Source: ANME-2 cluster archaeon
Lineage (GTDB): Archaea; Halobacteriota; Methanosarcinia; Methanosarcinales; Methanocomedenaceae
Length of the DNA stretch: 43,520 nucleotides
Direction of reading: 5' to 3'
Assembly: GCA_019429385.1 (NCBI GenBank)
Contig: JAHYIS010000021.1
Span: forward strand, 1 to 43,520
The notes beneath the pieces were generated by a model that saw only the letters and a program-made list of their open reading frames with translations, was not told where the DNA came from and did no database searches. The position numbers and the translations under genes are program-made. This document shows, piece after piece, positions 1-43,520 of the stretch. The number at the start of each line of letters is the position of its first letter. Within the stretch, counting starts at the first letter, position 1.

Positions 1-197
1 TGGTACATACATCATGTACGAAATACCATGCATGGAAGGATATAGGGCTATCGGCTGACATGGTCAGGGAAACATGCAGGCTTTACTTCAAAGCCACAGA
101 GTCCCTTTTTTTCGAATTATTCCCTGATGCGAAAATGGTCAAAGAGACCTTGATACCGAATGGGGATGATGTCTGCAGGATACGGTTCAAAAGGTAG
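1..197 (+). CDS. ATC hydrolase-like protein, C-terminal part (5' end outside window)
   Basis: An open frame enters from the left edge (first full codon at base 3) and stops with TAG at 195-197, giving 64 residues. The pattern of Cys residues, KDIGLSADMV, a second Cys, and an ending GDDVCRIRFKR resembles the C-terminus of the L-2-amino-thiazoline-4-carboxylic acid hydrolase family, which usually ends with a 'GD..C.F..' segment. Family members in archaea mostly have no known substrate. The next gene starts 4 bases after the stop, so the two are probably co-transcribed. The match is from memory of the family pattern, and the missing N-terminus prevents a firm call. Confidence 0.5.
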   Translation, partial: VHTSCTKYHAWKDIGLSADMVRETCRLYFKATESLFFELFPDAKMVKETLIPNGDDVCRIRFKR

Positions 198-201
198 GTA
201 C

Positions 202-666
202 ATGAGCAGGATAACACCGGTCATGACAGGAACAGCCATAGGATTGCTGGCCGTGGCAGCACAGTGGTTATTTACCTGGTCAAGCCCCCAGGCTTATGGT
301 ATCTGTGTAGCATGTCATAGCCGAGATATGCTGGGGTGGATAGTAAACAATCTTGTATCTTCAACTGTTATAGAAGTAACAAGTGCAGGAGCATTTACCC
401 CATTGTTAACTGTGGTAGGCATTATGGTCGGGGCGCACCTGGCTGCCCGCAGGCATTCTGTCCGGCCAAAAAGTGGAATTAATAGCAATACCAGGATGTT
501 CCTGCTGGGATTTCTGGTTATGACCTTTGCCCTCCTGCTTGCCGCATGCCCCATCCGCCTGCTGCTCAGGATAGCATATGGCGACCCACTGGCATTGTTC
601 GGCGGTTTGTGGATGGTTGCCGGCGTTATGGGAGGGATTGCAATTCTCAGGAGGTGGGGTTCATAG
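202..666 (+). CDS. YedE/YeeE-type sulfur transporter, N-terminal half protein
   Basis: A 155-residue hydrophobic protein with several predicted membrane helices. It contains GICVACHSRDMLGW, which I take as the conserved cysteine segment of the archaeal YedE/YeeE family rather than a haem site. YedE/YeeE proteins are proposed to move sulfur species such as thiosulfate, or selenium in some lineages. I chose ATG 202 over the upstream ATG at 160 because a GGTAGGT Shine-Dalgarno sits just before it and the upstream residues overlap the preceding gene. The protein covers only half of a usual single-chain YedE, and the following gene supplies the other half, so the two probably work as a heteromer. 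Confidence 0.7.
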   Translation: MSRITPVMTGTAIGLLAVAAQWLFTWSSPQAYGICVACHSRDMLGWIVNNLVSSTVIEVTSAGAFTPLLTVVGIMVGAHLAARRHSVRPKSGINSNTRMFLLGFLVMTFALLLAACPIRLLLRIAYGDPLALFGGLWMVAGVMGGIAILRRWGS

Positions 667-671
667 ACGTA

Positions 672-1178
672 ATGATCTCTGCCGGAACATTCATTGTCGG
701 GATGGTTATCGGTTATATGGGACAACGCTCGGGTTTTTGCACCATTGGAGGGATAAGGGACTTCACCCTTATGCGGGATACGCGTCTGTTGAAAGGAGTT
801 ATTGCCGTTATCGTGGCTGCATTTGGAGGTTTCTTGCTGTTGCACCTGGCTGCTTTGGGAGGTGCGCAGGATTTTTTGGCCTTTAGGGGAGGGTTGAGCG
901 GGAACATTGAAACTCTGTATAATCCATGTACTGACCTTTCAGGAAATAGCGATACTGGCAGCAGTAAAACAGTGTATGGAATTGTGTTCCTTACAATAAT
1001 AGGCGGGGCTGGTGTTGGATTGTTCTCTGTCATGGCCGACGGATGTCCCTTCAGGCAGCATATCAGAGCATCGGAAGGTGATATGGGTTCACTTGTATTT
1101 ATTGCAGGATTCTATGTAGCAGCTCTTACCTTTGGGTTCATAGTAAAGCCAATCATTTCTGTACTATTTGGGATATAA
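672..1178 (+). CDS. YedE/YeeE-type sulfur transporter, C-terminal half protein
   Basis: A 168-residue membrane protein carrying the typical YeeE motif GYMGQRSGFCTIGGIRD near the start and a second conserved segment, GCPFRQHIRASEGD, near residue 120. Both Cys-containing motifs are expected to lie in the transport path of this family. The gene follows the N-terminal half protein almost without gap. The start is uncertain: AGGAGG lies about 17 bases before ATG 672, and a GTG at 654 lies immediately after the Shine-Dalgarno. Gene context (DUF3343 next) supports a role in sulfur or selenium supply to the cell. Confidence 0.72.
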   Translation: MISAGTFIVGMVIGYMGQRSGFCTIGGIRDFTLMRDTRLLKGVIAVIVAAFGGFLLLHLAALGGAQDFLAFRGGLSGNIETLYNPCTDLSGNSDTGSSKTVYGIVFLTIIGGAGVGLFSVMADGCPFRQHIRASEGDMGSLVFIAGFYVAALTFGFIVKPIISVLFGI

Positions 1179-1191
1179 CCAGGAAATAGCT

Positions 1192-1716
1192 ATGAAAAAG
1201 AACAGCAGACCACAAACCAGTGCGATACTATTATTTGAACACTCACGAAGTGCAATACGTGCTGAATATATCCTGAAAAAGCACGGGTTTGAGGTGATCC
1301 TGACCACACCACCTCCCGATATCCGGAAAGGATGCGACCTGTCAGTAATGGTAGACGCCGGACAGCAGATAGACGCCATGAGACTGCTGGATAGAGAATG
1401 TATATCCTATATTGACCTGGTAGCTTTCACGGGAGGGCAAAAACCCGTCGAACTGAGCACACAAAAAGAGATTGACGGTTTTATCATGGTAAAATCTGGC
1501 AACATGAAGCTGACATTCTCAAGAACAAGTGGTGTTATCGTGAACATTTCGGGAGGGGGATGCCCGGATATACCCTCAATTTCAAAGCAACTGATAAACA
1601 CCAACCTGGCCACTGCCGTCAGACCACTTGACATCGGATATTCCATGTGTGCTTATCTTCTGGACCGTGCAATGTTTGAAGCAAAAAGAAGTTTTATGGA
1701 GCAAAGCACATGCTGA
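1192..1716 (+). CDS. DUF3343-containing putative S/Se carrier-like protein
   Basis: A soluble protein of about 174 residues. The N-terminal 75 residues (SAILLFEHSRSAIRAEYILK, later TTPPPDIRKGCD) match the DUF3343 pattern, a small domain often found beside YedE, YedF and selenium genes and proposed to act as a sulfur or selenium carrier. The remaining about 100 residues, including ISGGGCPDIP, are not recognised. ATG 1192 is chosen because CAGGAAA lies just upstream; the longer frame from 1168 would overlap the YeeE stop. The gene overlaps the next one by 7 bases, so the four genes from 202 to 2582 probably form one transcription unit. Confidence 0.65.
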   Translation: MKKNSRPQTSAILLFEHSRSAIRAEYILKKHGFEVILTTPPPDIRKGCDLSVMVDAGQQIDAMRLLDRECISYIDLVAFTGGQKPVELSTQKEIDGFIMVKSGNMKLTFSRTSGVIVNISGGGCPDIPSISKQLINTNLATAVRPLDIGYSMCAYLLDRAMFEAKRSFMEQSTC

Positions 1717-2582
1717 TAGTTACAGGTACGTATCCTGACATCGATGGCGGAATTATCAGGGGCAATGGCGAGATTATCGATGGTACGCTGGTTATTCGGG
1801 GAAAACATATTGAAGTATGTGCCGGTACACCAGCAATGGTAGCAGCTGCCATATCGGCCTGTTCAGGACCTGGTATTGACCCGCCCTATTGCATCCTTGC
1901 AGGTGATACAGGCAGAGAAGATGGCAGCATAAACCTTTACACATATCTGAGGGATGAACTATTATCCCTTAAACCTGAAGTTATCACCATGCATTATATG
2001 GCACCACGTATTGAAGGAATGGTGGATTTCGGTTTTGCTCTCGAAGATAGTGCCCAAAAACCAATACTGATAGCAGATGCCGGAGCTATGTACGGGGCAA
2101 AAATATCAGGACTTGGACATATATTTGACCTGTTCACTCCGGACAGGGGAGAACTGGCATTCCTGGCGGATGAGCATGCTGCTCATCCCATGTTCGTCAA
2201 TGAGAACCTTTACGATTATGGAGATGACCGTTTACCTGAACTGATAAAAAAAACATTCGACAATGGCTTATCACCCGGTACTATGCTGGTAAAGGGCAGT
2301 ACAGATTATATCGTTCGAAATGGCACTATTATCCGGAAAGTAGACTCGCCGGATATCCCTGCCATGGAAGCAGTCGGGGGTACCGGTGATACCCTGACAG
2401 GTATTGTATCAGCACTGGTATATCAGGGAGAACCGTTAGAGAATGCGTGCTATCTGGCTGCCAGGACCAATAGACTGGCCGGACAGTATGCTGATGTCAG
2501 GCCTGATTCATCAATAGTAAGCTTGATTGAAAAGATCCCTCAGGCCATGAAAGCAGTTATGGAAGGAATGGACATTGAATAG
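1710..2582 (+). CDS. NAD(P)HX dehydratase / carbohydrate-kinase-like protein (NNRD fold)
   Basis: A 290-residue protein with a ribokinase-like C-terminal signature, VGGTGDTLTGIVSAL near residue 222, equivalent to the GTGD nucleotide-binding and catalytic-Asp segment of NAD(P)H-hydrate dehydratases (YjeF C-terminal domain). LLVKGSTDYIV-like and ILIADAGAMYG segments fit the same fold. No YjeF epimerase domain is present. It is translationally coupled to the DUF3343 gene (7-base overlap). In a sulfur-module setting the enzyme may act on a substrate other than damaged NAD(P)H; that is inference. The fold call is firmer than the substrate call. Confidence 0.62.
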   Translation: MLIVTGTYPDIDGGIIRGNGEIIDGTLVIRGKHIEVCAGTPAMVAAAISACSGPGIDPPYCILAGDTGREDGSINLYTYLRDELLSLKPEVITMHYMAPRIEGMVDFGFALEDSAQKPILIADAGAMYGAKISGLGHIFDLFTPDRGELAFLADEHAAHPMFVNENLYDYGDDRLPELIKKTFDNGLSPGTMLVKGSTDYIVRNGTIIRKVDSPDIPAMEAVGGTGDTLTGIVSALVYQGEPLENACYLAARTNRLAGQYADVRPDSSIVSLIEKIPQAMKAVMEGMDIE

Positions 2583-3579
2583 AATACTACTGGTGTGTCT
2601 CTTAGTATACCTGGGTCTTGTCGGGACGGTTTTGGCCGGATACCAGACTGAACAGCTGACCAACGATCCGGTTCCCGATTCAAAACCTGACTGGAGTCCT
2701 GACGGTGGTAAGATAGCTTTCCAGTCAGACAGGGGTGAAAGTGCTGATATCTGGATCATGGGTGCTGAGGGGGGTAATCTGACACAACTGACCACCGACC
2801 GTTCATTGGACCTGTATGCATCCTTCAGTCCGGACAGCAACAGCATTGTTTTTTATTCTGACAGGACCGGGAATTCTGAAATATGGGCAATAGAGGTAGA
2901 TGGAACCAATGAACGGCAGATTACCGATGATCCGGCATGGGATGGAAATCCGGCATGGGGGCCCGACGGCAGGATCGCTTTTTCCTCGACCCGGTCAGGT
3001 TCAATGAAACTTTGGATAATGGACCCAGATGGGGCCAACCAGATACAGCTTTCCACAGGCGACGGTGATGATGATGTTGCGGCATGGAGCCCCGATGGCA
3101 GGTATATCGTCTTTGAATCCACACGGTCAGGCGACCAGCAGCTATGGAAACTGGAAATTGATACGGGAGAATATACCCGGTTGACCTATGATGCACATTA
3201 TGAACGGTCCTATCCGGATAATTTCTGCCCCAACCAGATGTCTGCATCATGGAGTCCGGACGGGACTACAATAGCATACCACGCATATACCCGGGGAAGC
3301 GGTGATATCTGGATAATGGATGCAGATGGTTCCAATCAGACCGTAATGTTATCTGGCAACGCGAATATTGATTATTATTCCCCTGCATGGAGTCCGGACG
3401 GTACAAAGATAGCATTCCAGGACAAGGTAATTGACAGGGACAGCGACCGATATATGGGGTCTGACATTTGGTTATTGCATTTGAACGGGAAGAGAAGTAT
3501 CCCGGCATCCAACCTGGTAATGTCCGGTCTTGCATTATTCATATCTTTTCTTTTGATGAGCAGGCGAAGAATTCCCTAG
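2575..3579 (+). CDS. TolB-like beta-propeller surface protein with C-terminal membrane anchor
   Basis: A 334-residue protein. It has an N-terminal signal-like hydrophobic stretch (ILLVCLLVYLGLVGTVLAG), then six or so PD40/WD40-like repeats of the form 'WSPDG..IAFQSDR.G..DIWIM..DG.N..QLT', and a final hydrophobic segment followed by SRRRIP. This fits an exported beta-propeller held in the membrane by its C-terminus. TTG 2575 is the only start that keeps the signal peptide, and it overlaps the previous stop by 8 bases. A close homologue lies at 5284. TolB-like propellers usually bind protein or glycan partners; no partner is shown here. It ends 4 bases inside the convergent glycosyltransferase. 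Confidence 0.8.
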   Translation: MNRILLVCLLVYLGLVGTVLAGYQTEQLTNDPVPDSKPDWSPDGGKIAFQSDRGESADIWIMGAEGGNLTQLTTDRSLDLYASFSPDSNSIVFYSDRTGNSEIWAIEVDGTNERQITDDPAWDGNPAWGPDGRIAFSSTRSGSMKLWIMDPDGANQIQLSTGDGDDDVAAWSPDGRYIVFESTRSGDQQLWKLEIDTGEYTRLTYDAHYERSYPDNFCPNQMSASWSPDGTTIAYHAYTRGSGDIWIMDADGSNQTVMLSGNANIDYYSPAWSPDGTKIAFQDKVIDRDSDRYMGSDIWLLHLNGKRSIPASNLVMSGLALFISFLLMSRRRIP

Positions 3580-5147
3580 GTTCGCTCGAAAATAATAATA
3601 TCCACTTCTCCGCGATATTCATCACTGGTCAATGCAACCAATCCAAACGTAATGGTTCTTTGCCGTGCAGTTTCAGTGCGCTTGAAACTCGCTACGGGTT
3701 TATAGCTGGTTCTTCCGTCAAGCACATTTTTGAAAAACAGTGACTCAACCGGATAGGTATCAGGGGAGTCAAGATATCGCTCGTAGTCCCACGAGGATAG
3801 GATAATGTAATCATACCCCGGGTTTTCCAGAAGAGCTGCATCTGTGGGAAGAAATGAAACATCAATAAATCCATCAGGTACATAGACAAAAAGGGTGGTG
3901 GCAATCTTTGCATTTACGGGAACATTATTGGTAAGCCACTCTGCAGCATAGTATCGATTATCATTCGCACTGCTTATAATACCCGAAGCTGCGTAGGTGA
4001 AAATGAGCAGGACAATGACGCTTCCTAGTATTCGCTTCAGATGAATGTTCGGTAATGCGTTCAACAGGGCAGCAAATCCATATCCTGATACGATCATGGC
4101 CGCAGGGGTCATTATCATCATCTGGTTGCCCATTTTGACCTTTATCATGAACCCAAAGACCAGCACGGTCAGAACTATCCAGCCTGTGATACAATACCAG
4201 GCAAATCTCTCTGACCTATCCGGTGTTCTCCTCAACCTTGAAATGAGCAAACCTATTCCGGCCAAGAACAGAATAAGGATAAGACCATATCCGTTCTTGC
4301 CCCAGATATTGGCTGCATCCCAGAGTCCGGTTATGGTCTGTACATGCACGAACCAGGTAAAATGTTCAAAACCCGGGTGCCCTGTTGTATAATGTCCCAG
4401 CTCACCCAGAGAGCCTTGTATGAATTCCCGAAATGATAATACTGAAAAGGGTGTGCCAATGACAAACGCGCCTGCATAGAGTACGATGGATTTGCTGATA
4501 GTCTCAAGTCGTTCTTTGACAGGTTCGGTTTGATCTGACAGGAAATACCATGCCGGCAGGAAAAAGAGCATCATCCCCGCGGGATATTTCGTGGAAACAG
4601 CCAGGCCGGCAGAAACCATCGAAATGAAATAATCTCTCCTGTCATTCTCTCTCAAATACCTGACAAAGAAGTACAGCGACAGGGTAAGGAAAAATACCAT
4701 CATAGGGTCTTCTTTTGCCAGGGAAGAGAACCACAGGTAATATGGATTTATTGACATGAAAAGTGCGGCGTAGAGCCCCACCTTCCTGCCGCATATCTGA
4801 TTAGCGGTAAGGTAGGTCAAAAACACCACTCCTACGGTCAGGAGGATGGTCATTAACCGCGCAATCCTGATATATTCCACAAACGACAATGGTCCCAGAA
4901 TGCCTGAAGTAACTGAAAAGACAACATACATTGAATTATAGAACAGGCTTGGCTCGTCGAAAAAGTGCGGGTTCATGTCACCTGTCTGCATCATTTGAAC
5001 AGGTATATGGACAAGAGTTGGTTCAATGATATGAAAGGCGCCAAGCCCGTTCATTCCTATGGTATCAGTGACCAGTCCCCAGTTTAATGTATACCATTGC
5101 AGAACAAAGGATAATACCAGGATCAACGATAATTGGATATGGTGCAT
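3576..5147 (-). CDS. GT39/PMT-type membrane glycosyltransferase
   Basis: A polytopic membrane protein of about 523 residues. The first loop after the first helix contains DEPSLFYNS, matching the position of the acidic motif that binds lipid-linked sugar in PMT_2/ArnT-like (GT39/GT83) transferases. An AKEDPMM segment in a later loop is also typical of this group. Many hydrophobic helices follow, then a soluble C-terminal domain of about 130 residues facing outside. I use ATG 5147; an upstream ATG at 5189 would add 14 polar residues. The gene sits between two TolB-like propeller genes, suggesting that surface proteins are its acceptors. Donor and acceptor are unknown. Confidence 0.72.
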   Translation of the reverse strand: MHHIQLSLILVLSFVLQWYTLNWGLVTDTIGMNGLGAFHIIEPTLVHIPVQMMQTGDMNPHFFDEPSLFYNSMYVVFSVTSGILGPLSFVEYIRIARLMTILLTVGVVFLTYLTANQICGRKVGLYAALFMSINPYYLWFSSLAKEDPMMVFFLTLSLYFFVRYLRENDRRDYFISMVSAGLAVSTKYPAGMMLFFLPAWYFLSDQTEPVKERLETISKSIVLYAGAFVIGTPFSVLSFREFIQGSLGELGHYTTGHPGFEHFTWFVHVQTITGLWDAANIWGKNGYGLILILFLAGIGLLISRLRRTPDRSERFAWYCITGWIVLTVLVFGFMIKVKMGNQMMIMTPAAMIVSGYGFAALLNALPNIHLKRILGSVIVLLIFTYAASGIISSANDNRYYAAEWLTNNVPVNAKIATTLFVYVPDGFIDVSFLPTDAALLENPGYDYIILSSWDYERYLDSPDTYPVESLFFKNVLDGRTSYKPVASFKRTETARQRTITFGLVALTSDEYRGEVDIIIFERT

Positions 5148-5234
5148 TTTGATCGCACGCAATTTCACTTTTCCTGCATCCACCTGCATAAATATTTAAA
5201 TGGAGTCAAATATAATATAAATGTTGTTGATACG

Positions 5235-5255
5235 ATACTATACAGAGTATAGTAT
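5235..5255. promoter_or_regulatory. Perfect 9-bp inverted repeat in a divergent promoter region
   Basis: ATACTATAC, a 3-base spacer (AGA), then GTATAGTAT. It lies between the divergent glycosyltransferase and propeller genes and merges with a TATA-like AGTATAAAT on the right arm. This could be an operator placed on the promoter of the propeller gene. The sequence is A+T rich, so chance symmetry is possible. Confidence 0.45.
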
Positions 5256-5283
5256 AAATCAGATAATATAATTGAGAAGGTAC

Positions 5284-6297
5284 ATGAGAACATTGTGGAT
5301 TTCCAATATAACACGTATGGTCGCGATTGTATCAATATTCTTAATACTCTCAATATTCGCCATTTTAAGCGTCAATATAGTATCCGGTACTGGCATCGCT
5401 TCTGCAGCATCCGATGGTGCGCTCAGGATCACTTTTACCGATAGTTTTGAGCGGGCACCCAGTTTCAGTCCTGACGGGCAATATATTGCCTTTGAATCTA
5501 CACTGGGTGAAAATGCAGACATCTGGATAGTCAATATCACTTCCCTTGAAACCACCCGGCTTACCACTCACCCTGCAGAAGATTCCCTGCCAAAAGGGTG
5601 GAGCCCTGATGGCAGGACCATCACGTTCACGTCAAAGCGTTCAGGCAACATGGATATCTGGAAAATAGATGTCGATGGCACCAATCTCACCCAGCTGACC
5701 ACCAATCCGACATATGATTTTTATTCCTCGTTCAGCCCCGACGGTACAAAGATAGTGTTCACATCAGACCAGTCAGGAAATTCAGATATCTGGGTAATTG
5801 ATGCTGACGGTTCGAACCGGACACAGGTCACTACATCCACAGCCGAGGATATGATCCCATCCTGGGCGCCGGATAGCAGAAGAATCCTGTTCCGCTCCCT
5901 GCGCACCGGAAACGGTGATGTATGGATGGTCGATTATGACGGGACCAATCTCACGCAGATAACAGACCATCCTGCTGAGGATTGGGGTGCATCGTTCAGT
6001 CATGATGGAAAATATATTACCTTCGATTCTGAGCGCTCTGGCAACATGGAAATATGGATAATGGATGCCGATGGTGGTAACCTCAGGCAGGTGACCCATT
6101 ATAATGGTATCGATATGTGTAATATCTGGAGCCCAGATAACAGGACAATAGCATTCTGGTCAGACAGATCTGGTAGCGGTGACATATTTATCATGGATAC
6201 GACCACGTCAACGCAATCCTATGACGCTATTGTGGCTGGCCTGCTTCTGGTGGCGATCCTGGGATTCCTGTTCTATCTGGGCAGGAAAAAACGATAA
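5284..6297 (+). CDS. TolB-like beta-propeller surface protein with C-terminal membrane anchor (second copy)
   Basis: A 337-residue protein with an N-terminal membrane or signal segment (MVAIVSIFLILSIFAIL), about six PD40-like repeats with 'SPDG..I.F.S.RSGN.DIWI.D.DG.NLTQ.T', and a C-terminal hydrophobic helix ended by GRKKR. It has the same architecture as the gene at 2575, with recognisable repeat identity. ATG 5284 is preferred over TTG 5272 because GAGAAGG sits directly upstream. The 3' end overlaps the convergent ccmF gene by 71 bases, so the two ends are constrained in both frames. It is probably exposed at the cell surface; its ligand is unknown. Confidence 0.8.
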   Translation: MRTLWISNITRMVAIVSIFLILSIFAILSVNIVSGTGIASAASDGALRITFTDSFERAPSFSPDGQYIAFESTLGENADIWIVNITSLETTRLTTHPAEDSLPKGWSPDGRTITFTSKRSGNMDIWKIDVDGTNLTQLTTNPTYDFYSSFSPDGTKIVFTSDQSGNSDIWVIDADGSNRTQVTTSTAEDMIPSWAPDSRRILFRSLRTGNGDVWMVDYDGTNLTQITDHPAEDWGASFSHDGKYITFDSERSGNMEIWIMDADGGNLRQVTHYNGIDMCNIWSPDNRTIAFWSDRSGSGDIFIMDTTTSTQSYDAIVAGLLLVAILGFLFYLGRKKR

Positions 6298-8185
6298 ATG
6301 CGCCAAGACCAATGGCTGCCATCCCCGCCCATAGCAGATTTATCAACGGGACCACGCTGATGGTAACAGGTATGGTGGGTGCTTCACCTTTTTTCGGGTC
6401 CAATCCATGATATTCTATCTTGATATCATGAACAAGACCCCTGATAATAGATGGCAGGATATACTCTGTTCCACCTGCATCCCGCATATAGGTTGCATCT
6501 TTTGAGCCGATAATCCTGCCATTCTTATGGATATCGAAAGTAGCAGTCTGCAACCAGCTGTCCTTTTCACTTTCGCTCACAATGAAATGAGATACGCTCA
6601 CTGAATATTCGCCAATAGTATGTCTTACCTGCCCTATCTCAGTTATATTGAATTCAAGGACATATTGTTCCTGGAACTGGGTGCTTATCACACCTCCTGT
6701 AAGTGCCAGTATGATCCCGAAATGGATGATATGTATACCGAACTGGCGGGCAGTTATCCCTTTTCCAAGGTCGAGATTTATCCGCCTGAATATGCCATAT
6801 GAAGCAAAAACCAAAGCAGGGACCAGACCCAGGATAGACAGGTGATTCCCAAGACTGCTGAAAAAGGACGTTGCCTGGCCACTTCCTGGCGACATGAACT
6901 GGAAATTCGTGGACGGGACAATAAAGGCCAGAATACCTGATGTTAGTATAATTATCCCCACAGTTTTTTGAAGAACATGCTGTTCCATACTCCTGGAGAG
7001 GCTGCACAGACCCAGCAGAACAAGCAATATTATTACCAGTGGATAGCACCAGAGATTATAAAAATCAGCGGTGATGGTCAGATCAGGTGAGACCAATACG
7101 GGCAGTAACAGGCCGATCAACAATATCAGGGTAAATAGTATGAAAATGGCTGCTGAATATATGAACACGTTGTCGCCTTTTGTATATTTGGCATACTTGG
7201 GTGTTGGCCATTTTTTTATTGAAAGATACAGTATTGCAGCAGTTGACAGGACCAGGGCTCCAATTAACAGGATATTATTAGAGGTTTGGGTAAATTCATG
7301 AACAGACCCCCACAGCCCACTTCTGGTAATGAACGTCGCGAGGATGACCACGATAAAAGACGCTGACGTAAGGGGTGGCAGCAGCCTGTCAAACAGGGGA
7401 TTCTGCTTCCGGGATGCGGCATGCAGAACAGTAGTTATGATAAACACCGGAATGATAGATGCTGTCTGGACCGGGTCCCATGCCCAGATCCCCCAACCAG
7501 CTTCATAGGTCCAGAGTCCACCGATAAGTCCTACACCTACGGCAAAAAAAAGCCATGACAACCTGAGCCAGGGTAATGAAAACATGATCCAGCGTCGGTC
7601 CTGGTGCCACATGTGGGCAAAGGAGAATGCAAATGGCATGGTAAGGAGTGCGTATGCAATGAAGGTCATGGGTGGATGAATGGTATTCCAGAAATTGAGC
7701 AATACAGGATCAAGTCCGTTACCTTGTGAAATCTCCATCGCCGGGTAGTAATATTTGTGATCGTATATGGATTTAAAAGGCGATGCATTCATTGAAACTA
7801 TCAGGAAGAATATACCAACCAGTACCCCGGTCGTCAATACCTTTTTCATGAATTCATCATCGGTTCGATATTTCCTTGCAGTCAACAGAAGGGATAAAAA
7901 AATAATCCATACCCATAGCAGGAACGTCCCTTCCTGCCCTGACCATACACCGGCTACCCGGTAGATAAATGAAGTTGCAGAGTTACTGTAAAGCCATACA
8001 TAGTAGACCGTAAATTCCCCGGTAATAAAAAAGTATGTTAGCATGCCTACTGCAAGACTCAAAAGAAAAAATACAAGGTATAGAAGCTTTAATGTCAGGT
8101 TTCGTTTCAGCAAGAACATGTCCAGAAGGATTGTTGTTGATACTATCAGACTGGAAATCAGTAGATAATCACCGGATGTGAACAT
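6227..8185 (-). CDS. ccmF: CcmF-type cytochrome c haem lyase subunit
   Basis: A 652-residue polytopic protein. It shows the CcmF signatures in order: WSGQEGTFLLWVW (residues 81-93), LNFWNTIHPPMTFIAYA (about 163-179) and the haem-handling WWD region AGWGIWAWDPVQTAS (about 229-243). Length and motifs agree with CcmF/CcsA-family haem lyases that attach haem to CXXCH motifs of apocytochromes outside the membrane. No other Ccm gene is adjacent, but a thioredoxin-CcdA fusion lies at 37010. The divergent gene at 8333 is a haem-type radical SAM. The 3' end overlaps the propeller gene by 71 bases. The function is well supported; the dispersed layout is typical of archaea. Confidence 0.88.
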   Translation of the reverse strand: MFTSGDYLLISSLIVSTTILLDMFLLKRNLTLKLLYLVFFLLSLAVGMLTYFFITGEFTVYYVWLYSNSATSFIYRVAGVWSGQEGTFLLWVWIIFLSLLLTARKYRTDDEFMKKVLTTGVLVGIFFLIVSMNASPFKSIYDHKYYYPAMEISQGNGLDPVLLNFWNTIHPPMTFIAYALLTMPFAFSFAHMWHQDRRWIMFSLPWLRLSWLFFAVGVGLIGGLWTYEAGWGIWAWDPVQTASIIPVFIITTVLHAASRKQNPLFDRLLPPLTSASFIVVILATFITRSGLWGSVHEFTQTSNNILLIGALVLSTAAILYLSIKKWPTPKYAKYTKGDNVFIYSAAIFILFTLILLIGLLLPVLVSPDLTITADFYNLWCYPLVIILLVLLGLCSLSRSMEQHVLQKTVGIIILTSGILAFIVPSTNFQFMSPGSGQATSFFSSLGNHLSILGLVPALVFASYGIFRRINLDLGKGITARQFGIHIIHFGIILALTGGVISTQFQEQYVLEFNITEIGQVRHTIGEYSVSVSHFIVSESEKDSWLQTATFDIHKNGRIIGSKDATYMRDAGGTEYILPSIIRGLVHDIKIEYHGLDPKKGEAPTIPVTISVVPLINLLWAGMAAIGLGAFIVFSCPDRTGIPGSPPEAGQPQ

Positions 8186-8259
8186 TGTTATTCTATAGCT
8201 CCGTTAAATAATATCCCATATTACTAATAAGATAATGTTATGATATGTTACCTGCAATA

Positions 8260-8299
8260 ATGGATATCCATGGAGAGTAGTATATATAAAAATGGATAT
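8260..8299 (+). promoter_or_regulatory. Promoter with TATA box flanked by ATGGATAT elements
   Basis: A strong archaeal TATA box, TATATATAAA, lies at 8281-8290, about 45 bases before ATG 8333. A perfect 12-base palindrome, ATGGATATCCAT, lies just upstream (8260-8271), and the half-site ATGGATAT recurs just downstream (8292-8299). A regulator binding both could control access to the promoter, perhaps also affecting divergent ccmF. Control by a regulator is inferred from symmetry only. Confidence 0.5.
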
Positions 8300-8332
8300 A
8301 CTATTCATAGCACATCATTTTCTTACAGGACC

Positions 8333-9343
8333 ATGCCAATAAAAAAATCGATTTCCAATCCGATACTTGTTACATTTTCAATTACACAACAGTGTAACCT
8401 CAAATGCAAACACTGTTACAGCAAATCCTCAGCAACTCCCGGTTTGAACGAATTGTCTACAAAAGAAGCTTTACAGGTCATCGACCAGGTAAAAGAAGCA
8501 GGTACAAAATTGATTATTTTCGATGGTGGAGAACCTACTCTCAGGTCTGACCTGTTGCGGTTGATAGAACACGCTAACAATATCGGGCTTATCCCCCTCC
8601 TGGGTACGAATGGCACGACCTTAACACGAAAGATGGCAAAGGACATGAAAAATGCAGGTATCAGGATGTGCGCGGTCAGTCTTGACGGCGCAAATGCAAA
8701 GACCCATGATAGTTTCAGATGTGTCAACGGATGTTTTGATGATGCAATAAGAGGTATAGGATACCTGAAGGATGAAGGGATACCATTCCAGGTCAATCCA
8801 TGTATCCACAGGACAAATTATCGTGAACTTTCCGGTTTGCTCGATGTTGCCAGAAATCTGGGTGCCAGGGGTATGGAAGCGTTTGAATTCGTAATGACCG
8901 GACGCGGCAGTTCCGGGTATGAGCTGGATACACCGATTCGAAAGCATGTGGTCGATGAGATGCTTGGGATGACGTCAAGTGATATGCCTGTCAGAATGAT
9001 AGGTGCACCGCAGTTCGATGTACTGTTAAGAAGAAATGGGAATTATCATCGCAGCAGCAGTTGCTGTGGCGCAGGAAAGACAATTGCATGCATATTCAAC
9101 GATGGGACTGTGTTCCCATGCATGCTGCTGCCAAAGTCTGCGGGAAATGTAAGGGAACAGGATTTCAACGATATCTGGAATAACTCTGAAGTATTCAATG
9201 AACTCAGGGACCGCAGCAATCTTACCGGTACCTGTGGGAACTGTTTGATGAGGGACGAATGTGGGGGGGCCAGGTGTCGGGCATATGCAGAGGGTGACAT
9301 CTTCCGGGGAGATACAGAATGCTGGATATACCAGCCGGGTTGA
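8333..9343 (+). CDS. Radical SAM/SPASM protein, haem-biosynthesis type (AhbC/AhbD/NirJ-like)
   Basis: About 336 residues. The radical SAM cluster motif CNLKCKHC (Cys 21, 25, 28) is followed by DGGEPTLR and SLDG, typical of the SPASM clade. The C-terminus holds the auxiliary-cluster cysteines (CCGAG, then FPC, then CGNC, DECGG, RC and a late TECW). AhbC and AhbD, which finish the siroheme-dependent archaeal haem pathway, share this layout. Location beside ccmF supports a role in haem supply for cytochromes c. I chose ATG 8333 because the TATA box at 8281 lies inside the longer frame from 8270. Other SPASM peptide-modifying enzymes cannot be excluded. Confidence 0.62.
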   Translation: MPIKKSISNPILVTFSITQQCNLKCKHCYSKSSATPGLNELSTKEALQVIDQVKEAGTKLIIFDGGEPTLRSDLLRLIEHANNIGLIPLLGTNGTTLTRKMAKDMKNAGIRMCAVSLDGANAKTHDSFRCVNGCFDDAIRGIGYLKDEGIPFQVNPCIHRTNYRELSGLLDVARNLGARGMEAFEFVMTGRGSSGYELDTPIRKHVVDEMLGMTSSDMPVRMIGAPQFDVLLRRNGNYHRSSSCCGAGKTIACIFNDGTVFPCMLLPKSAGNVREQDFNDIWNNSEVFNELRDRSNLTGTCGNCLMRDECGGARCRAYAEGDIFRGDTECWIYQPG

Positions 9344-9428
9344 TGGGATTATTTACTGGTTGCCGTCAATGGGAAGATACACAAGGTTTTTTAAGGAGCA
9401 ATGCATCTAGGGGGTGTAATCCAAATAC

Positions 9429-9500
9429 CGCACCCTCAGTATAGTGGGTGGCGCCGGACAGATGGTTCGAGGCTATGGGAAAATCGATTCCTGTCGGAGG
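9429..9500 (+). promoter_or_regulatory. Structured leader of the rps13 operon
   Basis: Two stems can be drawn: CGCACCC (9429-9435) with GGGTGGCG (9446-9453, one bulge), and CCGGACAG (9454-9461) with CTGTCGG (9491-9497, one bulge). The second stem covers the first bases of the rps13 Shine-Dalgarno GGAGG (9496-9500). This suggests translational feedback by a ribosomal protein, as known for many r-protein leaders. No comparative support is available here. Confidence 0.4.
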
Positions 9501-9507
9501 ATAATAT

Positions 9508-9978
9508 ATGGCAAAACAAAAAGAAAATACACAAACAGATGAAATTAAACATATTGTACGCATCGCTAATACTGACCTTGATGGAAAGAAGAGCGTACAA
9601 TATTCACTTACTGGCATAAAGGGTATCAATCGGCGTTCTGCGCGCATTATTTGTGACATGTCCGGCGTTGACCCCACGGCAACGATCGGTTATCTGGAAG
9701 ATGAAAAGATCGAGGCCCTGAAAACAACTGTCGATGATATTGAAAATATCCTTCCTACCTGGATGATGAACAGGCGCAAGGATCCTTTGACTGGTGATGA
9801 TAAACATATTTACGCCACCGATGTATTGCTTGTTAAAAGGGAAGACCTGAACACACTCAAAAAGACCCGTTCATATAAAGGTATACGGCACGAGCGCGGG
9901 CTTAAAGTGAGAGGTCAGAGAACCCGGTCCACTGGCAGAAAGGGACTCAGTGTGGGTGTTAAGAGGAAAACACGATAG
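9508..9978 (+). CDS. rps13: 30S ribosomal protein uS13
   Basis: A 156-residue protein beginning MAKQKENTQTDEIKHIVRIA and containing the diagnostic VQYSLTGIKGINRRSA helix-two-turn-helix region and the C-terminal RHERGLKVRGQRTRSTGRKG. uS13 sits in the head of the small subunit near the P-site tRNA and the bridge to the large subunit. The length fits archaeal S13, which is longer than the bacterial form. GGAGG lies 7 bases before the ATG, inside a possible leader stem. It is the first gene of the conserved archaeal order rps13-rps4-rps11-rpoD. Confidence 0.97.
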   Translation: MAKQKENTQTDEIKHIVRIANTDLDGKKSVQYSLTGIKGINRRSARIICDMSGVDPTATIGYLEDEKIEALKTTVDDIENILPTWMMNRRKDPLTGDDKHIYATDVLLVKREDLNTLKKTRSYKGIRHERGLKVRGQRTRSTGRKGLSVGVKRKTR

Positions 9979-9990
9979 GCGGTGACAAGC

Positions 9991-10596
9991 ATGGGATATC
10001 CAGGTAAGAACACAAAATCATACGAGACCCCCAAGCATCCATGGCAATCTGTCAGGATGACGGAAGAACTTGAATATTTAAAGTCATACGGGCTGAGAAA
10101 TAAACGTGAGGTATGGAAAGCCCAGAGTATTCTTCGAAATTACCGCCGTTCAGCAATGGAACTGCTGGCCGAGACCACTGAAGGCGAATTGACTGGCCAT
10201 AATCTGCGCAAGAGTGAGGATATCCTGAACAGGCTTAAACGGTATGGTATTCTCTCAGCAGACGCTGAACTTGATAATATCCTGGCACTCAATACCAGGA
10301 GTTTCCTGGACCGCAGACTCCAGACCCAGGTATACAGGCAGGGCCTTGCCAACAGCCTGAAACAGGCACGTCAGTTCATTACACACGGCCATATCACCGT
10401 AGCTGAAAAGAAGATAACAATTCCCAGCTATCTGGTGACGAAGGATGAGGAACTGAACATAGGATACTATGTGAACTCACCCATGCAAAAAGAAAATCAT
10501 CCGGAACGTCCGGTGGAGATCGTCAAGCGCGAGATCCAGCAGATAAAGGCAGTGCAGGATGAACGCAAAAGAGGCAGGCGCAAAGGTCGCCGGTAA
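9991..10596 (+). CDS. rps4: 30S ribosomal protein uS4
   Basis: About 201 residues, starting MGYPGKNTKSYETPKHPW, a typical archaeal S4 N-terminus, with an S4 RNA-binding domain around RQFITHGHITVAEKKITIPS and a basic C-terminal tail (RKRGRRKGRR). uS4 binds 16S rRNA early in small-subunit assembly and lines the mRNA entry channel. I chose ATG 9991 over GTG 9982 because GGTGA lies 6 bases ahead of it. It follows rps13 by 12 bases, as in other archaea. Confidence 0.97.
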   Translation: MGYPGKNTKSYETPKHPWQSVRMTEELEYLKSYGLRNKREVWKAQSILRNYRRSAMELLAETTEGELTGHNLRKSEDILNRLKRYGILSADAELDNILALNTRSFLDRRLQTQVYRQGLANSLKQARQFITHGHITVAEKKITIPSYLVTKDEELNIGYYVNSPMQKENHPERPVEIVKREIQQIKAVQDERKRGRRKGRR

Positions 10597-10626
10597 GCCT
10601 TAATTTAATTATTGGAGTACGAGATT

Positions 10627-11016
10627 ATGTCAGACGGAAAATGGGGAGTTGCCCATATACAAGCATCATTCAACAATACCATAATCACCATAACCGACGT
10701 GACCGGAGCTGAGACCATCGCCAAGATAAGTGGAGGAATGGTGGTCAAGGCAGCCCGGGATGAGAGTTCACCGTATACTGCGATGCAGATGGCGAACCAG
10801 CTGGCTGAAAAGCTTATTGACAAGGGTATATTGGGTATCCATGTCAAGGTCAGGGCACCTGGTGGTAACAAGCAGAGAAGTCCGGGTCCCGGAGCCCAGG
10901 CAGCCATACGGGCATTTGCCAGGGCGGGTATCAGGATAGGTCGGATTGAAGATGTCACACCGATTCCACACGATGGAACCAAGGTCAAAGGCGGACGCAG
11001 GGGCCGGAGAGTATAA
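10627..11016 (+). CDS. rps11: 30S ribosomal protein uS11
   Basis: About 129 residues starting [11 protein letters not shown], with the S11 core [31 protein letters not shown] and the basic C-terminal motif [18 protein letters not shown]. uS11 forms part of the small-subunit platform beside the mRNA exit. The start is ATG 10627, preceded by TTGGAG; the frame from 10612 adds five residues not usual for the family. It is followed after 12 bases by rpoD. Confidence 0.97.
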
Positions 11017-11028
11017 GAGAGGCAAAGG

Positions 11029-11820
11029 ATGGAAGTAGATATTATAGAGTTATCTGATGACAAAGCCAGGTTTGTGCTAAAAGGTGTGAATCCTGCTATT
11101 GCCAACGGACTTCGCAAAAGCATGCTCTCTGAAGTCCCTACAATGGCGATAGATTATATTAACATCTATGACAACACGTCTGTGCTTTTCGATGAGCAGC
11201 TTGGTCTGCGCATGGGGCTTATTCCCCTCAGAACTGACCTTGACTCGTATGTGTTGCCTGAAGATTGCGACTGCCATGGCGAGGGTTGTACGAAATGCCA
11301 GCTTACCCTGACGCTGAGCTCAGAAGGCCCCATCATGGTGTATTCAGGTGATATTCAATCCAGTGACCCTGACGTTGGTGTTGCAGAAGATAGGATTCCA
11401 ATCGTCGAATTGAAAGAGCGTCAAAAGCTGGTGCTTGAGGCAATTGCCAAACTTGGTACCGGACGCAAACATGTCAAATACCAGGCAGGTGTAGCATGCG
11501 GTTATAAGAACATGCCTGTGATAACATTCAATGAAAGCTGTGATGCATGCGGCAAGTGCGTGGAAGAATGTCCCAGGGAAATACTGAGGCTTGAAAACAA
11601 TGAGGTTATTGTAAAGGATCCATTACAGTGTATCCTGTGCAAACTTTGCGTGGATTCCTGTGATATCAGGGCTATCAATGTTGATGAAGATACTAGTGCC
11701 TACATATTTACAGCTGAATCGGACGGTTCATACCCTGCCAGAGAATTGATACTCAGGAGTGCTGATACCATCATTGAAAAGGCAATACGGTTGAACGAGA
11801 TTCTCAAATCCATAGAATGA
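11029..11820 (+). CDS. rpoD: DNA-directed RNA polymerase subunit D (Rpo3) with two 4Fe-4S motifs
   Basis: A 263-residue homologue of bacterial alpha / eukaryotic Rpb3. Domain 1/2 features include AIANGLRKSMLSEVPTMAID. A ferredoxin-like domain is inserted with two complete motifs: CDACGKCVEECP and CILCKLCVDSC, each fitting Cx2Cx2Cx3C. Subunit D dimerises with subunit L and nucleates RNA polymerase assembly; in Methanosarcina the clusters are known to affect enzyme stability and suggest oxygen-sensitive control. Both cluster sites look intact here, consistent with a strict anaerobe. It is the last gene before tRNA-Leu. Confidence 0.96.
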   Translation: MEVDIIELSDDKARFVLKGVNPAIANGLRKSMLSEVPTMAIDYINIYDNTSVLFDEQLGLRMGLIPLRTDLDSYVLPEDCDCHGEGCTKCQLTLTLSSEGPIMVYSGDIQSSDPDVGVAEDRIPIVELKERQKLVLEAIAKLGTGRKHVKYQAGVACGYKNMPVITFNESCDACGKCVEECPREILRLENNEVIVKDPLQCILCKLCVDSCDIRAINVDEDTSAYIFTAESDGSYPARELILRSADTIIEKAIRLNEILKSIE

Positions 11821-11901
11821 GCCATGGGTTAAACCGGATGCAGCTATATTGCATTCGAAACTCATATTTTAATACAGTTAAAGTAAAATACACACCCTAA
11901 A

Positions 11902-11986
11902 GCGGGGGTCGCCCAGCCAGGTCAAAGGCGCAAGGTTGAGGGCCTTGTCTCGTAGGAGTTCGCGTGTTCGAATCACGTCCCCCGCA
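11902..11986 (+). tRNA. tRNA-Leu (anticodon GAG)
   Basis: Acceptor arms GCGGGGG and CCCCCGC pair fully, with discriminator A. The anticodon stem CAAGG/CCTTG encloses TTGAGGG, giving anticodon GAG. A long variable arm (TCTCGTAGGAGTTC) and the T-arm with TTCGAAT confirm a class II leucine tRNA. CCA is not encoded. A TATA-like ATATTTTAAT lies about 38 bases upstream. Leu tRNA after rpoD is a conserved archaeal arrangement. Confidence 0.95.
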
Positions 11987-12085
11987 TACTTTTCATTTTA
12001 TAGGACCATCTACTTAATTGCTGGAAAAGAACAATATTTTCCATCTGTAAAATATTATATATCTGTAAGGTTTTATCAATACTCT

Positions 12086-13417
12086 ATGTCCTCAATAGGT
12101 TTAGGCAACTGTATAACTAATCCAATAGCAGGTGTTAATCAAAACCACATACCATCATACGATGAGGGCGATATTTTACGAATACTGGATATTTTTAATG
12201 AAAATTGTTTAATCTTAAATGAAGACATTACCTTGGAGCAGAAACTCACTTCTATACTCGAACAAGTCCTGATATTATCAAACATGGAGAAAGGTGGAAT
12301 TTACCTTAAGGACAGGACGAACGGTGATTACGTACTTACTGTCCACAGCCCCATCAGTGAAGAGTTCAGGCAAAAACACGGCAGGATCACTCATGAATGG
12401 AAATCATTATATCCGGTCTTTATTGAAGGAAAGGTCGTGGTAGTATCAGATACCTGTACTGCCGATATTACTCCCGAAAGAAAAAGGTCGACCATCAAAG
12501 AAGGTTTCCGTAGCTATATTAGTATACCATTGAAAAGGAATAACCTGGTTGACGGTATTATTATGGCAAGTGGTTCACAGGTCAGGGAATATTCCGAATT
12601 CCAGAAAAAACTATTTTCAACCATCGGGCAGCAGGTAAGCATAGCAATGAAAAATCTCAGGTCAATTGAAGAATTGAAACGTTCCCGCGATTGGTATCGC
12701 GAGCTTTTCAGTAATGCAGCTGATGGAATGTACACCAACGACCTTGATGGTACTTTTCTTTCCATGAACCAGGCAGGTGCTGATATGCTGGGACTGACCA
12801 TAGAAAAAGCTGTTGGGACGAAAATAAGGGATTATCTGACTGAGGAAGGTCTTGAGATCGCCAGTGCTGTACATGCACAGATACTGAATGGTTTGACTTT
12901 TTTCCTGCCTCCTGTACTTGAGATAGTCAGGACAGATGGAAAAAAAGTATTTTTTGAGATCAATATGAGACCCTTAATGGAAGATGGGAAGGTTGTGGGA
13001 CTACACGGAGTTGCCAGGGATATTGACAAGCGGTTCAATGCAGAAAAGAACATGCTGGTATTTTCAAAGGCGTTAAGTAAATCTATTGATGGCATTAATA
13101 TTTCTGATGGTGACCATACTATCACTTTCATTAACGAGGCCGGAGCTAAGATATTCGGGTATAGCAGGTCAGAATTGATCGGACAATCAGCGAGTATCTT
13201 TTATACCGAAGAGGACCTACCCGATTTTTATGAGAATGTAATTCCTGCAATAGAGAAATATGGATATTACAATGGGCTTATATTGGCCAGGAAAAAAAGT
13301 GGAACAGCATTTTCCTTAGAAGTAACGTTGACTTCGGTATTCGATAAGAACAAAAAGGCCATCGCAAATTTTGCGGTTTTTCGAGAGAGAAAACAGCAAA
13401 GACCCCCAAAACCATAA
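12086..13417 (+). CDS. GAF-PAS-PAS sensory protein without output domain
   Basis: About 443 residues from ATG 12086; the frame open upstream runs into tRNA-Leu and is not used. The N-terminal 170 residues resemble a GAF domain (QKLTSILEQVLILSNMEKGG, then RSYISIPLKRNN). PAS domain 1 begins at SRDWYRELFSNAADGMYTND and ends with VARDID, and PAS domain 2 begins at LSKSIDGINISDGDHTITF. The chain ends right after the second PAS (FAVFRERKQQ), where a histidine kinase would normally follow. No kinase-like frame is present downstream. It may act through a partner kinase, or it may be a truncated sensor. No ligand is evident. Confidence 0.75.
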   Translation: MSSIGLGNCITNPIAGVNQNHIPSYDEGDILRILDIFNENCLILNEDITLEQKLTSILEQVLILSNMEKGGIYLKDRTNGDYVLTVHSPISEEFRQKHGRITHEWKSLYPVFIEGKVVVVSDTCTADITPERKRSTIKEGFRSYISIPLKRNNLVDGIIMASGSQVREYSEFQKKLFSTIGQQVSIAMKNLRSIEELKRSRDWYRELFSNAADGMYTNDLDGTFLSMNQAGADMLGLTIEKAVGTKIRDYLTEEGLEIASAVHAQILNGLTFFLPPVLEIVRTDGKKVFFEINMRPLMEDGKVVGLHGVARDIDKRFNAEKNMLVFSKALSKSIDGINISDGDHTITFINEAGAKIFGYSRSELIGQSASIFYTEEDLPDFYENVIPAIEKYGYYNGLILARKKSGTAFSLEVTLTSVFDKNKKAIANFAVFRERKQQRPPKP

Positions 13418-13514
13418 CAACCACATTAACAATGTGAACTATGTATATACCCTGTATACCACGCAAACAACGTATGTACCAATCTTTTGCACTATTACAA
13501 CATCAGCACCTATT

Positions 13515-13844
13515 GTGATAACATTGCCAGTATCTGATGCAGTTAGAAAATCTCCAGACGGGGTGGTCATTGATATTGAAGTTACTCCCGGTACCAAGAC
13601 CGCCAGGGTTCCCAGTGGTTACAATACCTGGCGAAAGCGCATTGAGGTCAGGCTCTCAGAACCCGCCCAAAAAGGCAAGGCAAACCAGCAGTTGTTAGAG
13701 TTGATGGCTGTTGTGCTGGGTATAAAGATCTCTGAAGTTACCCTTATTTCGGGCCTCACATCCCATAGAAAGACAATCCATGTTAGCGGAATGGATGTGG
13801 AACAGGTGATAGAGTTACTTTCCCCGCCCGGGGATAAGGATTAA
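13515..13844 (+). CDS. DUF167 (YggU-type) protein
   Basis: A small protein of about 110 residues with the DUF167 core: DGVVIDIEVTPGTKTARV, then KRIEVRLSEPAQKGKANQQL and VTLISGLTSHRKTIHV. DUF167 proteins are widespread and of unknown function, with a compact alpha/beta fold. The frame is open further upstream (to 13371), but that part is low quality and overlaps the sensor gene. GTG 13515 and TTG 13524 are the likely starts, neither with a clear Shine-Dalgarno. It is followed after 26 bases by the Toprim gene. Confidence 0.8.
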   Translation: MITLPVSDAVRKSPDGVVIDIEVTPGTKTARVPSGYNTWRKRIEVRLSEPAQKGKANQQLLELMAVVLGIKISEVTLISGLTSHRKTIHVSGMDVEQVIELLSPPGDKD

Positions 13845-13870
13845 CTGTGCCTGGGGCGTTTCATTAGGTG

Positions 13871-14296
13871 ATGTCAGTAATAGAAGACATGGAACGTCTG
13901 GAACAGCTCGAAGAGCTGGTACAGGAACTCTTGCAGCAGTCTGAGGAGGGTGCCGCAATAATCGTTGAAGGGAAGCGGGACCGCAGGGCATTAAGGGAGC
14001 TGGGTATTACCGGACCGGTAAAATTGGGGACTCAAAAGTCATTGCTTGAACTCTGTGAAGAGGTGGCCAGGGAATATAATAAGGTGATAGTACTGACCGA
14101 CTGGGATGAAAATGGGGATAAACTTGCACGGCTCATGGCGGAATTTTTATACAATGCTGGCGCGACAGTGAATACTGATATTAGGCAAAAGATAAAGGCA
14201 CTGGTCAAGAAAAGGATAAAGGACATTGAAAGCCTGAACACACATATAGTTAACCTGAGAGTGGAACTGAAAACCACAACTCATAATAGTATATGA
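13871..14296 (+). CDS. Small Toprim-domain protein (UPF0292-like)
   Basis: About 141 residues. A coiled N-terminal segment (MERLEQLEELVQELLQQ) leads into a Toprim domain with the conserved Glu in AAIIVEGKRDRRALRELG and the acidic motif VLTDWDENG, the metal-binding signature shared by primases, topoisomerases and M5-type nucleases. The protein is much shorter than DnaG and has no other catalytic domain. It may be a nuclease or RNA-processing enzyme; the substrate is unknown. ATG 13871 follows AGGTG closely; GTG 13868 is an alternative. Confidence 0.75.
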   Translation: MSVIEDMERLEQLEELVQELLQQSEEGAAIIVEGKRDRRALRELGITGPVKLGTQKSLLELCEEVAREYNKVIVLTDWDENGDKLARLMAEFLYNAGATVNTDIRQKIKALVKKRIKDIESLNTHIVNLRVELKTTTHNSI

Positions 14297-14784
14297 ATAA
14301 ACGTCATATTATGAGTATAATACCATAACTTTATCATGTCTTCCAAACAATTGGGGTATGTAAAAATCACGTTAATCATGAATATGATTAACCATCAATA
14401 ATAATTGGTAAATAGTTAAACAAATCACAAATCCAACATTCCCATTTTCCCGGAATCAAGCATACATCACGAATGCAACAGGGTCGGGTATGGGACAGGT
14501 TATTTCGAGGGATGGATTAATAGTACATCGGTAAACCAGAGTTAAATGGGTTAATTTCATTCAATACGATAACATCACAGGATAATTACCAGATAGAGGT
14601 CGGTGTAGAGGAACATTATATATTGAAATTCCGGGTTAGTATTTATACTAACATGTAAGTATATCTGTCTGAGAGCTGGCATTAATCGGATAACAATATA
14701 AATGTGAACATTACTGACCAGGTTAAACCAATCTGGTTATAACTGATTTTTTTAGCTATTGTAAAATACGTGAGGTATACTCAT
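14297..14784 (+). other. Non-coding region upstream of dnaG with a palindromic element
   Basis: No convincing gene is seen in these 488 bases. A 20-base near-perfect palindrome, TATACTAACATGTAAGTATA, lies at 14644-14663 (two mismatches), about 120 bases before dnaG. Short A+T-rich TATA-like stretches (for example ATTATATATT near 14614) could serve as dnaG promoters. I see no structured RNA that I recognise. Confidence 0.5.
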
Positions 14785-16059
14785 ATGCAAAACACAGACA
14801 CTACAAAGTATATAGTTCATGCTAAAATAAGAGCCGATGGCGTTGTTGAAAGACCTGATGTGGTAGGCGCCATATTCGGTCAGACCGAAGGGTTGCTTGG
14901 CAACGACCTTGACCTGCGCGACCTCCAGAAGACCGGGCGTATTGGCAGGATAGAGGTCAATATCAAGTCAACAGCAGGCAAGTCCAATGGTATGATAGAT
15001 ATTCCATCGAGTCTTGACAAGGCTGAGACAGCCATACTGGCAGCTTCCCTGGAGACCATTGACCGGATAGGGCCATGCATGGCAAATATTGAAATAATCA
15101 AGGTTGAGGATATCCGTGCTTCTAAACGGCAGCATATCGTGAATCGGGCAAAGCACATCCTCACAGATATGTTCGACGAGAACGTACCTGAAAGCCAGGA
15201 GATAACTGATGAGGTCAAGCAATCCATAAGGGTGGAGGAAATGACCTATTACGGAAAGGATAATATCCCGTGTGGTCCCAATGTAATGGACTCTGATGCC
15301 ATTATTGTTGTGGAAGGACGGGCCGATGTGCTCAACCTGTTGCGATATGGTATTAAGAATGCAATCGCAGTTGGTGGTACCAATGTTCCACAGGCAGTTG
15401 CAGAACTGTGCAAGAAAAAGAAGGTCACGGCATTTACTGACGGCGACCGTGGCGGCGAACTCATCATCAAGGAACTTCTGCAGGTGACAGAGATTGATTT
15501 TATTGCACGTGCTCCTGACGGCAAGGGTGTGGAAGAACTGGTACAAAAGGAAATAGTAAGGTCTCTGCGCCAGAAGATACCTGTTGAGCAGGCAATGGAA
15601 AGGTACCAGATAGGTGGGAACAGGCAGAGGTCATCTTCGCAGCAACCGGTTCGCAGGCAGGAACGTAGAGAGGTCAAGCCCAGAGTTGTGAAAGCTCCTG
15701 CTCCTACCGTGAAGCCCCGTGCTATCGAAAGGCCGCACAGGAACAGTAGAAGGGACGAATCGGTCAAGACCCTTGCCACAGAGTTCAAGGAACACATGGA
15801 CGAATTGAATGGTACGTTAAGTGGAAGGTTACTGGACGACAATAAAAAAATCATTAAAGAAGTGACTGTGAAGGATCTTGCCAATTCAATAAAGGATGTG
15901 GACAGCAATGTTAAAAGCGTTGTGTTCGATGGGGTCATAACCCAGAGACTGGTGGACATTGCATCAGAAAAAGATATCAGGGATATTATCGGTGCAAAGA
16001 TCGGAAACGTGACCAAGGCACCGGCAAACCTGCGTATCGCTTCCACGGGCCAGTTATAA
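14785..16059 (+). CDS. dnaG: Archaeal DnaG primase-like protein
   Basis: About 424 residues. The N-terminal archaeal DnaG domain ([20 protein letters not shown]) is followed by a Toprim domain with [16 protein letters not shown] and the DGDRGGE metal motif near residue 225, then a Lys/Arg/Pro-rich linker and a C-terminal helical domain. Archaeal DnaG has primase activity in some species and also associates with the exosome, so its cellular role may be in RNA degradation. ATG 14785 is preferred over GTG 14770 because GTGAGGT lies 7 bases upstream. The RecJ-like gene follows after 3 bases, so the pair is an operon. Confidence 0.93.
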
Positions 16060-16062
16060 CTT

Positions 16063-17436
16063 ATGCATCGTCTGGACAAAAGGGCAGGACTCTGTGCAGA
16101 TGCCATCTCAAAAGCAGGGGATATCCATGTTGTATCCCATATCGATGCGGATGGACTCACATCTGCCGCTATTATCTGTACTGCCCTGGAGAGGGCGGGC
16201 AGGGAATATACTGTAGAGTTTGCCCGCCAGCTTGATGTATCGATCCTTGAGAGGATTGCAGATAGTAATCCTGGCCTGACGGTCTTTACTGACCTGGGCA
16301 GCGGGATGATTGACAGGATACTTGCACTGGATATAGATGCGGTCATATCAGACCACCACATCCCAGCAGGGGATTGTCCCACGCACTTGAATCCCCACGT
16401 GTTCAATATCAATGGCGCATACGAAATAAGCGGCGCAGGTACTACTTTTTTGCTGGCCCGTGCTTTAGGGGATAACAATGACCTGGCCGGGCTGGCAGTG
16501 GTAGGTGCGGTGGGAGACCTGCAGCATGTCAAGCAGGGCGAGCTCACAGGTTTAAACCGGCAGATCATGAGTGTAGGCCAAAACAGCGGTGTATTGCAGT
16601 GCCAGCGTGACCTGGCAATGTTCGGGAAGCAGACCAGGCCCATCTACAAGATGCTGCAATATTCATCCGACCCGTACATACCAGGGCTTTCAGGAAATGA
16701 AGATGCGTGTATCAATTTTTTAAAGGGCGTAGGGTTGCGTTTCCAGGGCGAAGGATGGCTCAAATGGATAGACCTCACAGATGAGGACAAAAAGCACGTT
16801 GTTTCCGGACTGATACAATATTGCATAGGCGCGGGTATCCCGGCTTATAAGATCGAGCGCATGGTAGGAGAGGTATATACCCTTTTGCTGGAGCGGGAGG
16901 GTACCGAGACCAGGGACGCATCTGAATATTCCACCCTGCTCAATGCAACAGCCAGGTATGACAGAGCAAAGACCGGCCTTGCTGTATGCATGGGTGACAG
17001 GGAAAAGGAATATGAAAATGCGATCCATTTACTGGCAGAGCACAGGCGCAATCTTGTTGAGGGTATAAACCTGGTGAAGTCACAGGGTATGGTTACCCTT
17101 AATAACTTCCAGTATTTTGATGCAGGCTCGAAGATCAAGGATACTATTGTCGGTATAGTGGCAGGTATGAGTACCAGTGCAGTAGGTAACAGGAACCTGC
17201 CTGTAATAGCCTTCGCAGATACTGATGACGGCGTGAAGGTATCGGGCAGGGGTAATTATGACCTGGTACGTAAGGGCCTGAACCTTGGAGTCTCATTAAA
17301 TACTGCCGCACAGGCCGTGGGAGGTATGGGGGGAGGACATGATATTGCTGCCGGTGCAACTATCCCGGAGGCGGCAAAATCTGAATTTATCAAGCATCTT
17401 GACCAGATAATCGGCTGCCAGTTAAAAAAGTCTTGA
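16063..17436 (+). CDS. RecJ/GAN-like DHH-family single-strand nuclease
   Basis: A 457-residue DHH/DHHA1 phosphoesterase. Visible motifs are VVSHIDADGLTSAAI (motif I), FTDLGSG (motif II), ISDHHIPAG (the DHH motif) and the C-terminal DHHA1 signature GGMGGGHDIAAGA. Archaeal RecJ-like proteins act as single-strand exonucleases or as GINS/Cdc45-like replication factors (GAN). With the metal motifs intact it is probably an active nuclease. It is co-transcribed with dnaG, which fits a role in replication or RNA/DNA processing. It ends 13 bases from the convergent DUF128 gene. Confidence 0.88.
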   Translation: MHRLDKRAGLCADAISKAGDIHVVSHIDADGLTSAAIICTALERAGREYTVEFARQLDVSILERIADSNPGLTVFTDLGSGMIDRILALDIDAVISDHHIPAGDCPTHLNPHVFNINGAYEISGAGTTFLLARALGDNNDLAGLAVVGAVGDLQHVKQGELTGLNRQIMSVGQNSGVLQCQRDLAMFGKQTRPIYKMLQYSSDPYIPGLSGNEDACINFLKGVGLRFQGEGWLKWIDLTDEDKKHVVSGLIQYCIGAGIPAYKIERMVGEVYTLLLEREGTETRDASEYSTLLNATARYDRAKTGLAVCMGDREKEYENAIHLLAEHRRNLVEGINLVKSQGMVTLNNFQYFDAGSKIKDTIVGIVAGMSTSAVGNRNLPVIAFADTDDGVKVSGRGNYDLVRKGLNLGVSLNTAAQAVGGMGGGHDIAAGATIPEAAKSEFIKHLDQIIGCQLKKS

Positions 17437-17448
17437 AGAGTGTTCCGG

Positions 17449-18225
17449 TCATATCAACCTGTCAATGGGTACCATTTCATTAACATCCATGAGTGTGGAC
17501 ATGGCATGCGTATCTATCTTGAATCCCTGTTCCTGTGCCACAGCTTCTGCATTTGTGCCTCCCACGACAACAACTCCAAAGTGGTCCCGCTCCAGGCTGA
17601 TGCCGAGTATATCTGAGTTGGGCTCGCCCACTTCCAGTATGCCGCCAAATCCTGCAGATACCAGTTCGTCCAGCGCTTCCTCTACTGTTTCCCGTGCTGT
17701 CATGGTAATCTCCCGCAAATTGGCGAGTATCTTGCCTGAACCGCTGGTGAGCATATCGCTTACAGAAGTGAGGGACTGGGACATAAGTATCTCAAGCGGG
17801 TCCAGGGTGGTACTGTCGTACATGACCAGGTCAGTGAAACGCAACGGTACTCCATTCCTGATCTCTACCAGACCTCCGAACCGTGGTTTAATGGGAATTC
17901 CGTGTTTCAAAAGCACGCCGTCGACAGTGATACTGCATACTGTGGCGATGCCGTGCATGCTAGGGGGGATGGTCAAATCTCCAATCGATTCTCCCGGAGA
18001 CAGTAATTTTATCAGGGGGCTGACAGTCAGGCCGCTTAACATAACATCACGGAATATCGGGAGAACATCATTGATGTGTTCGCTGTTTATCAGTGAGATA
18101 TTGATCACTAACTTACCAGTATACGTGGATGGATCGAAGGTCACCCTGTACATAAGGTCTTCAATACGCGATAGCGTGAATATAATAGGTTCACCTGATG
18201 GGTTTGTACCTTTTTTTATTTGCAT
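17449..18225 (-). CDS. NrpR-like regulator with one DUF128 domain, no HTH
   Basis: A 258-residue protein that corresponds to a single DUF128/NrpR effector domain: GELTIPPSMHGI-like segment (here GDLTIPPSMHGIATVCS), RFGGLVEI, and a C-terminal GVVVVGGTNAEAVAQE. NrpR represses nitrogen-assimilation genes and senses 2-oxoglutarate. The winged-helix DNA-binding domain that usually precedes it is absent: AGGTGG lies just before ATG 18225 and the upstream sequence is not coding. It would need a DNA-binding partner, as in two-protein NrpR systems. No nitrogen genes are in the window, so its target is unknown. Confidence 0.75.
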   Translation of the reverse strand: MQIKKGTNPSGEPIIFTLSRIEDLMYRVTFDPSTYTGKLVINISLINSEHINDVLPIFRDVMLSGLTVSPLIKLLSPGESIGDLTIPPSMHGIATVCSITVDGVLLKHGIPIKPRFGGLVEIRNGVPLRFTDLVMYDSTTLDPLEILMSQSLTSVSDMLTSGSGKILANLREITMTARETVEEALDELVSAGFGGILEVGEPNSDILGISLERDHFGVVVVGGTNAEAVAQEQGFKIDTHAMSTLMDVNEMVPIDRLI

Positions 18226-18446
18226 CCTTCCACCTGAAAATGTTCGCAGATTCTTAAGATTCTAAAATATTGGATGTGGTATATAAATGTCTGCCTATTC
18301 CTTTATGACAGGATAAGAGATTGTTCACCGATACTGCTTAACACTTGTTAATACTTGTAATTAACCGGATTAATAAAATCAAATAATTATACTATTTAGT
18401 CGATTTTAAAAAAAGTATATTAACCATAAATTCATGTTTAGAAGAC

Positions 18447-19544
18447 ATGCTTCCCGCAAAGGTCAAAGACTGGATGGTGGCACCCCAATGGGGTACAATG
18501 GACGAGGCGATATATTCCACAAACAAGTTAAAACGCTTGAACGGTGGGTACTGGTTCTGGCTCATGTCAGATTATGATCCTGAAAATCCCCGCATGCTTC
18601 AGGTACTTATCAGCCAGGGAGCTATTGATTATAATCTGAACAGCAAGCGTTTTACGAACCGGTACATCGATGCGGAAACATTTTCCTGTTATTGTGGGAT
18701 ATGGCAGTACAGGGATGGGAAAGTATCTGACCTGGTGCATGACAATTGTACATGTACCGTGAAACCCGGCCAGTTTACCTGTGAGACCGATTCGGGATAT
18801 ATGATATCCATATCCGGGTCATTCCCTTATTATGAAATGCTGGTACAGGATGAACATGGTGAAGTCACCAGGTTCGGTTCCACGTCCTCAAAATTCGATT
18901 GTGAATATTTGCAGAACCCCCTGGTCAAATATCCTTCATTGATATCGTACAGTGATGAGTTTGATGCTTATGCCCGAAATAGCCGGGGATTCCAGTATTT
19001 CATTGCCAGCAAGATGAGTGACCTGTTCGGCACCTGTAAGGGTGAGGTATTTGAGCAGGATTTCTATGGAAGTTTCTGGCTGGAGAGAGCATTAGGTTTT
19101 GGTTCTACGATACCGTGGAAGATAGTAATGGTCAATTTCAACGACCGCTCGCGGATGTGGTATCGTTATTTCCCGTCAAAGATATTTAATTACGGTACGC
19201 CTCTGGAGTTCATATTTGACGATATGGTATCCAAAAAGCGGTACCATTTCTATGACATGACCTTCTTTTACACAGCGAACGGCACATCAACCAAAATGAA
19301 ATTCGGCCCCCGTGTGGATACTATTCATGTGACTGGCAAGGGAAAGGAAGGTGAAACCCTGACCCTTACTGCCAGGATACTGGGCAGGCACCTGTACCAG
19401 TACGATGTGGCGAAGGTGAAGTTCAATTATTTCCAGCTGGTACTGGCTATTGAGAAGGCTGTTGTGGAAGTGAATGGTACTGACCTGGTACAGGGCAAAG
19501 AGCCGACCCTCAGTTACGGTGAGGATGCCCATTTCAGTTTGTAG
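18447..19544 (+). CDS. Hypothetical protein, possibly AttH/CrtC-like lipocalin fold
   Basis: A 365-residue protein rich in aromatic residues and beta-prone segments. A GGYWFWLMSD motif near residue 33 and a later ALGFGSTIPWKIVMVNF are reminiscent of the two-barrel AttH/carotenoid 1,2-hydratase (CrtC) group, but the match is weak. A Cys-rich stretch (SCYCGIW, then DNCTCTV) is unusual and could bind metal or form disulfides. No signal peptide is evident. The gene converges with the cis-prenyltransferase-like gene, and an isoprenoid link would be speculation. A TATA-like AGTATATTAA lies about 35 bases upstream. Confidence 0.55.
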   Translation: MLPAKVKDWMVAPQWGTMDEAIYSTNKLKRLNGGYWFWLMSDYDPENPRMLQVLISQGAIDYNLNSKRFTNRYIDAETFSCYCGIWQYRDGKVSDLVHDNCTCTVKPGQFTCETDSGYMISISGSFPYYEMLVQDEHGEVTRFGSTSSKFDCEYLQNPLVKYPSLISYSDEFDAYARNSRGFQYFIASKMSDLFGTCKGEVFEQDFYGSFWLERALGFGSTIPWKIVMVNFNDRSRMWYRYFPSKIFNYGTPLEFIFDDMVSKKRYHFYDMTFFYTANGTSTKMKFGPRVDTIHVTGKGKEGETLTLTARILGRHLYQYDVAKVKFNYFQLVLAIEKAVVEVNGTDLVQGKEPTLSYGEDAHFSL

Positions 19545-19551
19545 AAGTCAA

Positions 19552-20220
19552 TTATTTCCCAAACCTGCGCTGGCGTTTCTGGAAATCCCGTATCGCCCGC
19601 AGCAGGTCGAGTTTCCTGAAATTCATCCAGCTTACATCAGTGAAATAGATCTCTGAGTAGACGGACTGCCATATCAGGAAATCTGCAAGGCGTTTTCCGC
19701 CAGAACGTATGACAAGGTCGGGTTCATATTTAATAAGAAGGTTTTGCTCTATTACCGAGCCATCTATTTGTCCGGGTGTTAATTCACCCGAGTCTATCTT
19801 TGACATAATATCCCTGAATGCTTCAGTCAGTTCTTTTTTGCCTCCGTATCCCAGAGATACGTTTATGTGCATATTCCTGCCTTTTGCAGTCTTCAGATGA
19901 TGATTCAAACCGTCAATGGTAATGAGGTTGATTGTGGCATCTACTTCTTTTAACGTGTCTGTTATCTTCATTTGGAGTTCACGATAAATCTTGTCAGAGA
20001 TGTCGGGGTCCACATCGATCAAACTGATATAGATAGTCAGAATATTGATGCTGTATTCCCGGCACCATTCGATGAACTCATTGAGACGCCTGGAAAAGTC
20101 CGCATCCAGCAGGTCACTTTCTGTAAGGATAAGCACAATACTGGTGGGGAGTGATGTTTTGTGGTCCTTGAGTATGTCCTGTTCAAGTCTGAGCTGGTAT
20201 AATCTGGAGAATAATCCCAT
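19552..20220 (-). CDS. Divergent cis-prenyltransferase-like protein (NgBR-like subunit)
   Basis: A 222-residue protein. The C-terminal half is clearly of the undecaprenyl/dehydrodolichyl diphosphate synthase family: LGYGGKKELTEAF, PDLVIRSGGKRLADFLIW, SEIYFTDVSWMNF and a final RRFGK. The N-terminal catalytic motif, normally 'MDGNRRWA' with the essential Asp, is replaced by VLILTESDLLDADF. Such partners exist in heteromeric cis-prenyltransferases (NgBR and archaeal equivalents), where the RxG tail of the non-catalytic subunit completes the active site; RRFG here fits. It lies head-to-head with a DUF92 gene, suggesting polyprenyl-phosphate carrier metabolism. Confidence 0.72.
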   Translation of the reverse strand: MGLFSRLYQLRLEQDILKDHKTSLPTSIVLILTESDLLDADFSRRLNEFIEWCREYSINILTIYISLIDVDPDISDKIYRELQMKITDTLKEVDATINLITIDGLNHHLKTAKGRNMHINVSLGYGGKKELTEAFRDIMSKIDSGELTPGQIDGSVIEQNLLIKYEPDLVIRSGGKRLADFLIWQSVYSEIYFTDVSWMNFRKLDLLRAIRDFQKRQRRFGK

Positions 20221-20262
20221 TGCACTTAGGTTATATCTTAAGGATAAATTATTTGCCCTTAT

Positions 20263-21654
20263 ATGCTATCTTACCTTATGGTATCAATGCTTATGGTTCT
20301 TGAAAAGAATGCACATTCAGGTTATTTTTTGTTTGTTATGCTCATAGCTGTATTATTGCCGTTCATACCTGGACCATATGTGGCAGCGTTGTTTTTTGCA
20401 ATAACGCTTATCCTTGCTATAGGGCCACACAAGAATATAGTACCTGCATTTTCATTATGGGGTTTTTCTTTTGCGATATTCATCATGAGTTTTTTGAGCG
20501 TTATTCTTGGATACACTGATTATGAATTTCCTGCATACATCCTGGGCGCGTCTATTTTCATCACTGCAGCTGGCAGTTTAGGGGCCGTGTCTGTTAGGAA
20601 CAGAGGTGTAAGAAAACCCCGCCTGGATAGTAAGTTCATTTCAGCCACTTCAAGTATTGCCCTGATACTATTTGGTGCCCTGTCTGCTTGTGCTGCAGCT
20701 TACTGGATCACTGCCTGGATGAATATACCGATTTCATTGAGCCAGCTGTTCTTTCTCACATTGATAGGCGGAGTGACCTGTGCATTACTGGAATCTATAC
20801 CATCGAGGGCTGATAAATATCTCACACTGATGATGGGCACGGGTATGGTTATGTGGTTATTTGCAAGTTTTGGCTATTATGTGAACTTTTCACATTTATC
20901 CGCAACCTTCATTTTCTCATTGTTTTTGGCGTACCTGGCGTACCGCATGGATATTGCTGATGTGTCTGCCATGCTGGCGGCAACACTGCTTGGCGTATTG
21001 ATAATAGTGTTCACGAACTTGAACTGGTACCTGATCCTCATCATGTTCTTCCTGCTGGGCGGTGCTTTTACCAAATATCAGTATAACTACAAGGTAATGA
21101 GGGGGATCGCACAGGGTAAGGGTGGGGTGAGAAGTTATGAGAATGTGCTGAGCAATTCCATTACTGCATTAATACTGGCTGTGGTGTACGGTGTGTACCA
21201 CGAATTATATCCTGCTCTGGCTCCTGTACTGCTGTTTGCGTACCTGGGTGCAGTAGCCACGGCCACAGGTGATACCCTGGCCAGCGAAATCGGGGAGACC
21301 AATAGGGGTAAACCTATTCTTATCACTACGTTAAAGCCGGTTAAACCGGGTACCGATGGTGGAGTGACACGGCTGGGTGAAGCTGTGTGTATAGGAGGTT
21401 CCGTTGTTATTGGGGTACTTGCACTGGTACTTGGCGTGATCGACATACATCCGGGCAGTGCTGTTACGTATGTTGTATGGCTTTTGGTAGTGGTACTGGG
21501 CGGATTTGGCGGGACTAATTTTGACAGCTTGCTGGGTGCCACGTTGCAGCAAAAGGGTTGGCTTTCCAACAGTGGTGTAAATCTTATAGCTACTATGGGC
21601 GGCGCATTTATATCAGGGGCTGCCTATTATGTGCTGTGCGGGCATGTAGTGTAG
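20263..21654 (+). CDS. DUF92-family membrane protein, polyprenol/phytol kinase-like
   Basis: A 463-residue polytopic protein. The C-terminal about 250 residues are DUF92: GDTLASEIGE, ITTLKPVKPGTDGGV, and FDSLLGATLQ. DUF92 includes plant VTE6 (phytyl-phosphate kinase) and is related to CTP-dependent polyprenol kinases. An N-terminal extension of about 200 hydrophobic residues makes it longer than minimal DUF92 proteins. It is divergent from the cis-prenyltransferase-like gene, 42 bases apart. The last 15 bases, including the TAG stop, are also the first bases of tRNA-Arg. The exact start (ATG 20263 or a later ATG) is uncertain. Confidence 0.75.
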   Translation: MLSYLMVSMLMVLEKNAHSGYFLFVMLIAVLLPFIPGPYVAALFFAITLILAIGPHKNIVPAFSLWGFSFAIFIMSFLSVILGYTDYEFPAYILGASIFITAAGSLGAVSVRNRGVRKPRLDSKFISATSSIALILFGALSACAAAYWITAWMNIPISLSQLFFLTLIGGVTCALLESIPSRADKYLTLMMGTGMVMWLFASFGYYVNFSHLSATFIFSLFLAYLAYRMDIADVSAMLAATLLGVLIIVFTNLNWYLILIMFFLLGGAFTKYQYNYKVMRGIAQGKGGVRSYENVLSNSITALILAVVYGVYHELYPALAPVLLFAYLGAVATATGDTLASEIGETNRGKPILITTLKPVKPGTDGGVTRLGEAVCIGGSVVIGVLALVLGVIDIHPGSAVTYVVWLLVVVLGGFGGTNFDSLLGATLQQKGWLSNSGVNLIATMGGAFISGAAYYVLCGHVV

Positions 21655-21711
21655 AGGATATCATTCTGGCCTCCGGAGCCTGGAACCCGGGTTCGAATCC
21701 CGGCATGCCCG
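21640..21711 (+). tRNA. tRNA-Arg (anticodon CCG), overlapping the DUF92 stop
   Basis: Acceptor GGGCATG pairs with CATGCCC, discriminator G, no encoded CCA. The anticodon loop CTCCGGA gives CCG. The anticodon stem CTGGC/GCCTG contains one T-T mismatch, the D stem relies on G-T pairs, and the T-arm CCGGG/CCCGG is perfect. The first 15 bases are shared with the DUF92 coding end. A T6 run follows immediately and could terminate transcription. Confidence 0.88.
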
Positions 21712-21790
21712 TTTTTTAGTACCTTTGGAAGGAAACAATAACAAGTATCCATTCAACATGAATGGGTATTAATAAGTATTAATTTAAAAA

Positions 21791-21812
21791 AAAGAAGGCC
21801 CCGCGGGGCCAG
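21791..21812 (-). terminator. Intrinsic-type terminator after MC1
   Basis: A perfect 14-base GC palindrome, GGCCCCGCGGGGCC (21797-21810), lies just past the MC1 stop in the minus direction, followed on that strand by TTCTTTTTTTT. The stem and U-rich tail fit a terminator for the highly expressed MC1 gene. Confidence 0.7.
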
Positions 21813-21818
21813 ATTTGA

Positions 21819-22109
21819 TTATACTTTGTCTATTAATTCAATGTTGATCTTTTTCACATTTGGTTTTTTGATCTTGTCAGGCATCCAGCTTGGCTTGTTC
21901 TTTGGAGCTGCTACTTCTTCTCTCCATCCTTCATACACGTGAAGCTTTTTGGTGCCTCTTTCCCTCAGGATAATTGTATCTGGCTTCTTCTTGGTTCCTT
22001 TGCCCCTGTTGGCTGCCTTCAGGGCTGCCTGTCTGGGCTGTTTGCCAGTAAACACTCCATGCTCATTACCTTTTTTGTCCCTTAATACAAAGTTTCTTGT
22101 TCCTGTCAT
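21819..22109 (-). CDS. mc1: Methanogen chromosomal protein MC1
   Basis: A 96-residue basic protein: TRNFVLRDKKGNEHGVFTGK, then QPRQAALKAANRGKGTKKK and PSWMPDKIKKPNVKK. This matches MC1 of Methanosarcina closely; the family is about 93 residues. MC1 is a monomeric architectural protein that bends DNA sharply and preferentially binds four-way junctions. The gene has its own strong promoter (TATA near 22161-22173) and a GC-hairpin terminator, as expected for an abundant chromatin protein. It is a good marker that the organism belongs to the Methanosarcinales or relatives. Confidence 0.96.
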   Translation of the reverse strand: MTGTRNFVLRDKKGNEHGVFTGKQPRQAALKAANRGKGTKKKPDTIILRERGTKKLHVYEGWREEVAAPKNKPSWMPDKIKKPNVKKINIELIDKV

Positions 22110-22157
22110 ATTTAAATACCCCGTAAGAGTATACTGTTACCGATTATGTTTTCACCT

Positions 22158-22178
22158 AATAATATATAAACCTTTTTC
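22158..22178 (-). promoter_or_regulatory. TATA/BRE promoter of MC1
   Basis: Read on the minus strand the sequence is GAAAAAGGTTTATATATT, a purine-rich BRE followed by a strong TATA box, about 55 bases before the MC1 ATG. This predicts a leader of roughly 25-30 bases. Confidence 0.6.
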
Positions 22179-22473
22179 ATAATTTGGCTCGAAGCATACT
22201 GATTTTTCGTTATAGATTATTTTTCAATAATTCATAAATTAACCGGGTCAGTAGGGCTAAAAATCGTGTCTGCTATTGATTTTGGCACAGAATTGTTAAT
22301 ATAGTGTGTAAAATCTATCATTATAAAATAAAGAATAGTTTTATTCAAATATATAATCTAAGTTCATCAAAAGGCCTCCCAGGGCATCCAGTTATCAGGA
22401 TTGACGGAAATCGTTCATTGAACAACAAAAAGGTTAAATGTATAAACAAGTATTTAGAACATCCTTACGAATC
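22179..22473. other. Intergenic region between MC1 and tRNA-Glu
   Basis: A+T-rich sequence with no open frame I trust. TATA-like elements near 22441-22455 (TATAAACA, GTATTTAG) probably drive tRNA-Glu. Nothing else is recognised. Confidence 0.5.
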
Positions 22474-22548
22474 GCTCCGATAGTGTAGCACGGCCAATCA
22501 TGCAGGACTCTCACTCCTGCGACTGGGGTTCAAATCCCCATCGGAGCA
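22474..22548 (+). tRNA. tRNA-Glu (anticodon CTC)
   Basis: Acceptor GCTCCGA pairs with TCGGAGC, discriminator A. The anticodon stem CAGGA/TCCTG holds CTCTCAC, giving anticodon CTC. The T-arm TGGGG-TTCAAAT-CCCCA is intact. CCA is not encoded. A T7 run follows within about 10 bases. Confidence 0.95.
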
Positions 22549-22713
22549 CTTAACATTTTTTTATACTTTTAGCTTATAATGTTGGTTTTTATGAAAATCT
22601 CGTTAATCGTTAATACTTTTGGGCAGGTCTTAAAATACAGTTATCAAGCATCGTAATCCTGACAAAGCTTAAGGGTCTCGCGGACCATCTTTTTACATAA
22701 GGGGGATAACAGA

Positions 22714-23730
22714 TTGGATCGTGCATTGAAGAGAAGACAGTTTCTTAGCCTGTTAGTAAGTTTATTCTCGTTTATCTTTTTAGGGTGTATTGATAAAAAA
22801 GGAAAAGATGACATAATAAAAGAAGGATTAGATTTGGCAAATTCGAAAGTATACCTTATAAAGACCAATGACCGAAGAAGTGGCATACAGGAATTGTTGC
22901 GGCAATTTGATCTTGGGATACTGTCTGGTAAAAGAATTGGCATAAAGGCTAATTATAACAGCGCTGATCCATTTCCGGCCTCCACACATATTGATACATT
23001 ATCCACGATAACTGAGAGCTTGCAGGAGCATGGGGCAGAGGTAGTACTGGCAGAAAGAAGTGGAATGGGGAACACGGGAAATGTGCTTAGACAAATGGGT
23101 GTATCAGGACTAGCAGCAGAGCTGGATTTTGATATTGTGGTGCTGGACGGTGGTACCGGCGGTGAATGGGTCAGGCAGACCGGCAGTCACTGGAAGAGGG
23201 GATTCCTGTTTCCCAGGGTATTCAGGGATGTTGATGCGATCATCCAGACCTGCTGTCTTAAGACCCACAGGTATGGGGGTCATTTCACCATGTCTCTTAA
23301 GAACAGTGTGGGTATGGTGGCAAAATTCGATCCTGAGGATGGTTATAATTACATGTCCGAACTCCATTCATCCAGGCACCAGAGGAAGATGATCGCAGAG
23401 ATCAATACGGCATATGAACCTGAGTTCGTAATAATGGACGCTCTACAGGGTTTTTCAAAAGATGGCCCTGATACCGGGACCCTGATCGATCCCGGGATAA
23501 TGATAGCCAGTAAGGACAGGGTGGCTCTGGATGCAGTGGGAGTGAGCCTCCTCAGGATATACGGGACTACAGATGAGGTTTCCAAAGGAGCTATATTCCA
23601 GCAGGAACAGATAGCAAGGGCGGTGGAACTTGGGCTGGGTGCTTCCGGTCCTGATAAGATTGATGTGGTTTCGATCAATCCCGAGGCTCAGGAGATCTGT
23701 TCCAGGATAGAAATGATGTTGAAAGAGTGA
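22714..23730 (+). CDS. DUF362-domain lipoprotein with Tat-like signal
   Basis: A 338-residue protein starting at TTG 22714, with GGGGGAT upstream. The N-terminus, KRRQFLSLLVSLFSFIFLGC, combines a twin-arginine-like motif and a lipobox Cys, so it is probably exported folded and lipid-anchored. The rest fits DUF362: IGIKANYNSADPFPASTHID, then CLKTHRYGGHFTMSLKNSVGM and DALQGFSKDGP. DUF362 proteins often accompany ferredoxin domains, but no Fe-S cluster motif is present here. The function is unknown. It stands alone at the edge of a region of decayed genes. Confidence 0.8.
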   Translation: MDRALKRRQFLSLLVSLFSFIFLGCIDKKGKDDIIKEGLDLANSKVYLIKTNDRRSGIQELLRQFDLGILSGKRIGIKANYNSADPFPASTHIDTLSTITESLQEHGAEVVLAERSGMGNTGNVLRQMGVSGLAAELDFDIVVLDGGTGGEWVRQTGSHWKRGFLFPRVFRDVDAIIQTCCLKTHRYGGHFTMSLKNSVGMVAKFDPEDGYNYMSELHSSRHQRKMIAEINTAYEPEFVIMDALQGFSKDGPDTGTLIDPGIMIASKDRVALDAVGVSLLRIYGTTDEVSKGAIFQQEQIARAVELGLGASGPDKIDVVSINPEAQEICSRIEMMLKE

Positions 23731-23764
23731 CCATGATGGATATACTGGGCACCACTTGCAGATG

Positions 23765-23916
23765 GAATGGGAGACTTCGACGTACCACGTCCCCTGATGT
23801 AATTGTGGTCGCATATATTCTTATCAGTACTTCATCCTCCTTGGGGTAGGCTTTTCTACCTCTTTGAGCTGATGAACCACAGGTGGTCCATATTTTTCAT
23901 ATATAACTGCTTTCAT
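23765..23916 (-). pseudogene. Zinc-type alcohol dehydrogenase / quinone reductase, N-terminal remnant
   Basis: From ATG 23916 the minus strand reads MKAVIYEKYGPPVVHQLKEV and then EKPTP. A one-base deletion shifts the frame, after which KEDEVLIRIYATTITSGDVV and RRSLPF follow. This is the standard N-terminus of NAD(P)-dependent zinc/quinone oxidoreductases. The frame is lost after about 50 residues and the rest of the gene (about 270 residues) is missing. It lies downstream of a DUF4386 remnant, a neighbour pair seen in intact form in other archaea as I recall. Confidence 0.7.
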
Positions 23917-24007
23917 TTCGGGATATTCTTATCGTTTTAGATGTGTTCGAAACGGTTTGTCATTTCAATTCCTCCCAATTTACTTTGACTTGTTCATTTT
24001 ATCTCGT

Positions 24008-24268
24008 TTATTCCTGTTTCAGCAGCCTGGAAGCGATTGCAGATGGATTGAATCCTTTGACTATAAGCCATACCGCTAGAAATAGTTCATTCGATATTAC
24101 CGGAAGATGAGAGAAGATGAACGGAATTACTGTACTACCAACTATCATATGTATCAAGGTTACCACTATTATCATTGTGGAGCCAATAATACTCCATACG
24201 GATATTAATCGTGGAACGAGTTTTGATTGATACGAGCCTGTGGCAAACTTGATGATATTCCCTATTTT
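24008..24268 (-). pseudogene. DUF4386-family membrane protein, C-terminal remnant
   Basis: An open stretch of 86 codons on the minus strand, preceded at once by a stop (24269-24271) and with no start: ATGSYQSKLVPRLISVWSII, then FLAVWLIVKGFNPSA. This matches the C-terminal half of DUF4386 proteins (about 220 residues), which are membrane proteins of unknown function. The N-terminal half is absent, so this is a remnant. It is 91 bases from the dehydrogenase remnant on the same strand. Confidence 0.62.
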
Positions 24269-24417
24269 CTAAATATTTATGCCAGACTAACTTATATTAC
24301 TAATTAATTTGATAAACTAGAGTTATATTGAAATTCGATTAAAATAATAATGATTATGCCTTATTAAAGTAATATTAGTGTTGCTAAACAAAAAACACCT
24401 CTAATGGGGGCATAACC

Positions 24418-25223
24418 ATGATTAAGATAGTAGGCAAGGGATATAAATATTTCATCAAACAATTTGATGATTTTTTAGGTGTCAACAGTCTGACTGTAGT
24501 AAGTCTCAAGAGTGTCAATGGCGGTGTGTGGGGTTTGAAGATGGGGCGGTTATGCAGGGAAGTGCCGGACCTAGTTGATTGGGTCGCAGTGATGGGACGT
24601 TATATACAGTTGTTATGTCGGTGGAGTGTCGCCATAGCTGTTAAAATATAATTTCAATGTAATACATTGCAACAAAGAGTTCGTACTAGTTCGCACGAGT
24701 TAGTTGCTAATTTTTATTAACCCCTCACCCCTCTTTCTCTTGTACAAATACCTGTGTATGCTCCTTACCTTAGTCAACAGAAACAAGTTCGGCGAAGCGG
24801 TGGCGACCCTGGCAGACGTGAATTCCGAGCCGCAGAACTAATACATACGGACGGGAGCAAAAAGCAAGACCTGGACTGAGCGCAAGATCTATACCATCGA
24901 GTTTATCTAAAATGTAGGCCGGGATATGAAGCTGCTCCCCTGTGTCGACAAGTTGGCAAATCTACGGGATATCATCAGGGATTATGACAGGCTGGGGGAA
25001 GGTGTGTGGGATATCTTCAATGTCTCAAAGACTTCGGTTGCATGGTATTACACTTCTATGCTGGATGCTTTTGGTGATGGAGATGAGGGGATAAGTGATA
25101 TGCCTGGGTAAGGAGTTCGGGAAATGTATTGGTGAGATGTTTGGGGATGGGTGAGAGGGCGGTGTGTAGGGATTTGAAGATGGTGGGGTGGTATGTTGGG
25201 AAGTGCCGGAACCAGTATATATA
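24418..25223 (+). pseudogene. Decayed, unidentified coding region with an internal repeat
   Basis: Short frames suggest broken genes: MIKIVGKGYKYFIKQFDDFL (24418-24651), MLLTLVNRNKFGEAVATLAD (from 24759), MKLLPCVDKLANLRDIIRDY (24926-25111) and, after a frameshift, GKEFGKCIGEMFGDG and ERAVCRDLKMVGWYVGKCRN ending near 25223. A segment of about 57 bases occurs twice (about 24519-24576 and 25159-25216) with roughly 80 percent identity, including GGCGGTGTGT, TTTGAAGATGG and GGGAAGTGCCGGA. This implies an old duplication. I do not recognise the family. The first frame might still be expressed. Confidence 0.4.
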
Positions 25224-25331
25224 ACAATAACTGAATAAATACAGAGCAAGTTCAGATTAACTGAGTTTAATATACTTACTACGATAATGATATTATCTAT
25301 CCCGACGAAATAAAAAATGTGGAGATATTAT

Positions 25332-25538
25332 ATGCTTGAAGCTGAATTATTAGAAAAAATTGTTTCCGACCTCGATTTCTTAAAAATTAAAATAATGTCC
25401 ATCGAAGAAACCATAGAGGATCTCGATAACGATTTGCATCATGTTAAGCCAGAGTATATCCGAAAGCTTGAATTAATAAAAAAAGAAGGAACAATTTCCA
25501 GTGCAGATTTTGAACAGAAATTTGGTGTCCGTCTTTGA
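25332..25538 (+). CDS. Antitoxin of a RelE-type toxin-antitoxin pair
   Basis: A 68-residue acidic, largely helical protein (MLEAELLEKIVSDLDFLKIK) with no clear HTH. The size and the position immediately upstream of a RelE-like toxin define it as the antitoxin. ATG 25332 is chosen because GTGGAG lies about 7 bases ahead; ATG 25317 would add five residues. The stop overlaps the toxin start by 4 bases. It presumably wraps and neutralises the toxin and may repress the operon. Confidence 0.65.
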   Translation: MLEAELLEKIVSDLDFLKIKIMSIEETIEDLDNDLHHVKPEYIRKLELIKKEGTISSADFEQKFGVRL

Positions 25539-25798
25539 AATACAATTACGAAGTCAGCAGGCAGCTTGAAAGGGAATTGGATAAACTCAGACGAAAAAAT
25601 AAAAAGCAATATGGAATAATTTTGAAAAAGATGAGTGAAATACTGGAAAATCCTCTACATTACAAGGCGCTTCAACATGACATGAAAGGATTACGAAGAG
25701 TCCATATTGATAAATCCTTTGTACTAATTTTTGAAATTGTTGAAACAGAAAACAAAGTGATTTTTCAGGATTTTGACCACCATGACAATATTTACTAA
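25535..25798 (+). CDS. RelE/ParE-family toxin
   Basis: An 87-residue basic protein with the RelE fold pattern: YEVSRQLERELDKLRRKNKK, NPLHYKALQHDMKGLRRVHI, and SFVLIFEIVE...FQDFDHHDNIY. RelE toxins cut mRNA in the ribosome; the Arg and His residues in GLRRVHID and the C-terminal DHHD..Y are candidate catalytic or RNA-contact residues. It starts with TTG at 25535 overlapping the antitoxin stop (TTGA). The pair sits in a decayed zone, typical of mobile or selfish modules. Confidence 0.75.
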   Translation: MKYNYEVSRQLERELDKLRRKNKKQYGIILKKMSEILENPLHYKALQHDMKGLRRVHIDKSFVLIFEIVETENKVIFQDFDHHDNIY

Positions 25799-26270
25799 AT
25801 GACGGCGCGTTGCTGGAAAATCGATATTCCACTCTGAATTTGATTCCTGCCCCCTCCTGCGCTGCTGCCTGCGCCCCCCTCAGTACTTAAGAGAACAGCC
25901 TTCGCAGACACATCAGGATCACCGCCACTGCAGATCATGGTGCCTCTCTCCTGCCTCCCTCAGTCCCATTAACGGGATCAGATGATATTCCCTGCCGCTG
26001 GGCTTGATGGATTGCAGTTTCCGGATGTTCAGCAGCCCGGCCCACTTGTCGTTCATCTTCTCAAAATGCCGCAGGGTGGTACATTCCTCCAGCCACGCTC
26101 ACGGGACACCAGGTACGTCAGGTTATCTGTCATCAACGCGTTTCGAATACCGAAAAGTATCACAGGCGGTTCGCCCGACTTTCGTGCCAAAGCAGCATGA
26201 TGGTCCAGTACCTGTCAAGCCACCAGGAGCCGATTTATCATAAAATCCGTTCTGTGAGGCTTTTCTCGTC
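25799..26270 (-). pseudogene. Decayed region, minus-strand coding traces
   Basis: No intact gene. On the minus strand, residues such as HFEKMNDKWAGLLNIRKLQS, then IKPSGREYHLIPLMGLREAG (ending at a stop at 25919-25921), read like a real protein segment. Stops and frameshifts break the rest. Base composition is C-rich compared with neighbours. The family is not recognised. Confidence 0.35.
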
Positions 26271-26432
26271 CTAGAGTTTCCAGATCACGCCGTTGTCACC
26301 GAGAACACGGATCATATCATTTAACTCACTGACATTGGGTTCCCTGAAGTACTCCATTGCGAAAATATCTAATATGGCACTGAATGTACAATGTAGCCTG
26401 TCACTTCTTAATCGTTTTGATATTCGAGTCAT
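26271..26432 (-). CDS. Small ORF or N-terminal gene fragment (53 aa)
   Basis: MTRISKRLRSDRLHCTFSAI followed by LDIFAMEYFREPNVSELNDM and IRVLGDNGVIWKL. GAGGGG precedes the ATG, and a TATA-like GGATATATAATAAC lies about 45 bases upstream, so expression signals look intact. The chain stops just where the decayed minus-strand sequence begins, so it may be the N-terminus of a broken larger gene. No family is recognised. Confidence 0.35.
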   Translation of the reverse strand: MTRISKRLRSDRLHCTFSAILDIFAMEYFREPNVSELNDMIRVLGDNGVIWKL

Positions 26433-26810
26433 TTTCCCCTCAATTATCGTTTTAATTAACTGTTATTATATATCCTACAAATTATATGTCTGCAGTAATA
26501 ATAATTAAATGTTTTGGTTGAGTGGAAATAAATTATGCTTCATTAACCAGTTATTCACTATCATGATGCATATTTACTCTATTCCAGGATACAAATGATA
26601 TCCAAATCCTGTACAAAAGAATCAAACAGAAAATAATTCCTGAAAATGAAATCAGGATTATCCAATATGAAAAAAAGGTCCAATGACAATACATCTAACC
26701 ACTACATCCATCAGAGAGGTGATAGACCTCATTATACTTTGAACACCGAAGGCTTTATGACTAATAATAACTATTTAAAGCCTTTACCCATCCGTATTTT
26801 ATAACAGTCT
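26433..26810. other. Intergenic region upstream of initiator tRNA
   Basis: A+T-rich. A 34-codon open stretch (about 26582-26686, DTNDIQILYKRIKQKIIPEN) lacks a start and may be a gene remnant. A TATA-like ACTATTTAAAG near 26770-26780 lies about 35 bases before the tRNA and is its probable promoter. Confidence 0.4.
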
Positions 26811-26885
26811 AGCGGGGTGGGGTAGTCAGGAAATCCCGACGGGCTCATAACCCGTAGATCCATGGTTCGAATCCATGCCCCGCTA
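26811..26885 (+). tRNA. Initiator tRNA-Met (anticodon CAT)
   Basis: Acceptor AGCGGGG pairs with CCCCGCT, discriminator A. The anticodon arm CGGGCTCATAACCCG has the three G-C pairs (GGG/CCC) diagnostic of initiator tRNAs, and the A1-T72 end is the archaeal initiator type. The T-arm CATGG-TTCGAAT-CCATG is complete. CCA is not encoded. Confidence 0.93.
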
Positions 26886-26991
26886 TCATTTTTATTTCAA
26901 TTGGTAAAGTATTGATTGTACGTCTGCAGGTAGTATGGTCGAAATATTTTTAACCCCCTCATACCCTATAGCAACTGGAGTTAACAGATAA

Positions 26992-28035
26992 GTGATAGAC
27001 CTGATAACATCAATTGAACTAATAATAGTCATGATCCTGGTAAGTCTTTCAGCCTTTTTTTCGTCTTCTGAGACTGCTTTTATTGGAGCTAACCGAATCA
27101 AGATGCTTCACCTGGCTGAGAAAGGTGACCGGAGGGCCAGGATAATTCATGATGAACTGCAGGATCCGGAGAAGTTCATCACCACCATCCTTGTTGGCAA
27201 TAATATAGTAAATATAGCATCTTCAGTACTTGTTACCGTGATCGTGCTGAGATATTTCGGCAATGCCGGCATTGCTGTAGCTACAGGAGTAATGACCGTG
27301 GTCATTCTGGTATTTGGTGAGATTGTTCCCAAGACCTTTGCAACACGTCATGCTGATTCCTATGCTCTCAGAATTGCCTTTATACTGGAGCTTCTCACCA
27401 AACTGCTATTTCCACTGGTAGTGGTCTTTGTCGAGATAACAAATATTGTGCTGCACATATTTGGCGTTAAGGAAAAGATAAAGAATCCATTTATCACAGA
27501 AGACCAGATAAAACTCATTTTGAAATTAGGGGTAGAAGAAGGGGTGATCAGACACCAGGATAAGCAGTACATCCAGAACGTGCTTGATTTCAGTGATGAA
27601 AAGGCAAAGACAGCTATGACCTATAAAAGTCACATGGTCACTGTTGAGAATTCCAAGACCCTTATTGAAGCTCTGGAAAAAATAAATGAATCCGGTCATT
27701 CAAGGCTGCCTGTGTGGGAGGGTCATTTTGATAATGTAATTGGAATGATATTTGCCAAAGACCTGCTCAGATACCGTGATGAAGAACTTGAAACAAAGAC
27801 CGTTCAAGAGATACTGCGGCCAATACTGATAGTAAAAAAGGACCGCACGATCGCCTCAATTTTCAGGGAATTACAGTCTCGAAAGGTACAGATAGCGGTT
27901 GTAGTGGATGAAGATGAAAAAGTAGTTGGGTTGTTGTCTATCGAAGATATTCTTGAGGAAATAGTGGGCGAGATACTTGATGAATATGACATAGAAGTGA
28001 TGAGTAGCGGTATACTGCCCAGGCCTAAACAATAA
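26992..28035 (+). CDS. CNNM/HlyC-CorC family membrane protein (DUF21 plus CBS pair)
   Basis: A 347-residue protein. The N-terminal DUF21 membrane domain (VSLSAFFSSSETAFIGAN, VGNNIVNIASS, FGEIVPKTFA) is followed by two CBS domains (about residues 205-330: KTAMTYKSHMVTV, then FRELQSRKVQIAVVVDEDEK). DUF21/CNNM proteins are implicated in Mg2+ or Na+ transport, and the CBS pair binds adenine nucleotides. The extra C-terminal CorC_HlyC domain of longer homologues is absent. It starts at GTG 26992. It lies just upstream of the lipoate operon on the same strand with a gap of 86 bases. Confidence 0.85.
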   Translation: MIDLITSIELIIVMILVSLSAFFSSSETAFIGANRIKMLHLAEKGDRRARIIHDELQDPEKFITTILVGNNIVNIASSVLVTVIVLRYFGNAGIAVATGVMTVVILVFGEIVPKTFATRHADSYALRIAFILELLTKLLFPLVVVFVEITNIVLHIFGVKEKIKNPFITEDQIKLILKLGVEEGVIRHQDKQYIQNVLDFSDEKAKTAMTYKSHMVTVENSKTLIEALEKINESGHSRLPVWEGHFDNVIGMIFAKDLLRYRDEELETKTVQEILRPILIVKKDRTIASIFRELQSRKVQIAVVVDEDEKVVGLLSIEDILEEIVGEILDEYDIEVMSSGILPRPKQ

Positions 28036-28121
28036 CGATCATGAACCGTCAACAGTCTTATGCTCCGTTAAGAAAAACTATTTAGCTGGTCTCTTCCATG
28101 AGAAATCAGGAGACAGGTATC

Positions 28122-28901
28122 ATGTGGCGGTTTATGGATGCAGATTTAAGAGATGGGGCGTACAGTGCTGCCCTGTTCCATTCCATCGGGCGCCATGTAG
28201 GCTCTGGCGACAGTGACGAAACCATACTTTTCTGGAGGGCCAAACGTCCAACTCTTTATGTGGGCTACCACCAGTATGTGGAAGATGAGGTCCATGAAGA
28301 CTATTGCCAGGAGTATAATATTGACATCGTGCGCAGGATACTGGGGGGAGGATGCGGATACTGTGACCAGGACCAGGTGTTGTTCTCAGTCATAGGCACA
28401 CAGGACGGGCTAATGCCTGGTAATGTCCAGGCTGCATACAATAAGGTGCTATCAGGCATGATGCTGGCGCTTGAAGCTTTTGGTCTGGAAGGTGAAGTGG
28501 ACACGACACGAAATGGTGTCTTCGTCCAGGGGCGTAAAATATCAGGTAATGCCCAGGGGCGGTTCGATGGTGCTGTAATGGTCAATGGCAGTTTTTTGCT
28601 CGATTTTGATTTTGATACCATGGATCGTGTACTGAAACATCCTACCAGAAATCTGCGACCCGAAGTGAAGACTGCCAGGGAGGGAATGGTCACCCTGTCC
28701 GACCTGATGGAACTACCGCCAGTTGATATAATAAAACAGACACTGCGTTCAGGTTTTGAAGAGGCACTGGACATCGGTACTTATGAGGGGACGATATCGG
28801 GTGAGGAAGAACGGCTGGCTGTTGGGTTGACCCGGCAGTATGCATCATTGGAATGGACGTACCGGATGGATCAAAAGAGGGCAAAACGAAAAAAAGGATA
28901 A
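28122..28901 (+). CDS. LplA-like lipoate/octanoate transferase, divergent copy
   Basis: About 259 residues of the biotin/lipoate A-B ligase fold. RRILGGGCGYCDQD (from residue 71) corresponds to the RR..GGG..... lipoyl-AMP loop, and GRKISGNAQ (137-145) holds the conserved Lys. The usual 'HGTLL' is replaced by MVNGSFLLDFD. ATG 28122 is supported by AGGAGA 8 bases upstream and by alignment with the second ligase; ATG 28098 has no such site. The C-terminal accessory domain is absent and is encoded separately downstream, as in Thermoplasma-type bipartite LplA/LplB. It may be a second ligase with other carrier specificity or an amidotransferase. Confidence 0.8.
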   Translation: MWRFMDADLRDGAYSAALFHSIGRHVGSGDSDETILFWRAKRPTLYVGYHQYVEDEVHEDYCQEYNIDIVRRILGGGCGYCDQDQVLFSVIGTQDGLMPGNVQAAYNKVLSGMMLALEAFGLEGEVDTTRNGVFVQGRKISGNAQGRFDGAVMVNGSFLLDFDFDTMDRVLKHPTRNLRPEVKTAREGMVTLSDLMELPPVDIIKQTLRSGFEEALDIGTYEGTISGEEERLAVGLTRQYASLEWTYRMDQKRAKRKKG

Positions 28902-28947
28902 TGAAGGTAGACCAATCATAACAATAATTGAGAAAGGAGAAAAGAGT

Positions 28948-29241
28948 ATGGTACTGGAAGAATACCGAAAAGGCATTCACAAATCAAAGGGCGGAGTCAT
29001 CCGTTCGTTTTTAAAAGTGGATGGAGGGACCATTACAGACATTACATTTTCAGGAGATTTTTTTATGTACCCTGAAGATGCGATCGATAGTATCGAAGAA
29101 AGATTGAAAGGCACGGCTGCTAACACTGATGCAGTCCTGCTGGCAGTGGAACAGGTGTATGAATCAGAGCATATCCAGTCCCCAGGCACCACTCCCGGGG
29201 ATTTCACCCTTTCCATAATGCAGGCAATAGGAGGTGAGTAG
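28948..29241 (+). CDS. lplB: LplB-type accessory subunit of lipoate-protein ligase
   Basis: A 97-residue protein, MVLEEYRKGIHKSKGGVIRS, with KVDGGTITDITFSGDFFMYP and EQVYESEHIQSPGTTPGDF. This is the stand-alone C-terminal accessory domain of lipoate ligases, needed for the lipoate-activation step in archaeal bipartite enzymes. ATG 28948 has AGGAGA just upstream; the longer open frame is an overlap artefact. It abuts the next ligase gene with no spacer (TAG then ATG), so they are translationally linked. It may serve both flanking LplA copies. Confidence 0.85.
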   Translation: MVLEEYRKGIHKSKGGVIRSFLKVDGGTITDITFSGDFFMYPEDAIDSIEERLKGTAANTDAVLLAVEQVYESEHIQSPGTTPGDFTLSIMQAIGGE

Positions 29242-29988
29242 ATGGAACAGTGGAGATGTATTGATTTTGGCAAGGTGGATATCAGGGACATGATGGCCAT
29301 CAACGAAGCTATACACCGCAGTGATGAGGGCAATACCCTGTTCTTCTGGGCGCCCACAAAATCCATCATTCTTGGTTATTTCCAGAAAGCAGCAGTGGAA
29401 CTTGACCTTGAGAAGTGTAAAGATTATACCCTTGTCAGGCGCACCAGCGGCGGAGGTATTGCATTTTCAGATGACCTTGACAGGCAGATAAACTACGGTG
29501 TCGTAGGGACCATAGATGACGACAAGTTCCCGCTGGATATTGTGGAGTCATATAAGCAGATATGCGGTATGCTCATAGATACCCTGAAAGAGTACGGATT
29601 GAGTGCAGGTTTCCGTCCTATCAATGATGTGACTGTGGATAACAAGAAAATATCGGGTAATGCCATGACCCGGCGGGACAACAAGACCCTTCAGCACGGC
29701 ACCCTGCTGCTTGACTTCGATATCAGGGAAATGCTGTGCATTTCCAATATTCCCAAGGAGAAGTACATGGATAAACAGATACAGTCAATTGAACAGGGTA
29801 TGACATGGATGGATAGGGAACTGGGCTATCAATTGGACATTGATGAGGTCAAGGGGAATATCCGCAAGAACTTTGAGAGACGGTTCAGTGTTGATTTGAC
29901 AGATTCCACATTGTCAGGGAAGGAAAAGGCCATGGTCAGGGAACTGCTGCCTAAATACTATTCAGACGAATGGACATACAAGCGATAA
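29242..29988 (+). CDS. lplA: Lipoate-protein ligase catalytic subunit LplA
   Basis: A 248-residue protein with canonical motifs: RRTSGGGIAFSDD (66-78), the catalytic Lys in DNKKISGNAM (133-142) and QHGTLLLDFD (151-160). It lacks an accessory domain, which LplB upstream supplies. The reaction is ATP-dependent attachment of lipoate (or octanoate) to a Lys of a carrier protein. The two H-like carriers at 33955 and 34457 in the same operon are the obvious substrates. It resembles the sLpl(AB) type found with LipS1/LipS2 lipoyl synthases; that subtype assignment is inferred from context. Confidence 0.88.
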   Translation: MEQWRCIDFGKVDIRDMMAINEAIHRSDEGNTLFFWAPTKSIILGYFQKAAVELDLEKCKDYTLVRRTSGGGIAFSDDLDRQINYGVVGTIDDDKFPLDIVESYKQICGMLIDTLKEYGLSAGFRPINDVTVDNKKISGNAMTRRDNKTLQHGTLLLDFDIREMLCISNIPKEKYMDKQIQSIEQGMTWMDRELGYQLDIDEVKGNIRKNFERRFSVDLTDSTLSGKEKAMVRELLPKYYSDEWTYKR

Positions 29989-29995
29989 GGAGGAA

Positions 29996-31033
29996 TTGGA
30001 GGTTAGAGAGTTCGACCTTGAACAGATAGTGCTCCCTCAATTACGGGAACGTATGGAGGGAGCAAGGACCCGCACTATCGCACGGTCCGGCAGACGGTTG
30101 AACTTCTATATCACATCCAACCTTTTCCCCTCTATTTCCATTACTGGCAGCCAGTGCAGTCTCCATTGTAAACACTGCGGCGGAAAACTGCTGGAGCGCC
30201 TCATACCCTGTACGACACCGGACGACCTGGTGTCTACTGCATTAGTGGCAGAGATGCAGGGGGCAAAAGGTATTCTCGTAACCGGTGGATGTGATCCAAA
30301 GGGCAGGGTACCTGTTCCTGCCATATCTGCTGCCATTGCGACCATCAAGGAACGTACAGACCTGAGAGTGATAGCGCATACAGGTTTCATAACGCCGGAC
30401 GAAGCCGGACTGTTGCAGGATTCCGGTCTGGATGGTGCGGGTTTTGATGTCGTGGGCGATATGACGGTTGTTCGTGAGGTGTATGGTCTGGACCTTTCAG
30501 AGCAGGACTACATCTCAAGCCTGGATGCCCTCTCGGATGCAGGTATCATGTTATTCCCCCATGTTTGCGTAGGGTTGAATGCGGGCCGAGCAGGAGGTGA
30601 ACTCCATGCCCTTGAGATGATAAGGGGACGCACGGTGAGCACTGTGGTGATAACCGGCCTGATGCCGATTGAAGGTACTCCCTTTTCAGGCGCTAAACCT
30701 GATCCCATGGACTTTGCAAGGGTGATAACAGCAGCAGTGGAATTGTTTCCTGATACGCCAATCACCCTGGGTTGCGCCCGCTCATCGGGCCGGGACCGTG
30801 AACTCATTGATTATCTGGCCATCGAAAGCGGAGTTGAGAATATTGCCATTCCCACCAGGTATGCTGTGGAATATGCAAAGCGCAATGGTTATTCGACTGA
30901 TTACTACGGCACTTGTTGCGGCTTGCCGCCCAGTGACGATACCAGGATCGATACGCCTTTATATGATACCAGAGCGTCTGCGCCATTGTATGATACTGGT
31001 AACGCTTCAGCACTGCATGGAGGCGGGACATGA
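29996..31033 (+). CDS. Radical SAM protein, LipS-type lipoyl synthase component (paralogue A)
   Basis: A 345-residue protein. Radical SAM cysteines lie in CSLHCKHC (54, 58, 61), later HTGFI, VVREVYGLDL and LFPHVCVGLN follow the BATS-like barrel seen in biotin-synthase relatives. A CC pair at 307-308 (YGTCCGLPP) may ligate a second cluster that donates sulfur. LipS1/LipS2 together insert sulfur into octanoyl chains in archaea; this gene and the one at 32063 are paralogues with the same architecture. The tail has imperfect PLYDT repeats. It starts at TTG 29996 just after AAGGAGG, and its stop overlaps the next gene by 4 bases. Confidence 0.75.
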   Translation: MEVREFDLEQIVLPQLRERMEGARTRTIARSGRRLNFYITSNLFPSISITGSQCSLHCKHCGGKLLERLIPCTTPDDLVSTALVAEMQGAKGILVTGGCDPKGRVPVPAISAAIATIKERTDLRVIAHTGFITPDEAGLLQDSGLDGAGFDVVGDMTVVREVYGLDLSEQDYISSLDALSDAGIMLFPHVCVGLNAGRAGGELHALEMIRGRTVSTVVITGLMPIEGTPFSGAKPDPMDFARVITAAVELFPDTPITLGCARSSGRDRELIDYLAIESGVENIAIPTRYAVEYAKRNGYSTDYYGTCCGLPPSDDTRIDTPLYDTRASAPLYDTGNASALHGGGT

Positions 31034-32007
31034 GCCTGGTCAGAGCATCACTGGGTACGCTGGCGGTACTGGGCATGGAACTGATGCTCATGGATGCGCC
31101 CCCCACCACTGCATACCTGCAGATATACACTGAGCAGCGCTGCCGGGCCAATTGCCTGTTCTGTTCCCAGGCTAAGGATTCGGAGGGTGAGTTGAAGCAC
31201 ATCGCCAGGGGCCAGTACATGCCTGCAGACCTGGAAGAAGTAGTGAGGCGGCTGGGAATCGCTTTTGAGAACGGTTACCTCCACAGGGCATGCATCCAGA
31301 CGGCTATGTACCCTGGCATGTGGGAGGACACCCTGTACCTGATAGGGCGCATCAGGGAATCATGCAGCATTCCTATTTCATTATCCGTATTCCCTCTTGA
31401 TACTGATAAATATCAAACACTGTCAGGGATGAGCGTGGACCAGCTGGTAATTCCCCTTGATGCTTCAACCCCGGAATTGTTCCACAGGATAAAAGGTAAG
31501 GAGGCAGGGGGTCCATTTACCTGGGACAGCCATCTGGACGGTCTTAAACGTGCAGCAGCTGTATTCCCGCATGTGGGCACTCATATTATCGTTGGCATGG
31601 GCGAGACCGACAAAGAAGTTGTGGAACTGGTGGGCAGGTTGCACGGGATGGGTATTCATACTGCCCTGTTTGCATATACCAGGCTTCCTGGAACAAGGAA
31701 GTTGGATGTTGTGGAAGCGGCGCCTGATATCGGACATTACCGCAGGGTACAGATTGCTTCATACCTGTTACGACATGACCTGGTGCGGCTGGATGACATA
31801 GAGTTCGAGGGTGGGGATCTCACTCATTTCGGAGTTGGTGGACATGAATTGGAATCAATAATAGAAAAGGGCGAGGCTTTCATGACTACGGGCTGTGCCA
31901 ACTGCAACCGTCCCTATGCAACTGAAACCCACGACCCGGTGTACAATTATCCTGCTGCCCCGGGTGTCGGCGAGATAGATAAGATAAAACGGCAGATAAA
32001 GAAATAG
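31030..32007 (+). CDS. Radical SAM protein, second LipS-type lipoyl synthase component
   Basis: A 325-residue protein with CRANCLFC (Cys 38, 42, 45) and a C-terminal TTGCANCNRPY segment (Cys 289 and 292) that could hold an auxiliary 4Fe-4S cluster. The overall layout is like biotin synthase, distinct from the two paralogues flanking it. In the LipS1/LipS2 system two different radical SAM proteins act together, so this gene plus 29996 or 32063 would make a synthase pair. Start ATG 31030 overlaps the preceding stop (ATGA). Followed by a short GATG-rich spacer. Which LipS number it represents cannot be fixed from sequence alone. Confidence 0.72.
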   Translation: MSLVRASLGTLAVLGMELMLMDAPPTTAYLQIYTEQRCRANCLFCSQAKDSEGELKHIARGQYMPADLEEVVRRLGIAFENGYLHRACIQTAMYPGMWEDTLYLIGRIRESCSIPISLSVFPLDTDKYQTLSGMSVDQLVIPLDASTPELFHRIKGKEAGGPFTWDSHLDGLKRAAAVFPHVGTHIIVGMGETDKEVVELVGRLHGMGIHTALFAYTRLPGTRKLDVVEAAPDIGHYRRVQIASYLLRHDLVRLDDIEFEGGDLTHFGVGGHELESIIEKGEAFMTTGCANCNRPYATETHDPVYNYPAAPGVGEIDKIKRQIKK

Positions 32008-32041
32008 ATGCAGATGTAGATAGAGATGAAGGTGAAGATCG
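32006..32041 (+). repeat. GATG/GTAGAT-rich low-complexity spacer
   Basis: A short purine-rich run of AGATGN-type units between two radical SAM genes. It is not coding and contains no clear signal except the GAGGTG site just after it. Confidence 0.4.
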
Positions 32042-32062
32042 TAATTGAGGTGAATGGCGCGC

Positions 32063-33019
32063 ATGAGTTTTGATATCTACAAAGTGCATCATCGCATTAT
32101 GGATATGCAGGACATAAAACCCGGTCAGAAGGATGCTATGAAATCCGCTTTTGATGTACGCTTCCATAATTTTTCAAACAGGGTGCAATTTTTCCCGCAA
32201 CCGTTCTTACCTGTATCGGTCACAGGTACACATTGTGACCTCAACTGCAAACATTGTTCAACCCACTATCTGGAGCACATGGCAGATGCCGCATCCAATG
32301 ATCTGCAACATATCGCAGGTGACCTTGCCAGGCGTGGCGAAAACGGTATACTTCTCTCGGGAGGCAGTATGCACGACGGGTCAGTACCAACGTATGAACA
32401 GGGGGATGCCATCAGATCATTGAAGTCGGCCTTTGGCCTGAAGATAAGTGCCCATACCGGGCTGGTCAATAGAGAACAGGCATCATTTTTTCGGGAATAT
32501 GGGCTGGACATGGCCCTTGTGGATGTGATAGGCAGTGAAAGTACCATTCATGACGTGTACGGGCTGGACAGGACACCTGAGGATTATGATACTACCCTTT
32601 CCTATCTTGCCGATGAGGGCATCCCACTGGCACCCCATATCATAGTGGGCCTCCATGGCGGTAAACTTGACCACGAGTTCAGGGCACTTGAGATGGTACG
32701 GCAGTATGACCCTGAAGTAGTGGTCATCGTTGTATTCATACCTACAGATGGCACAGATTATAGAACCGCCCAGAAACCTGACATCAATGACGTAGTTGAA
32801 GTGATGACCGCAGCCAGGGAGATGTTCCCGTCCACGCCTTTATCGCTCAGCTGCGTGCGTCCGGGCGGCAGGTATCGTTCACTACTTGATGAATGTGCGC
32901 TGCTCTGCGGGCTGGACAGGATTGCAGTACCCAGCAGGCACTGTTACCGCGCGGCAGGGGAGATGGGGCTGGACATCATGGAAGTGGATAGGATGTGCTG
33001 CTCGTACGGAGGCGCTTAG
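32063..33019 (+). CDS. Radical SAM protein, LipS-type (paralogue B)
   Basis: About 318 residues. CDLNCKHC (Cys 58, 62, 65), HTGLVNREQ, IHDVYGLDRTPEDYD, LAPHIIVGLHGGK and a C-terminal CC (312-313, DRMCCSYGG) parallel the protein at 29996 throughout, so the two are paralogues. Differences include the residues after the third Cys (STHYLEHM against GGKLLERL). It may be a second synthase component serving the other carrier, or a different sulfur-inserting enzyme. ATG 32063 is preferred because GAGGTG lies 10 bases upstream; ATG 32054 is too close. The next gene starts directly after the stop. Confidence 0.72.
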   Translation: MSFDIYKVHHRIMDMQDIKPGQKDAMKSAFDVRFHNFSNRVQFFPQPFLPVSVTGTHCDLNCKHCSTHYLEHMADAASNDLQHIAGDLARRGENGILLSGGSMHDGSVPTYEQGDAIRSLKSAFGLKISAHTGLVNREQASFFREYGLDMALVDVIGSESTIHDVYGLDRTPEDYDTTLSYLADEGIPLAPHIIVGLHGGKLDHEFRALEMVRQYDPEVVVIVVFIPTDGTDYRTAQKPDINDVVEVMTAAREMFPSTPLSLSCVRPGGRYRSLLDECALLCGLDRIAVPSRHCYRAAGEMGLDIMEVDRMCCSYGGA

Positions 33020-33937
33020 ATGCCACAGACATCGTTAGAACCGGTAGCAGAGTCCAGGGGTGTTACTATCTTTGCACCAACGAGCGGCAAATTCTCGTTC
33101 ATGAAAAGCCCGTTTGCCGCCCACACCACCTTAAGCGCCGTTGATATCTATCCGGGCGGGGCGTTCGGGGATATGGCGTTATCACCTGTGGAAGGTACCG
33201 TTATAGACATCAGGGAATATCTTACACCTACGCCGTTCAAGTCCCGGGACTTCAGGGAGTATATCACTGCTGTCAGGCAGGGGGGCAGCGTGGTCAAAAT
33301 ATTACATGTGAAACCTGCCGTAAAGGTAGGGGATACCATATCTGCCGGTGACCCACTGGGCACCCTGATACATAATGGGTATTTTTATTTCTGGAATGAT
33401 CCACCCCTGCACGTTGAGGTCAGGCCGCAGGAAAATTATGTCCGTGCCAGTAATCATAATCCGCTAAAGTCATGTTTTGAATATTCCAGTAATGATACTT
33501 CACCTGAATCCACCATTCTATGCAGGGTGGTGTTTTCAGATGAGAGATTTGCGCTGCTTGAGGGTAGATATGAGGGACAGCAGGTAAAGGGATACAGGCT
33601 CGGAGGCTGCCTGCTGGATGGTCTGGTCCCGGTGGCACAGGTTGATGACATTGATTATTTCGGGCTTATCGGATTGCACCCGCCATGCTCTGTTATAAGG
33701 TCAGAGGGAAACCGGCACATGGTGTCAACTGACAAGGTAAAGGCCAGAGTGCAGACCAGTGTACAGGGCAAAGTGCAGACCAGGTCACAAGCAGGAGGAC
33801 AAGTGGATTGCCTGGCACTCGCGTTCTCCCTATCACATTCTGTCCCTACAATTAAAGTGATACCAAAACGGTACGGCCAGAAACTTTTTAGTATGGGAGA
33901 TGAAGTGATTATCAGATTATCAATATATGAGGATTGA
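33020..33937 (+). CDS. M23-peptidase-like/barrel-sandwich protein of unknown function in the lipoate operon
   Basis: A 305-residue protein. Residues about 30-140 resemble the duplicated-hybrid-motif fold of M23 peptidases and lipoyl domains: AAHTTLSAVDIYPG, ALSPVEGTVIDI, VKVGDTISAGDPLGTLI and PPLHVEVRP. H35, D42 and H131 could be metal ligands, but the first His of the usual HxH is Pro-Leu, so peptidase activity is doubtful; archaea also lack murein. The C-terminal half is not recognised and holds an 8-residue repeat (VQTS.QGKVQT). Located between the synthase-like and carrier genes, it may hold, present or modify the lipoyl group. That role is inference. Confidence 0.55.
   Translation: MPQTSLEPVAESRGVTIFAPTSGKFSFMKSPFAAHTTLSAVDIYPGGAFGDMALSPVEGTVIDIREYLTPTPFKSRDFREYITAVRQGGSVVKILHVKPAVKVGDTISAGDPLGTLIHNGYFYFWNDPPLHVEVRPQENYVRASNHNPLKSCFEYSSNDTSPESTILCRVVFSDERFALLEGRYEGQQVKGYRLGGCLLDGLVPVAQVDDIDYFGLIGLHPPCSVIRSEGNRHMVSTDKVKARVQTSVQGKVQTRSQAGGQVDCLALAFSLSHSVPTIKVIPKRYGQKLFSMGDEVIIRLSIYED
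33749..33783 (+). repeat. Short direct repeat inside the M23-like gene
   Basis: GTGCAGACCAG occurs at 33749-33759 and 33773-33783, a 24-base (8-codon) period, giving a low-complexity Gln/Thr/Val linker in the protein. Confidence 0.6.
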
Positions 33938-33954
33938 AGAGGTGAAATTGCGAA

Positions 33955-34380
33955 ATGCAGGTAGAAGATTTTGAATTCCCTGAAGATAGACTGTATCTGA
34001 AGAACCATGTATGGTTACTTGAGGGTGAATCATTGACCATTGGAATAACCCAGCTGGGCCAGAGCCTTTCCAAGGAGATCGTGCATATTGACCTGCCCGA
34101 TGAGGGCGAGACTGTGCATGCCCATGACCTGCTTGTAGCCTATGAGACCATTAAGGCTGTAAGCCAGATATCCCTGCCTTTTGATTGTGTGGTTGAGATG
34201 GTGAATGATGTGCTCTGGGATAAGCCCAACCTGATAAATGATGACCCGTATACGGTCTGGATGGTCAAGGTCAGTGGAGAGCTTGACCGCAATGCTCTGA
34301 TGGATGTTGAGACTGCATGCAATTACTACGGCAAACTGGTAAAGAAAGAACGTGAGAGGTATGCAGGTTACCGGGACTGA
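33955..34380 (+). CDS. GcvH-like lipoyl carrier protein 1
   Basis: A 141-residue H-protein-like fold: YLKNHVWLLEGESLTIGITQ at the start and the lipoyl-lysine hairpin YETIKAVSQISLPF with Lys67 at the modifiable position. The following loop, FDCVVEMVN, lacks the PVSG of standard GcvH. No GcvP or GcvT gene is in the window. Its place in an operon with lipoate ligases and LipS-type enzymes suggests it is lipoylated and used in another process, like LbpA carriers of the sHdr sulfur-oxidation system. The partner enzyme is not visible here. Confidence 0.8.
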   Translation: MQVEDFEFPEDRLYLKNHVWLLEGESLTIGITQLGQSLSKEIVHIDLPDEGETVHAHDLLVAYETIKAVSQISLPFDCVVEMVNDVLWDKPNLINDDPYTVWMVKVSGELDRNALMDVETACNYYGKLVKKERERYAGYRD

Positions 34381-34456
34381 TGAAGAGGGATTGAGAAAAC
34401 AGATATACAAATATATGTGAAAGAAATAATGATAAGATACATTTGAGTGGATCGAA

Positions 34457-34879
34457 ATGGTAGATATTGAAGGATATGAGATGCCTGATGAACTGTACTA
34501 TACGAAAGACCATACCTGGGCCAGGGTAGAGGACGATGGTACGGTTATCGTAGGTATTGACGCGTATGGCGGCACAGCAGCGGGTGAGATCGAATTTATC
34601 GACCTGCCCCTGATAGATGATGAGTTTCATGCAGGAGAGGCCTTTGGTTCGATGGAGTCAGCCAAATGGGTAGGCGGGCTGATCATGCCCACATCAGGCA
34701 AAGTAATTGAGGTCAACTCGGATATTGAGGACAATCTGGAACAATTGGCAGATGACCCGTATGGTGAAGGCTGGATGATCAGGGTGGAACCTTCCAACCT
34801 TGAAACCGACCTGTCCGGGTTGTACCACGGCAATGCTCTGGTGGAATGGTTTACTAAGGATCTTGAAGAGAGGGGTTGA
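34457..34879 (+). CDS. GcvH-like lipoyl carrier protein 2
   Basis: A 140-residue H-like protein: YYTKDHTWARVEDDGTVIVG, GEIEFIDLP and the lipoylation hairpin GSMESAKWVGGLIMPTSGKV with Lys70. The C-terminus (EGWMIRVEPSNLE) is also standard. It is closer to classic GcvH than carrier 1, but the residues after the Lys (WVGG) differ from the usual AAS/AVS. Two unlike carriers in one operon imply two client reactions or a relay. It lies 76 bases downstream of carrier 1, which leaves room for a separate signal, though none is clear. Confidence 0.82.
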   Translation: MVDIEGYEMPDELYYTKDHTWARVEDDGTVIVGIDAYGGTAAGEIEFIDLPLIDDEFHAGEAFGSMESAKWVGGLIMPTSGKVIEVNSDIEDNLEQLADDPYGEGWMIRVEPSNLETDLSGLYHGNALVEWFTKDLEERG

Positions 34880-34944
34880 AATATCCTCTCTGTCATCAGG
34901 GATCTATAACAACATTTACGTATTTTCCCGACAAAACTACACTG

Positions 34945-35235
34945 ATGCAGCCACAACCTGCTAATCTTTGTGAGAAGACAAACCGATACAGGGTCATGCT
35001 TGAAAGTGCCCTGGAAGATATCGATATCTCGATCGGGGAAAATTCCTACCTGGCTGGTGTGGCAGATGATTATCTCAATATGGCGCGGTCATATTTCAAG
35101 GACGGCGTACATTTTGTCAAAAACGAAGACCTGGTAAATGCCCTGGTCTGCTTCAGTTATGGTCATGCCTGGCTGGATGCAGGAGTGAGGTTGGGAGTAT
35201 TTGCGGTAAGTAAAGACAAATTATTTGCCATATGA
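34945..35235 (+). CDS. DUF357 protein
   Basis: A 96-residue helical protein: RYRVMLESALEDIDISIGEN, YLNMARSYFKDGVHFVKNED and FSYGHAWLDAGVRLGVFAV. These match the archaeal DUF357 family, which is nearly universal in euryarchaea and has a helical-bundle (HEPN-like) appearance but no known function. ATG 34945 is the family-consistent start; the longer frame overlaps carrier 2. Its link to the lipoate operon is only by position. Confidence 0.82.
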   Translation: MQPQPANLCEKTNRYRVMLESALEDIDISIGENSYLAGVADDYLNMARSYFKDGVHFVKNEDLVNALVCFSYGHAWLDAGVRLGVFAVSKDKLFAI

Positions 35236-35310
35236 TCATAGGGCAAAAAGTGATTGGAAACTATTAATTTGATAAATATGAAATAAAATAAATGTGAGGA
35301 TAGATGTTGG

Positions 35311-35667
35311 ATGTTGAATAATTACAGAGTAACTCTTGAAGCGGCCTGGCTGGTAAAGGATATCAATACTGTTGATGATGCCATGGGCGTGGCTGTAGCT
35401 GAAGCAGGAAAACGGCTGAATCCCGGACTGGAATATGTTGAGATAGAGGTGGGAAGCACACAATGTCCGGCTTGCAGGGAACCTTTTGACAGTGTGTTCA
35501 TGGCTGCCAATACTGCATTGGTGGGTCTGGCATTGGAAATGAAGGTGTTTGATGCTGAAACAGAAGAGCATGCTGCAAGAATCGCGAAGTCGGTCATTGG
35601 AAAAGCCTTAAAGAATATCCCTCTCAATGTGGTAGAGGTATTAGAACTTGAATATTTAGAAGAGTAG
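35311..35667 (+). CDS. DUF555 (UPF0212) protein
   Basis: A 118-residue protein: [20 protein letters not shown], then [20 protein letters not shown] and [20 protein letters not shown]. This is the archaeal DUF555/UPF0212 family with a conserved CPACxEP zinc-knuckle-like motif. The function is unknown. It commonly sits near DUF357, as here. The start is ATG 35311. Confidence 0.85.
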
Positions 35668-35689
35668 TGCTGGTTCTGGGGTATTTGAC

Positions 35690-36583
35690 TTGGATAAAAC
35701 AATTTCGATAGTAGGTCATACTGCACTGGACCACCTGTTTGATGTGACAAATTTCCCGCAACCGAATGCCTCCGCCCCGATAAACGATTATAATATCTAT
35801 TACGGGGGCGGTGCTGCAAACATTGCAGCCGGGATAGCCCGTCTTGGTGGCAGCAGCCAGTTGATCTCCCCGGTAGGAGGCGATTTCAAGGGGTCTGAGT
35901 ACTGCCAGCACCTGGAAAGCCTGGGTGTGGATACCAGTCTTATGTTCGGGTTGGAGCAGGAAAAGACAGCATCAGCATTCATATATACTGATGTGGACCA
36001 TAACCAGATAACGTATTTTTACTGGGGCGCGTCAAAGCATTTCCCTGAGCTGGAACCCCCCTACCTTGATTTTGTCCACCTTGCCACGGCCGACCCCGTA
36101 TTCAACAGCCGGGCAGCAAAGCATGCGGATTTTGTGTCATTTGACCCCGGGCAGGACCTGGTGGTATATTCAAAGGAATGCCTGGAGACCATACTGTCAC
36201 ATACTGATATTCTGTTCACGAACCGCCATGAGATAGAGCGGCTGAGCCAGATGACGGGCTGCACCCGGGAAGAACTGGAAGAGGAAATAGGGGTAGTGGT
36301 GGTCACACTGGATAAGGATGGCAGTGAAATATACAGGGATGGCGAGCGTATATTCATTCCTGCCATTCAGGTTGAGGCATCAGATCCCACCGGTGCCGGA
36401 GATGCTCACCGTGCAGGTTTTTTGCTGGCATATACCAGGGGGTATCCCCTGGAAATATGCGGGCGGGTAGGGTCTACGACTGCATCCTTTGTTGTTGAGA
36501 AAGTGGGATGCCAGACAAACCTACCCACCTGGGAACAAATGCAGCAAAGGTTTAATAAATATTTCAAGGATTTTGAACTATGA
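35690..36583 (+). CDS. PfkB-family sugar kinase
   Basis: A 297-residue ribokinase-like protein: NIYYGGGAANIAAGIARLGG at the start, and DPTGAGDAHRAGFLLAYTRG with the anion hole and catalytic Asp near residue 240. PfkB kinases phosphorylate sugars, nucleosides or related alcohols with ATP. The specificity is unknown; archaeal members include nucleoside kinases and ADP-independent sugar kinases. The start is TTG 35690. Its stop overlaps the next start by 4 bases. Confidence 0.85.
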   Translation: MDKTISIVGHTALDHLFDVTNFPQPNASAPINDYNIYYGGGAANIAAGIARLGGSSQLISPVGGDFKGSEYCQHLESLGVDTSLMFGLEQEKTASAFIYTDVDHNQITYFYWGASKHFPELEPPYLDFVHLATADPVFNSRAAKHADFVSFDPGQDLVVYSKECLETILSHTDILFTNRHEIERLSQMTGCTREELEEEIGVVVVTLDKDGSEIYRDGERIFIPAIQVEASDPTGAGDAHRAGFLLAYTRGYPLEICGRVGSTTASFVVEKVGCQTNLPTWEQMQQRFNKYFKDFEL

Positions 36584-37047
36584 GCTATAAAGGGAAATCC
36601 TGGACATTAACTTTACTGGCCATACTTATTCTGGTTTGCATAATCGCGGTGGTAACAGTTTTGGTGGTGTATTCCGGGCAACCGGGTACACATAATGGAT
36701 CATATCTTAAGGTGGATAGCCAGCAGGCTGTGGAAATTGTAACCCAGGATTCGGTTGCTCAACAATATTTATCTGAAAATTTCAAAAGACCTGAATGGCG
36801 GGTAGTGAAAACTACATTGGTAAATGACTCATCACATGATTTGAACGGTAGCATAATACAGGAAGATGAGCCTTACTGGAAGGTCGAAATGATGGAGCGG
36901 ACATGTTCCTGCAGTACGGTAAAGGACCTGTTTGTGGTTGAAGGCCATGTCTCCACCCAAACCGGTGAATTAATGAACCTGACAACCGCTCAGGTGATAG
37001 AGAGCCAGTATGACAAACAAACCTGCACATCCACAATATGCCATTAG
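36580..37047 (+). CDS. Membrane-anchored extracytoplasmic protein with Cys pairs
   Basis: A 155-residue protein with one N-terminal hydrophobic helix (LTLLAILILVCIIAVVTVLV) and a soluble outer domain. Cys residues occur in ERTCSCSTVKD and near the end in KQTCTSTICH, so disulfides or metal binding are likely. There is no family match I trust. The gene overlaps the following thioredoxin-CcdA gene by 38 bases, so the protein may be a redox partner or substrate of it. Confidence 0.6.
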   Translation: MSYKGKSWTLTLLAILILVCIIAVVTVLVVYSGQPGTHNGSYLKVDSQQAVEIVTQDSVAQQYLSENFKRPEWRVVKTTLVNDSSHDLNGSIIQEDEPYWKVEMMERTCSCSTVKDLFVVEGHVSTQTGELMNLTTAQVIESQYDKQTCTSTICH

Positions 37048-38137
37048 CAGCCTGGCTATTATCATTGTAGTATTGTTCCTGATTTTATTCATAGTCCCCT
37101 CAACCGGGCAGCCCGACATAATTGAAATTGAGTATTTTTATGAGGATGGCTGCTCCAAATGTGCCCGGACTTCTCCGGTCCTGAATGTAGTCTCTGCCCG
37201 GTACACGAATCTAACCGTGTACGAATATGAGATTTTAACAGAATATGACGGAGTCGCAGGCTATGACCGCATGAAGGTTTACGGAGTATACATTGTACCG
37301 GCTATTGTTATCAACCGCCGGACGCTCATAACATACTCTGATTACGATGGCAATACAAGTCTGCTGGAAGCATTGCTGGTGGATGGTATTGAGAATGCTC
37401 CTCCCTTGATAGATAACGGTTCATCACAGCCTGGTGATGGATATGGTCCGCTGCCTGAACTTTCTCTGATGGTGGTGCTAATTGCTGGCCTGCTTGCGGG
37501 CCTCAATCCGTGCCTGCTTGCAGTAATGGCATTTATGGCATCTATCACGTTATCTTCAAAGGGTAACCGCCGTGACCTGCTGAAAATCGTAGTGGGATTC
37601 TGTGCAGGTATCTTTGCGGTTTACATGGTAGTGGGTATGGGGCTGCTTAGTTTAGTGAAACAGCATCCTGAGATACAGGAAAGTATAACACTGGTCTTGT
37701 TAATACTTATTGGACTTTTGGGGTTGTGGCATTTTTATGATGCATATTACATGAGAGTTCATAACAGGTCTTCTTTAAAGACCCCCCGTTCATTCTCGAA
37801 GTTAGCAAGGGGGGTTAGCGGTAAGAATACGCTGGTACTATCTATCCTTGCAGGAGGGCTGTTCTCAATGATAAAAGCGCCCTGTGTTGGAGCGGTATAT
37901 TTTGCCATACTGGATATGTTGATAGGCAGGGGGGAAATTGCCGGGGGCGCGGTGTATCTGGCAGTCTATAATCTGGGTGTGGTATTGCCGGTACTGGCAC
38001 TGGGTATATTGCTGGCCTTCGGGCTCAGTCCTGAGCGAGTAGATGAGTTGAGGGAGAGAAGGCGTATCGAGATACGGCTGGTGACCGGGGCAGTGTTGTT
38101 GTTGATTGTACTGCTGATGTACCTGAACATCATTTAA
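37010..38137 (+). CDS. Thioredoxin-CcdA fusion, thiol-disulfide/cytochrome c biogenesis protein
   Basis: A 375-residue protein. After an N-terminal anchor helix there is a thioredoxin-like domain with the redox site GCSKC (Cys 48 and 51) and a cis-Pro loop (YIVPAIVI). From about residue 150 a six-helix CcdA/DsbD-type domain follows with the electron-carrying Cys in LNPCLLA (168) and KAPCVGA (292). The fusion passes electrons from the cytoplasm to outer thiols, keeping apocytochrome CXXCH motifs reduced for haem attachment. It complements ccmF at 6.2 kb. It overlaps the upstream Cys protein by 38 bases. Confidence 0.87.
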   Translation: MTNKPAHPQYAISSLAIIIVVLFLILFIVPSTGQPDIIEIEYFYEDGCSKCARTSPVLNVVSARYTNLTVYEYEILTEYDGVAGYDRMKVYGVYIVPAIVINRRTLITYSDYDGNTSLLEALLVDGIENAPPLIDNGSSQPGDGYGPLPELSLMVVLIAGLLAGLNPCLLAVMAFMASITLSSKGNRRDLLKIVVGFCAGIFAVYMVVGMGLLSLVKQHPEIQESITLVLLILIGLLGLWHFYDAYYMRVHNRSSLKTPRSFSKLARGVSGKNTLVLSILAGGLFSMIKAPCVGAVYFAILDMLIGRGEIAGGAVYLAVYNLGVVLPVLALGILLAFGLSPERVDELRERRRIEIRLVTGAVLLLIVLLMYLNII

Positions 38138-38242
38138 GCTTCAGGTCAGGGCAGGATTAAATTATATTACGGCAAATATTTTTATACTTTAAATGCAATT
38201 ATGGTGTAATCGTGTTGTATAGGTCCTTGCGTGAGTAATTGA
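38138..38242. other. Intergenic sequence between CcdA gene and TnpB remnant
   Basis: A+T-rich, with TATA-like AAATATTTTTATACTTTAAA near 38175-38195. Nothing coding is seen. The rest of the gap up to 38459 is TnpB remnant and its flank with TTGCATA repeats near 38406-38427. Confidence 0.4.
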
Positions 38243-38392
38243 CAGAGTCTATCGATGATCGACAAGACAACCCCAACACGGAATATCGCGATATTGCCTG
38301 GCACAGAGGGTTACTGGAGTAGACAACGGAATCGACCAGTGGGTGAAGCTCCGGAGTTAGTGCGTCAGGCAACAGCACACTTCCTCTTATAG
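38243..38392 (+). pseudogene. TnpB (IS200/IS605 family) C-terminal remnant
   Basis: The plus-strand frame open from 38243 ends at TAG 38390-38392. It reads DKTTPTRNIAILPGTEGYWS then RQRNRPVGEAPELVRQATAH and FLL. LPGTEG followed by a VGEAPELVRQ-type tail is the recurrent C-terminus of archaeal TnpB proteins. Only about 45 of roughly 400 residues remain, and an upstream stop ends the frame. In intact elements the 3' end of tnpB also encodes the guide (omega) RNA scaffold, so this sequence could retain part of that RNA gene; AGCGAGCTGTGAG follows the stop, as in related elements as I recall. No TnpA is nearby. Confidence 0.68.
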
Positions 38393-38459
38393 CGAGCTGT
38401 GAGATTTTGCATATTGCATATTGCATAAACGTGTTCATTTGATATTGGGGTACAGGTTA

Positions 38460-38834
38460 TTATAATACCTTGACATCCTCTGCTTCTTCCACTACAATCT
38501 CTTTCTCATCTTCGTATTCATCAAGGATACCTGTGATTTCCACGGTATCTGCTACATTGACGGATTTATTGACCGCTGATGCGCCATTGTTCCTGTTAAC
38601 GAACACCTTGACAATAGTACTCTCGCTATCAATGGTCAAAATAAGGTGGTTCCCCGTGAAAGTACCCCTTTTATCTACCACCTGGCCATGCAGTATAACT
38701 CTATCACCTACATTTGAGCTCTCAGAATATTCAGATGGGGTCGTGTCGCCTGCAATGAAACCAAAATACGCGATAATTATCACGAGCAGGGCCATGACCA
38801 TCAGGATGACGGTTATCTTTTCATCTTTGTGCAT
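38460..38834 (-). CDS. Membrane-anchored OB-fold-like protein
   Basis: A 124-residue protein. It has an N-terminal helix (ITVILMVMALLVIIIAYFGF), then a beta-rich domain: GDRVILHGQVVDKRGTFTGN, LTIDSESTIVKVFVNR, DTVEITGILDEYEDEKEIVV. This reads as an OB-fold. The topology resembles the haem chaperone CcmE, but the covalent haem-binding His (or Cys) with 'xxxY' near the C-terminus is absent, so I do not call it CcmE. It is 21 bases from the FKBP lipoprotein gene on the same strand and is probably co-transcribed. Confidence 0.6.
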   Translation of the reverse strand: MHKDEKITVILMVMALLVIIIAYFGFIAGDTTPSEYSESSNVGDRVILHGQVVDKRGTFTGNHLILTIDSESTIVKVFVNRNNGASAVNKSVNVADTVEITGILDEYEDEKEIVVEEAEDVKVL

Positions 38835-38855
38835 AATGAAATGTGCCCCCGCTGG

Positions 38856-39461
38856 CTATGTATCCCGAAGGATGGACCGGACGGTTATTTCCAGAATAAT
38901 GGTCTTACCTGTATAGGGGTAGTTGAAATCCACAAGGATGTGGGTATCATTGACCTGGACAACCCTGCCTTTCATATAGGGGTCAGGTATCAATAGACCG
39001 GTATAATTGCTTAAGGTCGCCTCATTCAATACAATTTGTGACCCTACACTTGGGACCCCTCTGGAAAATAACTGAGCCTCTGACAAGGGGATGTGGACGA
39101 AAAGTTCTTCCATCGGCATTCCTGCCCCCTTCTCAGGGGGGATTGTGATGGTCTTTGTCACTCCAATAACCATCCCGATCATTCCTTCGTTAAGTCCCGG
39201 GTAAACATGCTCATCACCCACGGTGAACGTATATGGCTGGTAGATGTTGCCCAGGACATACAACTCTTCTTCTTTCGCCGTGTTGATATCAGTAGTCATT
39301 ACCACAGTGTTGTTTTCGTCTTCGAGCCAACCTGTAAAGTCAATGGTTACCGTATCTCCCTGATGTACCGTTGTCTCCTCATCCCGGGTTTCTTGCCGGG
39401 TGCATCCGCTTGAAAACATTAGAACCATGATTATCAGACACACCAAAATTTTGTTCATCAT
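38856..39461 (-). CDS. FKBP-type peptidyl-prolyl isomerase, lipoprotein
   Basis: About 201 residues. It has a lipobox signal (LMFSSGC), then an FKBP domain: GDTVTIDFTGWLEDENNTVV, with a flap insertion and PGLNEGMIGMVIGVTKTITI and PPEKGAG. The layout is that of the long archaeal SlyD-like FKBPs. It would catalyse prolyl isomerisation or act as a chaperone outside the membrane. Start ATG 39461 or 39458. It is followed by the OB-fold gene. Such folding factors fit an organism exporting cytochromes and surface propellers. Confidence 0.82.
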   Translation of the reverse strand: MMNKILVCLIIMVLMFSSGCTRQETRDEETTVHQGDTVTIDFTGWLEDENNTVVMTTDINTAKEEELYVLGNIYQPYTFTVGDEHVYPGLNEGMIGMVIGVTKTITIPPEKGAGMPMEELFVHIPLSEAQLFSRGVPSVGSQIVLNEATLSNYTGLLIPDPYMKGRVVQVNDTHILVDFNYPYTGKTIILEITVRSILRDT

Positions 39462-39514
39462 ATCAAAACCTGACCATTATGCTACATTGAATAAACATTA
39501 ACAGGGAATTATCC

Positions 39515-41185
39515 TTATTCCACGACACTTCCCTTCGATGCCGTACCAACCGATCTCTGGTATCGTACAAGGTAGCCGTTCTTTACTTTGGATTCTGGTT
39601 CGGTCCATCTCGACCTTCGCTCTTCAAGCACAGCAGGCGGTACATCTATGTTCAATAACCTGTTGGGGATGTCTATCTGTATAGTATCGCCTTCCTGAAC
39701 AAGTGCAATTGGCCCGCCATCAGCAGCTTCCGGTGTCACGTGCCCTATACAGGGCCCCCGGGTGCCACCTGAGAACCTGCCGTCTGTGATGAGGGCGACC
39801 GATTCGATCAGTCCCATCCCGGCTATTGCTGAAGTGGGTGAGAGCATCTCCCTCATGCCCGGCCCGCCCTTTGGACCCTCATAGCGTATGACAACCACAT
39901 CGCCAGCTTTTATCTTACCATCCATTATAGCATGCATGGACGCTTCTTCACTATCGAACACTCGTGCCGGGCCGGAATGAACCATCATATTCGGATGTAC
40001 GGCGGACTGTTTGATGACCGACCCTTCAGGGGCCAGGCTGCCTTTCAGTATTGCAATTCCGCCTTCCGGATGCGCGGGGTTGTCCAGTGTCCTGATGATA
40101 GTAGCATTGGTTTTTGGATTTACGACCACGAAATTGGCCAGGTTCTGGCCCCATGTCTTGCCGGTTATGGTCATGGCATCAAGGTCGAGCATATCACCCA
40201 GGCGCTGCATGACAGCGGGGATGCCGCCTGCCCGTTCCAGGTCAAGCAGGAAATGGCTGCCGCCCGGTCTCAGGTTGGTGAGGTGCGGTGTGGTCCGGCT
40301 CATCTCATCGAACCGCTCAAGCAGCAGTTCAAGGCCGAACTCCCTGGCTATGGCAGGCAGGTGCAGGGCCGTGTTGGTACTGCCTCCGATTGCCATGTCG
40401 ACTTTGATAGCATTTTCAAAGGCCTGTTTCGTCACTATCTGTCGTGCTGTTATGCCTTTTTCTACAAGTTCCATTATCTTCATACCGGTTTCTTTTGCCA
40501 GCCTGAACTTCTTTGCATCCACAGCATGAGCTGTCCCGCAACCAGGCAGGCTCATACCCAATGCTTCGGTAACACAGGCCATGGTGTTTGCAGTGAACAG
40601 ACCGGCACATGAACCTGCACCGCAGCATGAATAATCTTCCAGTATCTTGAGTTTTTCATCTGTGATATTGTTGTTCTGCCGCTGTCCCACACCTTCAAAA
40701 ACCGATATCAGGTCACGGTTCTCATCATCCACAAATCCGGGTAGCATTGGGCCGCCAGTAACAACGGCTGTCGGGATGTCAAGCCGTCCTGCAGCCATCA
40801 GGTGTCCCGGAACGATCTTGTCGCAGGTGGGTATCATTACCATGCCGTCGAAGCGGTGTGCCTGTACCATCAGTTCGATAGTGTCTGCTATGAGTTCCCT
40901 GCTGGGCAGTGAGTATTTCATTCCTTCATGTCCCATGGCTATGCCGTCGCAGATACCTATTGTTGAAAATTCAAAGGGCACGCCCCCGGCCAGCCTGATA
41001 CCGGCTTTAACGGCCTCTGCCATCTTATCCAGGTGGATATGACCGGGTATCACTTCGTTCCAGGAATTGACCACGCCGATGAACGGGCGGTCCATTTCGT
41101 AGTCAGTCAGTCCCACAGCCTTGAGCAGGGAGCGGTGTGGGGCTCGCTCCAGTCCTTTTTTAACTTCATCACTTCTGAGTGTCAT
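39515..41185 (-). CDS. ilvD: Dihydroxy-acid dehydratase
   Basis: About 556 residues. It has the Fe-S/Mg site segments [40 protein letters not shown] and a C-terminal [20 protein letters not shown]. IlvD converts 2,3-dihydroxy-isovalerate and -methylvalerate to the keto acids in branched-chain amino-acid synthesis. ATG 41185 has GGAGA about 7 bases upstream and begins [20 protein letters not shown], the family-typical start; the frame from 41212 is longer. It stands alone here. Confidence 0.96.
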
Positions 41186-41505
41186 ATTATGTCTCCATGA
41201 TTTGCGAATCAAGTTTTAATGATTACAAATATATTTGAACATATATTACGGAGGTTATTTATACTGTATTCGATGAAATGGTAATTTGTGAATGTTGTAT
41301 TAAATGTACTGGCATTTTATATTGGATTTTCGAACAAAGTTAAAATTTATTAATATGGGTGTTATTAATAATGCCAATCCCGTTAAAACGATGGCATATG
41401 GAGAGTTACTTCGAGCAATTTGCTTGTGTGGTCCAAATTGGAATGTGATGAAGGATGTTTTAATGACCTCATGAATAAGATGGAATTAAGGAATGCTATG
41501 GTTGT
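41186..41505. other. Intergenic region between ilvD and a membrane protein gene
   Basis: A+T-rich, 320 bases. TATA-like elements (ATATATTTGAACATATATTA near 41229-41248) probably belong to ilvD. No RNA or small gene is supported. Confidence 0.45.
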
Positions 41506-43275
41506 GTGCTATTGAGTCGGGAAAAATCTAAAAAAGAAACTAGAAACGGAAAAAATTCAAATATTAAGGATGTGAATCATATTTTTTCATTCTTTAAGAC
41601 GATTGACTTTTTCCTACCTGTAATTTTCATACTGTCATTCATTAATCCGCTTAAATCAGCAACATCTCAATATTATCTTCTTTCATACGAGGATGATATT
41701 GCCTGGATTTATTGGGTAAGCCAGCATGTAAATCAACCATTGACATTATTGTCTGATGCTACGGGAACTGGATATCGCCCCATCATAAACCTGTTATTTG
41801 CCTTTGGCTATTCATTATGGGGTGCCAACGAGGTTTATTATTATCTACTCAATGGAATAATTTTTGCAGGGTCTATGGTGTTTTTATACAGTTTGATAAA
41901 ATTATTATCAGATAGGACATCTGGGTTAATTGCTGTCCTTTTATATCTCTTTTTAGATTCTACTTTTCTTCTTGTATGGAAAATCAATTTCCTCACTACT
42001 ATAGGTGAAATCTTCTTTATCACGTCCAGTCTCTACTTTTTCATACTATTCTTTGAGAAAAATGATATTCGGAATTTATTCATTGCACTTCCATTGGCTT
42101 TAATGGCATTTTTTTCAAAAGAACCCAGTATATTAATAATTCCGGCAGTAAACTTACTATATCTATTCCATAAATGGAATTCATTACAAATTGAAAGGAA
42201 AATAAAAATTGGGATAGTCTTTTTCAATGTAATTCCAATTATGTCGTTGGTTTTTGCCTTTTTATTCTTTTCTGTCGATGTCGGGCAATCAAAAACAACT
42301 CCTCTGCTTGAATTATTTCAATCGCGTTTACAGTTTTATATGGAACATGAACTTCGAGGTCAATTAAAAAACCCATTTATTGTCCTATTGGCATGCATAG
42401 GTACATTTTATTTCCATAATTTTGGAAAAAATACATACAGAAAAATGTCAATTGTTTCTATAAAAAACATTGTTGCTATACTATTCATGGCAAGTGCTTT
42501 TTTTGCTTCTATATATCTAGAAATATATTCATTGCTGGGTTTAATAATTATTTCATTGTTGCTGGTAATGGCTTTCTTTTTTGGGGACATAAATCAACGA
42601 ATAGGTATCATGTGGTTTGGAGTAGGCATTTTCCCCCTCCTTATCACCGGGTTAAGGGAACAAGCAACATATTTAGCTGAACCTAATTTAGGAATGTGTT
42701 TATTTATCGGGGTAACTTTATCAAAGTATTTATCATATATAAAATCAGAGATTGTTCATCCACAAGACCCAAAAGTAAAAAAAACAGCATCGTACTCGAG
42801 AACTAACAAATTAACAGTAATATTTATAATCATAATTTTATTAAATATATTACTCCAGATTTCATTGGTTCCGGCACAATTGGAAACCACTAGTTCTTAT
42901 CAGAAGGAATTAGGGAACAAGCAGACAAGCTTCAAAGAACTAGTTGAATATTTATTATCATTTGCTCCTGAAAATGCAATAATTTATTACATATCAGTCA
43001 ATCAACGTGAAAAGGTGGGAGTCGGGCAGATTGATTCATCAGACTTCCATGAATTACTTTGCCTTAAAGGGCGTTGCGATATATCTGTAAAATCATTAGA
43101 TCGACTAGACATAAATAACACCAATCCAGACAGCCATGAATATATCGCCCTTTTGAGTAATCAAGACGTCTCTATTTTCATCAATGAATATTCCCAGTTG
43201 GACGACAGAGGATTATTCACTTCTCAGCATGTATTTAAGAATGGTAATCGAGTTTCAATTATATTGGAAATTTGA
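41506..43275 (+). CDS. Polytopic membrane protein, GT39-like glycosyltransferase
   Basis: A 589-residue protein with about 12 hydrophobic helices. An acidic loop, YEDDIAWIYWVSQHVNQPLT, follows the first helix, and YRPIINLLFAFGYSLWGANE follows it, resembling PMT/GT39-like transferases with a 'D(E/D)' motif in loop 1. FFSKEPSILIIP fits the KE motif of that group. The soluble C-terminus is about 120 residues. Base composition is markedly A+T richer than its neighbours and codon use leans to A/T, suggesting transfer. The start is uncertain (GTG 41506 or TTG 41512). Donor and acceptor are unknown. Confidence 0.6.
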   Translation: MLLSREKSKKETRNGKNSNIKDVNHIFSFFKTIDFFLPVIFILSFINPLKSATSQYYLLSYEDDIAWIYWVSQHVNQPLTLLSDATGTGYRPIINLLFAFGYSLWGANEVYYYLLNGIIFAGSMVFLYSLIKLLSDRTSGLIAVLLYLFLDSTFLLVWKINFLTTIGEIFFITSSLYFFILFFEKNDIRNLFIALPLALMAFFSKEPSILIIPAVNLLYLFHKWNSLQIERKIKIGIVFFNVIPIMSLVFAFLFFSVDVGQSKTTPLLELFQSRLQFYMEHELRGQLKNPFIVLLACIGTFYFHNFGKNTYRKMSIVSIKNIVAILFMASAFFASIYLEIYSLLGLIIISLLLVMAFFFGDINQRIGIMWFGVGIFPLLITGLREQATYLAEPNLGMCLFIGVTLSKYLSYIKSEIVHPQDPKVKKTASYSRTNKLTVIFIIIILLNILLQISLVPAQLETTSSYQKELGNKQTSFKELVEYLLSFAPENAIIYYISVNQREKVGVGQIDSSDFHELLCLKGRCDISVKSLDRLDINNTNPDSHEYIALLSNQDVSIFINEYSQLDDRGLFTSQHVFKNGNRVSIILEI

Positions 43276-43389
43276 ATGCGAATTTTTACGTTCAATTTGG
43301 CCTATTTACCTTAAAATATCATGCTGTGAATAGTCGGATTTTTACATTTGATATCAAAAGTAGGAACATTCATTGATATTTACAGCCTC

Positions 43390-43520
43390 CTAAAACCACT
43401 GGTCAAGTGTCTGTTGTCCTGCATCAGAAGCCTCTATCAACCGGTTCACGGCCCCCTTCACCCTTACCTCTGAAAAATCATGTTTACGGCAGAGAAAATC
43501 AGTTATTTCCGCCTCCTTCG
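43390..43520 (-). CDS. fen: Flap endonuclease 1, C-terminal end (rest outside window)
   Basis: The last 42 residues enter from the right edge on the minus strand: KEAEITDFLCRKHDFSEVRV, then NRLIEAS and QQTLDQWF before TAG (43390-43392). FLC.KHDFSE.RV and the terminal PCNA-interacting (PIP) box QQTLDQWF are diagnostic of archaeal FEN1, the structure-specific nuclease that removes flaps in Okazaki-fragment maturation and repair. The frame has no start here because the gene is cut by the window. Confidence 0.85.
   Translation of the reverse strand, partial: KEAEITDFLCRKHDFSEVRVKGAVNRLIEASDAGQQTLDQWF

Follow-up and report, generated by a model that had tools for sequence, protein, structure and literature searches.

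The window that we analysed, a 43,520-nucleotide stretch of DNA from an ANME-2 cluster archaeon, contains a compact set of lipoate genes, and this raises the question of which pathway their product serves. Nine open reading frames lie on the forward (+) strand between positions 28098 and 34879 with near-zero spacing, in the order LplA1-LplB-LplA2-LipS1a-LipS2-LipS1b-M23like-GcvHa-GcvHb, as the original prediction had it. LplA1 (28098–28901, with its start at either 28098 or 28122) has a lipoate-protein-ligase-like catalytic domain (LplA-B_cat, PF21948, E = 2e-38). LplB (28948–29241; a longer frame opens at 28840) is the accessory subunit of a bipartite archaeal lipoate ligase (NF053749, 73.9 bits against a cut-off of 65), and its stop at 29241 directly precedes the start at 29242 of LplA2 (29242–29988), a lipoate-protein ligase catalytic subunit (LplA-B_cat, PF21948, E = 3e-43, with a match to NF053750). 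Three radical SAM genes follow: LipS1a (29996–31033), a divergent paralog of the sulfur-insertion enzyme LipS1 (NF053742, 208 bits, cut-off 230); LipS2 (31030–32007), the radical SAM enzyme of the LipS1/LipS2 lipoyl synthase (NF053743, 289.6 bits, cut-off 270), which overlaps LipS1a by 4 bp (31030–31033); and LipS1b (32054–33019), a LipS1 of canonical type (NF053742, 253.9 bits, cut-off 230). LipS1b ends at 33019, and the gene for the M23-like protein (33020–33937), which has a weak match to Peptidase_M23 (24.2 against a cut-off of 28.7), starts at 33020. The last two genes, preceded by gaps of 17 and 76 bp, encode GcvH-fold carriers: GcvHa (33955–34380; GCV_H, PF01597, E = 7e-22), with predicted lipoylation at K67, and GcvHb (34457–34879; PF01597, E = 3e-31), with predicted lipoylation at K70.

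The profile models thus match the families expected of a LipS1/LipS2/LplA-LplB assembly operon with paired ligases and paired carriers, and the two lysines are those proposed earlier. The original prediction also described a distinct radical SAM protein at 31030 beside two LipS-like paralogs, and listed it with LplB and the M23-like gene as single-copy; the pair exists and all three genes are single, but both members of the pair are LipS1, and the gene at 31030 encodes LipS2. Every genome with LipS2 has one copy of it, and LipS1a and LipS1b each form a monophyletic clade. All of the iron-sulfur cluster ligands are present in both paralogs: LipS1a has CX3CX2C at position 54 and retains cluster cysteines 260, 307 and 308, and LipS1b has CX3CX2C at 61 and retains cysteines 267, 315 and 316. 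Judged from the alignment of LipS1a with LipS1b and from published motifs, both have equivalents of the auxiliary-cluster ligands C230, C276, C277 and H159 of Thermococcus kodakarensis LipS1. LplA2, which presumably pairs with LplB, carries the motifs RRxxGGG and K-I-S-G. LplA1 belongs to a separate clade, is 28.6% identical to LplA2, and might, as a guess, be a LipM-type transferase; its orthologs in relatives adjoin hdrA-lip (L249) or GcvHb (L196). The lipoyl lysine is conserved in 81 of the 81 GcvH rows of our alignment, including 33 of 33 GcvHa orthologs and the whole GcvHb clade. With matches to the LipS1 and LipS2 models, intact cluster ligands, an LplA accompanied by LplB and a conserved lysine in the acceptor all found together, it is close to certain that the operon carries out lipoyl assembly, and from these genes both GcvHa and GcvHb are predicted to be lipoylated.

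The same-genus MAGs whose contigs are complete have exactly this gene order, as does a second genus, with different flanking genes, and the gene families of the operon are kept across ANME-2 lineages, so the arrangement is not due to chance. LipS1 was found in 7 of 394 genomes of the phylum, six of which belong to this order and carry two copies apiece; none of LipS1, GcvH or HdrA-lip (see below) was found in 30 genomes of family f4. The whole set is missing from some ANME-2 genomes, which means that methane oxidation can proceed without it. No plasmid homologs of LipS1b or the M23-like protein were found.

The most conventional answer to our question would be that the carriers are H-proteins of glycine cleavage, or that lipoate feeds a 2-oxoacid dehydrogenase. 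The GcvH fold and the good scores to the GcvH model are what such a client would lead us to expect. However, searches of the window genome (estimated to be 100% complete), in which controls were positive, found no GcvP, no GcvT and no E2 (PF00198), and we reject both clients, in agreement with the earlier claim that glycine cleavage is not involved. Furthermore, in five relatives that do have GcvT, a dedicated third GcvH clade lies directly beside it. A conventional client is therefore highly improbable, and for the window genome close to refuted. Two possible partners were also rejected. The only candidate for a canonical lipoamide dehydrogenase is an E3-like protein (G000:C10:46758-48128) that scores below the cut-off and is unlinked, and this match is not specific because Methanosarcina and Methanocaldococcus controls also match the family. 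Many carrier genomes encode a CoA-disulfide-reductase-like protein, in four genomes as a neighbor of GcvHb, but it is missing from several genomes with GcvHb and so is at most auxiliary rather than an obligate partner.

We found instead that the carriers track one group of heterodisulfide reductases. HdrA-lip is a sharply separate HdrA clade (at least 66% versus at most 46% identity), and it co-occurs with the carriers; a search for co-occurring hdrABC-like genes had been suggested as a check. Among genomes at least 90% complete, 30 have both carriers and HdrA-lip, 2 have carriers only, 1 has HdrA-lip only and 34 have neither; without this completeness threshold the counts are 44, 8, 5 and 43. 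Related genomes are not independent in these counts, and the concordant contrasts are few (within genera g4, g5 and g8; g9 versus g13; and f4). Six genomes with GcvHb and no LipS1 (G020, G022, G032, G034, G040 and G043) still have HdrA-lip. The pattern is broken by the near-complete G011 and G071, which have carriers without HdrA-lip, and by G044, which has HdrA-lip without these carriers.

Hdr and lipoate genes are also neighbors in about five separate arrangements: Glt-LplA3-HdrCBA-GcvHb in G020 and G040 (L174, L175); Glt-HdrCBA-LplA1 in G012 (L249); on one contig of G014 (L114), Glt-HdrCBA followed by GcvHb, then a disulfide reductase and another Glu_synthase protein; in G001 (L035), HdrBA immediately upstream of the complete operon, with a 91% ortholog of the window genome's HdrA; and HdrCBA by GcvHa in G085 (L183). 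The window genome's own HdrCBA-lip is on another contig (G000:C24), unlinked to the operon. The L175 proteins have the features of an HdrABC complex–an HdrB with two CCG domains, an HdrC ferredoxin and an HdrA with flavin and Fe-S domains–and the partner HdrA is of full-length methanogen type with an FlpD/MvhD domain. An Hdr-type redox client for the carriers is indicated.

Several of these arrangements include glutamate synthase, and the carriers might chiefly give electrons to that enzyme for ammonium assimilation, with electrons entering through HdrABC or NuoEFG-like modules. In eight genomes (G011, G012, G014, G020, G040, G001, G006 and G009) Glu_synthase proteins lie beside GcvHb or Hdr-lip, glutamine synthetase elsewhere is beside HdrCBA (L246) or the lipoate block (L038), and P-II and an ammonium transporter are beside a Glt-Hdr operon (L248). 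But no Glt genes accompany HdrCBA-lip in G004, G007, G008 or the window genome, and the f5 and f3 loci that we read also have none beside it, which makes glutamate synthase unlikely as the main acceptor.

A sulfur pathway of the sHdr-LbpA type, in which the carriers would hold sulfur intermediates for a sulfur-oxidising or -reducing Hdr-like complex, fits the data less well, and we consider it doubtful. Sulfur oxidisers use LipS1/LipS2 and Lpl for sHdr (PMC10332631), and genes found close to LipS1b or LipS2 in Methanoperedens encode TusA and proteins resembling sulfite reductase, PAPS reductase and ATP sulfurylase. These sulfur genes are near only some Methanoperedens loci, however, and could simply be a sulfur supply; no sHdr gene cluster (shdrC1B1A-hyp-C2B2) is beside any locus that we read, and the linked HdrA is of methanogen type. 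The two LbpA cysteines are missing from the carriers: GcvHb has no cysteine and GcvHa has only C78 and C122. (A structure of GcvHa predicted without an alignment was poor, with pLDDT 52.7, and was not used.) Of the redox or sulfur pathway originally proposed, the redox part is indicated and sHdr-LbpA sulfur oxidation is not supported. LipS1/LipS2 are not restricted to sulfur oxidisers: Tanabe et al. (PMC10332631) report sHdr in only 8% of the archaea that carry these two enzymes.

The duplicated genes had been read as two parallel lipoylation tracks, a proposal to which gene neighborhoods lend modest support. GcvHa and GcvHb each form a monophyletic clade; where the genes are dispersed, LipS1b is by GcvHa in three loci and LipS1a is by GcvHb in two close relatives, and no crossed pair was found among such loci. 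In our reading the M23-like protein goes with the first of these pairs. It occurs with LipS1 in 36 genomes and without it in none, and in relatives where we read both it and LipS1b, the two are always neighbors. It is confined to ANME-2. It has no obvious signal peptide, and consists of an N-terminal M23 (LytM) fold domain and a C-terminal beta domain (AF2 model, pLDDT 89.6). The fold assignment rests on weak Pfam matches (PF01551 matches 18 of 24 homologs) and on Foldseek matches to M23 peptidases (probability 1.00 but E about 1e-2). H35, D42, H96 and H131 are invariant. D42, H131 and H96 align with the HxxxD/HxH sites of M23; the HxxxD histidine is replaced, with an invariant histidine at D-7 instead, and the first histidine of HxH is lost. 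Our guess is that this protein is a metal-dependent amide hydrolase or maturation factor specific to LipS1b or GcvHa.

The two sets of genes could also form a relay, with GcvHa as a scaffold for LipS2 and LipS1b, the M23-like protein cutting the lipoyl-lysine amide, and LplA1 loading the freed lipoate onto GcvHb. Such a relay would suit the tie to LipS1b, the lack of an obvious signal peptide and the presence of two ligases with one LplB. GcvHb and a ligase occur without LipS1 in G043 (L176), G020 and G040 (L174, L175), so ligation by itself can charge GcvHb. Against this, GcvHa and LipS1b occur without a detectable M23-like protein in G021, G033, G050 and G071, LipS1a adjoins GcvHb in G075 and G085, suggesting direct synthesis, and the classic M23 sites, HxxxD and HxH, are retained only in part. 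We regard the relay as rather improbable.

We favor, with an even balance of confidence and doubt, the reading that lipoyl-GcvHb is the thiol redox partner of a dedicated HdrABC (HdrA-lip), with GcvHa as an accessory track. LplA2-LplB, and probably LplA1 too, would load the lysine of the carrier with octanoate or lipoate; by analogy with the Thermococcus enzymes, LipS2 would then add sulfur at C8, and LipS1a or LipS1b at C6. Lipoyl-GcvHb would most likely act as a dithiol/disulfide partner of the cytoplasmic complex, with the non-cubane clusters of HdrB reducing or oxidising the lipoyl disulfide, as has been suggested for LbpA in the sHdr system; electrons might run in either direction. One use of the reducing power may be ammonium assimilation, because in several lineages the HdrA-lip complex is in one operon with glutamate synthase. 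GcvHa, LipS1b and the M23-like protein would make up the second track. A bolder and less likely extension is that protein-bound lipoate is a third thiol/disulfide carrier beside coenzymes M and B in anaerobic alkane-oxidising archaea, read by the dedicated HdrABC, and that GcvHa, LipS1b and the M23-like protein form a separate branch, the last being a cytosolic M23-fold enzyme whose substrate is lipoyl-lysine.

We found no published description of this system, and nothing relevant on lipoate or lipoyl groups in ANME-2 or Methanoperedens; lipoate is unmentioned in the main text of the 2022 comparative genomics paper on ANME. What is new here is that the carriers track a dedicated HdrA-lip clade. 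The ANME-2 methane oxidisers, one of the groups with LipS1/LipS2, gain a concrete and testable candidate client, and an undescribed protein family becomes tied to LipS1. How electrons move between thiols, ferredoxin and F420 in ANME is one of the major unsolved questions in anaerobic methane oxidation.

The closest known assembly systems are those of Thermococcus kodakarensis and of sulfur oxidisers (PMC9585515, PMC10332631). They share with the operon LipS2, LipS1 and LplA-LplB (or sLpl(AB)) genes, the radical SAM and auxiliary-cluster ligands, and clustering with a GcvH-fold acceptor. The ANME-2 operon differs in having two LipS1 paralogs per LipS2, two LplA proteins, two carriers and an M23-like protein, and LplA1 departs from the LplA-LplB pairing in L196 and L249, where no LplB adjoins it. 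The carriers resemble the glycine cleavage H-protein in fold and lipoyl lysine motif, but their genome has no P- or T-protein and they form clades apart from the H-protein of those relatives in which glycine cleavage is present. The sHdr-LbpA system of sulfur oxidation (PMC6067878) likewise combines an Hdr complex with LipS1/S2 genes for assembly and a lipoyl carrier of the GcvH fold. LbpA, however, has a cysteine pair near its N- and C-termini that the ANME-2 carriers lack (as do some archaeal LbpAs), the ANME-2 Hdr is a methanogen-type HdrABC that in many cases is either unlinked or found with glutamate synthase, and the hosts are anaerobic methane oxidisers. Finally, the carrier of the L211 operon in G139 is sister to GcvHb. 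That operon (FAD oxidase, CCG protein, GcvH, lipoamide-dehydrogenase-like protein, LipS1, LipS2 and LplA) also combines a CCG-domain protein, a carrier and assembly genes, but it has a lipoamide-dehydrogenase-like partner inside it, a single LipS1, and a LipS2 fused to an LplB-like domain.

The lipoate operon occupies positions 28098-34879 (+ strand) of the window, a single contig (G000:C21) from a 2.4-Mb archaeal genome with an estimated completeness of 100%. By profile searches we identified its nine genes, whose spacing is near zero, as LplA1, LplB, LplA2, LipS1a, LipS2, LipS1b, an M23-like protein, GcvHa and GcvHb. The original prediction of a distinct radical SAM enzyme at 31030 plus two LipS-like paralogs is revised accordingly: the gene at 31030 is LipS2, and both paralogs are LipS1. 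In both LipS1a and LipS1b the CX3CX2C motif is intact, and both have counterparts of the cysteines and histidine that, according to mutagenesis of the Thermococcus kodakarensis enzyme, the auxiliary cluster needs.

The block is conserved as a whole, with identical order in complete contigs from the same genus (which includes ANME-2 cluster archaeon HMMV-459A3, MAG_011 and B4-03) and in a second genus (locus L038). Because this order is kept while flanking genes differ, the block runs from LplA1 at one border to GcvHb at the other. Other families have it in rearranged form; more distant relatives include HR1, E20ANME2 and Methanoperedens nitroreducens. LipS1 is rare: an even sample of 394 genomes from the phylum contained 7 with LipS1, of which six belong to this order and carry two copies each, and neither LipS1 nor GcvH was found in the 30 genomes of family f4.

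LipS1a and LipS1b fall into separate clades (SH-aLRT 100 and 99), and the same holds for GcvHa and GcvHb (100 and 98); all 81 aligned carriers have the lipoyl lysine. LipS2 is single-copy wherever found. Where the genes are dispersed, in Methanoperedens, LipS1b is near GcvHa at three loci and LipS1a near GcvHb in two close relatives; no crossed pairing was seen among these loci, which lends modest support to the proposal of two parallel lipoylation tracks. Ten Methanoperedens-type loci have a protein of about 155 residues without a Pfam match (cluster c6; for example, L192:9674-10147) adjoining LipS1b or GcvHa, possibly a further partner. In two Methanoperedens genomes (L185:343-4627 and L197:7314-11669), a third and highly divergent GcvH gene neighbors one for a DUF116/4Fe-4S protein; genes for a DGC-domain protein and an ArsA-like ATPase are close by.

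The M23-like gene adjoins LipS1b at every locus where both were read. Scanning 84,980 species genomes with a pattern for this family gave 36 loci, all with titles naming Methanosarcinales, ANME-2, Methanoperedens, Euryarchaeota or uncultured archaea. The protein has a good structure model (pLDDT 89.6) whose fold matches M23 peptidases, with a weak sequence match and no obvious signal peptide. The textbook HxxxD/HxH pattern is kept only in part; H35, D42, H96 and H131, all invariant, point to a metal site. Our guess is that it might hydrolyse the lipoyl- or octanoyl-lysine amide.

GcvP, GcvT and E2 were not found in the window genome by searches whose positive controls worked, so the client is not a 2-oxoacid dehydrogenase and, in line with the original prediction, not glycine cleavage. 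An E3-like protein fell under the cut-off and is unlinked to the operon. In five relatives (L087-L091) a GcvT-GcvH operon encodes an H-protein of its own, and these H-proteins form a further clade, apart from GcvHa and GcvHb.

Gene neighborhoods instead point to heterodisulfide reductase (Hdr). In family f2, two genomes (G020 and G040) have GcvHb immediately downstream of a Glt-LplA3-HdrC-HdrB-HdrA operon (Glt, glutamate synthase). Its HdrA defines a clade, HdrA-lip, sharply set apart from other HdrA copies (at least 66% versus at most 46% identity). In G001 a complete lipoate operon has hdrBA just upstream; in G012 LplA1 sits just downstream of hdrA-lip; in G085 GcvHa is near HdrCBA; and one contig of G014 carries Glt-HdrCBA and GcvHb together with a second Glu_synthase protein and a pyridine-nucleotide disulfide reductase of the one-cysteine type. 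Such neighborhoods occur in six genomes, in about five arrangements, compared with about 0.6 expected by chance (a rough hand count assuming 49 genomes with about three lipoate loci apiece, and 10 kb in 2.5 Mb). HdrA-lip also tracks the carriers from genome to genome: by lists compiled by hand, in which related genomes are non-independent, 44 genomes have carriers together with HdrA-lip, 8 carriers only, 5 HdrA-lip only and 43 neither; for genomes at least 90% complete the counts are 30, 2, 1 and 34. Since GcvHb genomes without LipS1 or LipS2 (G020, G022, G032, G034, G040 and G043) retain HdrA-lip, GcvHb is likely the core, with LipS1/LipS2, GcvHa and the M23-like protein an accessory, biosynthetic part. 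The window genome's HdrCBA-lip, a 91% ortholog of the G001 copy, lies on G000:C24, away from the contig that carries the operon, and is duplicated on G000:C38. These contigs (L244, L245) are identical over at least 12 kb, reflecting either assembly redundancy or recent duplication.

In several lineages the HdrCBA-lip operon also encodes another CCG protein and a glutamate synthase made up of three parts, and the Glt-bearing operons adjoin glutamine synthetase, P-II or ammonium transporter genes. G011 has no HdrA-lip; there, GcvHb comes after NuoE-NuoF-NuoG-like and Glu_synthase-like genes. Because HdrCBA stands alone in the window genome, without Glt neighbors, ammonium assimilation is a possible but not a general outlet.

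LipS2 has other neighbors in Methanoperedens. At four loci (L239, L241, L242 and L243) its neighbors are a Glu/Leu dehydrogenase-like gene and a pair of apparent ADP-forming acyl-CoA synthetase subunit genes, a hint of acyl supply. In M. nitroreducens (L042:11220-15207) it follows genes for a nitrite/sulfite-reductase-type protein, TusA and an ornithine-cyclodeaminase-like protein. By eye, the window itself has a YeeE/YedE sulfur transporter-like ORF and then a small DUF3343 carrier-like ORF at 546-1716. In another lineage, LipS2 is apparently fused to an LplB-like domain (L211:8650-9786, genome G139).

The assembly chemistry and carrier fold are already known; in the literature we searched, we found no description of the doubling of genes, of an M23-like partner restricted to ANME-2, or of a connection with a dedicated clade of HdrABC. 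Some ANME-2 genomes do without the lipoate/HdrABC-lip set, so methane oxidation does not require it, and it most likely acts as an accessory redox system. We propose that octanoate, for which PMC10332631 leaves the archaeal source open, would be ligated onto the carrier lysine, that LipS2 and one LipS1 would put in the sulfurs, and that lipoyl-GcvHb would most likely trade two electrons with the HdrB non-cubane clusters of HdrABC-lip. This last step is modeled on current thinking for sHdr and its carrier LbpA, and on the FAD oxidase-CCG-GcvH-lipoamide dehydrogenase operon at L211, which suggests a similar exchange in another lineage.
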